Shown here one piece after another: positions 1 to 64,000 of a stretch of DNA of 64,000 nt (positions within the stretch are counted from its first letter, which is position 1; every line of letters begins with the position of its first letter). Under the pieces are notes generated by a model, which saw only the letters and a list, made by a program, of their open reading frames with translations, did not search any database and was not told the DNA's origin. This DNA comes from an uncultured Naasia sp. (GTDB lineage: Bacteria > Actinomycetota > Actinomycetes > Actinomycetales > Microbacteriaceae): NCBI GenBank assembly GCA_913778905.1, contig CAJYYA010000011.1, positions 1-64,000 on the forward strand, read 5' to 3'. Made by a program: the position numbers and the translations under genes.

Positions 1-263
1 GGGCTGAACGTGTGCATCCAGGCCACGACGCCGATGACGTCGTCGCGACCGTTGACCTCGAGCGCGAGGCGGCGGATGCTGTCCGAGTCCTTGAGGACGG
101 GCTTCCAGACGACCTTGACCGGCAGGCCGTTCAAGCCCTCGGCGACGGCCTGCGACTGCTCGGCGACCTGTCGGAGCGTCTCCTCGCCGTAGAGGTTTTG
201 ACTGCCGGTGACGAACCAGACCTCATAGCCGTCGAGCGAGGTGGAGAGGGGTGTGCGAGGCAC
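1..263 (-). CDS. araA: L-arabinose isomerase, N-terminal part (cut by left edge)
   Basis: This is the first ~87 residues of AraA, which converts L-arabinose to L-ribulose in the cytoplasm, the first step of arabinose catabolism. The start of the protein reads [20 protein letters not shown], followed by SQNLYGEE and [11 protein letters not shown], all typical of the AraA N-terminus. The GTG start at 261-263 is preceded by an AGGAAA ribosome-binding site (269-274, reverse complement). It is the last visible gene of the minus-strand operon regulator-araD-araB-araA, 53 bp downstream of the araB stop. The catalytic residues lie outside the window. Identification is firm from the motifs and context. 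Confidence 0.93.
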
Positions 264-316
264 GAGTGTTTCCTAACTGCGTCGTGAGACTGCGTGTATT
301 CGGGAGACGGAGAAGA

Positions 317-1927
317 TCAGAGAGCGTCGACTGCGGCCGCTTCGACGGACAGGCCGTCGCGATAGCGGTCGAGGAAGGCGGCGAAACCGGCGACATCCGA
401 CGCGTCGGGCTCGGCTGTCGTGAACTCGGTGGTCGAGAAGACCGTGTCGTTCAAGAAGCCGTCCAGATCGGTGCGCTCGGCGTGCTGCAGGTAGGACGCG
501 AGCACCGCGATGCCCCAGGCGCCACCCTCGGACGCCGTATCCGCGACCGCGACGGGGGCGCCGAGCGCGCCGGCGAGGAAGCGCTGAGCGACCCCGGCCG
601 TGCGGAACATGCCGCCGTGAGCGAGCATCCGATCCAGTTCCACGCCTTCGCCGTCGAGGACGCGCATGCCGAGCGCGAGCGTGCCGAAGACGCTGTAGAG
701 CTGAGCGCGCACGAAGTTCGCCAGCGTGAGCGAGCTGTCGGGGGTGCGGACGAAGAGCGGACGGCCCTCGGTGAGACCGGCGATCGGCTCACCCGCGAGG
801 TGGTTGTACGCCAGCAGCCCGCCGGCGTCCGCGTCACCCTCGAGAGCCTCGCGGAAGAGCACGTCGAACACCTGGTCCGTGTTGAGCGGGGTGCCCGCGG
901 CGGCGGCGAACCGGCTGAACATGCCCGCCCAGGCGGCCAGCTCGCTGGCGCCGTTGTTGCAGTGCACCATGGCGACGGCGTCGCCCGCGGGGGTCGTGAC
1001 GAGGTCGAGCTCGTGGTGCAGCCCGGTCAGCGGGCGCTCGAGGACGACCATCGCGAAGATGCTCGTTCCGGCGCTGACATTGCCCGTGCGAGGGGCGATC
1101 GACGAGGTCGCGACCATTCCGGTTCCGGCATCGCCCTCGGGTGGGCAGAGGGGCAGCCCGGGGCGCAGGGTGCCCGACGGGTCGAGCAGGGCCGCGCCCT
1201 CGTCCGTCAGTGCGCCGGCGTCGACACCCGCGGTCAGGACCTCGGGGAACAGATCGACGAGCGGGGCGGCGAGACCACGGCCGTCGACCAGCTTGTCGAA
1301 CGCCGAGACCAGGCCCGCGTCGTACGTGCCGGTCGAGCTGTCGATCGGGAACATCCCCGACGCGTCGCCGACGCCGAGGACCTTACGGCCCGTGAGGCGC
1401 CAGTGCACGTATCCGGCCAGGGTCGTGACGAAACGGACGTCGGGAACGTGGGCCTCGGAGTCGAGCACCGCCTGGTAGAGATGCGACACCGACCAGCGCA
1501 GCGGGATGTTGTACTGGAACAGCTCGGTGAGCTCGGCGGACGCGGCGCCCGTCGAGGTGTTGCGCCAGGTGCGGAACGGCACGAGGAGCTCGTCGTTCGC
1601 GTCGAACGGCAGATAACCGTGCATCATCGCCGAGACCCCGAGAGCACCGAACGTGGTCGGGGTCACGCCGTAGCGCTTCTCGATGTCGGCGACGAGGTCG
1701 GTGTAGGCGGCCTGCAGGCCGGACCAGACGGCGTCGAGCGAGTAGGTCCACACGCGGTCGACGAACTGGTTCTCCCACTCGTGCGATCCGACGGCCAGCA
1801 CGTCCGACGGGTTCTCGCCGACGAGGCACGCCTTGATGCGGGTCGAGCCGAACTCGATGCCGAGCGAGGTGCGGCCCTCGCGGATGGCGGCGGCGATCGC
1901 GGCCGCGTCGGTGGTGGTGTCAGTCAT
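317..1927 (-). CDS. araB: L-ribulokinase (FGGY carbohydrate kinase)
   Basis: A 536-residue FGGY-family kinase, predicted to phosphorylate L-ribulose to L-ribulose 5-phosphate using ATP. The N-terminal domain has the ATPase-fold loop (GIEFGSTRIKACLVG, about residues 19-33) and FGALGVSAMMHGYL; the C-terminal half has the glycine-rich stretch MLAHGGMFRTAGVAQRFLAG and the SEGGAWGIAVLA segment. The ATG at 1925-1927 is chosen because it overlaps the araD stop in an ATGA, indicating translational coupling; the open frame continues upstream but only inside araD. Its place between an AraD and an AraA makes ribulokinase far more likely than xylulokinase, though FGGY substrate cannot be read from sequence alone. 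Confidence 0.9.
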   Translation of the reverse strand: MTDTTTDAAAIAAAIREGRTSLGIEFGSTRIKACLVGENPSDVLAVGSHEWENQFVDRVWTYSLDAVWSGLQAAYTDLVADIEKRYGVTPTTFGALGVSAMMHGYLPFDANDELLVPFRTWRNTSTGAASAELTELFQYNIPLRWSVSHLYQAVLDSEAHVPDVRFVTTLAGYVHWRLTGRKVLGVGDASGMFPIDSSTGTYDAGLVSAFDKLVDGRGLAAPLVDLFPEVLTAGVDAGALTDEGAALLDPSGTLRPGLPLCPPEGDAGTGMVATSSIAPRTGNVSAGTSIFAMVVLERPLTGLHHELDLVTTPAGDAVAMVHCNNGASELAAWAGMFSRFAAAAGTPLNTDQVFDVLFREALEGDADAGGLLAYNHLAGEPIAGLTEGRPLFVRTPDSSLTLANFVRAQLYSVFGTLALGMRVLDGEGVELDRMLAHGGMFRTAGVAQRFLAGALGAPVAVADTASEGGAWGIAVLASYLQHAERTDLDGFLNDTVFSTTEFTTAEPDASDVAGFAAFLDRYRDGLSVEAAAVDAL

Positions 1928-2664
1928 CGTCGGCTGTCCCCGCTCTGTCCGTAGACGTTCTGGTATCGGTTGTAGAGGCTGTCGATCTTCTCCTGCGGGA
2001 GGGGAATCAGCTCCCCGCCCTGGCGTGCGATGTGCACGCTCCGTGCGGCGTCCTCGCACATGACCGCGGCCTTGACCGCATCCTTGGCGTTGACACCGAT
2101 CGTGAAGGGGCCGTGGTTCTGCATCAGGACCGCACGCGAGCGGTGGCCGTCGAGGGTCTCCACGATGCCGCGGCCGATGGAGTCGTCGCCGATGATCGCG
2201 AACGGACCGATCGGGATCGGGCCGCCGAACTCGTCCGCCATGCCCGTGATCACGCAGGGGATCTCCTCGCCGCGGGCGGCCCAGGCCACCGCGTAGGTCG
2301 AGTGGGTGTGGACGACGCCGCCGACCCAATCCATGTTGCGGTAGACGTATGCGTGCGCCGCGGTGTCGCTCGACGGGCTGCGGTCGCTGCCGGACGACCC
2401 GGGGATCACATTCCCGTCGAGGTCGCAGAGGATCATGTTCTCCGGCGTCAGGTCGTCGTAGGAGACGCCCGACGGCTTGATCACGAAGAGGTCGGCGCCG
2501 GGCACGCGACCCGAGACGTTGCCGCCGGTCCAGATGACGAGCCCGTAGCGCACGAGCTCACCGTGCAGGCGGGCGACATCGGCGCGTACAGCGGCGATCG
2601 CCTCTTCGACCTCGGGGGTGAACGTGCCGGCTCCGGGCTCCGCGGATGAGGCGGGACTCGTCAT
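1924..2664 (-). CDS. araD: L-ribulose-5-phosphate 4-epimerase
   Basis: A 246-residue class II aldolase/epimerase-fold protein that converts L-ribulose 5-phosphate to D-xylulose 5-phosphate, feeding the pentose phosphate pathway. Visible signatures are GGNVSGRVPG and KPSGVSYDDL in the N-terminal half, the metal-binding HTH (VVHTHSTYAVAW, around residue 117) and the third ligand histidine in MQNHGPF. Length matches the family. The reverse-strand start at 2664 has an AGGATC-type site just upstream. It is the first structural gene after the LacI-type regulator, with an operator-like palindrome in the 80-bp gap, and its stop overlaps the araB start by 4 bp. Confidence 0.93.
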   Translation of the reverse strand: MTSPASSAEPGAGTFTPEVEEAIAAVRADVARLHGELVRYGLVIWTGGNVSGRVPGADLFVIKPSGVSYDDLTPENMILCDLDGNVIPGSSGSDRSPSSDTAAHAYVYRNMDWVGGVVHTHSTYAVAWAARGEEIPCVITGMADEFGGPIPIGPFAIIGDDSIGRGIVETLDGHRSRAVLMQNHGPFTIGVNAKDAVKAAVMCEDAARSVHIARQGGELIPLPQEKIDSLYNRYQNVYGQSGDSRR

Positions 2665-2710
2665 GAAGATCCTCCGTTGGGTCTGACGGCGCGAAGAGGC
2701 GCCCGCCGTA

Positions 2711-2724
2711 TGTTACCGGTGACA
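2711..2724. promoter_or_regulatory. LacI-family operator-like palindrome before araD
   Basis: TGTTACCGGTGACA is an imperfect palindrome (6 of 7 base pairs match) with the central CG step typical of LacI-family operators. It lies between the regulator stop (2745) and the araD start (2664), where binding would let the regulator control araDBA independently of its own transcription. The site is seen directly; its use by the neighbouring LacI-type protein is inferred. Confidence 0.5.
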
Positions 2725-2744
2725 CACGCCGTCTGGCGAGTGGA

Positions 2745-3758
2745 TCAGCGCGTCGCCGGCGGCCCCGTCGATGCGCGGACCACGAGTCGGGGGGTCGCGA
2801 CCTGCGCCGAGTCCGGGCCGGTCGCGAGCACCTCCGCGACACACCGACGTGCCTCGCCGCGGATGTCCAGGCGCACGGTGGTCAAGGCGGGACGGTAGTA
2901 GCCGGCATCCGGGTTGTCGTCGAAGCCGACGACACTCACCTCGACGGGGACGTCGAGGGCTGCGCCGCGGAGGCCGGCGACGAGACCGAGGGCCATCTGA
3001 TCGTTGGCCACCACGACGGCGGTGACGCGACCGTCGCGGATCGTTCCGGCGATCGCCTCGGCGACCTCGAACCCCGACGCCGCAGACCAGTCGCCGGCCC
3101 ATTCCCGAGCAGGCGCCAGGCCGTGTCTCCCCAGCGCGTCCCGGAACCCCTCGGCTCGGCTGACCTCTTCCAGCCAATCGGCCGGGCCGCCCAACCGGGC
3201 GATGCGTGTGTGCCCCAATTCGATGAGGTGCTCGGTAGCCGCCGCCGCACCCTCCCGCTGCGCGCGGGAGCCGAACCCGCCGTGAAGCACCGCTACGGGC
3301 TCACCGCGCAGGCGACCCTCGACCGCGGCCAAAGTGCGCTCGTGCGGCGCGACGAGGATGATCCCGTCCACACCCTGACCTTGGATGTGGTCGACGGCTT
3401 CCGCGACGGACTCTTCATCGTCGCCATCCGCGAAGGCGGTCACCACCCAACGTTCCGCCTCCCGCGACGCCGCCTCGAGAGCGGCGATTCCGGCCGACGG
3501 GCCGAAGAGCGCCGCGTCGGACGCGATGATGCCGATGGTCTTGCTCTGCTGAGTGCCCAGGGCCCGTGCAGCGTTGTTGACGCGGTAGTCGAGCGCCTCC
3601 ATTGCGGCGACCACGCGCTGACGGGTCTCGTCTCGGATATAGGCGTGGCCGTTGAGAACCCTCGACACCGTCTGCGTCGAGACGCCCGCGGCCGCGGCGA
3701 CGTCGCGCACTCCTACGGACCGGCCACGGGGGCGAGCGGGTGACGCGTCGTCCGTCAT
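2745..3758 (-). CDS. LacI-family transcriptional regulator of the arabinose operon
   Basis: A 337-residue LacI/GalR-type repressor. Residues about 18-40 form the helix-turn-helix (VRDVAAAAGVSTQTVSRVLN), followed by a hinge region ending in YRVNNAARALG and a periplasmic-binding-protein-like effector domain (KTIGIIASD, GVDGIILVAP, VVVANDQMALG, VSVVGFDDNPDAGYYRPALT). The ATG at 3756-3758 is chosen over an upstream GTG (3782) because a strong AGGAGGTG site (3761-3768) sits just before it. It is transcribed in the same direction as araD-araB-araA and directly upstream of them, so it most likely represses the arabinose genes and is relieved by arabinose or a derivative. The effector is inferred from context only. 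Confidence 0.88.
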   Translation of the reverse strand: MTDDASPARPRGRSVGVRDVAAAAGVSTQTVSRVLNGHAYIRDETRQRVVAAMEALDYRVNNAARALGTQQSKTIGIIASDAALFGPSAGIAALEAASREAERWVVTAFADGDDEESVAEAVDHIQGQGVDGIILVAPHERTLAAVEGRLRGEPVAVLHGGFGSRAQREGAAAATEHLIELGHTRIARLGGPADWLEEVSRAEGFRDALGRHGLAPAREWAGDWSAASGFEVAEAIAGTIRDGRVTAVVVANDQMALGLVAGLRGAALDVPVEVSVVGFDDNPDAGYYRPALTTVRLDIRGEARRCVAEVLATGPDSAQVATPRLVVRASTGPPATR

Positions 3759-3857
3759 GCCACCTCCTCGGCCGAGGCTCACCCTACCCGTGCGCGCCGG
3801 GCGCGCGAGTCGGTGGGTGCGGCCGGACGCGAAGGGGACGGGGAGGTCGCGGACGGC

Positions 3858-4049
3858 TCAGTAGGCGGTGGCGGCGACCGCGGATGTCAATCCTTCGTAA
3901 CCGAGCGACACCTGTTCGACCGCGCCGCCACGAGCGACGATGGCGATGATGATGCCGACCACGACGATGACGATGGCCGCGATGATCAAGAACCACGGCG
4001 GGCGCCTGCGCTCCGACGGGGACTGTTGAGGCTGCTGCGACGAGGTCAT
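3858..4049 (-). CDS. small single-pass membrane protein, function unknown
   Basis: A 63-residue protein: a hydrophilic N-terminus rich in Gln, Ser and Arg (MTSSQQPQQSPSERRRPPW), one strongly hydrophobic segment at about residues 20-43 (FLIIAAIVIVVVGIIIAIVA) and a short C-terminal tail. The positive residues before the segment suggest the N-terminus stays in the cytoplasm. No family was recognised and no clear ribosome-binding site is seen. It is separated from the LacI-type gene by 99 bp and shares its strand. The composition looks like a real small membrane protein, but short length keeps confidence moderate. Confidence 0.55.
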   Translation of the reverse strand: MTSSQQPQQSPSERRRPPWFLIIAAIVIVVVGIIIAIVARGGAVEQVSLGYEGLTSAVAATAY

Positions 4050-4058
4050 GCGCCGAGG

Positions 4059-5042
4059 CTATCCGCCGGTCTGGGGAGTTCGAGGGGACGGGCTGAGAGC
4101 GGGCCACGAGTCGACCGCATGTGGACTCGGGGTGTCAGGAACCCGCAGAGGCGGGGCCAGAGCCGAGCGGGCCGCGCTCCTCACCTCCTCGGCGAGGTCG
4201 AGCAGGAGACGTGACCGCAGATCCCATTGCTGCCAGAAGAGCTCGACACGGATCGGTGCGCCGGCCGGCAGCTCGACCAAAGCGCCCGAACGCAGCAGTG
4301 CCCCGCACTGGGCTTCGGGCAGCATGCCCCACCCCATCCCCGCGGCGACGGTATGGACGAACCCGGTCGAGCTGGGCACGAAATGGCGAGGCGGTCGTAC
4401 TCCGTCCGCGCCGATGGAATGCAACCAGCTGTCCTGCAGGGTGTCGCGCCGGTTGAAGTCGATCAGGGGTGCGGTGGCCAGAGCATGCGCATCCACCCCG
4501 TTCGGGAACCATCGGGCGACGAAGTCGGGAGTGGCTACCGGGCGGTAGATCATCGCGCCGAGCGGGGTCGATGTGCATCCGGGCACCGGGTCCGACTCGG
4601 CGGTGATCGCCGCCGAAACGCGACCCGAGGCCAGCAGCTCGGCGGTGTACTCCTGATCCTCCCGACTGACGTCGAAGACGACACCCGAGCGAGCGGAGAA
4701 GCGAGCGAGCGCCGGATGGATCCACGTTGCGAGACTGTCCGCATTCGCCGCGAGGGCGATCGTCACGGGGCGCTCGCCGTCCGAGCTGACTCCCAACTCG
4801 TCGAGCGCCTCGCGCTCGAGCAGTTCGATCTGACGTGCCAGCCTCACGAGGACCTCACCCGCATCCGTGAGGCGCGCGGGCTTGGATCGCACGACGACCA
4901 CCCGTCCGATCTGCTGCTCGATGGCCCGGATGCGCTGGCTCACCGCCGATGCGGTGATGTGCAGCTCACGGGCGGCGGCCTCGAATGTCCCCAGCTCGTC
5001 GATCCTGGCGAGAGTGGAGAGCGCTTCTGCCGACGTCAACAT
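4059..5042 (-). CDS. lysG: LysR-family regulator, ArgP/LysG type
   Basis: A 327-residue LysR-type regulator beginning MLTSAEALSTLARIDELGTF, with the winged helix-turn-helix in residues about 5-60 (AAARELHITASAVSQRIRAI, RSKPARLTDAGE) and a substrate-binding-like effector domain after residue 90 (VTIALAANADSLATWIHPAL; GMGWGMLPEAQC). This follows ArgP/LysG proteins, which activate an amino-acid exporter when lysine or arginine accumulates. The ATG at 5040-5042 aligns with the normal family N-terminus; the longer open frame upstream overlaps the divergent exporter gene. It is divergent from a LysE/ArgO gene 69 bp away, the classic arrangement for this pair. Confidence 0.88.
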   Translation of the reverse strand: MLTSAEALSTLARIDELGTFEAAARELHITASAVSQRIRAIEQQIGRVVVVRSKPARLTDAGEVLVRLARQIELLEREALDELGVSSDGERPVTIALAANADSLATWIHPALARFSARSGVVFDVSREDQEYTAELLASGRVSAAITAESDPVPGCTSTPLGAMIYRPVATPDFVARWFPNGVDAHALATAPLIDFNRRDTLQDSWLHSIGADGVRPPRHFVPSSTGFVHTVAAGMGWGMLPEAQCGALLRSGALVELPAGAPIRVELFWQQWDLRSRLLLDLAEEVRSAARSALAPPLRVPDTPSPHAVDSWPALSPSPRTPQTGG

Positions 5043-5111
5043 AAGTACAGCTAACGGTATTGAAGTGATCTGAACTAGGTCTGAACCTGTTTGAGTCATA
5101 GTTTTCTGCCC
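5043..5111. promoter_or_regulatory. divergent lysG-lysE control region
   Basis: The 69 bp between the two divergent genes contain a direct repeat TCTGAAC at 5069-5075 and 5080-5086 (11-bp step), a candidate binding site for the LysR-type regulator. A TAGTTT hexamer at 5099-5104 lies 7 bp before the exporter ATG (5112), the spacing expected for a leaderless transcript. The repeat and hexamer are seen; regulator binding is inferred. Confidence 0.5.
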
Positions 5112-5840
5112 ATGCCATTCGCCGTCATGCTTCAGGGACTCGGTTTCGGACTCTCGTTCATCCTGCCGATCGGTGCTCAGAACGCCTTCGTCCTGCGTCA
5201 GGGGATCCGGCGTCAGCACGTGGGGCTGGTCGTGGCGGTGTGCGCCGCATCGGACGTCATCCTCATCACGCTGGGGGTCAGCGGGGCAGGTGCCGTATTC
5301 ACCCGGTTCCCCGAGTGGCTCGTCGTCGCGAAGTGGGCGGGCGCGGCCTTCCTGCTGGCCTATGCGGTGTTCGCGGCTCGTCGCGCGATTCGGCCCGGTG
5401 TGCTCGTCGTGGACGGGGAGGACTCGGGCGACGAAGGCCGTCGGGAGGTGCGGGCTGCGTCGGACGGCGGCCGCGCGGGTGGCGTCCTTCCGACCACGGC
5501 CGCCTCGCATGGGTCAGCCCCGGTCGCGACCGCCGTGGCGGCGCCTGCATCGGGGCGCGTGCGGGCCGTGCTCGTCACCACTCTCGCTCTGACGTGGCTC
5601 AATCCGCATGTCTATCTCGACGCCGTCGTGCTGTTGGGATCGCTGGCCTCGACGCACGGCGAGGAGGCGTGGGCGTTCGGCGTCGGCGCGTCGATCGCGA
5701 GCATCGTGTGGTTCTCCGTGCTGGGAGCTGGATCGCGCCTGCTGTCGCCGCTGTTCGCGAGGCCGATCGCCTGGCGCATCGTGGATGGCAGCATCGCGGT
5801 GATCATGACGGTGATAGCCCTCAACCTGCTGCTTCACTAG
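5112..5840 (+). CDS. lysE: LysE/ArgO-family basic amino-acid exporter
   Basis: A 242-residue inner-membrane exporter of the LysE superfamily, predicted to export L-lysine and/or L-arginine. The family signature is clear near the N-terminus (LSFILPIGAQNAFVLRQGIR) and again in TLALTWLNPHVYLDAVVLLG. About six hydrophobic segments are visible, with a longer than usual, Gly/Ala/Ser-rich hydrophilic loop (about residues 97-150) between the third and fourth. ATG 5112 is preferred over the in-frame TTG at 5091 because it matches the family length and sits 7 bp after a -10-like TAGTTT. Expression is probably controlled by the divergent LysG-type regulator. Confidence 0.9.
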   Translation: MPFAVMLQGLGFGLSFILPIGAQNAFVLRQGIRRQHVGLVVAVCAASDVILITLGVSGAGAVFTRFPEWLVVAKWAGAAFLLAYAVFAARRAIRPGVLVVDGEDSGDEGRREVRAASDGGRAGGVLPTTAASHGSAPVATAVAAPASGRVRAVLVTTLALTWLNPHVYLDAVVLLGSLASTHGEEAWAFGVGASIASIVWFSVLGAGSRLLSPLFARPIAWRIVDGSIAVIMTVIALNLLLH

Positions 5841-5881
5841 GTGAGACGCGAAGCGACCACGGAGGACGAGGTGTCCCGTCC

Positions 5882-5947
5882 CCTTCATTTCGTTCCGCTC
5901 GATGGGCGCGGCCGGGCAGCCGCTCGTTGAGCGCAGCGAAATGAAGG
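5882..5947. repeat. dispersed palindromic repeat, family 1, copy 1
   Basis: Arms 5882-5900 (CCTTCATTTCGTTCCGCTC) and 5929-5947 pair at 17 of 19 positions around a 28-bp GC-rich loop. The same sequence family recurs at 23367-23431. It lies between the converging lysE and nei genes, where it could act as a two-way terminator or as a REP-like element. Confidence 0.75.
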
Positions 5948-5970
5948 TTGGCGATGGAACCGCCCGCTCC

Positions 5971-6765
5971 TCAGCTCTGGCAGCGAGGGCAGTAATAGTA
6001 GACGCGATCCTGGGCGCCCTCGCCGGGGCGGACGGGATCGCCCAGCCGGCCGTCGCGAATCGGCGTCCGGCACCGATAGCAGGGCTTTCCCGCGCGACCG
6101 TATACCCATTTCTGTCGACCCTTGCGGGCGTCCCCGGTCAGGATCCGCTCGGGCCGATCCTTGTTGGCCACGATCGTCCGGCGGCTCAGGTCGATCCACC
6201 CCCGCAGATCGCCTGCGGCATCCGTCGGCCTCGTCGGCAGAACTCCCTTCAGGAAGCAGATCTCGCTCCGGTACACGTTGCCCAGGCCCGCGAGCACACG
6301 CTGATCGAGGAGCGTCAGACCGATCGCGCGGTCGCCCTGCGCCCGCATGTTGTCCAGCACCACACCGGCGTCCCAGTCGGGGCCGAGAAGGTCGGGGCCG
6401 AGGTAGCCCACGACATCCTCCTCGTCGACGGTCGCCACCAGTTCGAGAACACCGAGCGCGAAGCCCACCGCGGTCAGGTCGGCGGTCTGCAGGATGATGC
6501 GCGCCTCGTGGGCCGGCCGTCGCCAGCGTTCGCCGGGACGATAGATCTGCCAGACGCCCTCCATCTTGAGGTGGGAGTGGATGGTGACGTCGCCGACGCG
6601 CATGAGCAGGTGCTTGCCGCGACTCACGACGGAGTGGACGGTCTCGCCGGTCAGGTCGACGGTCGCGAACTTCGGCACGCGGATGTCGCAGCCGGTGAGA
6701 ACCGCGCCCCCCAGCGCCTCTCGCAAGTGCGCCGCCGCCCGGTAGACGGTGTCGCCCTCAGGCAC
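5971..6765 (-). CDS. nei: Fpg/Nei-family DNA glycosylase/AP lyase (endonuclease VIII type)
   Basis: A 264-residue base-excision repair enzyme. After the initiator Met it begins PEGDTVYRAA, where Pro2 is the catalytic nucleophile and Glu3 the proton donor; PEGDTV rather than PELPEV indicates the Nei branch. The helix-two-turn-helix region is LLDQRVLAGLGNVYRSE, and the C-terminus has a zinc finger (CYRCRTPI ... YYCPRC). It removes oxidised bases and cleaves the resulting abasic site. Its start overlaps the end of lhr by 8 bp on the same strand, so the two are very likely co-translated; an Lhr helicase paired with a Nei-type glycosylase is a recurrent actinobacterial arrangement. Confidence 0.92.
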   Translation of the reverse strand: MPEGDTVYRAAAHLREALGGAVLTGCDIRVPKFATVDLTGETVHSVVSRGKHLLMRVGDVTIHSHLKMEGVWQIYRPGERWRRPAHEARIILQTADLTAVGFALGVLELVATVDEEDVVGYLGPDLLGPDWDAGVVLDNMRAQGDRAIGLTLLDQRVLAGLGNVYRSEICFLKGVLPTRPTDAAGDLRGWIDLSRRTIVANKDRPERILTGDARKGRQKWVYGRAGKPCYRCRTPIRDGRLGDPVRPGEGAQDRVYYYCPRCQS

Positions 6766-9700
6766 GGAGTCTCAACCCGCGGGGGCCGGCGGTGAATCCG
6801 GCGACTTCCAGCGCACGGCCGACATCGGTTCCGAGTACGAACTCGCCGTCGACCTTCTCGATGCTCAAGCCCGCGACCGCGCCCGCACGCACGAGCTCGC
6901 CCAAGGCGGAGCTCGCCGCGGACAGGTCGGCCTCGTCCTCGGAGAAGGTCAGCATCGACTTGCCGCCCCGCTCGAGGTAGGCCGCGAGTGCGCCGTCGAT
7001 CAGCACGACGAGTCCGCCGGCTTTGCGGCCCGGGCGGTGCCCTTCGGTGGGCGGCCAGGGGAGAGCCGCGCCGTATGGGTTGGCCGGATCCGTCGCGGCG
7101 AGCACCACGACCTTCTTCGGCGGGCGGTCGTCGTCGCCGGGCCCCACTGCGAACGACCGGAGCCGATCGACAGCCCCCGAGGTCGCGAACTGGGCGGCGC
7201 CGAGTGACTCGATGAAGTAGCCGCGACGGGCCCGACCCCGCTCCTCGAAAGCGCTCAGTGTCTTGTAAGCGAGGGCGAAGCCACCCGGAATCCGCTCGCT
7301 CATGACCGACCCGCGGGTGACGACGCCGTAGCGGTCCAGCAGGATCTCCGCCGTTGCCGCGGCCCGCAGCGTGGCGTCCGACTCGGCGAGGGGGACGATC
7401 GACCAGCGACCGCCGACGAGCGGGGTGCCCGCACGGGACGGCATCGCGGCGCGCGGCATCGACCGGGACCGATAAGACCGGGTGCGAGACGGTTTGCGCG
7501 GCTGTTTGTGCGCGGTATGGCCGGACCCGACCAGGGCACGGAGGGGTGCGAAGGTGTCGTTGTTGACCAGACCGCCCCAGACGAGGTTCCACAGCGCGGC
7601 CTGCATCTGGGTGTCGTCGGTGCTGCCTACGGCATCGCTCAGCTGCCGAAAGAAGTAGGCGCCGCCACCGCCGAGCGACGCGAGGATCTCGCGTTCGAGC
7701 GGGGAGGTCTCGATCGCGTCGGGTTCGGGCAACGTGACCGCGATGGTGTCGGCGAGGTGCAGGCTGATCCAGCCGTCGTTGCCGGGAAGCGACCCGCCAC
7801 CACTCCAGAGGACCTCACCCGTCGAGGTGAGCTCGTCGAGCATGGAGGGCGAGTAATCCCGTACCCGGGACGGAAGGACGAGGCTCTCCCATGCGGACGC
7901 CGGGATGGGAACACCGCCGAGCTGATCGATGACGGCCGCGACACCGTCGACCCCGCGCAGCTTGCCGCCGACCTGTTGCCAAACCGGGAGGAAGCGCCCG
8001 AAGGTCGCCGTGTCGACCGGTTCGACCTCCCTGCGCAAGGCCGCCAGCGAGCGGCTTCGCAGGCGTCGCAGCACCTCGGAGTCGCACCACTCGGCACCGG
8101 AGCCACCGGGACGGAACTCGCCGTCCACCACACGTCGAGCACCGGCGAGCCGGCGGAGCGCATCCGTCGCGACCTGGACGCCCAACCCGAAGCGCTGCGC
8201 GGCAGCCGCCGCGGTGAACGGGCCGTGCGTGCGTGCGTATCGGCTGATGAGGTCGCCCAGCGGGTCCTCGACGGGCTCGACGAACGCAATGGGCGTGCCG
8301 ATCGGGAGCGGCACGCCGAGCGCGTCACGCAGTCGGCTGGCGTCCTCGATCGCGGCCCAGCGTTCGGATCCGGCGATGCTCACCCTGAGCGCCCGGCGAG
8401 CGTCGACGAGCCCGTCGAGGTAGGAGCGGGCTTCCGACGCCACCTCCGGAAGGAGTCGCTCAGCGACTTCATCCGACGAGAGCGGACCGAGGAGACGGAG
8501 GAGGTCGGCGACGCCCTCCAGATCCTTCGCCTTGCGGTCGGGTGCGAGGCGCTGCAGCTCGCTCTCGGTCTTGGCGATGACGTCGGGGTCGAGCAGCTCA
8601 CGCAGTTCGGTGCGTCCGAGCAGTTCGGAGAGCAACGACGAGTCGAGGGCGAGCGCCGCTGCCTTGCGCTCCGCGAGGGGCGAATCGCCCTCGTACATGA
8701 ACGCTCCGACGTAGCCGAACAGGATCGAGCTGGCGTAGGGCGAGGCGCTCTGCGTCGTGACCTCGACGATGCGGATACTCCGCTGGGAGATCTCGCTCAC
8801 CACCGAGGTGAGTGCGGGGAGGTCGTAGACGTCGCGCATGACTTCGCGGATCGTCTCGAGGATGATGGGGAAGCTCGGGTACTTCTTCGCGACGTCGAGC
8901 AGCTGAGACGCCCGCTGGCGCTGTTGCCAGAGCGGCGAACGGCGCGAGGGGTTGTAGCGCGGCAGCAGGAGTGCGCGAGCCGCGCACTCGCGGAAACGCG
9001 ACGCGAAGAGCGCGGACCCGCTGACTTCGTTGGTCACGATCTCGTCGATCTCGTCCGGGTCGAACACGAAGAGATCGGCGCCCGGCGCCTCCCCGTCGGT
9101 GTCCGGCAGACGCACGACGATGCCGTCGTCACTCGTGATGACGTTGCCGTCGATCCCGAACTGCTCCTGCACACGAGCAGCGACCGCGAGACCCCACGGG
9201 GCATGGACCTGCATCCCGAACGGGGAGTGCAGGACCACGCGCCAGTCGCCCAGCTCGTCGTGGAACCGCTCGACCACGAGGGTGCGGTCGGTGGGGACGG
9301 ATCCCGTGGCTTCGCGTTGCTCCGTGATGTAGCCGACGAGGTTGTTGGCGGCCCGCTCGTCGAGACCCAGCGAGATAGCGGATGAGGTGGCGTCCTCCAG
9401 CGTCTTGCCGCTGATGTCGCGCGTGAACGCGCCGATGGCCCGCCCCAGTTCGGCGGGGCGGCCGATGCCGTCGCCCCGCCAGAACGGGACGCGGCCCGGC
9501 TCGCCGAATGCGGGCGTGACGAGCACGCGGTCGTGCGTGATCTCCTGGATGCGCCAACTGGTGGTTCCGAGCGCGAAGACGTCGCCGACGCGGGACTCGT
9601 AGACCATCTCCTCGTCGAGCTCGCCGACACGGTTCGAGCCGCCGGCGTCGCCGACCATGAAGACACCGAAGAGCCCGCGGTCGGGGATGGTTCCCCCCGA

Positions 9701-11296
9701 GGTGACGGCGAGACGCTGGGCGCCGGGACGGCCCGTGAGAGTCCCGGCGTCGCGGTCCCAGACGAGACGAGGGCGCAGTTCGGCGAACTCGTCGGACGGG
9801 TATCGCCCCGCCAGAAGGTCGAGGGTGGCCTCGTAAGCCGAACGCGGTAGCGATGCGAAGGGAGCGCTGCGACGCACCAGATCGAACCACTCCTCGACGT
9901 CGAGCTCGTCCAGCGCACACGCGGCGACCGTCTGCTGAGCCAGGATGTCGAGTGGGTTGGACGGGACGGCGATCGCCTCGATCTCGCCGCGGACCATCCG
10001 CCCGGCCACCACGGCGCTGTGCACGAGGTCGGCGCGGTGCGTCGGGAACATCACGCCGCGCGAGACCTCGCCCACCTGGTGACCTGCGCGCCCGAGCCGC
10101 TGGAGACCGCTGGCAACGGACGGCGGCGCACTCACCTGGACGACGAGGTCGACGGCACCCATGTCGATGCCGAGTTCGAGGCTGGAGGTCGCGACCACGA
10201 CCCGCAGGCGTCCGCTCTTCAGATCGTCCTCGATCAGTGCGCGCTGCTCCTTGCTCACGGAGCCGTGGTGAGCGCGCGCCAAGAGGGGGTCGGCGCCGCG
10301 CGTCGAGCCGCCCTGCGCCGGGGCCTCGGCGGCGGAGGTGCCGACGGGCGCCAGTTCGAGTTCGAGGCGTTCCGCCCAGACCTCGTTCAGGCGTGCGGTC
10401 AGCCGCTCGGCCAGACGCCGGGAGTTGGAGAACACGATCGAGGAGCGGTGCGCGGTGACGAGGTCGACGATGGTCTCCTCGACATGGGGCCAGATGGATC
10501 CGCTGCGCGCCTCGGCCCCGTCCTCGCTGGGAGCTGCTCCGAGCTCGGCCATGTCTTCTACCGGGACGACCACCCGTAGATCGAAGCGTTTGCTCGTGCC
10601 CGGGGAGACGATGGTGACGGGAGACTGGCCGCCCAGGAAACGGGCTACCTCTTCCAACGGGCGGACGGTGGCCGAGAGTCCGATCCGCTGGGCGGGCTTC
10701 TCGAGCAGCGCGTCCAGGCGTTCCAGCGAAAGCGCCAGATGCGATCCACGCTTGGTCGAGGCGACCGCGTGCACCTCGTCGATGATCACGGTGTCGATGC
10801 CGGTCAGAGTCTCGCGCGCTGCCGACGTCAGCATCAGGTAGAGGGACTCGGGGGTCGTGATGAGGATGTCCGGCGGAGTCTTGAGCAGCGCACGACGGTC
10901 CGATGACGAGGTGTCGCCGGACCGGACGCCGACGGTGATCTCGCGGGGGTCGGATCCGAGCCGCTTCGCCGTCTGTGTGATCCCGACGAGGGGGCTGCGC
11001 AGATTCCGCTCCACGTCCACGCCGAGGGCTTTGAGCGGCGAGAGGTAGAGCACCCGGGTCCGAGGAATCTCGTCCTTCGGGTCGGGCGGGGGAGTCTGCA
11101 CGAGCCGATCGATAGCCCAGAGGAAGGCGGCGAGGGTCTTGCCGGAGCCGGTGGGCGCGACGACGAGAGCGTGTTGACCGCTCGAGATGGCCGACCATGC
11201 GCCGGCCTGCGCCTCGGTGGGCTCGGTGAACGCACCCGTGAACCACTCACGGGTCGCGTCGGAGAACCGTGCGAGGCGGTCGTCGGAGGTGTTCAC
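6758..11296 (-). CDS. lhr: Lhr-type superfamily 2 ATP-dependent helicase
   Basis: A 1512-residue large helicase-related protein. The N-terminal RecA-like domain has Walker A (VVAPTGSGKTLAAFLWAIDR, about residues 48-67), motif II (VIIDEVHAV) and motif III (GLSATVRPLEEVARFLGG); the second RecA domain has VVATSSLELGIDMGAVDLVV and GLQRLGRAGHQ. The Lhr winged-helix core follows, then the long C-terminal region typical of full-length bacterial Lhr (about 1,500 residues). Lhr is a 3'-5' DNA/RNA:DNA translocase linked to DNA repair. A GTG start at 11296 gives MNTSDDRLARFSDATREWF; no strong ribosome-binding site is seen. It lies upstream of and overlaps nei. Confidence 0.93.
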   Translation of the reverse strand: MNTSDDRLARFSDATREWFTGAFTEPTEAQAGAWSAISSGQHALVVAPTGSGKTLAAFLWAIDRLVQTPPPDPKDEIPRTRVLYLSPLKALGVDVERNLRSPLVGITQTAKRLGSDPREITVGVRSGDTSSSDRRALLKTPPDILITTPESLYLMLTSAARETLTGIDTVIIDEVHAVASTKRGSHLALSLERLDALLEKPAQRIGLSATVRPLEEVARFLGGQSPVTIVSPGTSKRFDLRVVVPVEDMAELGAAPSEDGAEARSGSIWPHVEETIVDLVTAHRSSIVFSNSRRLAERLTARLNEVWAERLELELAPVGTSAAEAPAQGGSTRGADPLLARAHHGSVSKEQRALIEDDLKSGRLRVVVATSSLELGIDMGAVDLVVQVSAPPSVASGLQRLGRAGHQVGEVSRGVMFPTHRADLVHSAVVAGRMVRGEIEAIAVPSNPLDILAQQTVAACALDELDVEEWFDLVRRSAPFASLPRSAYEATLDLLAGRYPSDEFAELRPRLVWDRDAGTLTGRPGAQRLAVTSGGTIPDRGLFGVFMVGDAGGSNRVGELDEEMVYESRVGDVFALGTTSWRIQEITHDRVLVTPAFGEPGRVPFWRGDGIGRPAELGRAIGAFTRDISGKTLEDATSSAISLGLDERAANNLVGYITEQREATGSVPTDRTLVVERFHDELGDWRVVLHSPFGMQVHAPWGLAVAARVQEQFGIDGNVITSDDGIVVRLPDTDGEAPGADLFVFDPDEIDEIVTNEVSGSALFASRFRECAARALLLPRYNPSRRSPLWQQRQRASQLLDVAKKYPSFPIILETIREVMRDVYDLPALTSVVSEISQRSIRIVEVTTQSASPYASSILFGYVGAFMYEGDSPLAERKAAALALDSSLLSELLGRTELRELLDPDVIAKTESELQRLAPDRKAKDLEGVADLLRLLGPLSSDEVAERLLPEVASEARSYLDGLVDARRALRVSIAGSERWAAIEDASRLRDALGVPLPIGTPIAFVEPVEDPLGDLISRYARTHGPFTAAAAAQRFGLGVQVATDALRRLAGARRVVDGEFRPGGSGAEWCDSEVLRRLRSRSLAALRREVEPVDTATFGRFLPVWQQVGGKLRGVDGVAAVIDQLGGVPIPASAWESLVLPSRVRDYSPSMLDELTSTGEVLWSGGGSLPGNDGWISLHLADTIAVTLPEPDAIETSPLEREILASLGGGGAYFFRQLSDAVGSTDDTQMQAALWNLVWGGLVNNDTFAPLRALVGSGHTAHKQPRKPSRTRSYRSRSMPRAAMPSRAGTPLVGGRWSIVPLAESDATLRAAATAEILLDRYGVVTRGSVMSERIPGGFALAYKTLSAFEERGRARRGYFIESLGAAQFATSGAVDRLRSFAVGPGDDDRPPKKVVVLAATDPANPYGAALPWPPTEGHRPGRKAGGLVVLIDGALAAYLERGGKSMLTFSEDEADLSAASSALGELVRAGAVAGLSIEKVDGEFVLGTDVGRALEVAGFTAGPRGLRLRA

Positions 11297-11359
11297 GGGT
11301 GCATCTTCGTACAGACCTCCGACATCGAGCCGGGAATCGGTCGGAGAACGGTGGCGGAC

Positions 11360-12004
11360 TCAGCTGTAGTGACGCCGCATGAAACCGACGATGTCGGCGA
11401 GCTCGGTCTGCGAAACCGCGTGGGGGAGGTCCTCGTACACCCGTCGATCGAGGGTGCTGTGACGGGGCAGCCACTCGTCCGTGTGGGCGACCGCCGCAGG
11501 TGGGATGACGTAGTCGGCCGTGCCGCGTCCCCAGAACACCGGCGGCCGCAGCTCCTGCAGGCGCGCATCGCCGGGAGCGTCGCCGTCCGTGACGTAGCCC
11601 GCGATCTGCACGACGAAGTCGAAGCGATCCGGAGCATGCCGCAGGGTTTGGAGGGCCACGGCCGCCCCCTGAGAGAACCCCATCAGGGCGACGCTGCTGG
11701 GCTGCGGATCCAGCGAGTCCAGCCAGCGCAGGATCGCCACGGCTGCGTCGTCGACGTCTTCGCTCCTCGGGCGGCCCGGAGTGTCAAGCGGGTACCAGGA
11801 CCAGCCGGGACCGTGCGGATCGAACGCGCGCAGCGAGGCGATCACCGGTGTGAGCGGCAGAGCCGGCGACATGGAGAAGAGGTCGCTCTCGTTCGATCCG
11901 ACTCCGTGCAGGAGGACCAGGAGAGGACGCTCAGCGAGCTCCTCCCGTTTGGCCGACCAGATGATGGCGCGCTCGTCGAGAGTGAGGTTTCGCTCGTGGC
12001 TCAT
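11360..12004 (-). CDS. alpha/beta hydrolase, phospholipase/carboxylesterase type
   Basis: A 214-residue cytoplasmic serine hydrolase. The oxyanion region is LLVLLHGVGSNESDLF (about residues 28-43), the nucleophile elbow is GFSQG (in SVALMGFSQGAAVALQTL), the acid is probably in the GTADYVIP segment and the catalytic His in YEDLPHAVS near the C-terminus. This matches the short carboxylesterase/thioesterase family often named YpfH/Abhydrolase_2; the substrate cannot be inferred. It is divergent from the DUF4916 gene, 56 bp away, and lies 63 bp upstream of lhr on the same strand. Confidence 0.82.
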   Translation of the reverse strand: MSHERNLTLDERAIIWSAKREELAERPLLVLLHGVGSNESDLFSMSPALPLTPVIASLRAFDPHGPGWSWYPLDTPGRPRSEDVDDAAVAILRWLDSLDPQPSSVALMGFSQGAAVALQTLRHAPDRFDFVVQIAGYVTDGDAPGDARLQELRPPVFWGRGTADYVIPPAAVAHTDEWLPRHSTLDRRVYEDLPHAVSQTELADIVGFMRRHYS

Positions 12005-12060
12005 TCTCTCATCTTCTCCCTCGCGTCCGTGTCCACGGTGTGTGAGGGCAGAATGGGCGC

Positions 12061-12609
12061 ATGAGCTTCGTCGGCACGGGCACGCCCGATCCCAATCCCG
12101 GATGGCTGAGCGAAGAGGAGCTGAGCGACATCCGTCGTCGCCTTCCTCTGCTCTACGTCGAGGCGGTCCCCGTGCGGGTCGACGGGATGGGTCAGGTCAC
12201 CGAGGTCGGCGTACTGCTGCGCGTGGGCGCATCGGGCAGCATCACGCGCACCGTCGTCTCGGGTCGCGTCATGTACGGCGAGACCATTCGCGATGCCCTG
12301 TTCCGCCACCTGGAGAAGGACCTGGGGCCGATGGCCTTCCCGCAGCTGCCGATGAGCCCGGCACCCTTCTCGGTGACCGAGTACTTCCCGACCCCCAGCA
12401 TCACCGCCTTCACCGACGAGCGCCAGCACGCCGTGGCTCTCGCTTACGTGGTGCCGGTGACCGGCACGTGTGATCCTCGCCAGGACGCGCTCGAGCTGAC
12501 CTGGATGTCGCCCGCCGAGGCTGCGAGTCCCGGTGTCAGCGCTGAGATGGAGGGTGGCCGCGGTGCTCTGCTGCGAGCGGCCCTCGCCTCCGTCGGCCGC
12601 CTGCCCTGA
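12061..12609 (+). CDS. DUF4916 / Nudix-like protein with degenerate Nudix box
   Basis: A 182-residue protein with a Nudix-fold pattern. The box region (about residues 69-90) reads GRVMYGETIRDALFRHLEKD and then LG: the leading G-X5-E is kept, but the REUXEE core is RHLEKD, so metal-binding glutamates are partly replaced. Such DUF4916 proteins are common in Microbacteriaceae and their activity is unknown; a non-canonical or non-catalytic role is possible. The ATG follows a CAGAAT hexamer by 6 bp, a spacing compatible with a leaderless transcript. It converges on the DEAD-box helicase gene, with a dispersed repeat in between. Confidence 0.75.
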   Translation: MSFVGTGTPDPNPGWLSEEELSDIRRRLPLLYVEAVPVRVDGMGQVTEVGVLLRVGASGSITRTVVSGRVMYGETIRDALFRHLEKDLGPMAFPQLPMSPAPFSVTEYFPTPSITAFTDERQHAVALAYVVPVTGTCDPRQDALELTWMSPAEAASPGVSAEMEGGRGALLRAALASVGRLP

Positions 12610-12674
12610 CCTGCCGCCTGCGCCGGCCGGCTCCGGCTCTGACGCATCGCGGCTGCTCTGACGGAGCCCTGCTC

Positions 12675-12823
12675 TTAACGAATGCAGGAGTTGCGAGCGA
12701 AATGCAGGATCCAGCAGCCCGCGTCATGACGTGATGCCCGGAATGCCGGGCTTCGTCCGACGCTGATCCTGCATTCGATCGCTCAAATCCTGCATTCGTT
12801 TTTCCGACTCCTGCATATGTTCA
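12675..12823. repeat. TGCAGGA-module palindromic element, copy A
   Basis: An intergenic element between converging genes. The left arm carries ATGCAGGA at 12682 and 12702 (20-bp step); the right arm carries the inverse TCCTGCAT at 12767, 12788 and 12809 (exact 21-bp steps). Terminal arms 12675-12690 and 12808-12823 pair at 13 of 16 positions. Related copies are at 16565-16695 and 33657-33804, and a variant at 24641-24728. The middle holds another small hairpin (GCCCGGAATGCCGGGC, 12736-12751). Confidence 0.85.
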
Positions 12824-12846
12824 GTCAGCGGGGCCGCGGAACGTGA

Positions 12847-12879
12847 GAGGCCCCGCCGGATCGGATCCGGCGGGGCCTC
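12847..12879. terminator. strong hairpin terminator downstream of the DEAD-box helicase gene
   Basis: A 13-bp perfect stem (GAGGCCCCGCCGG with its complement) closes a 7-nt loop. It sits 19 bp beyond the helicase stop codon (minus strand) and could also stop plus-strand transcripts. There is no long T run, as is usual in high-GC actinobacteria. Confidence 0.75.
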
Positions 12880-12897
12880 CCACATGAGTGGGCTGGG

Positions 12898-14547
12898 TCA
12901 GCGACCGCGGCGCTGGCCACCGCCATTGGAGCGGACGACCGATCCCACGGTGAGCTTGGTCGGGGCGCCGCCGCCGCTGGATGCGCGACGCGAACCGGCG
13001 CGGGCCGCAGGAGCGGACGCCGTGCGAGCCGGTGCCTGCTCGCGGCGCTGGGCGGGAGCGCCGGAACGGTCGTTGCGGCCCTCGCCCGAACGCACGCTGT
13101 CGCGTGAGTCGCTGCGACCGGCACCGCCGTTGCCGCGACCGCCGCCGCGACGAGCGCCGCCACGCGAGGACGAGCCCTCGGGGGACTCGCCGCGAGGGGC
13201 GCCGCCGCGCGAGGAGCGCCCGCCATCACGACGGGAGTCGCCGCGCGAGTCGTCGGATCCGCCTGCTCGCGCCGCGCGCTTGCGCTGGGCGTTGGCGCCC
13301 TGGCTGGTGCCCCCGCCGCGCTGCTGCTCGACCTTCGGTGCGGGCTTCACATAAGCAGCCTCCTCGCCGACGAGCGCCAGAACCTCGGGGGACGACGTGG
13401 TCACCTGCACCGGCGTGACCTCGATGGCAGCCTTGCGCAGCAGGGACGCGACGTCCTTGCGCTCGCCGGGCAACGAGATGGTGACGACGTCACCCTCCGA
13501 GCCGGCGCGAGCGGTGCGGCCCGAGCGGTGCAGGTAGGCCTTGTGCTCGGTCGGCGGGTCGACGTGGATGACGAGCTCGATGTCGTCGACGTGCACGCCA
13601 CGGGCCGCCACGTCGGTCGCCACGAGCACGCGGACGCTACCGTCGCTGAACGCGGCGAGGTTGCGGTCGCGCTGCGGCTGCGACAGGTTGCCCTGCAGAT
13701 CGACGGCGGGGATGCCCGCGGCGGTCAGTGCTGCGGCGAGCTTTTTGGCGTGGTGCTTGGTGCGCATGAACAGCACGCGGCGGCCGGTGCCGGACGCGAG
13801 CTTCTGCACGATGGCCTTCTTGGCGTCGGTTCCGCTGACCTCGAACACGTGGTGGGTCATCGCGGCGACGGGGGAGTTGGCCTCGTCGACCGAGTGCATC
13901 CGCGGGTTGTGCAGGAAGCGCGACACGAGCTTGTCCACGCCGTTGTCGAGCGTGGCGGAGAAGAGGAGGCGCTGGCCGTGCTCGGGGGTCGCGGCGAGGA
14001 TGCGCGTGACCGAGGGCAGGAAGCCCAGGTCGGCCATGTGGTCGGCCTCGTCGATCACGGTGATCTCGACGCCGTCGAGGGTGATGAAGCGCTGCTTCAT
14101 CAGGTCCTCGAGGCGGCCCGGGCAGGCCACGACGATGTCGACGCCGGCCTTGAGCGCGGCGACCTGACGGCTCTGGTTGACGCCGCCGAAGATCGTGGTG
14201 GTGACGAGGTTGTACTTGCGGGCCAAGGGCTCGATGACCGCGGCGATCTGGGTGGCCAGCTCGCGGGTCGGGGCCAACACGAGCGCCAGCGGGCGGCCCG
14301 AGCGGCGGGCGCCACCGGCGAGCGAACCGCCGAGGCGGGCGACGAGAGGCAGCGAGAAGGCGAGGGTCTTGCCGGATCCCGTGCGGCCGCGGCCGAGGAC
14401 GTCCTTGCCGGACAGGGTGTCGGGCAGGGTGTCGACCTGGATCGGGAAGGGTGAGGCGATTCCCTGAGAGGTCAGCTCGGCGACCAGGGGAGCGGGGACG
14501 CCGAGGGAGGCGAAAGTGGACGTGGTGGTGCTGTCGGTTGCAGTCAT
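12898..14547 (-). CDS. DEAD-box RNA helicase with basic RG/S-rich tail
   Basis: A 549-residue ATP-dependent RNA helicase. Motifs in order: Q motif (GIASPFPIQVDTLP), motif I (GRGRTGSGKT), PTRELA, motif II (VIDEADHM), motif III (LFSATL), and in the second domain VLVATDVAARGVHV and HRSGRTARAG. After about residue 400 the protein becomes a low-complexity basic tail rich in Arg, Gly and Ser (for example RGGARRGGGRGNGG), a common RNA-binding extension. ATG 14545-14547 gives MTATDSTTTSTFASLG, fitting the family N-terminus. The 5' leader is long (about 215 nt from a TAGGCT hexamer at 14761-14766), as in cold-inducible helicases. Likely acts in ribosome assembly or mRNA turnover. Confidence 0.9.
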   Translation of the reverse strand: MTATDSTTTSTFASLGVPAPLVAELTSQGIASPFPIQVDTLPDTLSGKDVLGRGRTGSGKTLAFSLPLVARLGGSLAGGARRSGRPLALVLAPTRELATQIAAVIEPLARKYNLVTTTIFGGVNQSRQVAALKAGVDIVVACPGRLEDLMKQRFITLDGVEITVIDEADHMADLGFLPSVTRILAATPEHGQRLLFSATLDNGVDKLVSRFLHNPRMHSVDEANSPVAAMTHHVFEVSGTDAKKAIVQKLASGTGRRVLFMRTKHHAKKLAAALTAAGIPAVDLQGNLSQPQRDRNLAAFSDGSVRVLVATDVAARGVHVDDIELVIHVDPPTEHKAYLHRSGRTARAGSEGDVVTISLPGERKDVASLLRKAAIEVTPVQVTTSSPEVLALVGEEAAYVKPAPKVEQQRGGGTSQGANAQRKRAARAGGSDDSRGDSRRDGGRSSRGGAPRGESPEGSSSRGGARRGGGRGNGGAGRSDSRDSVRSGEGRNDRSGAPAQRREQAPARTASAPAARAGSRRASSGGGAPTKLTVGSVVRSNGGGQRRGR

Positions 14548-14858
14548 GCGGGAGAAATGAACTCTCTGGAAAGGCCGCGCGGTGTGGCGGTCCGCGTCGA
14601 TCGCGGATGCCGGGCGGCAGTGAGGCGAGCGCACCGGTCGGTGCAGTCGTTCGCCTTCGGAAGGTGTCGCCCTGAAGGCCCCGAACCGGTGACGGCGAGG
14701 CGGGAAAAGAGGGACGGAATCGTCAGACGCAGCGCAGTCGACGTGACGCGCAGTGGGTCCAGCCTAGCGGACGCCCCCGCCACGGGCCAGGGCGGCCTCC
14801 TCCTCACTTCGACGGGCCCGAGTGCAGTCGGTTCCCGCCAGTCAGCGGATGGGACGGG
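14548..14858 (-). promoter_or_regulatory. long leader and promoter region of the DEAD-box helicase gene
   Basis: This 311-bp gap lies between the DUF1684 stop and the helicase start, both on the minus strand. A TAGGCT -10-like hexamer is present on the minus strand (14761-14766), implying a 5' untranslated leader of about 200 nt. No gene or repeat was recognised here. The leader has no obvious Shine-Dalgarno site next to the ATG; a purine stretch (AGAGAG) lies about 18 nt upstream. Transcription start is inferred, not shown. Confidence 0.4.
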
Positions 14859-15479
14859 TCAGTAGAGCTCGCCGACGGGGATGGGGACCCGGACCGTGTT
14901 GCCCGGCTGGGCGAGCGGGCACGCCCACGCGGGGTCGTACGCGCATGACGGGTTGTAGGCGAAGTTGAAGTCGAGCACGAGGCGAGGCGGCTCGCCGTCC
15001 GCCCCGGATGTCGCCCCCAGGTGCGCGCCCTTCACGGTGTCGACCAGATAGCGGCCACCGCCGTAGGTCCCGCCGGGACGGCCCGCGAGGGAGTCCTTGA
15101 CCGGGATGAAGACGCCTCCGCCGTAGGACGCGAGGCGCCACACGTCGAGCGAGCCGACCTCGGGAACTTCGACGCGTCCGATCCTCTCGAAGGGCACGAT
15201 CCCGTCGGTCCCGGTCTCGACCTCCATGCGGTGCGCATCGGCCGGGAGGAGTTCGAGCTCGAAGCGCCATGCCGGGTCGTAGTCGGCGACCTTGAGACCG
15301 TCGAAGCCGGGCCGATCCTCCGGCAGGAGGGGAGTGGCGGGGTGCGTGGCGAACAGGGCGTCACGCGTCGTCCGCCACAGAGCGTGGCCTTCTGCGGGCG
15401 GCAGTTCGCGGACGGCGGCGTAGAGCCCGAAGACCCGGGCGCGCCAGTCCGCGGTCTGCAGAGCGGTCGACGCGCTCAT
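14859..15479 (-). CDS. DUF1684 domain protein
   Basis: A 206-residue protein of the DUF1684 family, function unknown. It shows the usual pattern: N-terminal HALWRTTRDALFATHPATPL, then DYDPAWRFELELLP, the glycine-rich core GGGVFIPVKDSLAG and GGGRYLVDTVKGA, and the C-terminal signature DFNFAYNPSCAYDPAWACPL. There is no signal peptide. The ATG at 15477-15479 overlaps the stop of the upstream SRPBCC gene in an ATGA, so the two are translationally coupled. Confidence 0.82.
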   Translation of the reverse strand: MSASTALQTADWRARVFGLYAAVRELPPAEGHALWRTTRDALFATHPATPLLPEDRPGFDGLKVADYDPAWRFELELLPADAHRMEVETGTDGIVPFERIGRVEVPEVGSLDVWRLASYGGGVFIPVKDSLAGRPGGTYGGGRYLVDTVKGAHLGATSGADGEPPRLVLDFNFAYNPSCAYDPAWACPLAQPGNTVRVPIPVGELY

Positions 15480-15994
15480 CGGGGCAGGTCTGAGAACGAC
15501 GGGGCGAGCGCGGTGAGACGAGCGCCGCGGAACTGCCACAGTGCCCAGAGCGACGGCCACATGGCGGCGGTGAGGGCGCCGGCCTCGAACACGAGGCGGT
15601 CGCGGTAGAGGGTCTTGCCCGTGCCGGCCGGGTCGGCGGCGATGGCCATCCGGTGATCCCACTTGGTGAACACCGAGTTGAGACCGGTGAGACCAGCCCC
15701 GTTGTCGCGCAGGATCTGCACGCCGGTGTGACGCCGCTCGGGGAGTTCGACGCCGATGCTCTGTGTGCCGATCGGGATACCGAGGGCCTTCATCTCCACC
15801 GGGTGCTGCCCCTCGTCCCACACCGCCGGGAAGCCGTTCCGCTCGAGTGAGCGGAAGGCGAGCAGCGGGGCGGACGCCTCCCGGAATACGGTCGGCGACT
15901 GGATGGCCCGCCAGGCGGCCTCGGGCTCGCAGTCGAGGATGAGCTTGAGCATCACGCGCATGAGTCGAAGTGTTCCACCCGTGCCGGAGCGCAT
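15476..15994 (-). CDS. SRPBCC (START-like) ligand-binding fold protein
   Basis: A 172-residue protein that looks like an SRPBCC/polyketide-cyclase-type fold: an N-terminal strand (VMLKLILDCEPEAAWRAIQS), a helical segment (FREASAPLLAFRSL) and a C-terminal helix (LTAAMWPSLWALWQFRG). These proteins bind hydrophobic ligands; no ligand can be named. The start at 15994 is supported by a GAGGT site 8 nt upstream on the minus strand; MRVMLKL (15961) is an alternative start. It is the upstream partner of the DUF1684 gene (4-bp overlap) and is divergent from the ComB-like gene. Confidence 0.6.
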   Translation of the reverse strand: MRSGTGGTLRLMRVMLKLILDCEPEAAWRAIQSPTVFREASAPLLAFRSLERNGFPAVWDEGQHPVEMKALGIPIGTQSIGVELPERRHTGVQILRDNGAGLTGLNSVFTKWDHRMAIAADPAGTGKTLYRDRLVFEAGALTAAMWPSLWALWQFRGARLTALAPSFSDLPR

Positions 15995-16007
15995 GCTGAG
16001 CGACCTC

Positions 16008-16013
16008 TAGCCT
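16008..16013 (+). promoter_or_regulatory. -10 element for a leaderless transcript
   Basis: TAGCCT lies exactly 6 bp before the GTG start at 16020, the standard arrangement for a leaderless mRNA in actinobacteria. No Shine-Dalgarno site is present. Confidence 0.5.
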
Positions 16014-16019
16014 TGTCCG

Positions 16020-16538
16020 GTGAGCGAGAACGACCCCCGCGGGCAGTCCCGATACCAGGTCCGATTCGACTTCGGGATAGCCGCGTCGCCCGTCTCCCGC
16101 GGTGCGGACGTCGTGGTGGTCGTCGATCCGCTTCGGCTGACGGATTCGCCTGCGCTGCCCGACGGCTTCGAGGGTCCGGTTCTCGAGGCCACCATGTCGA
16201 ACGCCGTCGCCACCGCCGAGTGGGTGCTCGCGCAGCAGCACGACAAGGGCGATCGGTTCGCGGTCGCGGTCATCGGCCAGGGCGACGAGGGCGGGTTCGC
16301 TGTAGAGGATCTCCTCGTCGCAGGCCGCGTGATCGATGCGCTCGCCGACCGCGGTGTCGACTACGCCTCGCCGGAAGCGGCCGCGGCGGTGGCCGCGGCG
16401 CAGGGGCTCTCCCGCGCGGTGTCGCACATCCTGTCGGCCTCCATCGCGGGCCAGCGCCTCATCGCCGATCACGGTCCGCAGATCATCGAGGACGCCCGGG
16501 CGCGTCAGGAGCGCAGCGACGTCATCCGCCTCGCCTGA
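16020..16538 (+). CDS. ComB-like (2-phosphosulfolactate phosphatase family) protein, short
   Basis: A 172-residue protein resembling the ComB family, which hydrolyses 2-phosphosulfolactate. Visible similarities are GADVVVVVDPLRLTDS near the N-terminus (family: VVVIDVLRATT), AVIGQGDEGGFAVEDLLVAG in the middle and the C-terminal SRAVSHILSASIAGQRL. It is shorter than usual ComB proteins (around 230-250 residues) and appears to lack part of the central region. Coenzyme M synthesis is not expected here, so a different substrate is likely. The GTG start has a -10 hexamer 6 bp upstream. It converges on the DoxX gene. Confidence 0.62.
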   Translation: MSENDPRGQSRYQVRFDFGIAASPVSRGADVVVVVDPLRLTDSPALPDGFEGPVLEATMSNAVATAEWVLAQQHDKGDRFAVAVIGQGDEGGFAVEDLLVAGRVIDALADRGVDYASPEAAAAVAAAQGLSRAVSHILSASIAGQRLIADHGPQIIEDARARQERSDVIRLA

Positions 16539-16564
16539 CCGCTCCCCGGTCGTACGGCCGCGTG

Positions 16565-16695
16565 CCTGAACGAATGCAGGAGGTCGATCAACGAATGCAG
16601 GACGTCCGGCGCGAAGTGCAGGGAATCGCCGTGCGTGACCTCCCGATGAGGCGCTCAGTCCTGCATTCGTGAGCGGATTCCTGCATTTGTTCAGG
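16565..16695. repeat. TGCAGGA-module palindromic element, copy B (inverted relative to copy A)
   Basis: The left arm carries ATGCAGGA at 16574 and 16595 and a variant GTGCAGGG at 16616 (21-bp steps); the right arm carries TCCTGCAT at 16659 and 16679 (20-bp step). This is the mirror image of copy A: three modules at 21 bp on one side, two at 20 bp on the other. The ends (16565-16581 and 16679-16695) pair at 16 of 17 positions. It lies between the converging ComB-like and DoxX genes. Confidence 0.85.
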
Positions 16696-16719
16696 CCTCG
16701 GCTGCGAACCGGCGGGAGA

Positions 16720-17157
16720 TCAGGAGGGGAGTTCGGACCCGTCGAGGCGGTGACGGCGCTCGCGCCAGGCCCGCCACGCGCCGGTCGCCCACAGCGCCCA
16801 CACGACGAGCAGGGGCTGGAAGACCAGCCGGCTACCGCGGGCCAGGTCGGTCGTGAGTCCGAATCCGTCGACGCGATCGATGAATTGCGCGATGTTTCCG
16901 GGAAAGACCGCCACGAAGAAGGCCGCCACCGCCCAACCGACCGCGGGGCGGAAGCGGGCGGGAGCGAGGAGCAGGGCGAGGCCGAGCAGGATCTCGACGA
17001 CGCCCGAGGCGAGCACCACGAAGTCGGCGTCGAGCGGCAGCCACGACGGGACCTGCGCGCGGAACTCGACGCGCGCGAACGTCAGATGTCCGATCCCGGC
17101 GAACACGAGCGCCGCGCCCAGGACGAGTCGGCCGAGTGTTCTGAATACGTCGCTCAC
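16720..17157 (-). CDS. DoxX-family membrane protein
   Basis: A 145-residue integral membrane protein with about four hydrophobic segments. The DoxX pattern is visible: LGRLVLGAALVFAGIGHLTF at the N-terminus, FVVLASGVVEILLGLALLLAP in the second segment, AVAAFFVAVFPGNIAQF in the third and LVFQPLLVVWALWATGAW in the fourth. DoxX-like proteins are linked to redox and oxidative-stress membrane complexes in some actinobacteria, but no specific function can be assigned here. Confidence 0.82.
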   Translation of the reverse strand: MSDVFRTLGRLVLGAALVFAGIGHLTFARVEFRAQVPSWLPLDADFVVLASGVVEILLGLALLLAPARFRPAVGWAVAAFFVAVFPGNIAQFIDRVDGFGLTTDLARGSRLVFQPLLVVWALWATGAWRAWRERRHRLDGSELPS

Positions 17158-17273
17158 CGATTCAGTGTCTCGCTCCGACGTGGGACTCAGCCGGAATGAC
17201 GTGAGCGTCGATAGCGTTCACCCGACTACACCGATACCGGTCGCGACTGAAGCGATCGACGAAGGAGATCACC

Positions 17274-17576
17274 ATGAAGGCCGTACTCGGCGACACCGTC
17301 ATCGCGGAGGCTCCGCAGGACGAGCTCATCAAGATCGAGGGCAACTGGTACTTCCCGCCCGCGAGCGTGAACGACGAGTTCCTCGAGAAGAGCCCCACCC
17401 CCTACACGTGCCCGTGGAAGGGCGACTGCCAGTACTTCTCCGTCAAGAACGGAGACCAGCTGCTGCAGGACCGTGCGTGGAGCTACCCCACCCCCTACCC
17501 GAGCGCCTTCGACCGCGTCGGCAAGGACTTCTCGAACTACGTCGCGTTCTGGAAGGAGGTTCAGGTCACCGAGTGA
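17274..17576 (+). CDS. DUF427 family protein
   Basis: A 100-residue protein with the DUF427 signature: WYFPPASVNDEFLEKSPTPY, TCPWKGDCQYFSV, DRAWSYPTPYPSAFDRVG and NYVAFWKEVQV. These small beta-rich (tent-fold) proteins are widespread and of unknown function. An AAGGAGAT site lies 5 nt before the ATG, so the start is secure. It stands alone, followed by a strong hairpin terminator. Confidence 0.9.
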   Translation: MKAVLGDTVIAEAPQDELIKIEGNWYFPPASVNDEFLEKSPTPYTCPWKGDCQYFSVKNGDQLLQDRAWSYPTPYPSAFDRVGKDFSNYVAFWKEVQVTE

Positions 17577-17600
17577 TCTGAACCCATCTCGCAGCACGAG

Positions 17601-17640
17601 GGGAGGGCGGATGCGCAGGAGCGCCCGCCCTCCCTCTCTC
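17601..17640. terminator. hairpin terminator between DUF427 and SprT genes
   Basis: GGGAGGGCGG (17601-17610) and CCGCCCTCCC (17625-17634) form a perfect 10-bp stem followed by TCTCTCT. It lies between converging genes and may serve both. It is the only convergent junction in the window without a dispersed repeat. Confidence 0.8.
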
Positions 17641-17669
17641 TGTGGGCGACTCGAAAGAGCGCGAGCGGA

Positions 17670-18221
17670 TCAGTGCGAGGTCGTGCGGCGTGCCGCTTGC
17701 CGCGCCGCCGCCGTCACCTCGCGGCGCTCCCAGGCGATGAGTCGCGTCTCGCTGAATCCGCGCCCGCAGAGTCGGCACGACAACGGGGCGGACGGGCGGC
17801 GGTAGCGGAAGTGCTCGTGGCCGCCCGGGCACCGCCCGATCCACGTGGCCAACTCGCTGGCGCCCTCCCCGTCGTGGAGACGGGATCCGTCGTACCCGAG
17901 GTCGCGGGCGACCTGCAGCCAACGCGGTCCGTGACCCGCCCGATGGCCCGCGAGTGCGTGAGCAACCTCGTGAAGCAGGATCTGATGGATCTCGTCGTCC
18001 TCGTACTTCGCCGCAAGGTAGCGCGACACGGTGATGCGGCGGTCGTTGTAGTTGCACTGCCCCGCGCGCCGCTTGGCGGTGTCGAAAGCGAACGTCCACG
18101 TGCGGTCGAGGTGGAGTGCGATGAGCGCTTCCGCCCACGCGCGCACCCGATCCAGCTCCGCCACGTGTCCGATGGTAGGCGAGGCCGCCGACATCGCCGC
18201 GTGCAGCTGAGAGGGGCGCAC
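17670..18221 (-). CDS. SprT-like zinc metalloprotease-family protein
   Basis: A 183-residue protein of the SprT/SprT-like family (related to eukaryotic SPRTN, which degrades DNA-protein crosslinks). The zinc site is LLHEVAHALAGHRAGHGPRW: HEVAH gives two His ligands and the catalytic Glu, with a further His downstream. A short C-terminal zinc finger follows (CPGGHEHF ... CRLCGRGF). The GTG start at 18221 is preceded by GGAGGGG; later in-frame starts exist. The start codon lies in an unusual hairpin (18207-18255). The physiological substrate is unknown. Confidence 0.83.
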   Translation of the reverse strand: MRPSQLHAAMSAASPTIGHVAELDRVRAWAEALIALHLDRTWTFAFDTAKRRAGQCNYNDRRITVSRYLAAKYEDDEIHQILLHEVAHALAGHRAGHGPRWLQVARDLGYDGSRLHDGEGASELATWIGRCPGGHEHFRYRRPSAPLSCRLCGRGFSETRLIAWERREVTAAARQAARRTTSH

Positions 18222-18255
18222 CCGCCCCTCCGGCTCTGGCGCGCACCCCTCTCAG
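18207..18255 (-). promoter_or_regulatory. stem-loop enclosing the sprT-like ribosome-binding site
   Basis: On the minus strand CTGAGAGGGG (18255-18246) pairs perfectly with CCCCTCTCAG (18216-18207). The GGAGGGG ribosome-binding site and the GTG start (18221) fall inside the loop or its inner base. Folding could hide the translation start or mark a control site; this is inference from sequence only. Confidence 0.45.
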
Positions 18256-18427
18256 AGTGACCCTGACCGCTCAGTCCGGTACCCCGTCTGTACCCCGAAA
18301 CATTTCCGTCCGGGAAACTTCTGCTGTCAGCTCTTGATGAATCCGACACCCTGACCGAGGCTCGAATGACGCGGTCGGTCGCCGTGTGTCTGAGGAGACG
18401 CCCCGAGCCGCGACGAGGACGTCATCC

Positions 18428-21400
18428 ATGGCTTACGACGCCGGCACGACTACCCCGCCACACGCTGTACCCCAACGCTGGGGTATGCGCGGCCGACTTT
18501 CCGCGATCGCCGCGGCCGCGGTGACCCTGGCCGCCTCGGTGGGGATGACCCCGATCGCGGCAAGTGCTGCCGTATCGAGCGACGCGCAGATCGTCATCGG
18601 CGAGGTCTACGGCGGGGGCGGCAACAGCGGCGCCACGCTGACCACCGACTTCGTCGAACTCGTCAACCGCGGCACGACCCCCGTCGATCTGTCGACCTGG
18701 AGCCTGCAGTACGCGTCCGCGACCGGCACCACTTGGAACGTCGACACGCTCGCGGGCACCATCAACCCGGGTGCCACCTTCCTCGTCAGCCAAGCGCGGG
18801 GCGCAGGCGGCACGACTGAGCTACCCACTCCCGACGACAGCGGATCGCTCACCCTCAGCGGCACCGCGGGCAAGATCGCCCTCGTCTCGAGTGTCGCGAA
18901 GCTGGCTTCGACAAGCCCCACCGAGGCGTCGGTCGTCGACTACGTCGCCTGGGGCGGCGCGGCGACGCCCTTCGTCGGATCCGGGCCGGCTCCCGCGACC
19001 ACGAACGCCACGAGCATCTCCCGCTCGATCGGTGCAGACGGGAAGGTCAAGAACACGCCCGACAACGGCGCGGACTTCGTCGCCGGGGCACCGACGCCGA
19101 CTTCGACCAATGCGTCGTCGGGTGGAGGAACGGAGCCCGAGCCCGAGCCGGAGAACCCCGATCCCAGCACGCCGCCCCAGCCCGAGACGCCGACGGTCAC
19201 GACGATCGCCGAAATCCAGGGGACCGGCTCGGCGACCGCGTTCGACGGCAAGACCGTCACCACCGAGGGCGTGGTCACAGCCCGCTACGCGACGGGCGGA
19301 CTCGATGGATACGTCATCCAGACCGCGGGGACCGGCGGCGAACTGCCCGCCGATCACGCCGCGTCCGACGCGATCTTCGTCTACGCCCCCGGGACGCTCG
19401 CCGACGCGGTCGCGATCGGTGACAGCATCCGGATCACGGCCGAGGCGGACGAGTTCAACGGTCTGACGCAGCTCCGGGCGGCCGCGAACAGCGTGACGAA
19501 GATCGCCGCGCTCGCCGCGCCGACACCCGCCACGGTCGCCTGGCCGACAGACGAGACCGCCCGCGAGGCGCTCGAGTCGATGCTCATCCAGCCGCAGGGT
19601 GACATCACGGTCACCGAGACCTACGCGACGAACCAGTACGGCGAGGTCGGGCTCGCCCTTGGAGACCTTCCGCTCCGTCAGCCCACCGACGCCGCCGCGC
19701 CTGGGTCGGCCGAGGCCGCCGCCATCGCCGCCGACAATGCGCGACGCGCGCTGACGCTCGACGACGGAACGACGACCAACTTCCTGAACGCGGCCAACTC
19801 GAAGCTCACGCCGGCCTACGTGTCGAACGTCGAGCCCATCCGCGTGGGCGCGAAGGTCCGTTTCGACGCGGGTCACATCGTCGACTACCGGTTCGACGAG
19901 TGGCGCCTGCAGCCGACCGCGCCCTTGGTCGCGAACGGCGATGGAGTCGACGGGGTCACGTTCGAGAACACCCGAACCGCGGCGCCCGAGGCAGTGGGCG
20001 GCGACCTCAGCGTCGCGTCGTTCAATGTGCTCAACTACTTCACGACCCTCGGCACCGACAGCTCGACGTGCCGCGCGTTCACCTCGCCCAACGACGGCCC
20101 CGTCACCGTGAGCGGCGGATGCCCGCAGCGCGGTGCCTGGGACGCCGAGGACTTCCAGCGGCAGCAGACCAAGATCGTCGACGCGATCAACGGTCTCGAC
20201 GCCTCGGTCGTCGGCCTCATGGAGATCGAGAACTCCGCCGCCCTCGGCGAGGAGACGGATGAAGCTCTCGCGAGCCTCGTCGCCGCCCTCAACGCGGATG
20301 CGGGGGAGGCCCGCTGGTCCTTCGTCCCCTCCTCGTCCGACCTGCCGCCCGCGAGCGAGCGTGACGTCATCACGAACGCGATCATCTTCCAGCCCGCTCT
20401 CGTCAGCCCGGTCGGCGACTCCCGCGCGCTCGGCACGCAGTCCGGATCCGGTCAGGCCTTCGACAACGCCCGGGAGCCGATCGCGCAGACCTTCGCCCCG
20501 AAGGACGGGGGCGAGCCCTTCTTCTTCGTCGTCAACCACTTCAAGTCGAAGGGCTCGGTCGGCCCCTGGCCGGGCGACGTGGACAAGAAGGACGGGCAGG
20601 GCACCTCGAACGAGTCCCGCACCCGCCAGGCCACGGCGCTCGCCGAGTGGGTCCCGACGGTGCAGGGCGACGCGAAGGCCGTCGTCATGGTCGGCGACTA
20701 CAACTCCTACGCCCAGGAGGACCCGATGCGGGTGCTCTACGGCGCTGGCTACACCAACGCGGAGGACTCCTTCGGGCTCACGGAGCGCAGCTACAGCTTC
20801 CAGGGGCTCTCGGGATCGCTCGATCACGTCCTGCTCAACGATGCGGCGCTGGCCCGAGCGACCGGCACCGACATCTGGGGCATCAACTCCGGTGAGGCGC
20901 TCGCCCTCGAGTACAGCCGCTATCGCTACAGCGGAACGGACTTCTACCGCCCCGATCCCTACCGCTCCAGCGACCACGACCCGGTGAAGGTGGGCCTCAC
21001 CTCGGCCACCCCGCCGGTGGACGTGACCCTGCTCGGGATCAACGACTTCCACGGCCGCATCGACTCGAACACGGTGAACTTCGCGGGCACGATCGAGCAG
21101 CAGCGCGCCGCGGCCGACGGACCCGTCCTCTTCCTCTCCTCGGGCGACAACATCGGCGCCTCGCTGTTCGCTTCATCGATTCAGAAGGACCAGCCGACAC
21201 TCGACGTTCTGAACGCTCTCGGCTTGCAGGCCAGTGCGGTCGGCAACCATGAGTTCGATCAGGGCTTCGCGGATCTGACCGATCGGGTGATCCCGGCCTC
21301 GAAGTTCCCCTTCCTCGGCGCGAACGTCTACGCGAAGGGGACGACGGATCCGGCCCTCGGCGAATACACGATCCTCGACGCGGACGGCGTATCCGTCGGC

Positions 21401-23221
21401 GTGGTGGGAGTGGTGACCGAGGAGACCGGTGCGCTGGTCTCGCCGGACCGCATCGCGGGGATCGAATTCGGCGACCCCGTCGAGGCGCTCAACCGGGTGT
21501 CGGACCAGCTGTCCGACGGCGACCCGGCCAACGGCGAGGCCGACGTGATCGTCGCGCTGGTCCACGACGGAGCCGGAGCGGGCACGCCCGAGAAGGCGAC
21601 CCTCGAGCAGGAGGTCGCGGCCGGTGGAACCTTCGCCGACGTCGTCACGAAGACCTCCGCCAACGTGGACGCGATCTTCACGGGCCACACGCACAAGCAG
21701 TACGCGTGGAGCGCGCCGATCCCGGGCACGGATCGCACCCGCCCGATCGTGCAGACCGGGTCGTATGGCGAGCGCGTCGGCAAGATCGTGCTCAGCGTCA
21801 ACCCGGCCACGGGTGACGTGACGGCGCACACCGAGTCGAACGTGGAGCGCACCGCGACTCCGGCCGCCGACCTGGTCGCCGCGTATCCGCGGGTCGCCGA
21901 GGTCAAGACGATTGTCGGCGCCGCGCTCGCGAACGCTGCGACCATCGGCAACACGGCCGTGGCCGAGGTGTCGGGCGACATCACGACCGCCTTCGCCGGC
22001 GGCTCGTTCGTGAACGGCATCTGGACCGGCGGCACTCGCGACGACCGGTCGAAGGAGTCGGCTCTCGGCAACCTGGTCGCCGACTCGCTCCTCGACACGC
22101 TCGACGATCTGCCGAACGGCGCCGACATCGGCGTCATGAACCCGGGTGGTCTTCGTGGTGAGCTGTGGGACACGCAGGCCGAGTTCGGTGCCTCTGCGGC
22201 TCCGGGGCTGCGGGACGGGCAGATCTCGTTCGCTCAGGCGAATGCGGTGCTGCCGTTCAACAACACCCTCGGCATCGTCACGCTGACGGGTGCGCAGTTC
22301 GACACCCTGCTCGAGCAGCAGTGGCAGCGCACGGCGGCGGGAGCCGTTCCGTCGCGTCCGTATCTCCAGCTCGGCCTGTCCGACAACGTGAGCTACACGT
22401 TCGACGAGTCGCAGCCCGAGGGACAGCGCGTGACTTCGATCACGGTCGACGGCAAGCCCATCGATCCGACTGCGGAGTACCGGATCGGGTCGGCCACGTT
22501 CCTCCTCGCGGGCGGCGACAACTTCCGCGTCCTCGCGGAGGGCACCGACCGCGTCGATACGGGTCTGCTCGATTACGTAGCGTGGATCGACTATCTGAAG
22601 GCGGGATCGCCCATCGGACCCGACTTCGGCAAGCAGGCCGTCTCGGTGACCGGACTGCCCGCCACGCCGGTCGTGGCCGGCACGGATGTCAGCTTCGATG
22701 TCGCGCAGCTCGACATGACGAGCCGGGGGACCCCGCAGTCCACCTCGATCGAGGTGCGTCTCGGCGACCGGGTGCTGGCCACGGTGCCCGTCTCGGCGGG
22801 AGCCGCGAAGGTCACGGCGCGCATCCCGGCGGAGACGCCGACGAGTGCGATCACCCTCGTGCTGACGACTGACGCCGCGGAGACGCAGCTGAGCGTCCCC
22901 GTCCAGGTCCAGGCTGCGGCTCCCGCGGTGACGTCGAAGACGAGCGCGTTCGCGGTGCCTCCGTTGCAGCTCTTCGGTCTCGTCAAGCCGCGGATCATCA
23001 CGGCTGTGTCGCAGAGCTCGGGATCCGTCGGCGGAACGGTCCTCGTGCGTCTGAACGGTCAGGTCGTGGGCCAGACGAAGGTCGACCGCAGTGGGGTCGC
23101 GATCGTCACGGTCCCGCGAGTGGGCCGAGGCACGCATTCCTATACGGCGGAGTACGTCCCGGCGGACAAGACGGTGAAGGGCTCGACGAGCAACACCACC
23201 TCGGTTCGCGTCCTCTTCTAG
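18428..23221 (+). CDS. secreted multidomain nuclease/5'-nucleotidase fusion (ExeM/NucH-like plus UshA-like)
   Basis: A 1597-residue exported protein. Domains in order: signal peptide (hydrophobic core to about residue 48, ending AASAA); lamin-tail domain about 52-165 (IVIGEVYGGGGN ... DFVELVNRG); a Pro/Glu linker; an OB-like region (about 260-350); an endonuclease/exonuclease/phosphatase domain about 526-857 (VASFNVLNYF, GLMEIEN, VVNHFKSKG, GDYNSYA, SSDHDPV); a metallophosphatase about 866-1110 (LLGINDFHGR, GNHEFDQGF, FTGHTHKQ); the 5'-nucleotidase C-terminal domain about 1175-1390 (MNPGGLRGEL, ANAVLPFNNTL); and Ig-like repeats to the end. It probably degrades extracellular DNA and dephosphorylates the nucleotides. 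No LPXTG or anchor is seen. The start at 18428 is a choice among 18386, 18428 and 18485. Confidence 0.88.
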   Translation: MAYDAGTTTPPHAVPQRWGMRGRLSAIAAAAVTLAASVGMTPIAASAAVSSDAQIVIGEVYGGGGNSGATLTTDFVELVNRGTTPVDLSTWSLQYASATGTTWNVDTLAGTINPGATFLVSQARGAGGTTELPTPDDSGSLTLSGTAGKIALVSSVAKLASTSPTEASVVDYVAWGGAATPFVGSGPAPATTNATSISRSIGADGKVKNTPDNGADFVAGAPTPTSTNASSGGGTEPEPEPENPDPSTPPQPETPTVTTIAEIQGTGSATAFDGKTVTTEGVVTARYATGGLDGYVIQTAGTGGELPADHAASDAIFVYAPGTLADAVAIGDSIRITAEADEFNGLTQLRAAANSVTKIAALAAPTPATVAWPTDETAREALESMLIQPQGDITVTETYATNQYGEVGLALGDLPLRQPTDAAAPGSAEAAAIAADNARRALTLDDGTTTNFLNAANSKLTPAYVSNVEPIRVGAKVRFDAGHIVDYRFDEWRLQPTAPLVANGDGVDGVTFENTRTAAPEAVGGDLSVASFNVLNYFTTLGTDSSTCRAFTSPNDGPVTVSGGCPQRGAWDAEDFQRQQTKIVDAINGLDASVVGLMEIENSAALGEETDEALASLVAALNADAGEARWSFVPSSSDLPPASERDVITNAIIFQPALVSPVGDSRALGTQSGSGQAFDNAREPIAQTFAPKDGGEPFFFVVNHFKSKGSVGPWPGDVDKKDGQGTSNESRTRQATALAEWVPTVQGDAKAVVMVGDYNSYAQEDPMRVLYGAGYTNAEDSFGLTERSYSFQGLSGSLDHVLLNDAALARATGTDIWGINSGEALALEYSRYRYSGTDFYRPDPYRSSDHDPVKVGLTSATPPVDVTLLGINDFHGRIDSNTVNFAGTIEQQRAAADGPVLFLSSGDNIGASLFASSIQKDQPTLDVLNALGLQASAVGNHEFDQGFADLTDRVIPASKFPFLGANVYAKGTTDPALGEYTILDADGVSVGVVGVVTEETGALVSPDRIAGIEFGDPVEALNRVSDQLSDGDPANGEADVIVALVHDGAGAGTPEKATLEQEVAAGGTFADVVTKTSANVDAIFTGHTHKQYAWSAPIPGTDRTRPIVQTGSYGERVGKIVLSVNPATGDVTAHTESNVERTATPAADLVAAYPRVAEVKTIVGAALANAATIGNTAVAEVSGDITTAFAGGSFVNGIWTGGTRDDRSKESALGNLVADSLLDTLDDLPNGADIGVMNPGGLRGELWDTQAEFGASAAPGLRDGQISFAQANAVLPFNNTLGIVTLTGAQFDTLLEQQWQRTAAGAVPSRPYLQLGLSDNVSYTFDESQPEGQRVTSITVDGKPIDPTAEYRIGSATFLLAGGDNFRVLAEGTDRVDTGLLDYVAWIDYLKAGSPIGPDFGKQAVSVTGLPATPVVAGTDVSFDVAQLDMTSRGTPQSTSIEVRLGDRVLATVPVSAGAAKVTARIPAETPTSAITLVLTTDAAETQLSVPVQVQAAAPAVTSKTSAFAVPPLQLFGLVKPRIITAVSQSSGSVGGTVLVRLNGQVVGQTKVDRSGVAIVTVPRVGRGTHSYTAEYVPADKTVKGSTSNTTSVRVLF

Positions 23222-23230
23222 CCGCCGCCC

Positions 23231-23265
23231 GGAAGGCCCCCACCGCGTCGCGGTCGGGGCCTTCC
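23231..23265 (+). terminator. terminator after the nuclease/nucleotidase gene
   Basis: GGAAGGCCCC (23231-23240) pairs with GGGGCCTTCC (23256-23265), with a second stem (ACCGC/GCGGT) inside. It begins 10 bp after the stop codon. Confidence 0.85.
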
Positions 23266-23366
23266 GTGCGCTGGCTCTGCGTTTCGCAGCGAGAAGAAGG
23301 GTGCGGCCACCACGGCCGCCGCGAAACGACCGGAGTCGGCGATCTACTCAGAGCTCGGCCAGCTGA

Positions 23367-23431
23367 CCCTTCGTTTCGCTCCGCTCAACGGGCGGGTCCG
23401 CCCCGCCCATTGAGCGGAGCGAAATGAAGGG
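23367..23431. repeat. dispersed palindromic repeat, family 1, copy 2
   Basis: Arms 23367-23396 and 23402-23431 are 30 bp each and pair at 28 positions around a 5-bp loop. The outer part (CCCTTCGTTTCGCTCCGCTC) matches copy 1 at 5882-5947. It lies between converging genes, downstream of a separate conventional terminator, so termination is probably not its only purpose. Confidence 0.85.
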
Positions 23432-23449
23432 GCTACCGCACCCCGAGAC

Positions 23450-24577
23450 TCATCCCGCCGCAGCCAACTGCAGCGACACCAACCGGTCGTCCCCGGCCCG
23501 CGGGGAGCGCCCGGTGTTGTTCGTCAGCACCCACAGCGTCCCGTCCGGCGCGGCAACGGCATCCCGAACGCGCCCGAGGTCGTCGAGCACGACGGTGTCG
23601 TCCGCCGCGCCGCTCGCGTCCTGCACCATCCAGAGCCGCTCCCCGCCGAGTCCGGCGACGAACAGCGTCGACCCGACCGCCGCGATCCCACTCGGGCTCG
23701 ACTCATCGGTCGTCCACTGGATCAGCGGATTCACGAATCGATCGTCCTCGCCGACGCCTTCGACCTCGGGCCACCCATAATTCGAGCCCGGCTCGATGCG
23801 GTTGAGCTCGTCCCAGGTGTTCTGCCCGAACTCCGCGGCGTACATCGTTCCGTCCTCGGTCCACGCGACACCCTGGGGGTTGCGGTGACCGAGCGACCAC
23901 ACCGCTGATCCGGGCGTCGGGTTGTCGTCCGGCACCTCGCCTCCGGGTGTGAGCCGCAGGATCTTCCCGCTCAGCGAGCCGGCATCCTGCGAACGCTCGG
24001 GCACTCCCGCGTCCCCCGTCGTCACGTAGAGCATCCCGTCGGGCCCGAACGCGAGCCGCCCGCCGTTGTGGGTGCGCGCCTTCGCGATCCCGTCGATGAT
24101 CGTCTCCGGTTCGCCGAGCGAGATCGCCCCGGGCTCGCCGCCGAGCGGCATCCGGATGACGCGGTTGTCGCTCTCGGTGGTCGTGTACGCGTAGAGCCAG
24201 TCGCCCGCGCCGCTGTCCGTGCCGGGCAGCACCGCCAGTCCGAGCAGGCCGCCTTCGCCCCCGGGCACGACCCCCGGCACGGCGCCGACTTCGCGGGCTT
24301 TCCCATCCGCGGTCAGCTCGATCACCAGCGCGGTGTCGCGCTCCGAGACCAGCGCGGACCCGTTCTCGAGTGGCACGACCGACCACGGCAGCTGCAGCGA
24401 CGTCGCCAATTCGGTCCGCTCACCCGTCGGCGCGACCGCGCCGAGCGGAGTCGCGGACGCCCCTGCGCTCGAAGACGCCTGCGCAGGTCGGGGCGAGGCG
24501 GCGCGTTCCGACGGGGCCGAACATCCGGCGAGCAGCAGAGCACCGACGGCGGCGAGTGACAGAGCGGGAAGCTTCAT
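23450..24577 (-). CDS. PQQ-dependent sugar dehydrogenase-like lipoprotein (glucose/sorbosone dehydrogenase family)
   Basis: A 375-residue exported lipoprotein: signal sequence MKLPALSLAAVGALLLAGC with the lipobox cysteine at residue 19, then a Ser/Ala linker and a six-bladed beta-propeller of the GSDH family. Signatures are LQLPWSVVPLENGSALVSER, GEGGLLGLAV, KARTHNGGRLAFGPDGMLYV, GDAGVPERSQD and LGHRNPQGVAW. Such proteins oxidise aldose sugars with PQQ, but many actinobacterial members have no known substrate or PQQ supply. ATG 24577 is used because it gives the cleanest lipoprotein signal; an in-frame GTG lies 9 bp upstream. Confidence 0.85.
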   Translation of the reverse strand: MKLPALSLAAVGALLLAGCSAPSERAASPRPAQASSSAGASATPLGAVAPTGERTELATSLQLPWSVVPLENGSALVSERDTALVIELTADGKAREVGAVPGVVPGGEGGLLGLAVLPGTDSGAGDWLYAYTTTESDNRVIRMPLGGEPGAISLGEPETIIDGIAKARTHNGGRLAFGPDGMLYVTTGDAGVPERSQDAGSLSGKILRLTPGGEVPDDNPTPGSAVWSLGHRNPQGVAWTEDGTMYAAEFGQNTWDELNRIEPGSNYGWPEVEGVGEDDRFVNPLIQWTTDESSPSGIAAVGSTLFVAGLGGERLWMVQDASGAADDTVVLDDLGRVRDAVAAPDGTLWVLTNNTGRSPRAGDDRLVSLQLAAAG

Positions 24578-24640
24578 GCCCTCCACGGTCGCACTCGCCC
24601 CTGAGTTTCAGACCCGCGGACCACGGATCCTCAGCCCTCC

Positions 24641-24728
24641 CTGACCGAATGAAGGAGAAACTGCTCTGCTTCGCCCCGGATCGGCATGAATGTGTGAATC
24701 ACCCCCGGTTTCTCCTTCATTTGGTCAG
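24641..24728. repeat. variant palindromic element related to the TGCAGGA family (copy D)
   Basis: CTGACCGAATGAAGGAGAAA (24641-24660) and its inverse at 24709-24728 match at 19 of 20 positions across a 48-bp loop. The ends follow the same plan as the TGCAGGA family (CTGAnC, [GA]AATG, nAGGA) but carry TGAAGGAGAAA instead of TGCAGGA, one module per arm. It lies between two minus-strand genes, not at a convergent junction. Confidence 0.75.
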
Positions 24729-24761
24729 GCGCCGTCATGACTAGGGAGCGGGAGGGGTGGG

Positions 24762-25694
24762 TCAGCCGCGGGGGACTTGGAAGATGCCGCGGGACGGCAA
24801 GGGGGAGGGGACCGCCGAGGCATCGGTCACCACCGAGGCGCCCGCGATGAACTCGCTCAGCTCACGGCCCGCCACGACCTTGGCGGGGTGCGGGCCTGCG
24901 GCCAGCAGGCGCGGCAACCATTGGATGGGCAGCTCGGTCGGGGACGCGATGAGCACGATGTTGCCGAAGCGGCGGCCCTTGAGGATCTGAGTCTCCGCGA
25001 GCGCGGCGACGTCGCCGAATACGGCCTCCAACGTCGCGGCCTGCCCGCGGGCGAAGGCCAGGCCGGGGCCGTCGGCCACATTGACGGCGACGATGCCGCG
25101 CGGCCCGAGGAGGGAGGCGACCTTGCGGTAGAACTCGACCGTCGTCACGTGCGCGGGGATGCGGGCACCGCTGAAGACGTCGACGACGACCAGATCGACC
25201 GAGCCGACGAGCGCCGGCGGCAGGGAGTCGAGTCGCTCCCGGGCATCGCCGTTCCGGATGCGGATCTGCGCATCCCGCGGCAGCGGCAGGTGCTCGCGCA
25301 CGAAGTCGACCAGCTGCTGCTCGAGCTCGACGACCTGTTGCCGCGAGCCGGGCCGCGTGGCATGCACGTAGCGGGGGAGCGTCAGCGCGCCGGCCCCGAG
25401 GTGCACGGCAGTGATGGCCTCGCCCTCGTCGCCGATGAGATCGATGACGTTGCCGATGCGCTGGATGTACTCGAATCCGAGCGACGTCGGATCGGACAGG
25501 TCGACCTGCGACTGGGGAGTGCCGTCGACGACGAGTGTCGACATCCCGGGCCGGAAGCGGTCGAGTTCGAGGACGATCTCCTCACCGCCCGCGAGTTTCG
25601 AGCGGGCGATCACGCGATCATCGCGACGGGATTCGGCCATGCCGTCCATCTTCGCAGGCGACCCGCTCCTCACCGGTCGGCGCCCGTCAGACAT
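24762..25694 (-). CDS. spermidine synthase-like methyltransferase-fold protein
   Basis: A 310-residue protein of the polyamine-synthase/methyltransferase superfamily. The Rossmann part shows VHLGAGALTLPRYVHATRPG (nucleotide-binding loop), QQVVELEQQLVDFVREHLPL, RNGDARERL and DLVVVDVFSGARIPAHV. Actinobacterial proteins like this are annotated as spermidine synthase, but substrate residues cannot be confirmed and the true reaction is uncertain. Starts at 25694, 25649 and 25640 are all possible; none has a strong ribosome-binding site. It is divergent from rpoB. Confidence 0.72.
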   Translation of the reverse strand: MSDGRRPVRSGSPAKMDGMAESRRDDRVIARSKLAGGEEIVLELDRFRPGMSTLVVDGTPQSQVDLSDPTSLGFEYIQRIGNVIDLIGDEGEAITAVHLGAGALTLPRYVHATRPGSRQQVVELEQQLVDFVREHLPLPRDAQIRIRNGDARERLDSLPPALVGSVDLVVVDVFSGARIPAHVTTVEFYRKVASLLGPRGIVAVNVADGPGLAFARGQAATLEAVFGDVAALAETQILKGRRFGNIVLIASPTELPIQWLPRLLAAGPHPAKVVAGRELSEFIAGASVVTDASAVPSPLPSRGIFQVPRG

Positions 25695-25824
25695 GCCCTG
25701 GATCAGGCGAAACGCGGGAGAGGATGCTCAGGAGTACGGCCGAACGGCTCGCCGCCGCGAGACCTGACAGTGAGGGGACGGGCCGCGTTATACCCGAGGA
25801 GCGGGAACCGGTCAAGCTCGGCGC

Positions 25825-25853
25825 TGGACATGGGCGCAGAAGGGGCATACACT
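25825..25853 (+). promoter_or_regulatory. probable rpoBC promoter
   Basis: TGGACA (25825-25830) and TACACT (25848-25853) are separated by exactly 17 bp, a good housekeeping-sigma promoter. It would give an rpoB leader of about 285 nt. A weaker second candidate is TTCACC (25958-25963) with TATAAC (25981-25986), also 17 bp apart. The 450-bp gap 25695-26144 holds no other recognised gene or repeat. Confidence 0.55.
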
Positions 25854-26144
25854 ATCCCCTTGCGCTTCCTTGTCCTCTGCGGTGCCTCGCGCGTCGCGGA
25901 AGGACACAGACATCTACGCCTTCATATTGCGGTCGGCCGTCGTTGCGTCCAGGCCCCTTCACCCGTTGATTCCTGGTCACTATAACGACGCGTCTGGGTA
26001 GGTAGCTGAGGTCCGAAAACAGCCACGCGTCGCCCGATGAAGATCGGCCGGCCCAAGCGTTTCCGGATCCTCGCCTCACACACAAGGCACACCGTTCGTC
26101 ATACGACACCGCCCGCACCGAAACGGGCACCGGAGGTTATTTCC

Positions 26145-29100
26145 TTGGCTGCTGCGAACAACGCATCGTCCACCACTCCCAAGAACGGCCGCAACGCCTC
26201 GCGGCTCTCCTTCGCGAAGATCACCGACACCCTCACGGTTCCGGATCTCCTCGCGCTTCAGACGGAGAGCTTCGACTGGCTGGTCGGCTCCGACGCGTGG
26301 AAGGAACGTGTCGCCGAAGGTGAGGCCCAGGGCCGCACCGACCTCCCCACCCGCAGCGGACTCGACGAGATCTTCGAGGAGATCTCCCCGATCGAGGACC
26401 TCGCGGAGACCATGCAGCTCTCCTTCACCAACCCGTTCCTGGAGGAGAAGAAGTACACGCTCGACGAGTGCAAGGAGCGCGGCAAGACCTACGCCGCCCC
26501 GCTGTACGTCGAGGCCGAGTTCATGAACCACCTCACCGGTGAGATCAAGACCCAGACGGTCTTCATGGGCGACTTCCCGCTCATGACCGACAAGGGAACC
26601 TTCATCATCAACGGCACCGAGCGCGTCGTCGTGTCGCAGCTCGTCCGTTCGCCCGGTGTCTACTTCGACCGCGCCCAGGAGAAGACGTCCGACAAGGACA
26701 TCTACTCGGCCCGCATCATCCCGAGCCGCGGTGCCTGGCTCGAGTTCGAGATCGACAAGCGCGACCAGGTCGGCGTCCGCATCGACCGCAAGCGCAAGCA
26801 GAGCGTCACCGTGTTCCTCAAGGCCCTCGGCCTGACGAGCGAGGAGATCCTCGAGCACTTCGCCGGATACGCGTCCATCGAGGCGACCCTCGAGAAGGAC
26901 AACATCCTCACGAAGGAAGAGGCGCTCAAGGACATCTACCGCAAGCTGCGCCCGGGCGAGCAGGTCGCCGCCGAGGCCGCGCGTGCGCTGCTCGACAACT
27001 TCTACTTCAACAGCAAGCGCTACGACCTCGCCAAGGTCGGCCGTTACAAGATCAACCGCAAGCTGGGCCTCGACTCCGCCCTCACCGATTCGGTGCTGAC
27101 GGTCGAGGACATCATCGGCACGATCAAGTACCTGGTCGCGCTGCACGACAACCGCACCACGCTGAACGGCATGCGCGACGGCTCGCCCGTCGAGCTCCGC
27201 CTCGACGTGGACGACATCGACCACTTCGGCAACCGTCGCATCCGCGCGGTCGGCGAGCTGATCCAGAACCAGGTCCGCACCGGTCTGTCCCGCATGGAGC
27301 GCGTCGTCCGCGAGCGCATGACCACGCAGGACATCGAGGCGATCACGCCGCAGACCCTGATCAACGTGCGCCCCGTCGTCGCCGCGATCAAGGAGTTCTT
27401 CGGAACCAGCCAGCTGTCGCAGTTCATGGACCAGAACAACCCGCTCGCGGGTCTGACCCACAAGCGTCGCCTCTCCGCGCTGGGCCCCGGTGGTCTGTCG
27501 CGTGAACGAGCCGGCGTCGAGGTCCGTGACGTCCACCCCTCGCACTACGGCCGCATGTGCCCGATCGAGACCCCGGAAGGCCCGAACATCGGCCTCATCG
27601 GTTCGCTCGCGTCGTTCGCGCGGATCAACTCCTTCGGCTTCATCGAGACCCCGTACCGCAAGGTCGTCGACGGCCGGGTCACCGACCAGATCGATTACCT
27701 GACCGCGAGCGAGGAGGACGAGTTCCTCGTCGCCCAGGCCAACGCGCCCCTGACGAAGGACTTCCACTTCGCCGAGGACCAGGTCCTCGTACGCCCCAAG
27801 GGCGGTGAGGTGGAGCTCGTCGACAAGGCGCGCGTCCACTACATGGACGTCTCGCCCCGTCAGATGGTCTCGGTCGCGACCTCGCTCATCCCGTTCCTCG
27901 AGCACGACGACGCGAACCGCGCCCTCATGGGTGCGAACATGCAGCGTCAGGCCGTGCCTCTGCTCCGCAGCGACTCGCCGCTGGTCGGAACCGGTATGGA
28001 GGGCTACACCGCCATCGACGCGGGTGACGTGGTCACCGCGGACGCCGCCGGTGTCGTCGCCGAGGTGTCGGCCGACGTCGTCACCATCCAGCTCGACGAG
28101 GGTGGGACGCAGAGCTACTACCTGCGCAAGTTCGACCGCTCGAACCAGGGCACCAGCTACAACCACCGCGTGATCGTCGACGCCGGCGAGCGCGTGGAGG
28201 TCGGCCAGGTCCTGGCGGACGGCCCCGCGACGCAGGACGGCGAGCTCGCGCTCGGTAAGAACCTGCTCGTCGCGTTCATGCCGTGGGAGGGTCACAACTT
28301 CGAGGACGCGATCATCCTCAGCCAGAACCTGGTGAAGGACGACGTCCTCTCCTCGATCCACATCGAGGAGTACGAGGTCGACGCCCGTGACACCAAGCTG
28401 GGCAAGGAGGAGATCACCCGCGACCTCCCCAACGTCAGCCCCGAGCTGCTCGCCGACCTCGACGAGCGCGGCATCATCCGCATCGGTGCCGAGGTCCGCC
28501 CCGGCGACATCCTCGTCGGCAAGGTCATGCCCAAGGGCGAGACCGAGCTGAGCGCCGAGGAGCGTCTGCTCCGCGCGATCTTCAACGAGAAGAGCCGCGA
28601 GGTCCGCGACACCTCCCTCAAGGTGCCTCACGGTGAGGCCGGCACGATCATCGCCGTCAAGGAGTTCTCGGCCGAGAACGACGACGAGCTCGGCTCGGGC
28701 GTCAACCAGCGCGTGGTCGTCTACATCGCCCAGAAGCGCAAGATCACCGAGGGTGACAAGCTCGCCGGCCGTCACGGCAACAAGGGCGTCATCTCGAAGA
28801 TCCTGCCCGTCGAGGACATGCCGTTCCTCGCCGACGGAACCCCCGTCGACGTGGTCCTGAACCCGCTGGGCATCCCCGGCCGCATGAACTTCGGCCAGGT
28901 GCTCGAGACCCACCTCGGTTGGGCCGCCAAGCAGGGCTGGAAGGTCGAAGGATCGCCCAGCTGGGCGAAGCGCCTCCCCGCCGCCGCTCACGAGGCCGCT
29001 CCCGGCACCAAGGTCGCCACCCCGGTGTTCGACGGTGCTCTGGAAGAGGAGATCGCAGGTCTGCTCGACTCGACCACGCTGAACCGCGACGGAGAGCGTC

Positions 29101-29633
29101 TCATCGGCTCCTCCGGCAAGGCGCAGCTGTTCGACGGTCGTTCCGGCGAGCCCTTCCCGGACCCGGTGTCGGTCGGCTACATGTACATCCTGAAGCTGCA
29201 CCACCTCGTGGACGACAAGATCCACGCGCGCTCCACCGGCCCGTACTCGATGATCACGCAGCAGCCGCTGGGTGGTAAGGCTCAGTTCGGTGGCCAGCGC
29301 TTCGGTGAGATGGAGGTGTGGGCCCTCGAGGCCTACGGCGCCGCGTACGCGCTGCAGGAGCTCCTGACGATCAAGTCCGACGACATCCTCGGCCGTGTGA
29401 AGGTCTACGAGGCGATCGTCAAGGGCGAGAACATCCAGGAGCCCGGCATCCCCGAGAGCTTCAAGGTCCTCATCAAGGAGATGCAGTCGCTGTGCCTGAA
29501 CGTCGAGGTCCTCTCGGCCGACGGGACCACGGTCAGCCTCCGCGACACGGACGACGAGGTCTTCCGCGCCGCTGAAGAGCTCGGCATCAACATCTCCTCG
29601 CGCTTCGAGTCGTCGTCCATCGACGACATCTGA
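26145..29633 (+). CDS. rpoB: DNA-directed RNA polymerase beta subunit
   Basis: A 1162-residue RNA polymerase beta subunit. The rifampicin-binding cluster is residues 420-446 ([20 protein letters not shown], then [11 protein letters not shown]), with the rifampicin-critical Asp429, His439 and Ser444 in their sensitive form. The TTG at 26145-26147 is chosen as start: GGAGGT (26132-26137) lies 7 nt upstream and the product then begins [15 protein letters not shown], as in related actinobacteria; the open frame 36 codons further upstream has no support. It is followed 52 bp later by rpoC, with an intervening AGGAAAGAAG site. The beta subunit forms part of the active-site cleft and the DNA/RNA channel. 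Confidence 0.98.
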
Positions 29634-29685
29634 TCCGCAGCCGTTTAGTAACGCTTTTTCATACGAAACGTAGGAAAGAAGAACA

Positions 29686-33567
<3,882 letters not shown>

Positions 33568-33580
33568 TAGCTGACACGAC

Positions 33581-33630
33581 GAGAGGCCCCGCCCCGCTGC
33601 TTCGGCAGTGGGGCGGGGCCTCTCTCGTTG
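33581..33630 (+). terminator. rpoBC operon terminator
   Basis: Twenty-base arms (33581-33600 and 33605-33624, starting GAGAGGCCCCGCCCC) pair at 19 positions with a TTCG tetraloop. It begins 14 bp after the rpoC stop. Confidence 0.92.
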
Positions 33631-33656
33631 TGCGGTGCTCGGCGGCCCGGCTCGCC

Positions 33657-33804
33657 GAACAAATGCAGGAGACGGAAAAACAAACGCAGGAGACGGCGGG
33701 GAAGTCCGACTCGAGAAGCCCGATTCTCCGCGGGATAGGGGCGGTCAGTCCTGCAATCGGCGCCGGACATCCTGCATTCGTTTCTCCGGTTCCTGCATTT
33801 GTTC
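33657..33804. repeat. TGCAGGA-module palindromic element, copy C
   Basis: The left arm has ATGCAGGA at 33663 and ACGCAGGA at 33684 (21-bp step); the right arm has TCCTGCAA at 33749 and TCCTGCAT at 33770 and 33791 (21-bp steps). The ends GAACAAATGCAGGA (33657-33670) and its inverse (33791-33804) pair perfectly over 14 bp. It lies after the rpoC terminator, between converging rpoC and the MFS gene. Confidence 0.87.
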
Positions 33805-33827
33805 AGCAGGCGGGCGTGACAGGGCGG

Positions 33828-35477
33828 TCAGGAGGCAGGAGCCGGGTCCCTGCGGCGGCTCCGGGTGCCGGCTGCTGCGGGGGCGGATGAGCGGAGGCGG
33901 AGGGTGGCGCCGAGGCCCAGGAGGAGGAAGCCCGCCGCGGTGAAGGCGGAGTAGCGGGTCGCGTCGCTGAACGCCTCGCGGGCGGCGGACGCGACCTCGG
34001 GACTCTGCGCTTCGAGCGCGGGGATGGCCGCGCCCGCGGACTGGACGACCACGTTCACGACCTGGTCGCGTTGGGTCGCGGGAACGCCGTCGGCGTCGAG
34101 CTGTGAGCCGAGTACGGCGCCGGTCGAGGTGAAGAGCACCGTGCCGAGGATCGCGATGCCGAGGGCGGAGCCGATCTGACGGAAGGTGCTCTGAGTGCCG
34201 GATCCCTGGCCACCGAGGTCGGCGGGCACGTCGGCGAGCACGACGCCCGTGAGCTGCGCCGTCGCGAGCCCGACGCCGATGCCGTAGACGAACAGGAACG
34301 GGACGATGGCCCACCACGGGGTCGTGGTGCCGACGACCAGGCCGATGCCGGCGACGCCGACGAGCTCTGCCGCGAGGCCCGCGCGCACGATGGCGACGGG
34401 CGATACCTTCCCGCTCGCCGCGCCCGCTATCCCACTCGCGAAGAAGGAGCCGACCGCGAGGGCGAGCAGCACGAATCCGGTCTGCAGGGCGTCGTAGCCG
34501 AGCACGTTCTGCAACCAGAGCGGGAGCGACAGGATGATGCCGAACTCGCCGAGGGAGACGATGAGCGCCGCGATGTTGCCGTTGCGGAACGAGCCGATCC
34601 TGAACAGGCCGAAGGCGAGCAGCGTCGGCTTGCCCGTCCGTTCGCGTCGAACACCCCGCACAATGAAGGCGATGAGTCCGACGACTGACACGGCGAATGC
34701 GACGGGCACGGGGGAGAGGTCGAACGGCCAGGTCCAGGAGCCGACCGTGAGCGGCTCGTCGACGAGCCACCAGCCGAGGGTGCGCCCCTCGATGAGACCG
34801 AAGACGAGCGTGAGGCTGGTCACCACCGACAGTGCGGCGCCGCCCCAGTCGATCCGACCGACCGCGGCACGTGCGCGGGACGGATCGACGAACAGGAACA
34901 GGCCGACGAGGATGAGGATGCCGAGGGGCGGGTTGATCCCGAACGCCCACCGCCATGAGTAGTAGGTGGTGAGGAATCCGCCGAGGAGAGGGCCGACGGC
35001 CACCATCCCGCCGATCGTCGAGCCCCACACGGCGAAGGCGATGCCGCGCTCGCGGCCCGTGAAGGTCGCGTTGATGAGCGAGAGGGTGGTCGGAAGCACC
35101 ATGGCTCCGCCCACGCCCTGCAGAATGCGCGACGCGATGAGGAGATCCCCGGTGGGAGCGAGTGCTGCCAGGATCGAGGCGATCGAGAAGATCGCGACAC
35201 CGAGCATGAGCACCCGTCGTCGACCGAACCGGTCCGCGAGGGCCCCGAAGACCAGCAGGAACGACGCGAACACGAGCGTGTAGCTCTCCTGGACCCACTG
35301 GACCTCGGACGAGCTGATGCCCAGGTCGTCGACGATCGACGGCACCGCCACGTTGACGATCGTGGAATCGACGATGATGAGCGCGACGGCGAGGCTGATG
35401 GCGAGCAGGCCGAACCAGCGGCGTCGTGATCCGCCGACCTGTTTCGTCTCGGCCCCCGTGACCTGCGACCCGGTCAT
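33828..35477 (-). CDS. MFS drug exporter, DHA2 (EmrB/QacA) type
   Basis: A 549-residue, probably 14-helix major facilitator. Motif A is visible (GALADRFGRRRVLMLG), as are the helix-1 VDSTIVNVAVPSIVDDLG signature of DHA2 exporters, the GVGGAMVLPTTLSLI antiporter-type segment and the WRWAFGINPPLG loop. It probably exports toxic compounds by proton antiport. The ATG at 35475-35477 overlaps the stop of the upstream TspO-like gene (ATGA), so the two are coupled. The operon is divergent from a MarR regulator, which suggests drug- or phenolic-responsive control. Confidence 0.9.
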   Translation of the reverse strand: MTGSQVTGAETKQVGGSRRRWFGLLAISLAVALIIVDSTIVNVAVPSIVDDLGISSSEVQWVQESYTLVFASFLLVFGALADRFGRRRVLMLGVAIFSIASILAALAPTGDLLIASRILQGVGGAMVLPTTLSLINATFTGRERGIAFAVWGSTIGGMVAVGPLLGGFLTTYYSWRWAFGINPPLGILILVGLFLFVDPSRARAAVGRIDWGGAALSVVTSLTLVFGLIEGRTLGWWLVDEPLTVGSWTWPFDLSPVPVAFAVSVVGLIAFIVRGVRRERTGKPTLLAFGLFRIGSFRNGNIAALIVSLGEFGIILSLPLWLQNVLGYDALQTGFVLLALAVGSFFASGIAGAASGKVSPVAIVRAGLAAELVGVAGIGLVVGTTTPWWAIVPFLFVYGIGVGLATAQLTGVVLADVPADLGGQGSGTQSTFRQIGSALGIAILGTVLFTSTGAVLGSQLDADGVPATQRDQVVNVVVQSAGAAIPALEAQSPEVASAAREAFSDATRYSAFTAAGFLLLGLGATLRLRSSAPAAAGTRSRRRDPAPAS

Positions 35478-36298
35478 GCCCGGCCCGATCGAGGTGCGGT
35501 CCACCCGGCGCGAGAGCGTGCCACGACCACGGTGGCGATCACGAGCGCTACTGCGATGAGGGCGGCCACGGCGGTCGGGGTGGAGAAGAGCGGACCGGTG
35601 AGCCGGGCGGCGGCGATCCAGGCGAGTCCCCACGAGGAGGCGAGCGCGGGGGCGAGCCGGCCACGACCCCGCACAGCGGTGAGCGCCGCGATGACCCCTG
35701 CAACGAGCGACAGAGTGACGCCCCACGCCTCAGGGGCGAGGCCGAACCCGGTGAAGCCCGATGCCGTCAGCAGCGCCGCGATGTTGGCGACGGTCGCGAC
35801 GGTCACCCAACCCAGGTAGAGGCCGATGGTGCCATCGGTGATGACGGCGTCCACGCGGCTGGTCGGACGGTGCGCGAGCGCCCGGAAGAATGCCCAGACG
35901 AGGACGGCGAGCAGTGCCGCGATGATGGGCACGCTCAGGGGGAGCGCATCGAACTGGATGCTGAGGATCCACGCCGCATTGAGGACGAGCGAAAGAGCGA
36001 CCGGGTAGCCGAGAGCGCGGTGACGCTCGGCGGATCGCTGCGCGGGCAGCAGCTGCCAGACGGCGTAGGCGATGAGTCCGGTGTAGATGACGCTCCAGAT
36101 GGCGAACGCGGGTCCGCCGGGCGCGACCTGGGTGGAGCTGGCGCTCAGGGCGCCGCCTGCCGCTTCGGCGATGGGAGTGCCACCGGCGGCTCCCGACCCG
36201 ATGAAGGAGCCGGTGAGAGCGATGATCGCGCTCACTGCCACGGTGGCCTGGCGCACCGTGTCGGCTCCGGGGCTCCTGGTCACAGCGAGCGTGGACAT
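35474..36298 (-). CDS. TspO/MBR-like membrane protein
   Basis: A 274-residue hydrophobic protein with about eight membrane segments. The first half resembles tryptophan-rich sensory (TspO/MBR) proteins: GGPAFAIWSVIYTGLIAYAV, LSLVLNAAWILSIQFDALPL and GLYLGWVTVATVANIAALL. It is longer than classic five-helix TspO (about 160 residues), with an added C-terminal membrane region. A GGAGGT site lies 4 nt before the ATG. It is the first gene of a two-gene operon with the MFS exporter and is divergent from marR, so it likely shares the same inducer. Function is inferred only broadly. Confidence 0.72.
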   Translation of the reverse strand: MSTLAVTRSPGADTVRQATVAVSAIIALTGSFIGSGAAGGTPIAEAAGGALSASSTQVAPGGPAFAIWSVIYTGLIAYAVWQLLPAQRSAERHRALGYPVALSLVLNAAWILSIQFDALPLSVPIIAALLAVLVWAFFRALAHRPTSRVDAVITDGTIGLYLGWVTVATVANIAALLTASGFTGFGLAPEAWGVTLSLVAGVIAALTAVRGRGRLAPALASSWGLAWIAAARLTGPLFSTPTAVAALIAVALVIATVVVARSRAGWTAPRSGRA

Positions 36299-36337
36299 GA
36301 CGACCTCCAGAATGGGTTCGAGAAGCTGAGGTGGATT

Positions 36338-36355
36338 TACTCAGCCGGCTGACTA
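36338..36355. promoter_or_regulatory. MarR-type operator in the divergent region
   Basis: TACTCAGCCGGCTGACTA contains the perfect 12-bp palindrome TCAGCCGGCTGA (36341-36352), with partial symmetry beyond. It lies between the divergent TspO-like and MarR genes, close to both promoters. It is a likely binding site for the MarR protein. Confidence 0.65.
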
Positions 36356-36369
36356 TCGGGAACGGTAGT

Positions 36370-36375
36370 TACCGT
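36370..36375 (+). promoter_or_regulatory. -10 element of leaderless marR transcript
   Basis: TACCGT lies exactly 6 bp before the GTG at 36382, the same spacing as for the gene at 16020. There is no Shine-Dalgarno site, which supports this start codon. Confidence 0.5.
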
Positions 36376-36381
36376 AGTCGT

Positions 36382-36816
36382 GTGACGGCTGAGAATGGGA
36401 TCGACACCTGGCCCACGGGGCGCTTGCTGTCCATGGCGGCGCGTGCCGTCGAGCATGCCTGGTATGCACGTCTCGAAGAGGTCGGCCTGAGTCACGCCGG
36501 TCTCGTCGTGCTCGATCTGCTCGCAGGCGGCCCGCAGAGTCAGGTGGATCTCGCTGCCGGTGCTCGTGTCCAGGTGCAGACGATGTCGCGCACTCTGGCG
36601 CGACTGGAGCGAGACGGCCTGGTGGAACGCGTACGCGACGGTTCGGATGCGCGGCGCCGACTGGTCTCGCGGACTCAGGAGGGGACGAGGGCATGGAATG
36701 CCGCCAAGACCCTCGAGACCGAGCTGTTCCCGGCGGGAGTGGACGACGTCGCTCTGCGGACGAGCCTGCTCGCCGTCATGGCTTCGATGCCGCGCGACGC
36801 CGCCGGGCGGGGTTGA
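36382..36816 (+). CDS. MarR-family transcriptional regulator
   Basis: A 144-residue winged helix-turn-helix repressor. The DNA-binding part is GGPQSQVDLAAGARVQVQTM followed by SRTLARLERDGLVERVRDGS and the wing DARRRLVSRTQEG. The GTG start gives MTAENGIDTWPTGRLLSMAA, a normal MarR N-terminus, and is supported by the leaderless promoter. It probably represses itself and the divergent TspO-like/MFS operon through the palindrome at 36338-36355, responding to a small hydrophobic ligand. Confidence 0.87.
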   Translation: MTAENGIDTWPTGRLLSMAARAVEHAWYARLEEVGLSHAGLVVLDLLAGGPQSQVDLAAGARVQVQTMSRTLARLERDGLVERVRDGSDARRRLVSRTQEGTRAWNAAKTLETELFPAGVDDVALRTSLLAVMASMPRDAAGRG

Positions 36817-36835
36817 TCGAAAGATAGGGAAATGC

Positions 36836-36854
36836 CACCCCTATTAGGGATATC
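36836..36854 (+). repeat. direct repeat, left copy
   Basis: CACCCCTATTAGGGATATC; the right copy at 37196-37214 is identical at 17 of 19 positions and lies exactly 360 bp away. The inner ATTAGGGATATC is identical in both. A related sequence ATCAGGGAGATATC precedes the ATG of the small ORF at 36943. The repeats bracket that ORF in an AT-richer stretch. Confidence 0.7.
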
Positions 36855-36942
36855 CGAATTCGGAAAAGCGCAATTATCTTCTTAATCACGGCGTAAGCGG
36901 TTCTGGGGAATCGTCGACTAAGCGCCTATCAGGGAGATATCA

Positions 36943-37161
36943 ATGTCGATCCTCATCGAGAAATTCACGGCGGGAGTGCCGGCCCGCTCCGGCGCGTCGT
37001 CGCTCTGCTGGCCATCTCAATCGGCCCTCGTCTGGCAATCGCCCACGCGTGGCTCCATCGTGGCGTTGGACGCCGCGGACGCCTTCGCCGCTCTGTTGCA
37101 CCGCCGCATCATGGCCGAATCAGTCCGGATCGAACGCGCCGTCCGCGATTCGCGCGACTGA
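36943..37161 (+). CDS. small hypothetical protein between marR and the pilus locus
   Basis: A 72-residue predicted protein with no recognised family. AGGGAG lies about 7 nt before the ATG. The C-terminal half looks helical and amphipathic (DAADAFAALLHRRIMAESVR) and there is no membrane segment. Codon third positions are GC-rich, as in its neighbours, although the flanking DNA is AT-richer. It is bracketed by the 19-bp direct repeats, which may be promoter elements or boundaries of a small inserted unit. Existence of the protein is plausible, not proven. Confidence 0.5.
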   Translation: MSILIEKFTAGVPARSGASSLCWPSQSALVWQSPTRGSIVALDAADAFAALLHRRIMAESVRIERAVRDSRD

Positions 37162-37195
37162 CATTCGGGGTACAACGTGTCCTCATTTGCACTGA

Positions 37196-37214
37196 CACCC
37201 GGATTAGGGATATC
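37196..37214 (+). repeat. direct repeat, right copy
   Basis: CACCCGGATTAGGGATATC, 17 of 19 identical to 36836-36854. The sequence that follows also resembles the sequence after the left copy (an AATT...TT..TCACGG pattern), so the similarity may extend over a control region. It begins the structured leader ahead of the pilus genes. Confidence 0.7.
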
Positions 37215-37242
37215 AACACCCCCGCAAAGCCGGTAAATTGAT

Positions 37243-37379
37243 TTTCACGGAGCCGGGGGGCTTCGTGAAATAGGTGCGACGCTGGGGGGTGTCGCACTCA
37301 CTGTAACCCGCTGTGTCACGGTCGGATTGTCGAGAGTCTTCTCCGATCCGGCCGTGACATGGGGGCCAGGTTGACCCCC
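37243..37379 (+). other. tandem array of four stem-loops in the leader before the pilus genes
   Basis: Four successive inverted repeats: (1) 37243-37254 with 37259-37270, TTTCACGGAGCC with GGCTTCGTGAAA, 12 bp with one G-U pair and a GGGG loop; (2) 37274-37280 with 37291-37297, GTGCGAC/GTCGCAC; (3) 37315-37327 with 37346-37358, 13 bp with one G-U pair; (4) GGGGG 37361-37365 with CCCCC 37375-37379. The 420-bp gap 37162-37581 holds no recognised gene. The array could be a structured mRNA leader, a small RNA or a set of protein sites. Confidence 0.6.
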
Positions 37380-37581
37380 GTTCGAGGTCTGTCGAGATCC
37401 GCTCACTACGAAGTAGGGTGGGCCCACGCCGGTACCCGACGGCGAACGGATCGACTCCCCACCGATCCGGCCACTCCCACACACCCGGACCCAAGGTGAC
37501 GTTCTCTTCGAACGCGCGCATCCGCCCCCTCGGTTGCGCGCTCCTCTGCATCCCCGCCCCGCCGACTCCGGGCCTCGCTTC

Positions 37582-38154
37582 GTGAGCGCCCTCCGCCCCT
37601 ACCGCCTCGAGCGGGAGCTCGACAGCGCCTTCTACCACTGGCTCGCCTGGCTGCCGTCGTGGGTTCCCGCCTTCGGGCGCCGCCGGTACTCCGCCTGCGA
37701 CGTCTGCCCGCGGTACATCGACGCCCTCGGACTGCACGAGATCCCGCACGCGCCGCTGCACAGCCTCTTCGGGGCGGTGGAGACGCTCATCTCGCACCAG
37801 TTCGACCGCGAGGTCGACGCGCTCTTCCCGGACTTCCGGGGGAGCGGCGAATGGGAGGTGAGCATCGCCGGCGGCGAGGTGCACATCGAGACCCCGGAGG
37901 GGCATTCCCTCGAGGCGGTCCTCGCGGCGTCCGGGCTCACGGGCGGCGAACGTCCGCTCGTGGTCGTCACCCCCGAGCGTGCGGCGCAAGTGCAGATCGC
38001 CCTGGAGCGTACGCACTGGGCGCTCTTCGAGATCTCCGTCGCGCGGCTCGGAGTGCAGAAGCAGTTGATCCTGCGCGCCATCGACGCGCACGTCGAGCCG
38101 AAGGTCCGCGAGCTGGCCGACGCACTCGTCGCCGAGGTGTGCGAGCCCTTCTAG
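37582..38154 (+). CDS. hypothetical protein upstream of pilB
   Basis: A 190-residue protein not recognised as a member of any family. It has a Trp-rich N-terminus (FYHWLAWLPSWVPAFGRRRY), a CDVCPRYIDALG motif with two cysteines, and a C-terminal half with an alternating strand/helix pattern (EWEVSIAGGEVHIETPEG; RPLVVVTPERAAQVQIALER). There is no signal peptide or membrane segment. The GTG start (MSALRPYRLERELDSAFYHW) is the best choice; a longer open frame extends 16 codons upstream. It lies after the stem-loop array and 148 bp before pilB on the same strand, so it may belong to the pilus operon. Confidence 0.7.
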   Translation: MSALRPYRLERELDSAFYHWLAWLPSWVPAFGRRRYSACDVCPRYIDALGLHEIPHAPLHSLFGAVETLISHQFDREVDALFPDFRGSGEWEVSIAGGEVHIETPEGHSLEAVLAASGLTGGERPLVVVTPERAAQVQIALERTHWALFEISVARLGVQKQLILRAIDAHVEPKVRELADALVAEVCEPF

Positions 38155-38225
38155 GCACGCCCGTCCCCCTGACGAGTGCCACCCCATCGTGGGCTCGCCG
38201 GAAACGGGGGCGCTGAATAGCGTGG

Positions 38226-38253
38226 CCACGGGGGCGGATTGCCGACCCCGTGG
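38226..38253 (+). other. perfect 8-bp hairpin between the hypothetical gene and pilB
   Basis: CCACGGGG (38226-38233) and CCCCGTGG (38246-38253) enclose a 12-nt loop, 50 bp before the pilB start. It could be an attenuator or part of the pilB leader; there is no T run. Confidence 0.45.
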
Positions 38254-38302
38254 CGTCCGCGTTCGCGTTCGTCTCAGGTGCGCGACCGTGTGGGGGCCGA
38301 CA

Positions 38303-39973
38303 GTGGCGACGCTGACCGAGATCCTGGTGATCCGAGGGCTTGTCTCTCCAGAGACGTTGGAGCAGGCGGGATCGAGGGGCGACGACGCCACGATACGGTC
38401 CCTCCTCGAGAGCGGCACCGTGAGCGAAACGCAGGTGGCGACCGCCCGAGCGGTGCGTGCGAACCTGTCGACCGTCGAACTGCTCGACTACCCGGTCGAT
38501 CCCATCGCCCTGTCGCTCGTGCCGGCCGCGATGTGCCGACGCTACGAGGTCCTGCCCATCGCACGTGAGCACGGCAAGCTCGTGCTCGCGATGGTCGACC
38601 CCGAGAACCTGTTCGCCCTCGACGATGTGACCGCTGTCACGGGGATGACCATCGAACCGCGTGTCGTCTCCCGCCCCGATCTCGCGCAGGCGCACGCGAC
38701 CCACCTGCGGGCCGACGGCGAGATGACCGACCTCACGACGGCGCTCGAAGAGGAGTCGGTCACCGCGGCCGAGCTCAGCGGCGCAGCGTCGCAGTTCGAG
38801 GCGGCCGACGACGATGTGCCCATCGTGCGCTTCGTGAACCTGCTCATCAGCCAGGCCATCGAGGACCAGGCGTCCGACATCCACATTGAGCCCGGCGAGA
38901 CCGAGATGCAGGTCCGCTACCGCATCGACGGCGTGCTGCACCGCATGCAGACCGCGCCCAAAGCGATCCAGAACGGCGTCATCTCGCGCCTCAAGGTCAT
39001 GGCGGAGATCGACATCGCCGAGCGTCGCCGCCCCCAGGACGGCCGTATCTCGGTGGTCCACCTGGACCGCACCATCGACCTCCGCGTCGCGACCCTGCCG
39101 ACGGTGTGGGGCGAGAAGATCGTCATGCGGATCCTCGACGACAGCAACAACGCGCTCGACATCCGCGACCTGCACATCCAGGACCGCAACCTCGAGGTCT
39201 TCCAGAAGGCCTACTCGAAGCCGCACGGCATGATCCTCGTGACCGGGCCGACCGGATCGGGCAAGTCGACGACGCTCTACACGACTCTCCGCGCGGTGGC
39301 CCGTCCCGAGATCAACGTCATCACGGTCGAGGATCCGGTCGAGTACATGATGCCCGGGATCAGCCAGGTGCAGGTCAACCCCAAGGCCGGCCTGACGTTC
39401 GCCACGGCGCTCCGCGCGATCCTGCGAAGCGACCCGGACGTCGTCCTCCTCGGTGAGATCCGCGACCACGAGACGGCGCAGATCGCCATCGAGGCATCGC
39501 TCACCGGCCACCTCGTCCTCTCGACCCTGCACACCAACGACGCGCCCAGCGCCATCACCCGTCTGACGGAGATGGGCATCGAGCCGTTCCTCGTCGGATC
39601 CGCGATCGACTGCGTCGTCGCCCAGCGCCTGGCCCGCAAGCTCTGCGAGCGCTGCAAGGAGCAGTACACGCCGTCGGTGAATGACCTCCTGCCGCTGCGC
39701 TTCGGACTGTTCGCAGGCCAAGCGGTCGCACCGATCTACCGACCCGTCGGGTGCTCGAGCTGTTCGAGCACCGGCTACCGCGGCCGCGTCGCCCTGCACG
39801 AGGTCATGCCGGTGACCGAGGAGATCGAGCGCCTCGCGGTCGAGCGCTCCTCCAGCCTCGCCATCGCCAAGACGGCCGTCGACCAGGGCATGACGACCCT
39901 CCGCGAGGACGGGTGGGCCAAAGTCAAGCTGGGGCTGACCAGCATCGAAGAGGTATTGCGAGTGGCGGTCTGA
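38303..39973 (+). CDS. pilB: type IV pilus assembly ATPase
   Basis: A 556-residue GspE/PilB-type ATPase that powers pilus extension. An N-terminal MshEN-type domain (ILVIRGLVSPETLEQAG; LSLVPAAMCRRYEVLPIARE) is followed by the ATPase core: ASDIHIEPGE (Asp box), Walker A GPTGSGKS with Lys321, VEDPVEYMMPGISQVQVNPK, Walker B DVVLLGEIRD, and the His box LSTLHTNDAPSAITRL. A zinc-binding set of two CxxC motifs (CERCKEQY ... CSSCSSTGYRGR) confirms PilB over PilT. GTG 38303 is chosen after a GGGGG stretch. pilT begins 2 bp after its stop codon. Confidence 0.93.
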   Translation: MATLTEILVIRGLVSPETLEQAGSRGDDATIRSLLESGTVSETQVATARAVRANLSTVELLDYPVDPIALSLVPAAMCRRYEVLPIAREHGKLVLAMVDPENLFALDDVTAVTGMTIEPRVVSRPDLAQAHATHLRADGEMTDLTTALEEESVTAAELSGAASQFEAADDDVPIVRFVNLLISQAIEDQASDIHIEPGETEMQVRYRIDGVLHRMQTAPKAIQNGVISRLKVMAEIDIAERRRPQDGRISVVHLDRTIDLRVATLPTVWGEKIVMRILDDSNNALDIRDLHIQDRNLEVFQKAYSKPHGMILVTGPTGSGKSTTLYTTLRAVARPEINVITVEDPVEYMMPGISQVQVNPKAGLTFATALRAILRSDPDVVLLGEIRDHETAQIAIEASLTGHLVLSTLHTNDAPSAITRLTEMGIEPFLVGSAIDCVVAQRLARKLCERCKEQYTPSVNDLLPLRFGLFAGQAVAPIYRPVGCSSCSSTGYRGRVALHEVMPVTEEIERLAVERSSSLAIAKTAVDQGMTTLREDGWAKVKLGLTSIEEVLRVAV

Positions 39974-39975
39974 TC

Positions 39976-41334
39976 ATGACGAACACCATCGACGACAACC
40001 CGGGCCGGCCGGTCTACTCGCTCTCCGATCCGCTCGGCGGACAGCCGGCGCCCACGTTCTCGCGCGCCGAGGCGCGCCGGGGTGCCCCCTTCTCCGAACC
40101 GGCACCCTCTTCGATGTTCGGGTCGAACGCTCCGGGAGGCCTCGACGCCGCCGATGCCGTACGCCTGCACCGGGCGGACCCCGACCTGCTCGCCGCGCTC
40201 CGCAGTGTTGTCGAGCTGGGCGCGTCCGACCTCCACGTCACCGCGCCGGCGACCCCGATGGTGCGCCTCGACGGCGCCCTTCAGCCCGCTCCCGACACAG
40301 GCGTGTGGTCGCGCAACAAGGTCGCGGGCGCGCTGCTGAGCATCCTCACCGATGAGCAGCGCCGCAAGTTCGAGCAGGATCTCGAGCTCGACTTCGCCTT
40401 CACGCTGACCACCAAGTCGCGCTTCCGCGTGAACTACTACCAGCAGCGCGACGCCATCGGCGGCGCCTTCCGCATCATCCCCACGGAGATCAAGAAGCTC
40501 TCCGAACTGGGTGTGCCCAGCGAGCTGTCGCGATTCGCGGGGATGCCGCGCGGTCTCGTGCTCGTGACCGGGCCCACCGGATCCGGCAAATCGACGACCC
40601 TCGCGGCCATGATCGACCTCGTCAACAGGACTCGGCCCGACCACATCGTCACGGTCGAGGACCCGATCGAGTTCATGCACGGCAACAACCGCTCGATCGT
40701 CAACCAGCGCGAGGTCGGCGCCGACACCCACAGCTTCGCCAACGCTCTCAAGCACGTGCTGCGGCAGGACCCCGACGTGATCCTCATCGGCGAACTCCGC
40801 GACCTCGAGACCATCTCGGTCGCGCTCACCGCCGCCGAGACCGGGCACCTCGTGTTCGCGACACTGCACACCCAGAGCGCGGCGCAGACGGTGGAGCGCG
40901 TCATCGACGTATTCCCGCCGCATCAGCAGGCGCAGGTGCGTGCCCAGCTCGCGGCCACGCTGCAGGGTGTCGTCTGTCAGACGCTCGTCCGTCGCGCGTC
41001 CGGCAAGGGCCGCGTCGTGGCCACCGAGGTCATGTTCGCGACCCCGTCGATCGCCAACCTCATCCGGGAGGGCAAGACCTACCAGATCCCCTCCGCCATG
41101 CAGGCGGGCAAGGACCTGGGTATGCACACGCTCGACCAGGCGCTCGCCGAACTCGTCGACGCGGGCACGATCACGCGCGAGGCGGCCTTCGAGAAGGCGC
41201 AGGACGTGCAGAGCCTCACGCAGCTGCTCCGCGGCGGCTCGACCGTCGGCGCCGACCGAGGCTTCGGCGCGAGCGGTTTCGGCGACGACGGCTTCGGTGC
41301 AGGTTTCGGCGCCGCGGGAGGGTCAGCCTCATGA
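39976..41334 (+). CDS. pilT: type IV pilus retraction ATPase
   Basis: A 452-residue PilT-type ATPase, predicted to depolymerise pili and so allow twitching or DNA uptake. An extended hydrophilic N-terminus (about 75 residues) precedes ASDLHVTAPATPMVRLDG; Walker A is GPTGSGKS with Lys205; then VEDPIEFMHGNNRSIVNQRE, Walker B DVILIGELRD, and the PilT-type His box FATLHTQSAAQTVERVIDVF. The C-terminal tail is Gly/Phe-rich (GFGASGFGDDGFGAGFG), a low-complexity extension not seen in standard PilT. ATG 39976 follows pilB by 2 bp; the stop overlaps pilC by 4 bp. Confidence 0.93.
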   Translation: MTNTIDDNPGRPVYSLSDPLGGQPAPTFSRAEARRGAPFSEPAPSSMFGSNAPGGLDAADAVRLHRADPDLLAALRSVVELGASDLHVTAPATPMVRLDGALQPAPDTGVWSRNKVAGALLSILTDEQRRKFEQDLELDFAFTLTTKSRFRVNYYQQRDAIGGAFRIIPTEIKKLSELGVPSELSRFAGMPRGLVLVTGPTGSGKSTTLAAMIDLVNRTRPDHIVTVEDPIEFMHGNNRSIVNQREVGADTHSFANALKHVLRQDPDVILIGELRDLETISVALTAAETGHLVFATLHTQSAAQTVERVIDVFPPHQQAQVRAQLAATLQGVVCQTLVRRASGKGRVVATEVMFATPSIANLIREGKTYQIPSAMQAGKDLGMHTLDQALAELVDAGTITREAAFEKAQDVQSLTQLLRGGSTVGADRGFGASGFGDDGFGAGFGAAGGSAS

Positions 41335-42563
41335 GCACGTTGACCAAGGCCTATGCCTACAAGGGGCGCGCCATCGGCGGCAAGCTGGTGAAGGGCAAGA
41401 TCGACGCGGCCTCGCAGTCGGCCGCGACCGCGCGCCTGCGCAGCATGAACATCTCGCCCATCGACGTCGCCGAGTTCGTTCCCGGTACGGGGCTCAATAC
41501 CGAGATCACATTCGGGTCGCTGGGCAAGCAGGTCGGCCTCTCCGACCTGGCCGTCATGAGCCGCCAGATGTCGACCATGGCCGCATCCGGTCTGTCGCTG
41601 CTGCGCACGCTGTCGATCCTGTCCGAGCAGACGGAGAACAAGGAGCTCGCGAAGGTCCTCGGCGACGTGCGCGAGAAGGTCGAGCACGGCTCGTCGCTAT
41701 CCGCCGCGATGAAGGCTCACATCGGCACGTTCCCGCCGCTGATGGTGAACCTCATCAAGGCGGGTGAGACGGGCGGATTCCTCGACGAGGCCCTGCTCTC
41801 GGTCGCGAAGAACTACGAGAAGGAGGCGCAACTCCGCGCGACCGTGAAGTCGGCTCTGACCTATCCGGTCGCCGTCCTCATCATGGCCTTCCTCGCGGTC
41901 ATCGGGATGCTGATCTTCATCGTCCCGACGTTCAAGAACATGTTCGAGGGGCTCGGCGGCGAGCTGCCGATCCCGACGCAGATCCTCGTGGTCCTCAGCG
42001 AGAACATGATCTGGATCGGACCGGCTCTGCTGGTGATCGGTATCGCCTCGACCCTCTGGTGGAGGGCCAATCGATACAAGGACGAGGTGCGAGCGGTCGC
42101 CGATCGGCTGAAACTCAAGATCCCGGTCTTCGGCGACCTGCTCAAGAAGGTGGCCATCGCCCGCTTCACCCGCAACTTCGCGACCATGATGAAGGCCGGC
42201 GTGCCGATCCTGCAGTCGCTCGCCATCGTGGGGGAGACCTCCGGCAACTGGGTCATCGAGGATGCTCTGCGCAAGGTGCAGGAGTCGGTCAAGTCCGGCA
42301 AGAGCGTCGCGGGGCCGTTGTCGCAGGAGAAGGTCTTCCCGGCCATGGTCGTGCAGATGATCGCGGTCGGCGAGGACTCCGGATCGCTCGAGATCATGCT
42401 CGAGAAGGTCGCCGACTTCTACGACAACGAGGTGAAGTCGACCACCGAGCAGCTCACCGCGCTCATCGAGCCCATCATGATCGGCGTCATCGGCGCCGTC
42501 ATCGGCGGCATGATCGTCGCGCTCTACCTGCCGATCTTCAACATCTTCCAGTTGGTCAAATAG
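41331..42563 (+). CDS. pilC: type IV pilus inner-membrane platform protein
   Basis: A 410-residue GspF/PilC-family platform protein with two T2SSF domains. The first follows LSDLAVMSRQMSTMAASGLS; the second begins FTRNFATMMKAGVPILQSLA. Three membrane segments are visible: about 185-205 (ALTYPVAVLIMAFLAVIGML), about 220-245 and the C-terminal IEPIMIGVIGAVIGGMIVAL. It couples PilB and PilT to pilus assembly. It starts in an ATGA overlap with pilT. The last eight codons, including the stop, are repeated in tandem just downstream. Confidence 0.94.
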   Translation: MSTLTKAYAYKGRAIGGKLVKGKIDAASQSAATARLRSMNISPIDVAEFVPGTGLNTEITFGSLGKQVGLSDLAVMSRQMSTMAASGLSLLRTLSILSEQTENKELAKVLGDVREKVEHGSSLSAAMKAHIGTFPPLMVNLIKAGETGGFLDEALLSVAKNYEKEAQLRATVKSALTYPVAVLIMAFLAVIGMLIFIVPTFKNMFEGLGGELPIPTQILVVLSENMIWIGPALLVIGIASTLWWRANRYKDEVRAVADRLKLKIPVFGDLLKKVAIARFTRNFATMMKAGVPILQSLAIVGETSGNWVIEDALRKVQESVKSGKSVAGPLSQEKVFPAMVVQMIAVGEDSGSLEIMLEKVADFYDNEVKSTTEQLTALIEPIMIGVIGAVIGGMIVALYLPIFNIFQLVK

Positions 42564-42588
42564 GACATCTTGCAGTTGGTCAAATAGG
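42541..42588 (+). repeat. 24-bp tandem duplication at the pilC stop
   Basis: Units 42541-42564 and 42565-42588 differ at only two or three positions. Each contains CAGTTGGTCAAATAG, so the pilC tail QLVK-stop is present twice in frame. Only the first stop is used. Confidence 0.85.
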
Positions 42589-42671
42589 ACGCGTCACGCC
42601 CCTCAAGGGGGTCCGAACAGGTCGCCGATGTCGGCGGCCTTTTCGGCGTGCCCGCGCGCAATTCCGTATTC

Positions 42672-42699
42672 GGAGTTCCCTCCATTCGGAGGGCACTCC
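42672..42699 (+). other. stem-loop in the pilA leader
   Basis: GGAGTTCCCTCC (42672-42683) and GGAGGGCACTCC (42688-42699) pair at 11 of 12 positions around ATTC. It lies about 140 bp before pilA in a 277-bp gap that holds no gene. It may terminate the pilBTC transcript, process the mRNA or regulate pilA; a T run is absent. Confidence 0.5.
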
Positions 42700-42840
42700 T
42701 TCTGGGGACACGATTCGGGCGTTTGTGCCCCGAAGGCGGGAATGCGCCCCCCGCGTGGGTCGACAAACATCTGAGGAGGGGGCAATCGCCGAGGTGGCAA
42801 TCGCTCGTTATCCACTTCCCTTCACGAATAGGAAACACTC

Positions 42841-43251
42841 ATGGTCTCGAAGTTCTATGCACCGCTTCTCAAGAAGCGCGCCGAGCTCGAGAACGACGAG
42901 CGGGGCTTCACTCTGATCGAGCTCCTGGTTGTCGTTCTCATCATCGGCATCCTCGCCGCCATCGCCATCCCGGTCTTCCTGGGCCAGCAGGACTCGGCCA
43001 AGGATGCCGCGGCTAAGTCCGATCTCTCCAACGCGAAGGTCGCGATGATCGGCTACGCAACCGCCAACAACGGCACCTACACCACCGACACCGCAAAGCT
43101 CTCCACCTACGGCTTCGTCAACAGCGACGGCCGTACCGCGGTCGTCAAGCTCGTCGGCACGACTGATTTCTGCGTGCAGACCACCGGTGCCGGCACCAAC
43201 GTCTTCAGCGTCACCAAGGCGGGAAACATCGTTCCCACCGCTTGCGCCTGA
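42841..43251 (+). CDS. pilA: major type IV pilin (prepilin)
   Basis: A 136-residue prepilin. The leader peptide is 22 residues (MVSKFYAPLLKKRAELENDE, RG), then cleavage at G22/F23 gives a mature start FTLIELLVVVLIIGILAAIA with Glu27 as the conserved E5. The C-terminal pair Cys111 and Cys135 probably forms the pilin D-loop disulfide. TAGGAAACACTC precedes the ATG. Being followed at once by a strong terminator and preceded by its own leader, it is probably expressed much more than its neighbours, as expected of the major subunit. PilD (47204) should process it. Confidence 0.94.
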   Translation: MVSKFYAPLLKKRAELENDERGFTLIELLVVVLIIGILAAIAIPVFLGQQDSAKDAAAKSDLSNAKVAMIGYATANNGTYTTDTAKLSTYGFVNSDGRTAVVKLVGTTDFCVQTTGAGTNVFSVTKAGNIVPTACA

Positions 43252-43262
43252 TCGCGTCTTCG

Positions 43263-43294
43263 AAAGGCCCCTGCGCGATGCGCAGGGGCCTTTT
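43263..43294 (+). terminator. terminator after pilA
   Basis: AAAGGCCCCTGCGC (43263-43276) and GCGCAGGGGCCTTT (43280-43293) form a perfect 14-bp stem with a GAT loop and end in TTTT, the most canonical terminator in the window. Some read-through would supply the downstream minor pilins. Confidence 0.93.
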
Positions 43295-43394
43295 CGTGCC
43301 CCGAGGGTCTCCTTTCTCGAGCGTCACCCGCACGGGTGGCACCCGATTTCGGGACTGCTCCGAAGCAGCCGGAACGACGAATATGAATACGGGG

Positions 43395-43418
43395 ATGCGC
43401 CCACCCGTGGGGGCGCAT
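43395..43418 (+). other. stem-loop before the minor prepilin genes
   Basis: ATGCGCCC (43395-43402) and GGGCGCAT (43411-43418) form a perfect 8-bp stem, 26 bp before the GTG start at 43445. The sequence GGGGATGCGCCCACCCGTGG here resembles GGGAATGCGCCCCCCGCGTG at about 42738-42757 upstream of pilA. Confidence 0.5.
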
Positions 43419-43444
43419 ATGACTACACACGCAGGGGGTGGACT

Positions 43445-44833
43445 GTGAACGGACGAACGACGTCTCGTCGCGATATCGCGAACGACGACAGCGGTATGTC
43501 GCTCGTCGAGGTCCTCGTCGGCGCCCTGATCTTCGCCGTCATCGCGGTGGGTGCCGCCATGGGCCTCAGTACCTCGCTCAAGATGACCGCCGACACCGCA
43601 GGCCGAGAGACCGCCATCGCGCTCGCCGCGACGGAGATCGACGCCGTCCGCGCCATGGACGACCCGTTCCAAGTACTCCCCGGTAGTCGGAAACAGGACG
43701 TCGACGGTCGGAGCTACACGATCGCCATCGACTCTTCCTGGGTCCAGGGCGCGGCCGGCTCGGATGGGTGCCGCGCGGGATCGACCGGCACTGCGTCCGC
43801 GGGGAACCTCCAGTTCAAGCGCGTGAACGTGTCGGTGACGTGGGCCGGCCCTCTCGGCGCCCCCACCGTGACCCGCGCCGACACCCTGCTCGCCCCCAAG
43901 TCCCGACTCAACGACCCGTCGAAGGGCACGATCCTCGTCTCCGTCCGCGGCGCCGACGGCACGGGCCGCTCCGGTGTCAGCGTCTCGGCATCCAGCAGCT
44001 CCGGCTCGCTGTCCAGCGCTCCATCGGAGACCGACTCCGACGGGTGCAGCTACATCCTCATGGTGCCACCGGGAACGTGGAACGTCAGCGCCTCGCGCGC
44101 CGGGTACATCAGCGTCGACCAGGCGAGCACGGCGAGCAAGTCGGTGAGTGTGACTGCGGGCGCCACTTCCACTGCAGCCTTCCAGCTCGACGCGCAGTCG
44201 ACGCTCTCGCCCACCTACCCGACCGGTGTCAACGTCCCGACCGACCTCGACGTGTCCTTCATCAGCACCTATGGGGTGACCGTCGTCGGCGGCCGCCCGA
44301 GTGGCGTCCCGCTGCACCCCTTCTCCTCCGGCTATTCGGTCATCGCGGGCAAGGTCGTCGCCCCCGTCGTGGATTCCTCCGGCAACGTGAAGTCGCAGGG
44401 GTGCGTCTCGCCCGACCCCTCGGCCTGGCCGACCGGCACCGTGAACGGCAAGAACCTCGCCGCCGGTATCCGCACCTCGCCTGTCGCCGCACCCGCCGGC
44501 GGCAACAGCTCAGCCCCGCTGGCCATGGGGGTCATCTCGGTGAACGCCCCCTCGACGTCGATGCGGATCGTGTCGGCCGCTGCCAACCCGGCGGTCGGCG
44601 ACCCGGGATGCGAGATCCCCAACACCGCCGCGCCCACCTACACCTATGCCCTCCCCGCCGTCGGACAGACCCAGCTCGCGGTGCCCTACGGGACATGGCG
44701 GCTCGAGAGCAGTAGCGGCTCGACCTGGACGGCCGTCGACCCGACGACGTACACCGTCACCACCAACGCGGCCGGTGAGATCGACGGCGCGGGCAATACG
44801 ACGACCGTCGACCCGCGGCAGGTGGCCCGGTGA
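43445..44833 (+). CDS. large minor prepilin with carboxypeptidase-regulatory-like domain
   Basis: A 462-residue prepilin-like protein. A 17-residue leader ends at G17/M18 in SGMSLVEVLVGALIFAVIAV, with Glu22 as the E5 residue. The large exported part contains a segment like a carboxypeptidase regulatory (CnaB-like) fold (KGTILVSVRGADGTGRSGVS; SYILMVPPGTWNVSASRAGY) and is rich in Ser/Thr, suggesting a pilus-tip adhesin. The GTG start follows AGGGGGT and is the only one that gives a proper prepilin leader. It overlaps the next prepilin gene in a GTGA. Confidence 0.82.
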   Translation: MNGRTTSRRDIANDDSGMSLVEVLVGALIFAVIAVGAAMGLSTSLKMTADTAGRETAIALAATEIDAVRAMDDPFQVLPGSRKQDVDGRSYTIAIDSSWVQGAAGSDGCRAGSTGTASAGNLQFKRVNVSVTWAGPLGAPTVTRADTLLAPKSRLNDPSKGTILVSVRGADGTGRSGVSVSASSSSGSLSSAPSETDSDGCSYILMVPPGTWNVSASRAGYISVDQASTASKSVSVTAGATSTAAFQLDAQSTLSPTYPTGVNVPTDLDVSFISTYGVTVVGGRPSGVPLHPFSSGYSVIAGKVVAPVVDSSGNVKSQGCVSPDPSAWPTGTVNGKNLAAGIRTSPVAAPAGGNSSAPLAMGVISVNAPSTSMRIVSAAANPAVGDPGCEIPNTAAPTYTYALPAVGQTQLAVPYGTWRLESSSGSTWTAVDPTTYTVTTNAAGEIDGAGNTTTVDPRQVAR

Positions 44834-45495
44834 ACGCGTTCCGCCGCCTCCGCGACGAGGACTCCGGTTTGAGCATGGCTGAGCTCGTCGTCACCATGCT
44901 CATCGCGACCGTGCTCCTCTCGCTGGTCGCCAACATGTTCGTCGCCACGACGCAGTCGACCCGTCAGGCCAACATGACCCGCGAGGCGGCGACGACCGCC
45001 GGCAACATCGCCAACCAGGTGAGCACGGCCATCCGCTTCGCCTCCCGCAACCCGGTCGCGGGCGGCGTGCCCGACCCGGCCGTCGTCCAGGCGACGGCAT
45101 CCTCGGTCACCCTCATCACGGTGCTCGACAGCGGCAGCGCGTCGCTCGCGCCCATTATGGTGCGCTACTCAGTCGTCAACGGGCAGTGGGTGGAAGAGCG
45201 CTGGTCGGCGACCACCAGAGACGGCTTCACCACGTTTCCCGCCAATCCGCGGGTCTCCCGGCCGCTGGGCGGACTCGCAGTGACACAGGCGTCGCCCACC
45301 GCGCAGCCCTTCGTCTACCTCGACGACAGCGGAGCCGAGGTTGCCCCTGCGAGCAACCTCACCGCGACGCAACGCAACACCATCAGCCGGATCAGGATCA
45401 CCGTCGCCATCCAGAGCCAGGCGAACGCGCCGGTCACCTTCATCCAGAACACGGTCGACATGCCCAACCTCAGCTACGCGGCGGGCATCCGATGA
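44830..45495 (+). CDS. minor prepilin (PilW/GspJ-like)
   Basis: A 221-residue prepilin-like protein with leader cleavage at G13/L14 in DSGLSMAELVVTMLIATVLL and Glu18 as the E5 residue. The hydrophobic N-terminal helix is followed by a globular domain with no cysteines. Such proteins prime pilus assembly together with other minor pilins. It starts at a GTG that overlaps the previous stop by 4 bp, and its own stop overlaps the next start in an ATGA, so the three minor-pilin genes are translationally coupled. Confidence 0.83.
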   Translation: MNAFRRLRDEDSGLSMAELVVTMLIATVLLSLVANMFVATTQSTRQANMTREAATTAGNIANQVSTAIRFASRNPVAGGVPDPAVVQATASSVTLITVLDSGSASLAPIMVRYSVVNGQWVEERWSATTRDGFTTFPANPRVSRPLGGLAVTQASPTAQPFVYLDDSGAEVAPASNLTATQRNTISRIRITVAIQSQANAPVTFIQNTVDMPNLSYAAGIR

Positions 45496-47204
45496 TCGGC
45501 CGAATCGCGCGGGCACTCGCCCGGAAGGACGACGACGGATACGTGCTGCCCGTCGTGATGACGGTCGGCCTGCTCATGCTCGTCCTCGTGGCCACCTCGC
45601 TGAGCGTCGCGTCCAGCGGATACACCAAGGCCGCGAAGGACGCCGAGTGGAACGCCGCTCTCAGTGCCGCCTACGGCGGACTCAGCGAATACCAGTCCCG
45701 CCTCGCCAACGACTCCGGCTACACCAAGTACGGCAACAAGGACGCCGCCTTCACCAAGGCCTCCGCCGGCAGCGTGGTCAGCCTGCCGACGGGTGCCACA
45801 GCCAACCCCGCCTTCGCGATCGGGGCGGGCGGCACCTGGGCCACCGTTCCGGGCAGCGACCAGCGCGCGACGTTCCGGTACGAGGTCGACAACTCCAACT
45901 ACGCGGCGAAGGGCAACCTGCGCATCCGAGTGACGGGGAAGGTCGGGACCTCCACCCGCTCGATCGTCGCCGAGCTCCGCCAGAACGGCTTCCTCAATTA
46001 CGTCTACTTCACGGACTTCGAGACGTCGGACCCTGCGATCTCGACCAACTCCAGCGGTTGTGTCCGCTACGCGTACAGCGGCCGCCCGTCGTCCTGCCTC
46101 GCCATCGAATTCGGGTCCGACACCATCAACGGCCCTGTCCACTCCAACGACCGCATCCGCGCCTGCGGCACGACCTTCGCCGGTCTCGTCACCTCCGCCG
46201 CTCCGTCGACTCCGGTGACCCAGACCAGCTGCGGTGCCAACGTCTTCTCGGCCGGTGCGCCGAAGTCGGTGCAGTCCCTTCCGGTGCCCGCTTCCAACTC
46301 CGAGATGAAGAAGGAGACGCGGAGCGACCTCCCGAACGACGTGCCCAACCCCGGGTGCCTCTACACCGGACCGACCTCGGTCACCTACAACTCCGACGGC
46401 ACCATGACCGTTCAGTCGCCGTGGACCAAGTTCACCAACACGACGGGCGGGGGCGTCGGCAGCAATCCGAGCCGATGCGGATCGATCGCGCAGCTGGCCA
46501 GTGCCGACGGGGCGCGAATCCCCGTTCTCGCGAGCAATCTCATCTACGTGCAGAACGTCCCTGCAGCGGGAAGCAACGACCCCAACGCCTGGGCCGGCGA
46601 CCAGAGCCCGCGCGGCTTCACCTGCACGACCGGGGGTTTCGAAGGCTGGTCGTACGAGCGGACCCGCTATCCCGTGGAGGGAGAGGCCATCCCCGACTTC
46701 ACCAGCTCATCGAATCCGGCTTACGGCTGCCGCAACGGCGACGCGTTCGTCCGCGGCCAGGTCAGTGGAGCGACAACGGTCGCTGCGGAGAACTTCGTGT
46801 ACATCACCGGTGACGTCACCTACGTCGACAAGAGCCGTGATCTGCTCGGCATCGTCGGCAACAACGCCGTGTGGGTGTGGAACCCGCGCACCGACGACGG
46901 CCTCGTCGACACCTCGCAGAACCGCACGATCAATGCCTCGATCATGTCTGTCGCACACACGTTCACCGTGCAGAACTACAACCGCGGCTCGCGTCGCGGC
47001 ACGCTCACCATCCTCGGCTCGATCGCCCAGAAATTCCGCGGGCCCGTGGCGCAGAACGGTGGGTTCTCCAAGAACTACACCTACGACGACCGCCTCAAGT
47101 CGGCGACCCCGCCGAAGTTCATCACGCCCGTCTCGACCACCTACGACGTGTCGCGCGTCGGCGGTGTCGACGCCGCCTTCAATCCCGACGGGAGCGCCCG
47201 CTGA
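45492..47204 (+). CDS. large PilX-like minor prepilin
   Basis: A 570-residue protein with an N-terminal prepilin-like segment: DDDGYVLPVVMTVGLLMLVLVATSLSVA, with probable cleavage at G16/Y17. The E5 position is Val (Val21), as in GspK/PilX-like subunits that cap the pilus tip. The rest is a long secreted domain with several cysteines (SGCVRYAYSGRPSSCLAIEF; NPGCLYTG; YGCRNGDAF) and a repeated strand pattern resembling a beta-helix (ENFVYITGDVTYVDKSRDLL). At this length it is several times larger than ordinary minor pilins, and an adhesin or surface-sensing role is possible. Confidence 0.78.
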   Translation: MIGRIARALARKDDDGYVLPVVMTVGLLMLVLVATSLSVASSGYTKAAKDAEWNAALSAAYGGLSEYQSRLANDSGYTKYGNKDAAFTKASAGSVVSLPTGATANPAFAIGAGGTWATVPGSDQRATFRYEVDNSNYAAKGNLRIRVTGKVGTSTRSIVAELRQNGFLNYVYFTDFETSDPAISTNSSGCVRYAYSGRPSSCLAIEFGSDTINGPVHSNDRIRACGTTFAGLVTSAAPSTPVTQTSCGANVFSAGAPKSVQSLPVPASNSEMKKETRSDLPNDVPNPGCLYTGPTSVTYNSDGTMTVQSPWTKFTNTTGGGVGSNPSRCGSIAQLASADGARIPVLASNLIYVQNVPAAGSNDPNAWAGDQSPRGFTCTTGGFEGWSYERTRYPVEGEAIPDFTSSSNPAYGCRNGDAFVRGQVSGATTVAAENFVYITGDVTYVDKSRDLLGIVGNNAVWVWNPRTDDGLVDTSQNRTINASIMSVAHTFTVQNYNRGSRRGTLTILGSIAQKFRGPVAQNGGFSKNYTYDDRLKSATPPKFITPVSTTYDVSRVGGVDAAFNPDGSAR

Positions 47205-48028
47205 TGCTTCTCGTCATCCTCGTTGTCGTAGGGCTCATGGGCCTCGCGGTCGGCTCCTTCCTCAACGTCGTGATCCACCGCGTGCCGCTCGGACTGTCGG
47301 TCGTCCGGCCCGCCTCGGCCTGCCCCGGATGCGGATCCGAGATCTCCGCACGCGACAACGTGCCCGTGCTCTCGTGGGTGCTGCTTCGCGGCCGTTGCCG
47401 CTCGTGCAACACCGCCATCTCGGCCCGCTACCCGCTCGTGGAGTTCGTCACAGGCGTCCTCTTCGTGGCCGTCGCCGTCCGCTTCGCGCCGTCGGCCGCC
47501 GACGGGGCGACCGGTCTGGTCGCGGACATCGTCACCGGGGTCGCCTTCGTCTATCTCATGGCGATCAGCGTGGCGCTCGCCGCCATCGACCTCGACGTGA
47601 GGCGTCTGCCCAACGCGATCGTCCTGCCGGCCTACGTCGTCGGCGTCGTTCTGCTCGGCGCCGCCGCCGCGGTGCGGGGCGACCTCGCGGCCGCAGGCTG
47701 GGCGGCGGCAGGCGCCGGGATCTCCTTCGCCTTCTACCTGACCCTCGCGCTCATCAAGTCGGGCGGTATGGGCATGGGCGACGTCAAACTCGCCGGCGTC
47801 CTCGGCTTGTTCCTCGGCTTCCTCGGCCCCGCGGTCCTCTGCGTCGGACTATTCGCCGCCTTCCTTCTCGGCGGCGTCTTCGGGGTCGTCATCATGCTCA
47901 CTCGATCCGGCTCACGCCGCACCGCCATCCCATTCGGACCGTGGATGCTCGCGGGAGCCTGGATCGCCGTCTTCTGGGGAGAGGCGCTCGCCTCCTCCTA
48001 TCTCAGCTTCACAGGATTGGGGAACTGA
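47204..48028 (+). CDS. pilD: prepilin peptidase / N-methyltransferase
   Basis: A 274-residue membrane aspartic protease that cleaves prepilin leaders and methylates the new N-terminus. The N-terminal GSFLNVVIHRVP is followed by a zinc-binding pair of CxxC motifs (CPGCGSEISA; CRSCNTAISARYPLVE), as in bifunctional PilD enzymes. The catalytic aspartates are in IDLDVRRLPN and GMGMGDVKLAGVLG. About seven membrane segments are present. It overlaps the stop of the large PilX-like gene by 1 bp. Its substrates are the four prepilins encoded just upstream. Confidence 0.94.
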   Translation: MLLVILVVVGLMGLAVGSFLNVVIHRVPLGLSVVRPASACPGCGSEISARDNVPVLSWVLLRGRCRSCNTAISARYPLVEFVTGVLFVAVAVRFAPSAADGATGLVADIVTGVAFVYLMAISVALAAIDLDVRRLPNAIVLPAYVVGVVLLGAAAAVRGDLAAAGWAAAGAGISFAFYLTLALIKSGGMGMGDVKLAGVLGLFLGFLGPAVLCVGLFAAFLLGGVFGVVIMLTRSGSRRTAIPFGPWMLAGAWIAVFWGEALASSYLSFTGLGN

Positions 48029-48032
48029 TCGC

Positions 48033-49103
48033 ATGTCCAGGACAGTGGTCGGAATCGACATCGGGGCGGGCTCCATCCGTGCCGCAGAAGTGCGCAAACC
48101 CGGCACCAAGCACGCCATGGTGATGCGGGCCGGAGAGGTCGAGCTGTCCCCGGGCGCCGTCCGTGCGGGCGACATCCTCGAACCCAACTCCGTCGCCGAC
48201 GCGCTCCGCCGCCTGTGGACCACGGCCGGGTTCAAGAGCAAGGACGTCGTCATCGGTGTGGGCAACCACAAGGTCATCTCCCGTGAGTTGGCCCTGCCCG
48301 CGATGCCGCTCAAGCGCATCCGCGAGACGCTCGCGTTCCAGGTGCAGGACATGCTCCCGGTCGCCGTCGACCAGGCGCTCCTCGACTTCTACCCGATCCG
48401 CCAGAAGGAGGGCGAGGGGGAGGAGGGCGACATCGTGCAGGGCCTGCTGATCGCGGCCCTCAAAGAGCCCGTCGAGGCGAAGGTCGACGCGGTGCGCCTC
48501 GCCGGACTCAACCCCGTCGGTGTCGACCTCACCCCGTTCGCCCTCTCCCGGGTGCTCGTGCACGGCCGTGTCGCAGTCGGCACGACGGCCATCATCGACG
48601 TGGGGGAGTCGACGACCATCATCGTCATCGCCCGCGACGCGGTGCCGCAGTTCGTGCGCATCGTGCCTTCGGGCGGCGACGATGTGACCCGCGCCATCGT
48701 CGAGCGCCTCGGCGTCGAGGCGAGTACGGCCGAGGAGCTCAAGCGCTCCGTCGGTCTGGTGGCCGCGCCGCACGCGCCCGAGCACATCACGACCCACCAG
48801 TACGAGATCGTGCTCGAGATCGTCTTCTCGGTCATGAGCGAGATGCTCTCCGGCCTCCGCAACACTCTGAAGTACTACTCGTCCAACGCGGGGCGCGATG
48901 TGGACCGCGTCGTCCTCACCGGCGGCGTCGGATCGGTCGAAGGCTTCGCGGACGCGCTCAGCGAGCTCGCGCAGATCCCGGTGACCGCGGGCGATCCGCT
49001 CGGCGGTTTCGAGCAGGCACCCGACAGCCGGCACACGGCTGACATCGACTGGAAGGATCTGACCGTGGCGGTCGGTCTCGCGAGCGGGGCGGTGCAGCGA
49101 TGA
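48033..49103 (+). CDS. pilM: type IV pilus assembly actin-like protein
   Basis: A 356-residue actin-like ATPase of the PilM family. Phosphate-binding and fold motifs are visible: VVGIDIGAGSIRAAEVRKPG at the N-terminus, FQVQDMLPVAVDQALLDFYP, TTAIIDVGESTTIIVIARDA and VVLTGGVGSVEGFADALSEL. PilM sits on the cytoplasmic face and binds the N-terminal tail of PilN, linking the ATPases to the membrane complex. The ATG is 4 bp after the pilD stop; its own stop overlaps pilN in an ATGA. Confidence 0.92.
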   Translation: MSRTVVGIDIGAGSIRAAEVRKPGTKHAMVMRAGEVELSPGAVRAGDILEPNSVADALRRLWTTAGFKSKDVVIGVGNHKVISRELALPAMPLKRIRETLAFQVQDMLPVAVDQALLDFYPIRQKEGEGEEGDIVQGLLIAALKEPVEAKVDAVRLAGLNPVGVDLTPFALSRVLVHGRVAVGTTAIIDVGESTTIIVIARDAVPQFVRIVPSGGDDVTRAIVERLGVEASTAEELKRSVGLVAAPHAPEHITTHQYEIVLEIVFSVMSEMLSGLRNTLKYYSSNAGRDVDRVVLTGGVGSVEGFADALSELAQIPVTAGDPLGGFEQAPDSRHTADIDWKDLTVAVGLASGAVQR

Positions 49104-49858
49104 GCGTGTTCGACGCCCTCAACAAGCCCCTGACGTTCTCGCCTCGTCCCCTGAAGATCGACTCGAAGCCTCCGCGCACGAAGGTCGAGGTGGGCGGCGT
49201 CCCGCGCGTGAATCTCATGCCGCCCTCGGTCGAGGCGGACCGGCGTATGCGGCGCGGCGTGCGGATGGCCGGAACGGCCGTCGTCCTGTCGCTGGTCGTG
49301 GCCGGAGTCGCGGTCGGCTACAGCGGATACGTGGCCATGCAGTCGGCAGCCACTCTCCTCGCGGAGAACGACCGCACCGCCGGACTGCTCACCTCTCAGA
49401 CCGAGTACGCCGAGGTCGCCCGCGCGATCGCGGCGACGGACACGGTGCGAAGCGCGCAAACGCTGCTCGGTGCGCACGATGTGCAGTGGTCCCCGTTCAT
49501 CGGCCGTCTGTCGTCGCTCCTGCCCGAAGGGTCCCGCTTCAGCAACGTCTCGATCCAAGCCGTCACGCCCCTGGCCGGCTTGTCGGATGCGGCCTCGCCC
49601 GACGCCGCGACGACCGTCGACCCCAGCGTCGTGGCCGCCGCCGCGATCACGGTTCGCACGGGCAACCTCGCCGTCGTGGACGCGTGGATCAAGCAGATCG
49701 GCACGGTGGAGGGCATTCGAAGCGCCACCGTCACCAACGTCACCATGACAGACGGGATCTACGACGCCACCGTGGCCGTCGCTGTCGGCGACGAGGTCCT
49801 GTCGAACAAGTACGCTCCCGCCGCCGACGCGGCCATGACCACCGGAACCGGGAACTGA
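49100..49858 (+). CDS. pilN: type IV pilus alignment-complex protein PilN
   Basis: A 252-residue single-pass membrane protein. The cytoplasmic N-terminus contains the PilM-binding motif VNLMPPSVEADRR (about residues 38-50), longer than usual because about 35 residues precede it. The membrane segment is about 57-79 (GTAVVLSLVVAGVAVGYSG), followed by a coiled-coil-like region (LLAENDRTAGLLTSQTEYAE) and a ferredoxin-like extracytoplasmic domain. It is co-encoded with pilM (4-bp overlap) and pilO (2-bp gap). Confidence 0.88.
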   Translation: MSVFDALNKPLTFSPRPLKIDSKPPRTKVEVGGVPRVNLMPPSVEADRRMRRGVRMAGTAVVLSLVVAGVAVGYSGYVAMQSAATLLAENDRTAGLLTSQTEYAEVARAIAATDTVRSAQTLLGAHDVQWSPFIGRLSSLLPEGSRFSNVSIQAVTPLAGLSDAASPDAATTVDPSVVAAAAITVRTGNLAVVDAWIKQIGTVEGIRSATVTNVTMTDGIYDATVAVAVGDEVLSNKYAPAADAAMTTGTGN

Positions 49859-49860
49859 TC

Positions 49861-50532
49861 ATGAAGAACGGCAAACTCCTCATCGGGGCCGGCGCGCTCG
49901 CCTCGGTCGTCGTCCTGGGCGGAGGGTGGCTCTTCGGAGCGTCGCCGCTGCTCGCCGCCGCCGCCGCGAGCGACCAGCAGGTTGCCAACACGCGCCAGCT
50001 CAACGAGCTGCAGGCCGCCCGGTTGGCGCAACTGCAGGCGGTCGGCACCGACCTGTCGACACTCGAGAGCCAGCTCGCAGATCTCCGCAAGGTCCTTCCG
50101 GCCGGCGTCGCCACCGACGACTTCGTGGGTCACCTGAGCGCACTCGAGGCGGCGACGGGAGCCAAGGTGGCCACTCTCACCAGCGGCATGCCCGTTCTCG
50201 TGGGCACCGAGGTGGGCGCCACCGAGGCGTCGTCCTCGGCGACGGAGTCCGATCCGTCGAGCGAGTCCAGAGGGCGCGCGGAGACAGCAGCGCCGACCAC
50301 CACGACGTCCACCGGGGCCGCCCAGCTCGAGGTCCCCGGTCTGCTCTCGATCCCCTTGACGCTCTCCGTGACCGGACCCGACGGAGCGGTGCGGGACTTC
50401 CTCGCCCGACTGCAGGCGGACGGTCGCTTCGTGAGCATCTCGAACCTGGTCGTCGGAGTCGACTCCGCGGACGACAACACCACCCGGCTGGATGTCACGG
50501 GCAACCTCTTCGTCCTCCCCGCCACGACCTGA
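49861..50532 (+). CDS. pilO: type IV pilus alignment-complex protein PilO
   Basis: A 223-residue single-pass membrane protein: membrane segment at about residues 5-32 (LIGAGALASVVVLGGGWLFG), a helical coiled-coil region (QLNELQAARLAQLQAVGTDL, STLESQLADLRKVLP), a Ser/Thr-rich disordered stretch (about 110-145) and a C-terminal domain with the PilO-like PLTLSVTGPDGAVRDFLARL pattern. It pairs with PilN. PilP and the secretin PilQ are absent, consistent with a single-membrane cell. This is the last recognised pilus gene. Confidence 0.85.
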   Translation: MKNGKLLIGAGALASVVVLGGGWLFGASPLLAAAAASDQQVANTRQLNELQAARLAQLQAVGTDLSTLESQLADLRKVLPAGVATDDFVGHLSALEAATGAKVATLTSGMPVLVGTEVGATEASSSATESDPSSESRGRAETAAPTTTTSTGAAQLEVPGLLSIPLTLSVTGPDGAVRDFLARLQADGRFVSISNLVVGVDSADDNTTRLDVTGNLFVLPATT

Positions 50533-50617
50533 GCGCGTTCCGTTCCGGCCGAGGGGAGCCGCCTAGACTCTGAAGGATCGAGAGGCGGGCTACCGCCGCG
50601 AGTGCGAAGGCGGGACC

Positions 50618-51820
50618 ATGACCGACGACACCACCACGCCCCCCGAGGGCCGCGCGATCGGCGACGTCACCATCGGGCCGGACGGCGTGATCCGACGGGG
50701 CACGTTCCAGAGCCCTGGAACCGCCGCGCCGGAGACGTCCGACGAGGTCGAGCGTGCGACGGACGACGTCGAGATGGTTCCGCCGCCCAAGTCGGCTGTC
50801 GCCCATGCCGGAGCGACCGGCGCGGCCACCCCATCGGCGCCGCCGCCCGTCTCGTCGACGTCGCACGCCAACGTGACACCGACCTCGACCGACTCGAACG
50901 CCGGTTCCGCGGACTCGACCCATTCCGCGACGGCCGCGTCGTCGGACGAGCGAGTAGTCGACGCGTCGGACACGACCCATGAGACGCCGGGCTCCGCGCA
51001 GTCCGCGCCTGTCGCCACCTCGACCGGTGCGAGTACCGCCGCGTCGGCCACTGCCGACCCGCCCACGCGGGAGGACTCCGAGCCTGCCCGTCACGATGAG
51101 CATCACGCCGCGAACACCGCAGCCGGCGCCGCCCCGGCGGCGTCCGTCGTCGAGCCGGCGCCCCCGCTCGCGGAAGCCGAGAAGCAGGCACCGGCCGGGA
51201 CGGTCCCGGTGGCCGTCGCCGGTGCGACAGGGGAGGTGCCGCGCACCATCTACGTCGAGGCGCCCACGCCTCCGAAGAAGAAGGGCAATCGCGGCGTCGG
51301 GATCCTCATCTCCCTTCTGGCGAGCCTCGTATTCACCATCGTGTGGGCGGGCGTCTCTGCCGCCATCCTCGCCATCGCCGTCCCCGCATCCGAATTCGCG
51401 GAGAGCTACAGCGGCTTCATCGCGAACCCGGCCTGGTGGGTTCCCGTGATCACGTTCTTCATCGGACTCGTGATCATCGTGTCGATCCTGAACCGTGCGG
51501 GATGGGCTTTGTACATCATCGGCGGGCTTCTCGTCGGGCTGCTCGCCTATGCCGGGTACGTGGGCGGTGCGATGATCTCTACGGCCGGACAGCTCAGCCC
51601 CGCCGAGGTGCAGGGTTTCCTCATCCGCACCGGGCTCAACCCGCTGGCGATCGCGGTCGGCATCACGGCGCGCGAGGTGTCGATCTGGACGGGTGCGGCG
51701 ATCGCCGCCCGAGGACGCCGGGTCAAGGCACGCAACCTCGAGGCGCGGGCGCAGTTCGACCGCGAGTCGGCCGAGCGCCGCGCCGAGTACGAGCGGGTCC
51801 GCGCCGGCTTCGCCGCCTGA
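50618..51820 (+). CDS. membrane protein with long disordered N-terminus, function unknown
   Basis: A 400-residue protein of no recognised family. Residues 1-225 are hydrophilic and low in complexity (Ala, Thr, Ser, Pro, Glu). The C-terminal part has about four membrane segments, starting with GILISLLASLVFTIVWAGVS after a KKKGNRG basic stretch, and ends in a charged helix (AQFDRESAERRAEYERVRAG). A -10-like TAGACT at 50564-50569 suggests its own promoter 49 bp before the ATG. Whether it belongs to the pilus system is unclear. Confidence 0.75.
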   Translation: MTDDTTTPPEGRAIGDVTIGPDGVIRRGTFQSPGTAAPETSDEVERATDDVEMVPPPKSAVAHAGATGAATPSAPPPVSSTSHANVTPTSTDSNAGSADSTHSATAASSDERVVDASDTTHETPGSAQSAPVATSTGASTAASATADPPTREDSEPARHDEHHAANTAAGAAPAASVVEPAPPLAEAEKQAPAGTVPVAVAGATGEVPRTIYVEAPTPPKKKGNRGVGILISLLASLVFTIVWAGVSAAILAIAVPASEFAESYSGFIANPAWWVPVITFFIGLVIIVSILNRAGWALYIIGGLLVGLLAYAGYVGGAMISTAGQLSPAEVQGFLIRTGLNPLAIAVGITAREVSIWTGAAIAARGRRVKARNLEARAQFDRESAERRAEYERVRAGFAA

Positions 51821-51823
51821 GGC

Positions 51824-52171
51824 GGGCCTCGATACGCCTGCGGCTACTCGGCCGGTCTCGGTACGGGGCGCTTCGCGGCCCCTACTCGACCTCCGGAATT
51901 CCGGACGTCGAGTAGGCCGCTAGGCCGTATCGAGAGCAGCGCAACGTGACCTTCGGGTTTGGGGCCTCGGTACGCCTTCGGCTACTCGGCCGGTCTCGGT
52001 ACGGGGCGCTTCGCGGTCCCTACTCGACCTCCGGAATTCCGGGCGTCGAGTAGGCCGCTAGGCCGTATCGAGACGGCTCGAGTAGCGAAGCGTATCGAGA
52101 GCAGCGCAGCGCGACCTTCGGGTCGGGCCTCGATACCCCTGCCCTACTCGACCTCCGGAAGGCGGCGGCGT
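51824..52171. repeat. tandem array of nested palindromes, family 3 (about 2.3 units)
   Basis: Unit 1 is 51824-51961 and unit 2 is 51962-52124, which carries a 27-bp internal insertion; a partial third unit runs 52125-52171. Each full unit has CTACTCGAC ... GTCGAGTAG around CCGGAATTCCGG (a near-perfect palindrome of about 34 bp), nested in outer CTCGATACG ... CGTATCGAG arms. The 374-bp gap 51821-52194 between converging genes is almost entirely this array. Confidence 0.88.
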
Positions 52172-52194
52172 CGAGAGCGCTCCCCCTGCTCGCT

Positions 52195-52584
52195 TCAGGC
52201 GGCCGGGCGGACCAGTTCGGCACGGACCGGGAAGTCGGTGCCCTCGAGGATGACCTGCATCGCGCGTCCGCCGTCGACGACGGCGACTGGGGCGAGCAGG
52301 TTGACGACAGGGCCGCCGTCGCCGGCGGTCGCGACCACGAACACGTCGACCTCGGCGTCGGCTGCATCGCCGCGCAGCTCGGCCAGCGCAGCGGCGGGAA
52401 GCGTCGGGCTGTAGTCCGGGACGTAGACGGACGTCTGCACGAGGAAGAGGCGGATGCCCTCATCCGTGCGGCTCTCGAGCGAGAACAGGCCCACCGCTCC
52501 GTCGACCGGCTCGAGGCGGTAGTCGACATGCGGATGCAGCCCGGGCAGCGGGTGCAGGAATTCGAGATCCATCGGATCGATCAT
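52195..52584 (-). CDS. fliW: flagellar assembly factor FliW
   Basis: A 129-residue FliW protein. Recognisable parts are LEFLHPLPGLHPHVDYRLEP at the N-terminus, RLFLVQTSVYVPDYSPTLPA in the middle and the conserved VVNLLAPVAVVDGGRAMQVI toward the end. FliW binds flagellin and releases CsrA-type translational control, tying flagellin synthesis to export. It is the last gene of flgN-flgK-flgL-fliW, overlapping flgL in an ATGA. No csrA gene follows, unlike the common fliW-csrA pair. Confidence 0.85.
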   Translation of the reverse strand: MIDPMDLEFLHPLPGLHPHVDYRLEPVDGAVGLFSLESRTDEGIRLFLVQTSVYVPDYSPTLPAAALAELRGDAADAEVDVFVVATAGDGGPVVNLLAPVAVVDGGRAMQVILEGTDFPVRAELVRPAA

Positions 52585-53483
52585 GACAGGTAGGACAGCA
52601 GGGTTGGCTGCAGCACCCGCGAGGTGACCGCGAGCGAGGTCTGGTAGGCGCTCTCCTGCAGCTTCAGATCGAGCAGGATCTTGACCGGGTCGACGTCTTC
52701 GATGCTCGAACGACGCGACTCGAGGCCGAGGGCGAGGGCCGATCCGCGCTCCGACGCGGCGTCGATCCGTGCCCCGGCGATACCGGCGACACCGAGCTGG
52801 CGGGAGAGCGCCGACTGGTGAGCGGTCAGAGTGTCGATAGCCGGACCCGTGTCGCCTCCGGCGCGAACGGTCGCGGCGAGCGAATCGATGGCGGCGAACA
52901 CCGACGAGGCGCCCGATCCGAACGCGGCGGTCCCGTCGACGTCGACGCGGATCGTCTCGGTCGCCGAGACGCGACGTTCGACACCGGCTGACCCGGACGG
53001 CGAGGCGGCGAACGTGTAGGGGGCGGCTGTCTGGTCGAAGGGGGAGCCTATGGCGCCCGCCGCGAAGACGGAGCGACCCTGTACCTGGGTCTTGGCCTGA
53101 CCCAGCAGGTCGTCGCGGATGCCTTCGAGCTCCTTCGCGATGGACTCCCGGGCTGCGGGCGTCATGAGGGCTCCGTTGCCGGCCTGGACGGCGAGCGCAC
53201 TGGCCCGGCGGACGAGGTCGGCGGAGTTCGTCAGGGCTGCCGAAGCGGCGTCGGTCCAGGCGGTGCCGTCGGCGCCGTTCGCCTGGTAGCGAGCCTGAGC
53301 GGCCAGCTCGGAACGGATCCGGAGCGCTGCGGCGGCACCGGTCGGGTCGTCGGAGGGGCGCTGGATGTTGGATCCGGAGGTGGCCTTGGCCTGCAGCTTG
53401 GCCAGTTCGGCCCGTGACGCGCGCAGGTCGCGCTCAGCCGAGGTGAACTGCTGCGCCTGGGTGACTCGTCCGATCGTGGTCAT
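52581..53483 (-). CDS. flgL: flagellar hook-filament junction protein FlgL
   Basis: A 300-residue FlgL (HAP3). The flagellin-like N-terminal helices are visible (AQQFTSAERDLRASRAELAK; GSNIQRPSDDPTGAAAALRI), as is the C-terminal heptad-rich end (ESRRSSIEDVDPVKILLDLK, then LQESAYQTSLAVTSRVLQPT). It joins the hook to the filament after export. The ATG at 53483 overlaps the flgK stop in an ATGA; no Shine-Dalgarno site is needed if it is coupled. Confidence 0.92.
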   Translation of the reverse strand: MTTIGRVTQAQQFTSAERDLRASRAELAKLQAKATSGSNIQRPSDDPTGAAAALRIRSELAAQARYQANGADGTAWTDAASAALTNSADLVRRASALAVQAGNGALMTPAARESIAKELEGIRDDLLGQAKTQVQGRSVFAAGAIGSPFDQTAAPYTFAASPSGSAGVERRVSATETIRVDVDGTAAFGSGASSVFAAIDSLAATVRAGGDTGPAIDTLTAHQSALSRQLGVAGIAGARIDAASERGSALALGLESRRSSIEDVDPVKILLDLKLQESAYQTSLAVTSRVLQPTLLSYLS

Positions 53484-54868
53484 CGTCCGACCACTCCTGT
53501 TCTGTTGATGAGGGTGTCGAGCATCTCGTCCATCGCGGTCATGACGCGGGCCGCGCCCTGGAAGGCGTGCTGGTAGGTCAGCATGTCGAGGGTCTCCTCG
53601 TCGACGTCGACCGCGGTGCGCGAGAGACGATCGGCGGTGACGATGGACTCGGCGGCCTCGGCGGCGTTCGCACTCGACGTCGCGTCGCGGCTCGCCGCCC
53701 CGGCCGCGCCCACCCAATCGGTCCATGCGGTCGACGGGCTGCCCGCTCCGTGGGCGATACTCGAGATGGCGTCCGCGGCCGATGCCCCGGTCGCGGTTCT
53801 GACGGCGATGCCGGCGGCGTCGGTCGGCACGATGCGGAGTCCCTGCGCGGCGGGCACTCCCGGGGTGAACGCGAAGAAGTCGTGACCGGTCGTGCCGTCG
53901 GCCAGCGTGCCGGTCGAGTGGATCCCGTTGACCTGCGAGGCGAGGGAGGTCGCGATGCGGTCGTACACGGCCGCGGACTCCGCCCAAGCTCCGCCTTTGC
54001 CATCGGGTCGAGCGGGGGCCAGCGTCTGAATACGAGCTGCGAGCGATCCGCCGCCCAGCTCGGCAGCCGAGCCCGGGCGGTCGGCCCACCGCACCTGCAC
54101 GGGATCGGTCGAGGAGCCCGCCATCGTCTGCGAGCCCGTGAGGACCAGGTGGCGCGCCGAGGTGCCGTCGACGAGGAGGGAGCCGCCGATGGTGACGGCG
54201 ACGGTGCCGTCGTCATCTGCCGAGGCTTGAGCGCCCGTCATGCGGGTGAGGGTGGCCACGAGCTGATCCCGTTGGTCGAGCAGCGGATTGGCATCCTGCC
54301 CTCGGGATTTCGCCACGAGGATCTGGCCATTGAGTTCAGCGATCGCGTCGGCGGTGCCGTTGATGCGATCGACGTCGGTGGCGGTCTCGCCCCGTGCCCT
54401 GTCCCACCCCGCCTGCGAGGCGCGGGACGAATCGGCGAGAGCCTGCGCCACGGACTGCGACGCGGAGAGTGCGGTCCGGGCTGCGGTGGGGTCCGACGGG
54501 TTGTTGGAGAGCGCCTGGAAACTCGACCACATGGTGTCGAGGCGGGCGGAGAGACCCGTGGCGGAGGGCTCGCCCGTCACGTCCTCGATGGCCGAGGCCG
54601 TCGTCGCGACGACGTCGCGATAGGCGCTGACCGAACCCGCGTTGCGCACCGCGGCGTCCGCGAGCGCGTCGGACATGCGACGGATCCCGGTCACCGTCAC
54701 GCCGGCCTCGTGGGTGGAGACCGCGGGGACCGTGGAGGTCTGATCGACCGTTCGCCGGACATACCCCGGTGTGTTCACGTTGGCGATGTTGCCGCCGACC
54801 ACATCGAGCCCGGTGCGCGCGGCGGCCAGACCGGAGAAGGCCGCGCGTATCCCGCCGAAAGTGCTCAC
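53480..54868 (-). CDS. flgK: flagellar hook-associated protein FlgK
   Basis: A 462-residue FlgK (HAP1). The N-terminal rod/hook signature is clear: AFSGLAAARTGLDVVGGNIA followed by NVNTPGYVRRTV. The C-terminus has EETLDMLTYQHAFQGAARVM and TAMDEMLDTLINRTG. It is shorter than enterobacterial FlgK (about 550 residues), with a reduced central domain. A GTG start at 54868 lies 1 bp beyond the flgN stop. It is the target of the FlgN chaperone encoded just upstream. Confidence 0.93.
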   Translation of the reverse strand: MSTFGGIRAAFSGLAAARTGLDVVGGNIANVNTPGYVRRTVDQTSTVPAVSTHEAGVTVTGIRRMSDALADAAVRNAGSVSAYRDVVATTASAIEDVTGEPSATGLSARLDTMWSSFQALSNNPSDPTAARTALSASQSVAQALADSSRASQAGWDRARGETATDVDRINGTADAIAELNGQILVAKSRGQDANPLLDQRDQLVATLTRMTGAQASADDDGTVAVTIGGSLLVDGTSARHLVLTGSQTMAGSSTDPVQVRWADRPGSAAELGGGSLAARIQTLAPARPDGKGGAWAESAAVYDRIATSLASQVNGIHSTGTLADGTTGHDFFAFTPGVPAAQGLRIVPTDAAGIAVRTATGASAADAISSIAHGAGSPSTAWTDWVGAAGAASRDATSSANAAEAAESIVTADRLSRTAVDVDEETLDMLTYQHAFQGAARVMTAMDEMLDTLINRTGVVGR

Positions 54869-54869
54869 G

Positions 54870-55346
54870 TCAGGCCCGGCGGTCGATCAGGGCGGCACCG
54901 GCGTTGCGAGACCCGGTGTAGGAGTCGGCCGAGCCGGTGCCGTCGAGTCGTGACAGCGTGTCCTTCGTCGCGCGCTGGGCCGCACGCAGGTGCTGGAGGT
55001 TGATGTCGCGAACACGGGCGATCTCGTGGGCCTGCGCCGTCAGGGCTTCGAGATGGGAGGTGAGGATCTCGCTCCAGGCGGGTGAGGGCGCTGCCTCAGC
55101 GAGCTCGCGAAGTGTCGCTCCGTCGTCCAGGCCCCACTCGTGCGCCACGGCTGCGCTCTCGACCGTGCGCTGCAGCTCCGATGTGCGGAGCCGGTCGAGC
55201 ACTTGCTCGACCTCCTTCGTGGCGAAGGGGATCCACTTGGTCTTGCCTGCGGCGAGGAGGAGGTGCTCCTCCTCCAGTTTGAAGACGAGCAGGTCCAACA
55301 TCTCGCGCTCGCGCCACAGCAGTGTGGACAGCTCGTTGGCACCCAT
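54870..55346 (-). CDS. flgN: flagellar chaperone FlgN
   Basis: A 158-residue, mainly helical protein of the FlgN family, a cytoplasmic export chaperone for FlgK and FlgL. The N-terminal helix (ANELSTLLWREREMLDLLVF, KLEEEHLLLAAGKTKW) carries the family pattern; the C-terminal helix includes QLVELQ-like spacing in VRDINLQHLRAAQRATKDTL. Position directly before flgK supports the call. A probable FliA-type promoter lies 81-107 bp upstream. Confidence 0.82.
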   Translation of the reverse strand: MGANELSTLLWREREMLDLLVFKLEEEHLLLAAGKTKWIPFATKEVEQVLDRLRTSELQRTVESAAVAHEWGLDDGATLRELAEAAPSPAWSEILTSHLEALTAQAHEIARVRDINLQHLRAAQRATKDTLSRLDGTGSADSYTGSRNAGAALIDRRA

Positions 55347-55426
55347 GGGGTCGGTCCTTCTCGGGTCGGTCGTGAGTGGGATCTCGTGCGGATCGAGGGA
55401 GATCTATTCGGGGTCGTAGTCACAAC

Positions 55427-55453
55427 TGTCGGCCGACATCCCGGTGTCGTAAG
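55427..55453 (-). promoter_or_regulatory. probable FliA-type promoter of flgN-flgK-flgL-fliW
   Basis: On the minus strand CTTACG (55453-55448) and CCGACA are arranged like the fliC and flgB promoters: CTTA, 18 bp, CGACA. The -10 overlaps a perfect palindrome TGTCGGCCGACA (55427-55438). It differs from the other two at one base in each box. Confidence 0.5.
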
Positions 55454-55478
55454 TAGACACGCAGGGCCACGGATGTAC

Positions 55479-55497
55479 AGCCCCCGGGATGGGGGCT
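55479..55497. terminator. terminator-like hairpin in the flgN-fliA gap
   Basis: AGCCCCC and GGGGGCT enclose GGGAT and are followed by TTATTTC on the plus strand. It lies 142 bp before fliA, so it could attenuate fliA or stop upstream plus-strand transcription. Confidence 0.5.
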
Positions 55498-55556
55498 TTA
55501 TTTCGACCGGCGTGTCAGCGTCCAATATGTCTTGAAGGTCCCTTATTTTCAGATCA

Positions 55557-55573
55557 GCCCCCGAGTCGGGGGC
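55557..55573. other. second C-rich hairpin in the fliA leader
   Basis: GCCCCCG and CGGGGGC enclose AGT. The left arms of this and the hairpin at 55479 share CAGCCCCCG. It lies 66 bp before fliA. Together the 292-bp gap 55347-55638 contains these two hairpins and the flgN promoter, with no gene. Confidence 0.45.
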
Positions 55574-55638
55574 GGCGGAGGGGTCCGCGGTCGTGGTGCA
55601 GAGGGGTCTGCGCCTCGTGAGGAATCGGGGAAAGCTCA

Positions 55639-56496
55639 GTGGGGGAACAGCGCTCTCTGCGCGCGCGCAACGCGCTCGTCGAGGAGAATCTGGCGTTCGT
55701 CGGATACCTCGTGAACGACGTGTGGTCACGTGCCACCCACCTGTCGCGGGACGAGCTGGCATCCGCGGGCGCGTTGGGTCTGGTCATGGCAGCCGAGACC
55801 TTCGACGAGTCTCTGGGTGTGCCGTTCGGAGCGTACGCTCGCCGCCGGATCCTCGGCGCGATCGCCGATGACATGCGTTCCGCCGACTGGGCGAGTCGGA
55901 CCACGCGCAAACGGATCAAGGAGTCGCTGTCCGTTCAGGAGAGCCTGACGTCCGCGCTGGGCCGGGTCCCCTCGGTCGACGAGCTCGCCTCCGCGCTCGG
56001 CACGGACCGCCAGTCCGTCAGCGAGGCTCTCGCCGACGCGGGCCGCACGGTGACCAACTTCGACGACTCCGCGGCCGATCAGATCGCCGCCGATGTCGTC
56101 TCTCCCGAGGAGGGTCTGCTGGTCGACGAGAGGCAGCGCTACGTCCTCGCAGCGGTCGCCGCGCTCCCCGAGCGGATGCGCTTCATCGTCGAGCAGGTGT
56201 ACTTCGGGGAGCGGACCGTCGGCGAGATCGCGAGCGAGCTCGGCATGACCCACTCCGCCGTCTCCCAGCAGCGTGCGGAGGCCGTCCGACTCATGCGCGA
56301 CGGTCTCGAAGCTCACTACCCGGACGCCCCCGTCGTGAGCGAGGCGGAGCCCGTCGTGCATTCGCGCATCGCGCCCGCACGCAGGGGTGCGTATGTCGCC
56401 CGTTTCGGTGAGTTCGTCGCCGCTCAGGCGCTGCGCACCGAGACCGTCGGCGCCGTCCCCGGCGACGACCGGCCCGTCGTCGCGCGCCTCGCGTGA
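55639..56496 (+). CDS. fliA: flagellar sigma factor FliA-like
   Basis: A 285-residue sigma-70-family factor of the FliA/SigD type. Region 2 runs from ENLAFVGYLVNDVWSRATHL through GALGLVMAAETFDESLGVPF to YARRRILGAIADDMRSADW, the last being typical of FliA. Region 3 has LSVQESLTSALGRVPSVDEL; region 4 is the helix-turn-helix TVGEIASELGMTHSAVSQQR. About 55 extra residues follow. The GTG start has GGGGAAAG just upstream. It should direct transcription from the CTAACG-18-CGATA promoters before fliC and flgB. Confidence 0.9.
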   Translation: MGEQRSLRARNALVEENLAFVGYLVNDVWSRATHLSRDELASAGALGLVMAAETFDESLGVPFGAYARRRILGAIADDMRSADWASRTTRKRIKESLSVQESLTSALGRVPSVDELASALGTDRQSVSEALADAGRTVTNFDDSAADQIAADVVSPEEGLLVDERQRYVLAAVAALPERMRFIVEQVYFGERTVGEIASELGMTHSAVSQQRAEAVRLMRDGLEAHYPDAPVVSEAEPVVHSRIAPARRGAYVARFGEFVAAQALRTETVGAVPGDDRPVVARLA

Positions 56497-56538
56497 AGTG
56501 ACGTCCCCAGAACCATGCCCCCCTTTCGGGGAGGGCCG

Positions 56539-56566
56539 CTAACGACTGCGCCGTCGGCGACGATAG
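56539..56566 (+). promoter_or_regulatory. FliA-type promoter of fliC
   Basis: CTAACG (from 56539) and ACGATAG, with CTAA and CGATA separated by exactly 18 bp (56543-56560). This fits a sigma-28 promoter (TAA, about 15 bp, GCCGATA) and matches the flgB promoter. The leader would be about 55 nt. Confidence 0.7.
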
Positions 56567-56626
56567 CTCGCTGATGTCGGACCACGGATGGACCGGCGCG
56601 AATCCCACAACTCACGGAGGAACACA

Positions 56627-57778
56627 ATGGGTTTCCAGATCAACACCAACGTCAGTGCGCTGAACACGTACCGCAACCTGTCGAGCACGCAGAACTCGAT
56701 GTCGAAGTCGCTCGAGAAGCTCTCGAGCGGTCTCCGCATCAACCGCGCCGCTGACGACGCGGCCGGCCTCACCATCTCCGAGGGCATCAAGTCGCAGGTG
56801 AACGGCCTCGCGGTCGCCTCCCGCAACGCCCAGGACGGCATCTCGGTCGTGCAGACGGCCGACGGTGCTCTGGGTGAGGCGCAGACCGTTCTCCAGCGTC
56901 TGCGCGACCTCGCCGTTCAGGCCGGAAACGACTCGAACAGCGACGAGGCACGCACCGCCATCAGCACCGAGGCGACCAGCCTCGTCTCGGAGCTCGACCG
57001 TATCGGCAAGTCCGTGAACTTCAACGGGAAGAACCTGCTCGACGGGTCCACCAGCAACATGAGCTTCCAGGTGGGCGCCGACGGCGACACCCAGAGCCAG
57101 GTGTCGCTGAACCTGTCGGGTGCGAACCTCGTGTCGGTCGCCTCGTCGCTCAGCGCCTCGGGCAAGACCACGTTCACCACGGATGACACCAAGGTCACCT
57201 CGCTGACGGCCGCCTCGACCTTCACCTCGACGAAGGGCGGAGTCGCCACCAGCGTCTCGGTCGACATCAGCTCGACCACCTCGGTGGCCAGCGCCGTCGA
57301 CGCGCTCAACTCGAACGCGGCCTTCAGCTCGAAGTTCTCCGCGGTCCTGGTGAAGGACAACGCCGGCGTGACCACCGGATTCTCGGTGGCGGCGAAGGAT
57401 GGCGGAGTGGTCTCCGTCGACGCGACATCGGCTGGTGCCGGTGCTCTCGGCGCCGGCGTGGCGACCAGTGCCGCCATCAGCTTCGGTTCGGCCTCGGCCG
57501 CGCAGTCGTCGATCAACGCCATCGACGCGCAGATCAACGCCGTGTCGACTCAGCGTTCGGCCCTCGGTGCGCTGCAGAACCGTTTCGAGAGCGCGATCAA
57601 CACCATCGCGGTCTCGAGCGAGAACCTGACCGCGGCCCGCAGCCGCATCACCGACGTCGACATGGCGAAGGAGATGGTGAACTACACGCGTTCGCAGATC
57701 CTCAGCCAGTCCGGCACGGCGATGCTCGCGCAGGCCAACCAGGGCCCGCAGCTCGCGCTGCAGCTGCTCCGCGGCTGA
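56627..57778 (+). CDS. fliC: flagellin
   Basis: A 383-residue flagellin. The N-terminal D0/D1 helices (MGFQINTNVSALNTYRNLSS; SLEKLSSGLRINRAADDAAG) and the C-terminal ones (LTAARSRITDVDMAKEMVNY; TRSQILSQSGTAMLAQANQG, ending LQLLRG) are strongly conserved. The central variable domain is moderate in size and rich in Ser, Thr and Ala. GGAGG (56616-56620) lies 6 nt before the ATG at 56627. It has its own FliA-type promoter and a GC-rich hairpin before fliD. Only one flagellin gene is present in the window. Confidence 0.97.
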   Translation: MGFQINTNVSALNTYRNLSSTQNSMSKSLEKLSSGLRINRAADDAAGLTISEGIKSQVNGLAVASRNAQDGISVVQTADGALGEAQTVLQRLRDLAVQAGNDSNSDEARTAISTEATSLVSELDRIGKSVNFNGKNLLDGSTSNMSFQVGADGDTQSQVSLNLSGANLVSVASSLSASGKTTFTTDDTKVTSLTAASTFTSTKGGVATSVSVDISSTTSVASAVDALNSNAAFSSKFSAVLVKDNAGVTTGFSVAAKDGGVVSVDATSAGAGALGAGVATSAAISFGSASAAQSSINAIDAQINAVSTQRSALGALQNRFESAINTIAVSSENLTAARSRITDVDMAKEMVNYTRSQILSQSGTAMLAQANQGPQLALQLLRG

Positions 57779-57793
57779 TCCGGTTAGGTGCCG

Positions 57794-57824
57794 GCGGCGC
57801 GATCGGATCCCCCGACCGCGCCGC
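57794..57824 (+). terminator. partial terminator/attenuator between fliC and fliD
   Basis: GCGGCGCG (57794-57801) and CGCGCCGC (57817-57824) form an 8-bp stem extended by TCGG/CCGA after one mismatch. There is no T run. It may lower fliD expression relative to fliC. Confidence 0.5.
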
Positions 57825-57868
57825 TGGTGCCGCTCCGCCCACTGCTCGACGACGAAGGGTCCGAGGTC

Positions 57869-59209
57869 TTGGCCACAGGCATCGACGGCATCGCCAGCGG
57901 CCTCAACACGACGTCGCTGATCAACAGCTTCATGAGCATCGAGGGGCGCCCTCAGGCTCAGCTCAAGACAAAGCTCGCGACGGTCTCGTCGCGCGATGCG
58001 GCCCTGCGCAGTCTCAACCTGAGTCTCTCCGCCCTCACCACGAAGGCGGGGGATGCGGCCAAGGCGGCATCGGTTCTCAAGGCGAGCTCGTCGTCCGACG
58101 CGGCGACGGTGGGGATCACCTCGAGCGCCGATGCGAGGCCGACGCAACTCACCTTCTCGGTCGGTCGGCTCGCGGCCGCCCAGGTCAGCGTCAGCGACGC
58201 GATGAGCGTGTGGCCCGATACTCCCGCGACCCTCACCGTGCTGGGGGCTGGGGGTCGGAAGGTCACGGTCACCGCCGCGTCGACCTCGCTCGACGACGTC
58301 GCGAAGGCCGTCAACTCTACTTCGGCGGGGGTTCAGGCCTCGGTCGTGTCGCTGGGCGACGGGACGTCCCGCCTCCAGTTCCGGGCCTCGGCCACGGGGT
58401 CGGCAGCGGGCTTCACGGTTTTCCGCGGCGACTCCGACGCCGTCCAGGCCGGCACGGCTCAGGCGGTCGGCACGATCGTCTCCGCCGCCGCCGACGCCCA
58501 GATCACGCTGTGGCCCGGATCGTCCGCGGCGCAGACGGTCAGCTCGGCGACCAACACCTTCTCCTCGCTCGCGGCCGGGGTCGAGGTCAAGGTCACGAAG
58601 ATGCAGTCCGATCCGGTCACCGTCACGGTCGCTCGCGACGACGACTCGGGCGCCGCTGCCGCCGCAGCCATGGTCTCGGACATCGCGTCCGTCCTCGCCA
58701 CGATCAAGGGGCGCTCCGCCTCGACGACCGCCGTGGACTCGACGGGCAAGCAGACGACCTCCGCTGGCGTCTTCGCGGGGAACGGACTCGTGCGCCGAGT
58801 CTCCGAGGCGCTGCGCAACGCCATCGGATCTTCGGTCGACGGGGTCTCGCCGTCCAAGGTGGGGATCTCGATCGACAAGACCGGCGTGGTCCAGTTCGAC
58901 AAGACCGTCTACCTGGCAGCTCTCGCCGCCGACCGGGACGGCACCCAGAAGATCTTCTCCACGATCGCCAACCGGGTCTCCGCGGCGGCGGATGCCGCAT
59001 CCGACAAAGCCGATGGATACGTCACCGCCACGATCACCGGCTCGCAGATCGAGCAGCGTTCGCTGGGGGACCAGATCTCGGCCTGGGACGTCCGACTCGC
59101 CACCCGCCGCTCCGCCCTCGAGAAGCAGTACAAGAGCCTCGAGACCCTCATCGGCAGCCTGCAGACGCAGTCGAACTACCTGACTTCACAGCTCAGCAAG
59201 CTCTCCTGA
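57869..59209 (+). CDS. fliD: flagellar filament cap protein FliD (HAP2)
   Basis: A 446-residue filament-capping protein. The N-terminus ATGIDGIASGLNTTSLINSF followed by MSIEGRPQAQLKTKL is the FliD signature; the C-terminal domain has VGISIDKTGVVQFDKTVYLA and ends in a coiled-coil-like LATRRSALEKQYKSLETLIG, SLQTQSNYLTSQLSKLS. The TTG at 57869 is chosen because it gives the family N-terminus; upstream in-frame sequence (27 codons) is unrelated. It lies in fliC-fliD-fliS-fliT-like order. Confidence 0.92.
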   Translation: MATGIDGIASGLNTTSLINSFMSIEGRPQAQLKTKLATVSSRDAALRSLNLSLSALTTKAGDAAKAASVLKASSSSDAATVGITSSADARPTQLTFSVGRLAAAQVSVSDAMSVWPDTPATLTVLGAGGRKVTVTAASTSLDDVAKAVNSTSAGVQASVVSLGDGTSRLQFRASATGSAAGFTVFRGDSDAVQAGTAQAVGTIVSAAADAQITLWPGSSAAQTVSSATNTFSSLAAGVEVKVTKMQSDPVTVTVARDDDSGAAAAAAMVSDIASVLATIKGRSASTTAVDSTGKQTTSAGVFAGNGLVRRVSEALRNAIGSSVDGVSPSKVGISIDKTGVVQFDKTVYLAALAADRDGTQKIFSTIANRVSAAADAASDKADGYVTATITGSQIEQRSLGDQISAWDVRLATRRSALEKQYKSLETLIGSLQTQSNYLTSQLSKLS

Positions 59210-59231
59210 CGAACAACGAAAGCCCTTTCCC

Positions 59232-59651
59232 ATGACTATCGCCGACTTCGCCCGCACTTCGTACGGCCGCGACAACGTGCTGTCCGCATCGCCCGCCCGC
59301 ATCCTCACGATGCTGTTCGACCGGCTCATGCTCGACCTCGCCCGCGCGGAGAGCGCCCAGGAGCAGAAGGACTGGACGGCCGCGTCGAAGCAGCTGGTCC
59401 ACGCCCAGGCGATCGTCGCCGAGCTGACCTCGTCGCTCCGCCCCGAACTGTGGGAGGGCGGCCCCGGCCTCCTCTCGATCTACCACTACGTGACGCGCGC
59501 CCTCATCGCGGCGAACATCGGGCACGACATCGAGCGCACCCGCGAGTGCTCGCAGCTCCTCGAGCCCCTGCGCGCCGCCTGGCACGAGGCGTCGAGCGCC
59601 GCAGCTCCCGCGCCCGCTGCTCCGACCGGGCAGATCCGTCACTATGCCTGA
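59232..59651 (+). CDS. fliS: flagellin chaperone FliS
   Basis: A 139-residue FliS protein. The N-terminus has the YG...NVLSASPARILTMLFDRLML pattern and the middle has LLSIYHYVTRALIAANIGHD, both typical. It binds the flagellin C-terminus and prevents premature polymerisation in the cytoplasm. The C-terminus is Ala/Pro-rich. It starts 22 bp after fliD and overlaps the next small gene by 8 bp. Confidence 0.94.
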   Translation: MTIADFARTSYGRDNVLSASPARILTMLFDRLMLDLARAESAQEQKDWTAASKQLVHAQAIVAELTSSLRPELWEGGPGLLSIYHYVTRALIAANIGHDIERTRECSQLLEPLRAAWHEASSAAAPAPAAPTGQIRHYA

Positions 59652-59934
59652 CTCGGATTGGGGAGCGATCCTCGACCGCTTCGAAGCCGACCTCGAGCGC
59701 GGGGCCGCCGGCGCCACGGACTCGTGGGTCGACTGGACGCCGCCCGCCGAATCCCTTCCTCTGACACCGGCGAGTGCCGATCGCGCCCGCCGCGTGCTGA
59801 ACCGACAGCGGGAGCTCCTGGCGCGCCTTCGTGCGGCGCAGGAAGGGATAGCCGAGGAGCTGCAGGTCCTGCGTTCCTCGCCTCGCCCGGCCGCATCCCT
59901 CGGCGGCGCGGCGTATCTCGATCGAACGGGCTGA
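59644..59934 (+). CDS. small helical protein after fliS, possible FliT-type chaperone
   Basis: A 96-residue protein with an acidic N-terminal half (SDWGAILDRFEADLERGAAG) and a C-terminal helix-rich half (SADRARRVLNRQRELLARLR, AAQEGIAEELQVLRSS). Its position directly after fliS, the 8-bp overlap and the small helical character fit FliT, which chaperones FliD. Sequence similarity is too weak to name it with certainty. It ends 58 bp before the flgB promoter. Confidence 0.7.
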   Translation: MPDSDWGAILDRFEADLERGAAGATDSWVDWTPPAESLPLTPASADRARRVLNRQRELLARLRAAQEGIAEELQVLRSSPRPAASLGGAAYLDRTG

Positions 59935-59991
59935 CCGGCGAAGCCGACGGGACGGCGGATTTCGGTGGAGCGAAAAAGTCGTGATCCATTG

Positions 59992-60018
59992 CTAACGCGT
60001 CCGCTCGGGCGACCGATA
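59992..60018 (+). promoter_or_regulatory. FliA-type promoter of the flgB operon
   Basis: CTAACG (from 59992) and CCGATAA, with CTAA and CGATA separated by 18 bp (59996-60013), identical in spacing to the fliC promoter. The predicted leader is about 75 nt. Its presence suggests that basal-body genes are also at least partly under FliA here. Confidence 0.65.
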
Positions 60019-60098
60019 ACTGACATCGGACCCATGATGGGCGCCATCAGATGAGGCCACGGATCGGCCGTACGCGACATTCGAAGAATGGATGCGAC

Positions 60099-60440
60099 GT
60101 GTTCGATTCCGTCACCATCTCCGCCCTCGGCTCGGCCCTCGACGGCCTCGCCGAGCGCCAGCGCGCGACCGCGCAGAACGTCGCGAACGTCAACACCCCG
60201 AACTACCGAGCCAAACAGGTCGACTTCGAGCAGGCGCTCATCCGCGGAGTCGAGCAGGGCAACGGCCATGTCGTCGCGCGCACGACGGAGTCATCCGAAC
60301 CCACACGGCTCGACGGCAACAACGTCAACATGGACCAAGAGACGCTCATGAACGTCGAGACGGTCCTCCGCTACCAGTTCGCGAGCCGTGCCGTCACGCA
60401 CGAGTTCTCCATGCTCCGCACCGCCATCAGGACCAACTGA
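60099..60440 (+). CDS. flgB: flagellar basal-body rod protein FlgB
   Basis: A 113-residue proximal-rod protein. The N-terminus MFDSVTISALGSALDGLAER and the rod signature NVANVNTPNYRAKQVDFEQA are diagnostic; the C-terminus has NMDQETLMNVETVLRYQFAS. The GTG at 60099 gives the correct family start; an earlier in-frame ATG (60051) would add 16 unrelated residues. It opens flgB-flgC-fliE-fliF-fliG-fliH, with each stop touching or overlapping the next start. Confidence 0.94.
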   Translation: MFDSVTISALGSALDGLAERQRATAQNVANVNTPNYRAKQVDFEQALIRGVEQGNGHVVARTTESSEPTRLDGNNVNMDQETLMNVETVLRYQFASRAVTHEFSMLRTAIRTN

Positions 60441-60826
60441 TGGACGCCATCGGCATCGCGGCCAGCGCCCTCACCACCCACCGCAAGTGGATGGATGCCA
60501 TCTCCGACAACCTCGCCAACATCAACACGGCGACCCGGACGAGCGAGGCGGCCTTCCAGGAGCGGTTCATCGAGGTCGTCGAGAAGCGGGGCACCGAGGG
60601 CGTCGAAGCCCGCTCGGTGCAGTTCGGCGACCCCGAGGGGCGGCTGACCTACGCCCCCGATCATCCGCTGGCCGATGAGAACGGCTACATCCGTCTGCCC
60701 GACATCGACATGGGTGCGCAGATGGGCCACCTCATCCTCGCCCAGCGCGGATACCAGGCCAACGCCGCCATCGTCGACCGCGCCAAGTCGAGCTACGAGG
60801 CCGCCATCCAGATCGGCAGGTCGTGA
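60440..60826 (+). CDS. flgC: flagellar basal-body rod protein FlgC
   Basis: A 128-residue proximal-rod protein with the N-terminal signature MDAISDNLANINTATRTSEA and the C-terminal VDMGAQ-like IDMGAQMGHLILAQRGYQAN followed by AAIVDRAKSSYEAAIQIGR. The ATG shares its A with the flgB TGA stop. It assembles with FlgB and FliE at the MS ring. Confidence 0.95.
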   Translation: MDAIGIAASALTTHRKWMDAISDNLANINTATRTSEAAFQERFIEVVEKRGTEGVEARSVQFGDPEGRLTYAPDHPLADENGYIRLPDIDMGAQMGHLILAQRGYQANAAIVDRAKSSYEAAIQIGRS

Positions 60827-61122
60827 GCTTCGCGGTAGGGCCCATCGGCGGTGCCCTGCCCATCGGCACCGGTGCAGTGCAGGGCGTCCAGAAGTCCGGC
60901 GGGGCGAGCTTCGGCCAGATCATGAGCACCGCGCTGAGCGAGGTGCAGAACACTCAGAAGACCGCCGAGAGCACGGCACTGAAGGCGGTCACGGGTGACA
61001 TGACCGACATCCACAACGCCACCATCGCCGCCACTCGCGCGCAGGTCACGCTCGAACTGGTCGCCACCGTCCGCAACAAGGGCGTCGAGGCCTTCAACGA
61101 CATCATGAGGATGCAGGCCTGA
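60823..61122 (+). CDS. fliE: flagellar hook-basal body complex protein FliE
   Basis: A 99-residue FliE. Family features are ASFGQIMSTALSEVQNTQKT and the C-terminal ATRAQVTLELVATVRNKGVE followed by AFNDIMRMQ. It links the MS ring to the rod. The GTG start overlaps the flgC stop in a GTGA, and its stop touches the fliF start by 1 bp. Confidence 0.93.
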   Translation: MSFAVGPIGGALPIGTGAVQGVQKSGGASFGQIMSTALSEVQNTQKTAESTALKAVTGDMTDIHNATIAATRAQVTLELVATVRNKGVEAFNDIMRMQA

Positions 61123-62804
61123 TGGCTTCCAAGATCAACGGCGCGGGTCGCCGGGCCCTCGAGGCCGTGCGCGAGTTCACGGTCGCGCAGCGCACGCTCG
61201 CTCTCATCGGCGCGGGCGTTCTCGTCCTCGGCTCGGTCGGTCTGTCGTTCTGGCTCTCGCAGCCGTCGTACTCGCCCCTCTTCTCCGGACTCAGCGGCCC
61301 CGACGCGAGCGCGGTCGTCAAGAAGCTCGAGGCCGACGGCGTCAAGTACGAGCTCACCGACGGCGGTGGGACGATCATGGTGCCCGCGGCCGACGTGAAC
61401 CGGGAGCGCATCGCCGCCGCCGCTCTCGGACTGCCCAGCTCCGAGTCGGGCGGATACTCGCTGCTCGACAAGATGGGCGTCGCGGCCTCGAACTTCCAGC
61501 AGGACGTCACCTACAAGCGCGCCATCGAGGGCGAGCTCGCGACCACGATCCAGTCGATCGCCGGAGTCGAACAGGCGTCGGTCAAGATCGCCACACCCGA
61601 GAAGACGGTGTTCTCCGACCAGGTGCAGGCGCCCACGGCGTCGGTGTTCGTCAAGACGGCCGTGCCGCTCACCAAGGAGCAGGTCAAGGCGATCGTGCAC
61701 CTGACCTCGTCGGCGACGCCGGGAATGGCGCCGGAGGGCGTCTCGGTCGTCGACTCGGAGGGACGCGTGCTCAGCGGAGGAGCGAACGACTCCGGGAGCG
61801 CTGCGAGCGACTACGAGTCCGCGACCCAGGCGAAGGTGCAGGGCATGCTCGACGAGCTGGTGGGAGCCGGCAACTCGACGGTCGTCGTGGCCGCGACCGC
61901 GAACGCCGCGAGCGGAACCACCACGACCGAGAGCTACACGACACCCGAGGGCAACCCGACCATCAGCCAGCAGACCTCGACCGAGAAGTACGGAAACGGA
62001 GCCGGCGGCGCCGGGGGAGTCGCCGGCGGGGTGCTCGGCGAAGAGGTGCAGGCGAACACCGGTACGGGCACCGCGGCGCGCACCGGTACCGACGGCGGCT
62101 ACCAGTCGACCAACGACTCCAAGGTCAACGCACTCAACAAGGTGACGGCCACGACGACGAGCCCGACCGGATCGATCACGCGGCAGACCGTCTCGGTCGC
62201 CATCGACAGCAAGGCCGCGGTGGGCATCGACCCGACTGTCATCGAGAACCTCGTGACCACGGCCGCGGGCATCGACACGCGACGCGGCGACAGGATCACG
62301 GTCGAGTCGGCGGTCTTCTCCCGCCCCACCGCGGAAGAGGCCACGGCGGCCCTCGATGCGGCCGGAGAGGCGCAGGGTCAGAAGAGCATGATGGACCTGA
62401 TCACGACCGCGGTGACCGTCCTCGGCGGGCTGATCGCCCTCGTCATCGTCCTCGTCTTCCTCAAGAAGCTCTTCCGCAAACCGGATCCCATCGACGGCGG
62501 CGACTTCACCGCCACCCCCGCCGATGGCGGCGGGGTCGCGTGGCTCGACGACGCCGCTGCGAACGGCGCAGCCGGAACCCCGGTGCCGCTTGGAGCCGCC
62601 GGTCAGCCACCCGTCCTCACGCAGTCGTCCGCTCCGACCGCCGTGCTCGAGCCCGCGGGCTTCGCAGGTGCCCCGGGGGCGGCAGCTCCGGCGGCTGGTG
62701 CGACCGCCGGATACGCGTCCAGCGCAGATGCGGTGCGTGCATTCGAGCCGGCCGAGACCGCTGAGATGCTCCGCGCCCTCATGGACAATCGGAGCCGCTC
62801 GTGA
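61122..62804 (+). CDS. fliF: flagellar MS-ring protein FliF
   Basis: A 560-residue MS-ring protein. It has two membrane segments, about residues 24-45 (TLALIGAGVLVLGSVGLSFW) and about 425-447 (ITTAVTVLGGLIALVIVLVF). Between them lie the ring-building domains with YSPLFSGLSGPDASAVVKKL, YKRAIEGELATTIQSIAGVE, and KIATPEKTVFSD. The C-terminal cytoplasmic end (about 110 residues), which binds FliG, is Ala/Gly-rich before EPAETAEMLRALMDNRSRS. Its stop overlaps fliG by 4 bp. Confidence 0.96.
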   Translation: MASKINGAGRRALEAVREFTVAQRTLALIGAGVLVLGSVGLSFWLSQPSYSPLFSGLSGPDASAVVKKLEADGVKYELTDGGGTIMVPAADVNRERIAAAALGLPSSESGGYSLLDKMGVAASNFQQDVTYKRAIEGELATTIQSIAGVEQASVKIATPEKTVFSDQVQAPTASVFVKTAVPLTKEQVKAIVHLTSSATPGMAPEGVSVVDSEGRVLSGGANDSGSAASDYESATQAKVQGMLDELVGAGNSTVVVAATANAASGTTTTESYTTPEGNPTISQQTSTEKYGNGAGGAGGVAGGVLGEEVQANTGTGTAARTGTDGGYQSTNDSKVNALNKVTATTTSPTGSITRQTVSVAIDSKAAVGIDPTVIENLVTTAAGIDTRRGDRITVESAVFSRPTAEEATAALDAAGEAQGQKSMMDLITTAVTVLGGLIALVIVLVFLKKLFRKPDPIDGGDFTATPADGGGVAWLDDAAANGAAGTPVPLGAAGQPPVLTQSSAPTAVLEPAGFAGAPGAAAPAAGATAGYASSADAVRAFEPAETAEMLRALMDNRSRS

Positions 62805-63895
62805 CCGACGTCGCTCCGGCGATGAGCGGCACGCAGAAGGCAGCCCTCGTGCTCATGCAGCTCGACCGCGAGCACGCGGCCGCCGTCCTGCAGCAGATGA
62901 CCGAGGCCGAGGCCGAGGAGCTGATGGCGGAGGTCGTGCGCCTCCGGGGCGTCGACCCCACCATCGCCCGATCCGCGCTCGACGAGCTCGTCGCACGGGC
63001 CAGCGTGCCCCCGCCACCGCCCCAGCTCGGCGGCAAGGACTTCGCGACCGAGCTGCTCTCGATCACCTACGGGGCCGACAAGGCGGCCGATCTCATCGAC
63101 CGCGTCGACGCGGCCATGGGCATCGGCGCGTTCGACTTCCTGCGCGACGTCCCCGCCGAGCGCATCCACGAGCTCATCGCGGATGAGATGACGGAGACGA
63201 TCGCGTTCGTGCTGGCCCGTCTCGATCCGCCCGTGGCGTCCGCCGTCCTCGTCATGCTCGACAGCAGGCAGCGGGTGGGCGTCGCTCGAGCCATCGCCGT
63301 CATGGGACACGCCACGACCGAGGCCACCGGCGCGGTCGCTTCGACACTCCGTTCGCGGCTGCGCGGAGGCGGGCCGGCGATCGCCGAGCCCGTCGAGGCG
63401 GCAGCGGGTTCCGATGCTCTCGCGCCCGGTGGAGCCGTCCCGCTGGCCGCCATGATGGGCCTCGTCGATCCGGCCGTCGAACGCGAGATCATGGCGGACC
63501 TGCGGGAGCTCGATGCGAGCCTCGCCGCCCAGATCGGCGAGCTCCTGCTCACGTTCGACGACCTGCCCCGCCTGCTCGACCGCGACGTGCAGCAGGTGCT
63601 CCGAGGCATCGACATCCGCGAACTGGCGCTCGCTCTCAAGGGTGCGTCCGAGGACATCCAGGCCGTCATCCGCAACAACCTGTCCGAGCGCAACCGCGAA
63701 GCGCTCACCACCGAGGGCGTCGAACTCGGCCGCGTGCCGCGCTCGGCCGTCGAGGAGGCCCGCAACACCGTCGTCCGTTCGCTGCGCGCCTACAGCGCAT
63801 CGAACGACGGGCTCGAGCTGAAGGGCGGCGATGAGTCGGCCGACGCAGCCGCCGAGGCCGCCCCGGTGGAGGACGAGGAAGAGTATGTCGACTGA
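62801..63895 (+). CDS. fliG: flagellar motor switch protein FliG
   Basis: A 364-residue switch protein. The N-terminal domain begins MTDVAPAMSGTQKAALVLMQ, LDREHAAAVLQQMTE; the middle domain has FDFLRDVPAERIHELIADEM; the C-terminal torque domain has LLTFDDLPRLLDRDVQQVLR and GASEDIQAVIRNNLSERNRE, with the charged residues that contact the stator. An Ala/Glu-rich acidic tail follows. It starts with GTG in a GTGA overlap with fliF and overlaps fliH by 11 bp. Confidence 0.96.
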   Translation: MTDVAPAMSGTQKAALVLMQLDREHAAAVLQQMTEAEAEELMAEVVRLRGVDPTIARSALDELVARASVPPPPPQLGGKDFATELLSITYGADKAADLIDRVDAAMGIGAFDFLRDVPAERIHELIADEMTETIAFVLARLDPPVASAVLVMLDSRQRVGVARAIAVMGHATTEATGAVASTLRSRLRGGGPAIAEPVEAAAGSDALAPGGAVPLAAMMGLVDPAVEREIMADLRELDASLAAQIGELLLTFDDLPRLLDRDVQQVLRGIDIRELALALKGASEDIQAVIRNNLSERNREALTTEGVELGRVPRSAVEEARNTVVRSLRAYSASNDGLELKGGDESADAAAEAAPVEDEEEYVD

Positions 63896-64000
63896 TTTCG
63901 TCGCCGCCTCCTTCCCCGTCCTGTCGGACCGCGGCGACCAGAGCATCCGCGACGCGGAGGAGCGCGCGACGGTGCGTGGTCACGCGGCGGGCTACGCGGC
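63885..64000 (+). CDS. fliH: flagellar export protein FliH, N-terminal part (cut by right edge)
   Basis: The first 38 residues (MSTDFVAASFPVLSDRGDQS, IRDAEERATVRGHAAGYA) begin inside the end of fliG and run off the window. The RGHAAGYA motif matches the FliH N-terminal region, and fliH normally follows fliG. FliH regulates the FliI ATPase. No track entry exists for it because it is incomplete; the frame was read by hand. Confidence 0.78.
   Translation, partial: MSTDFVAASFPVLSDRGDQSIRDAEERATVRGHAAGYA

Follow-up and report, generated by a model that had tools for sequence, protein, structure and literature searches.

What are the modular palindromes that lie between genes in this stretch of DNA, and what could have spread them? 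The window, that is, the whole 64-kb stretch that was analysed, contains three intergenic elements (A, B and C) built from TGCAGGA units, which a sequence-only reading had described as one shared architecture with two modules on one arm and three inverted modules on the other. The observation of modular palindromic elements was real and was in part confirmed. The window has 32 copies of TGCAGGA where 6.05 would be expected, none of 100 shuffles reached 32, and every module position listed earlier for A, B and C was present in the window. The elements and their neighbours are given below; the names DEAD-box helicase, rpoC and MFS, as well as dapA and SDR further on, are our own reading of the translations.

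12676..12823, + strand: element A, two modules facing three (2+3), with ATGCAGGA at 12682 and 12702 and TCCTGCAT at 12767, 12788 and 12809; between convergent genes 12061-12609 (+) and 12898-14634 (-, DEAD-box helicase)
12737..12750, no strand assigned: central core of element A, CCCGGAATGCCGGG
16569..16691, - strand: element B, 2+2, with ATGCAGGA at 16574 and 16595 and TCCTGCAT at 16659 and 16679, inner step 64; between convergent genes 16020-16538 (+) and 16720-17157 (-)
24640..24729, no strand assigned: element of a second family, 1+1, with AATGAAGGAG and CTCCTTCATT modules and a span of 74 bp (24648-24721)
33657..33804, + strand: element C, 2+3, with ATGCAGGA at 33663, ACGCAGGA at 33684, TCCTGCAA at 33749 and TCCTGCAT at 33770 and 33791; between convergent genes 29686-33567 (+, rpoC) and 33828-35726 (-, MFS transporter)
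33719..33734, no strand assigned: central core of element C, CCCGATTCTCCGCGGG

The two-versus-three architecture held for A and C but not for B. The proposal that B is A inverted failed on its third module, GTGCAGGG at 16616, which has two mismatches and lies inside the inner gap; it was not counted as a module here, and B taken as 2+2 has an inner step similar to that of the other elements. The modules claimed for C were found at their positions, but two of them (ACGCAGGA and TCCTGCAA) are imperfect. The second family is built from TGAAGGA modules in a 1+1 form, with further members in the same genome (L102 and L103, and L101 as 1+2), and the span of its window copy, 74 bp, is also the one most often seen for the TGCAGGA elements of other genera.

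Other repeats were seen in the window as well. Two 112-nt copies at 51824-52073 are 96% alike, with a palindrome around GTCGAGTAGG in each, palindromes with CGTTTCGCTCCGCTCAACG-like arms at 5882-5947 and 23367-23431 belong to another repeat family, and a 24-bp tandem duplication (ACATCTTCCAGTTGGTCAAATAGG) lies at 42541-42588, where a coding region ends.

When the whole source genome (3.22 Mb in 23 contigs) was searched for tandem pairs with the pattern TGCAGGAN{8,20}TGCAGGA, 79 matches were found, and the reversed control gave 1. Although this pattern permits steps of 15-27 bp, 78 of the 79 pairs had the 20-21 bp spacing reported before from the window, with 20 bp in 28 and 21 bp in 50; the sole 24-bp step (C10:128624) falls within a 1.3-kb stretch in which one frame is open throughout. 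When 29 elements were used to build a sequence model, a search with it gave 31 distinct elements at E < 1e-13. The 2+3 plan was found in 29 of the 31, in a scan that presupposed this plan and permitted inner steps of 61-67 bp, and some of the inner modules were degenerate (for example in L041). The inner step was 65 bp in 27 of these elements and 66 bp in 2; the other plans were that of B and an element with one module facing two (C14:94406). An inner step fixed at 64-66 bp is the strongest invariant of the elements, and it was absent from the sequence-only reading. The statement that the sequence between modules is not conserved was correct for most of the inner gap, where positions carried almost no information, but it did not apply to the outer ends, which are conserved as TGAACRA ... 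TYGTTCA, to the arm spacers with their weak consensus, or to a conserved central CCCGGAATcaTGCGGG-like core that was found in either orientation.

Distribution and spacing in other Microbacteriaceae

None of the eight other genomes of the genus that were searched contained full elements, and the forms seen in the congener G006 have one module facing one and another prefix. We compared the site of element A in G006 and G002, the congeners in which the gene ends aligned on both sides. In G006 only ~55 nt were found between the aligned gene ends. In G002 (L152), the site orthologous to 12610-12893 of the window was 176 nt long and held an element with CTCAGCAGG modules, and CTCAGCAGG is the module of G002's own AbiEi-DUF559 gene (L310), a member of the nuclease family described below. 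Thus, element A in its present form is not common to these congeners, and one intergenic site can hold the element of another lineage.

Among 199 genomes of the family, the tandem pair was clearly enriched only in a few, notably the source genome (78 versus 1 in the control), G186 (42 versus 0) and G196 (20 versus 0). The prefix before TGCAGGA varied (GCTGTTG in G186 and CGGGTTG in G196), and the G186 arrays had steps of 18-22 bp and an inner step of 62 or 63 bp in 8 of the 10 arrays fetched. Both the number and the sequence of the modules turn over between species. A pattern scan of genome contigs gave at least 80 loci and added more Microbacteriaceae, with several prefixes; those listed include Rathayibacter sp. 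Leaf185, Homoserinibacter gongjuensis, Cryobacterium sp. BB307 and Microbacteriaceae VKM Ac-2855. We inspected 34 positions from 33 of these loci, which were selected largely by their titles, and took 10 of the positions for chance matches. The pattern scan of viral contigs returned 15 stretches, none of which, by eye, had the plan of this element family. Elements of other appearance were also seen. G196 had ~300-bp copies (L140-L149), 7 of which were aligned and were highly similar, with TGCAGGA steps of 14 and 22 bp; these copies look like a recent amplification. G091 (L146 and L147) had direct-only TGTGCAGGAGAAGACCC arrays with 17-19 bp steps and no inverted arm.

Dispersed elements of the form AATGCAGGAG...CTCCTGCATT were present in 15 of the 199 family genomes, with no match to the reversed control in the genomes listed. 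The pattern used to measure their geometry, AATGCAGGAGN{46,75}CTCCTGCATT, permits spans of 66-95 bp and gave 33 matches in G134, 29 in G037, 21 in G006 and 14 each in G045 and G049. Among the 89 listed of 149 forward matches (12 genomes), 72 had spans of 72-76 bp and 15 had spans of 84-86 bp, none fell at 77-83 bp, and there were outliers at 66 and 90 bp. The 86-bp copies in G037 are alike rather than independent, and those in G049 are diverse. A span of 74 bp was also found in the TGAAGGA element of the window, in L102 and L103, in the TCAAGGA elements that were measured, and in the ATCACGGAG elements at the C6 nuclease gene of the source genome. These span classes suggest helical phasing on duplex DNA.

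A nuclease gene with modules in its flanks

The wider picture, which had been missed earlier, is that other Microbacteriaceae have such elements with other modules, and that these flank a gene for an AbiEi-DUF559 nuclease. In the source genome, a nuclease gene at C17 (~10.7-11.6 kb) lies between two of the genome's own arrays 1.2 kb apart, and its neighbours, read by eye, are dapA and a short-chain dehydrogenase-like (SDR) gene. At this locus no AbiEii toxin gene was seen next to the gene, which lies outside any intron or intein. The product of ~290 aa matched DUF559 at E 1.2e-8, AbiEi_4 weakly and below the Pfam cut-off, and the AbiEi models of PADLOC at 1.4e-6. In an alignment of 20 members of the protein family, DUF559 was found in 18, AbiEi_4 in 12 (at E<=0.01) and the MTES_1575 REase model in 17.

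A profile of the 20 members matched 3hrl (endonuclease-like, 2e-11) and 3r3p (mobile intron protein, 1.9e-5) in the PDB. We also searched with Foldseek a structure model of the L246 protein, predicted from a two-sequence input with a mean pLDDT of 54, in which the middle had low confidence and the last 100 residues were better. The catalytic domain of I-Bth0305I (3r3p) came first (3.6e-4, TM 0.75 by target), followed by 3hrl, and the AbiEi antitoxin 6y8q came fourth (E 0.036). Among 52 intact homologs (6 of 58 had an internal stop and were left out), 40-49 retain each of the residues E186, Q203, D213, E223, D225, H230 and D236, and E186, D213, E223, D225, H230 and D236 are all present in the protein of the source genome. 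Profile, fold and residues all point to a VSR-like catalytic domain with conserved E, D and H residues, and the predicted protein resembles an AbiEi-type winged helix fused to a DUF559/VSR-like (EDxHD-type) endonuclease.

Homologs were present in 14 of 15 chosen genomes, and tblastn located them beside arrays in L246, L209, L200 and G186 (L135). The inverted pairs in the flanks differed by lineage: ACCAAATGCAGGA in G006, CGGAAATGCAGGA in G037, CAGAAATGCAGGA in G134, GACCAAATCAAGGA in G001, CACGGATCCGGA in G005, CGCTCAGCAGG in G002, and others. A second copy of the gene in the source genome (C6) had inverted pairs of CCCAAATCACGGAGA in its flanks. A strict test demands that an identical 10-mer form an inverted pair in the 450 bp on each side of the gene; it was passed by 27 of 88 homolog loci, the C17 gene among them. 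The 88 loci, some of them gene fragments, came in three batches: 30 loci from 40 matches (16 passed), 28 loci from 31 new matches of a class-level search (6 passed) and 30 loci from 40 matches (5 passed). Among control positions, none of the 312 in the window and 2 of the 1468 in contigs passed, and one of these two, L209, is itself an AbiEi-DUF559 gene. The other was a position in L192 (Agromyces sp. Soil535, ~3460, CGGATGCCGC), outside the nuclease family. The window's family accounts for 26 of the 27 passing loci, and outside it 1 of 11 loci passed (L334). The 61 of 88 loci that failed include one-sided and diverged cases, fragments, and some with nothing to be seen in the flanks. The element type is associated with the AbiEi-DUF559 gene family at a minority of loci, far above the control.

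Where a genome has dispersed ATGCAGGAG elements, a gene with this module in its flanks might be expected as well; the third batch, chosen to test this, bore it out only in part. A homolog at E 1e-8 was found in 8 of 9 genomes with such elements and in 4 of 11 without them. Pairs of AATGCAGGA in both flanks were found in two of the nine (G195 and G114), partial AATGCAGGA flanks in G045, G143 and G017, and a lone module beside one gene in G137; G049 and G141 had no AATGCAGGA pairs in the flanks examined, and G066 had no homolog at E 1e-8. For the TGAAGGA family (G000), a nuclease gene with TGAAGGA flanks was looked for in the source genome and not found. In several genomes, gene flanks and dispersed copies had a lineage-specific module in common. 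Over 19 proteins, protein identity was correlated with module similarity (Mantel r 0.31, 11 of 5000 permutations).

The spacing of the gene-flanking pairs was compared between the left and right flanks of the 27 passing loci, using the best-matching pair where a flank has several. The two were equal in 19, a number to which duplicated elements could contribute (the flanks of L312 are nearly identical). They were off by 1 in one case, by 11-12 in three, by 22 in one and by 19 in one, and in two they were unrelated. Equality or a shift of about one turn, as in most of these pairs, is expected under helical phasing on duplex DNA.

From these sequence comparisons we consider it probable that the elements are non-autonomous, REPIN-like units that are bound and spread by an AbiEi-DUF559 nuclease encoded elsewhere in the genome, and the findings suggest that a nuclease and scattered DNA repeats are partnered in a way not described before.

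Alternative explanations

A structured non-coding RNA or a hairpin terminator would agree with the strong folding of single strands of the elements (z -3.8 to -8.5 in the 7 that were folded), but the inverted modules largely account for it. Folded by themselves, the spacers of the source genome gave a mean z of -0.03, with 1 of 28 below -2 (28 of 29 were usable), whereas those of G134 (mean z -0.89, 6 of 19 below -2) and G045 (-0.91, 2 of 10 below -2) folded somewhat better than shuffled sequences. Complementarity within the spacers of these three genomes (28, 19 and 10 spacers) showed no excess over shuffled partners, which reached or exceeded the observed value in 453, 474 and 456 of 500 shuffles; this result holds for the symmetric register, and off-centre hairpins fall outside it. 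The outer arm steps were also unequal (20 versus 21 bp) in 24 of 29 elements, Rfam gave no match in the window at the gathering score, and separate terminator-like hairpins adjoin A and C, in line with the earlier judgement that the elements are something other than simple terminators. A structured RNA was rejected on the missing symmetric covariation and the missing Rfam match, despite the strong folds, and either form of this explanation is very hard to credit. The sequence-only reading had left open a protein-binding array or an RNA. An RNA or single-stranded DNA hairpin is disfavoured since the span classes lie about one helical turn apart and the spacers show no excess pairing in the symmetric register, and a multi-site protein array on duplex DNA is the better supported of the two options. 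Several transposase sites at each end are a feature of IS21, Tn7 and Mu-like transposons, and the elements could in principle be MITEs of an ordinary DDE transposon of this type. Their terminal inverted repeats (TG...CA) and the tandem sites at each end fit such an origin, as do the ~300-bp copies in G196. However, the source genome has one rve-domain protein only, and at 24 rve loci of 5 genomes, which constituted the search for a DDE partner, the modules look incidental; ~63-bp module pairs were seen only at L117 and L129 of G134 and were taken for neighbouring dispersed elements. Target-site duplications were looked for over 800 combinations of offset and length, none of which was convincing: the highest uncorrected z was 3.7, with overlapping combinations at ~3.0-3.6. 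This negative result is weak because the copies look old. We regard a DDE transposon as a very unlikely source. REPINs of the REPIN-RAYT type, in which REP doublets are spread by a Y1 (HUH) transposase, come close in form: here too, dozens of intergenic inverted repeats are dispersed, with conserved ends, a variable spacer of set length and a lineage-specific repeat, and one DNA-processing enzyme gene has the repeats in its flanks (at the 27 of 88 loci). That enzyme is an AbiEi-DUF559 protein and not a Y1 HUH protein. Y1_Tnp (PF01797) was absent from 12 of 12 genomes, with 5 of 14 control genomes positive. Moreover, the elements may have tandem modules at about two helical turns and span classes about one turn apart, and no hairpin covariation in the symmetric register. 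Without the Y1 enzyme, membership in REPIN/RAYT was rejected, and the system was not filed there because the defining enzyme was not found and hairpin covariation was not seen; spread by a Y1 transposase is barely conceivable.

The strongest rival is a domesticated role, in which the elements are host sites that organise the chromosome, insulate convergent genes or serve regulation. A domesticated AbiEi-DUF559 protein would bind these sites, which would no longer move, and the nuclease would perhaps be active only rarely. The modules are kept while the inner gap is nearly uninformative, which looks like selection at each site. Many elements lie at 3' ends or between convergent genes, according to rough heuristic ORF calls, and dapA adjoins the homolog gene at 11 of 61 loci in several genera (one match being partial), as for a vertically inherited host gene. 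On the other hand, the residues of the nuclease motif are conserved, and the modules turn over in number and sequence between species. Since all eight searched congeners are without full elements, the set also appears dispensable, which argues against a host role. We consider host sites possible but unlikely, and return to nuclease-driven spread as the preferred reading.

Proposed spread of the elements and related systems

Spread by the nuclease would involve binding by the AbiEi-like domain, cutting, and copying by cutting and repair, steps that we infer. The AbiEi-like domain would read the module (TGCAGGA plus its lineage-specific prefix), and protomers would sit on the two arms, some six helical turns from each other and on the same face of the duplex, with extra tandem modules adding further protomers. 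The nuclease domains would then cut the DNA in the element or close to it, and copies may reach intergenic sites through repair of this break or through insertion of the element. The two elements that flank the gene may autoregulate it or mark the source locus. If each copy is under selection to be bound, the modules would stay constant while the spacers drift. The earlier interpretation as a whole was partly supported, and the literature found here, like the sequence-only reading, offered no named element with this plan.

Several described systems have parts in common with the one proposed. REP and BIME sequences are inverted intergenic repeats near 3' ends in which the modules are themselves hairpins. 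The present elements share the location and the inversion, but their modules are not hairpins, their arm distances fall into classes spaced by helical turns, and the enzyme is another one. For REPINs, PMC3116915 describes REP doublets, with GI REPIN 16-mers that start 71 bp apart. The EDxHD homing endonuclease I-Bth0305I appears to share the catalytic domain, by the profile match and the top fold match, and differs in that the protein here has an AbiEi-like winged-helix fusion, is encoded outside an intron or intein at the C17 locus, and has flanking palindromic elements with dozens more elsewhere. With the type IV toxin-antitoxin protein AbiEi it would share the N-terminal winged helix, and AbiEi is reported (PMC7319586) to bind inverted repeats and to autoregulate; the predicted C-terminal nuclease and the dapA and SDR-like neighbours, with AbiEii not seen, set the present protein apart. 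MTES_1575 is described in PMC3710099 as a fusion of a Vsr-type REase with HEPN and further domains, in passages that make no mention of repeats. By titles and the beginnings of abstracts, in a literature in which subscription papers are mostly uncovered, no description of these repeats was found, and papers on DUF559 with palindromic elements or homing endonucleases were unrelated. Nothing was found that paired DUF559 with AbiEi or DUF559 with a transposon.

There is perhaps an even chance that the system represents a new class of repeats in Actinobacteria. In such a class, AbiEi-VSR/EDxHD nucleases would each have their own co-evolving palindromic element, spread by cutting and repair and not by a transposase, with a duplex complex of six or seven turns as the recognition unit that tandem modules can extend. 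If nuclease-driven spread is correct, a second, unrelated enzyme family would join the few nucleases that are partnered with populations of tiny palindromic elements, and the REPIN-like plan would have arisen more than once. The fixed inner distance would allow a direct geometric test, and the lineages with different modules and nucleases would form a natural specificity series, with module set against DNA-reading domain. For the AbiEi-DUF559 genes of these bacteria, the partnership suggests a function that can be tested.
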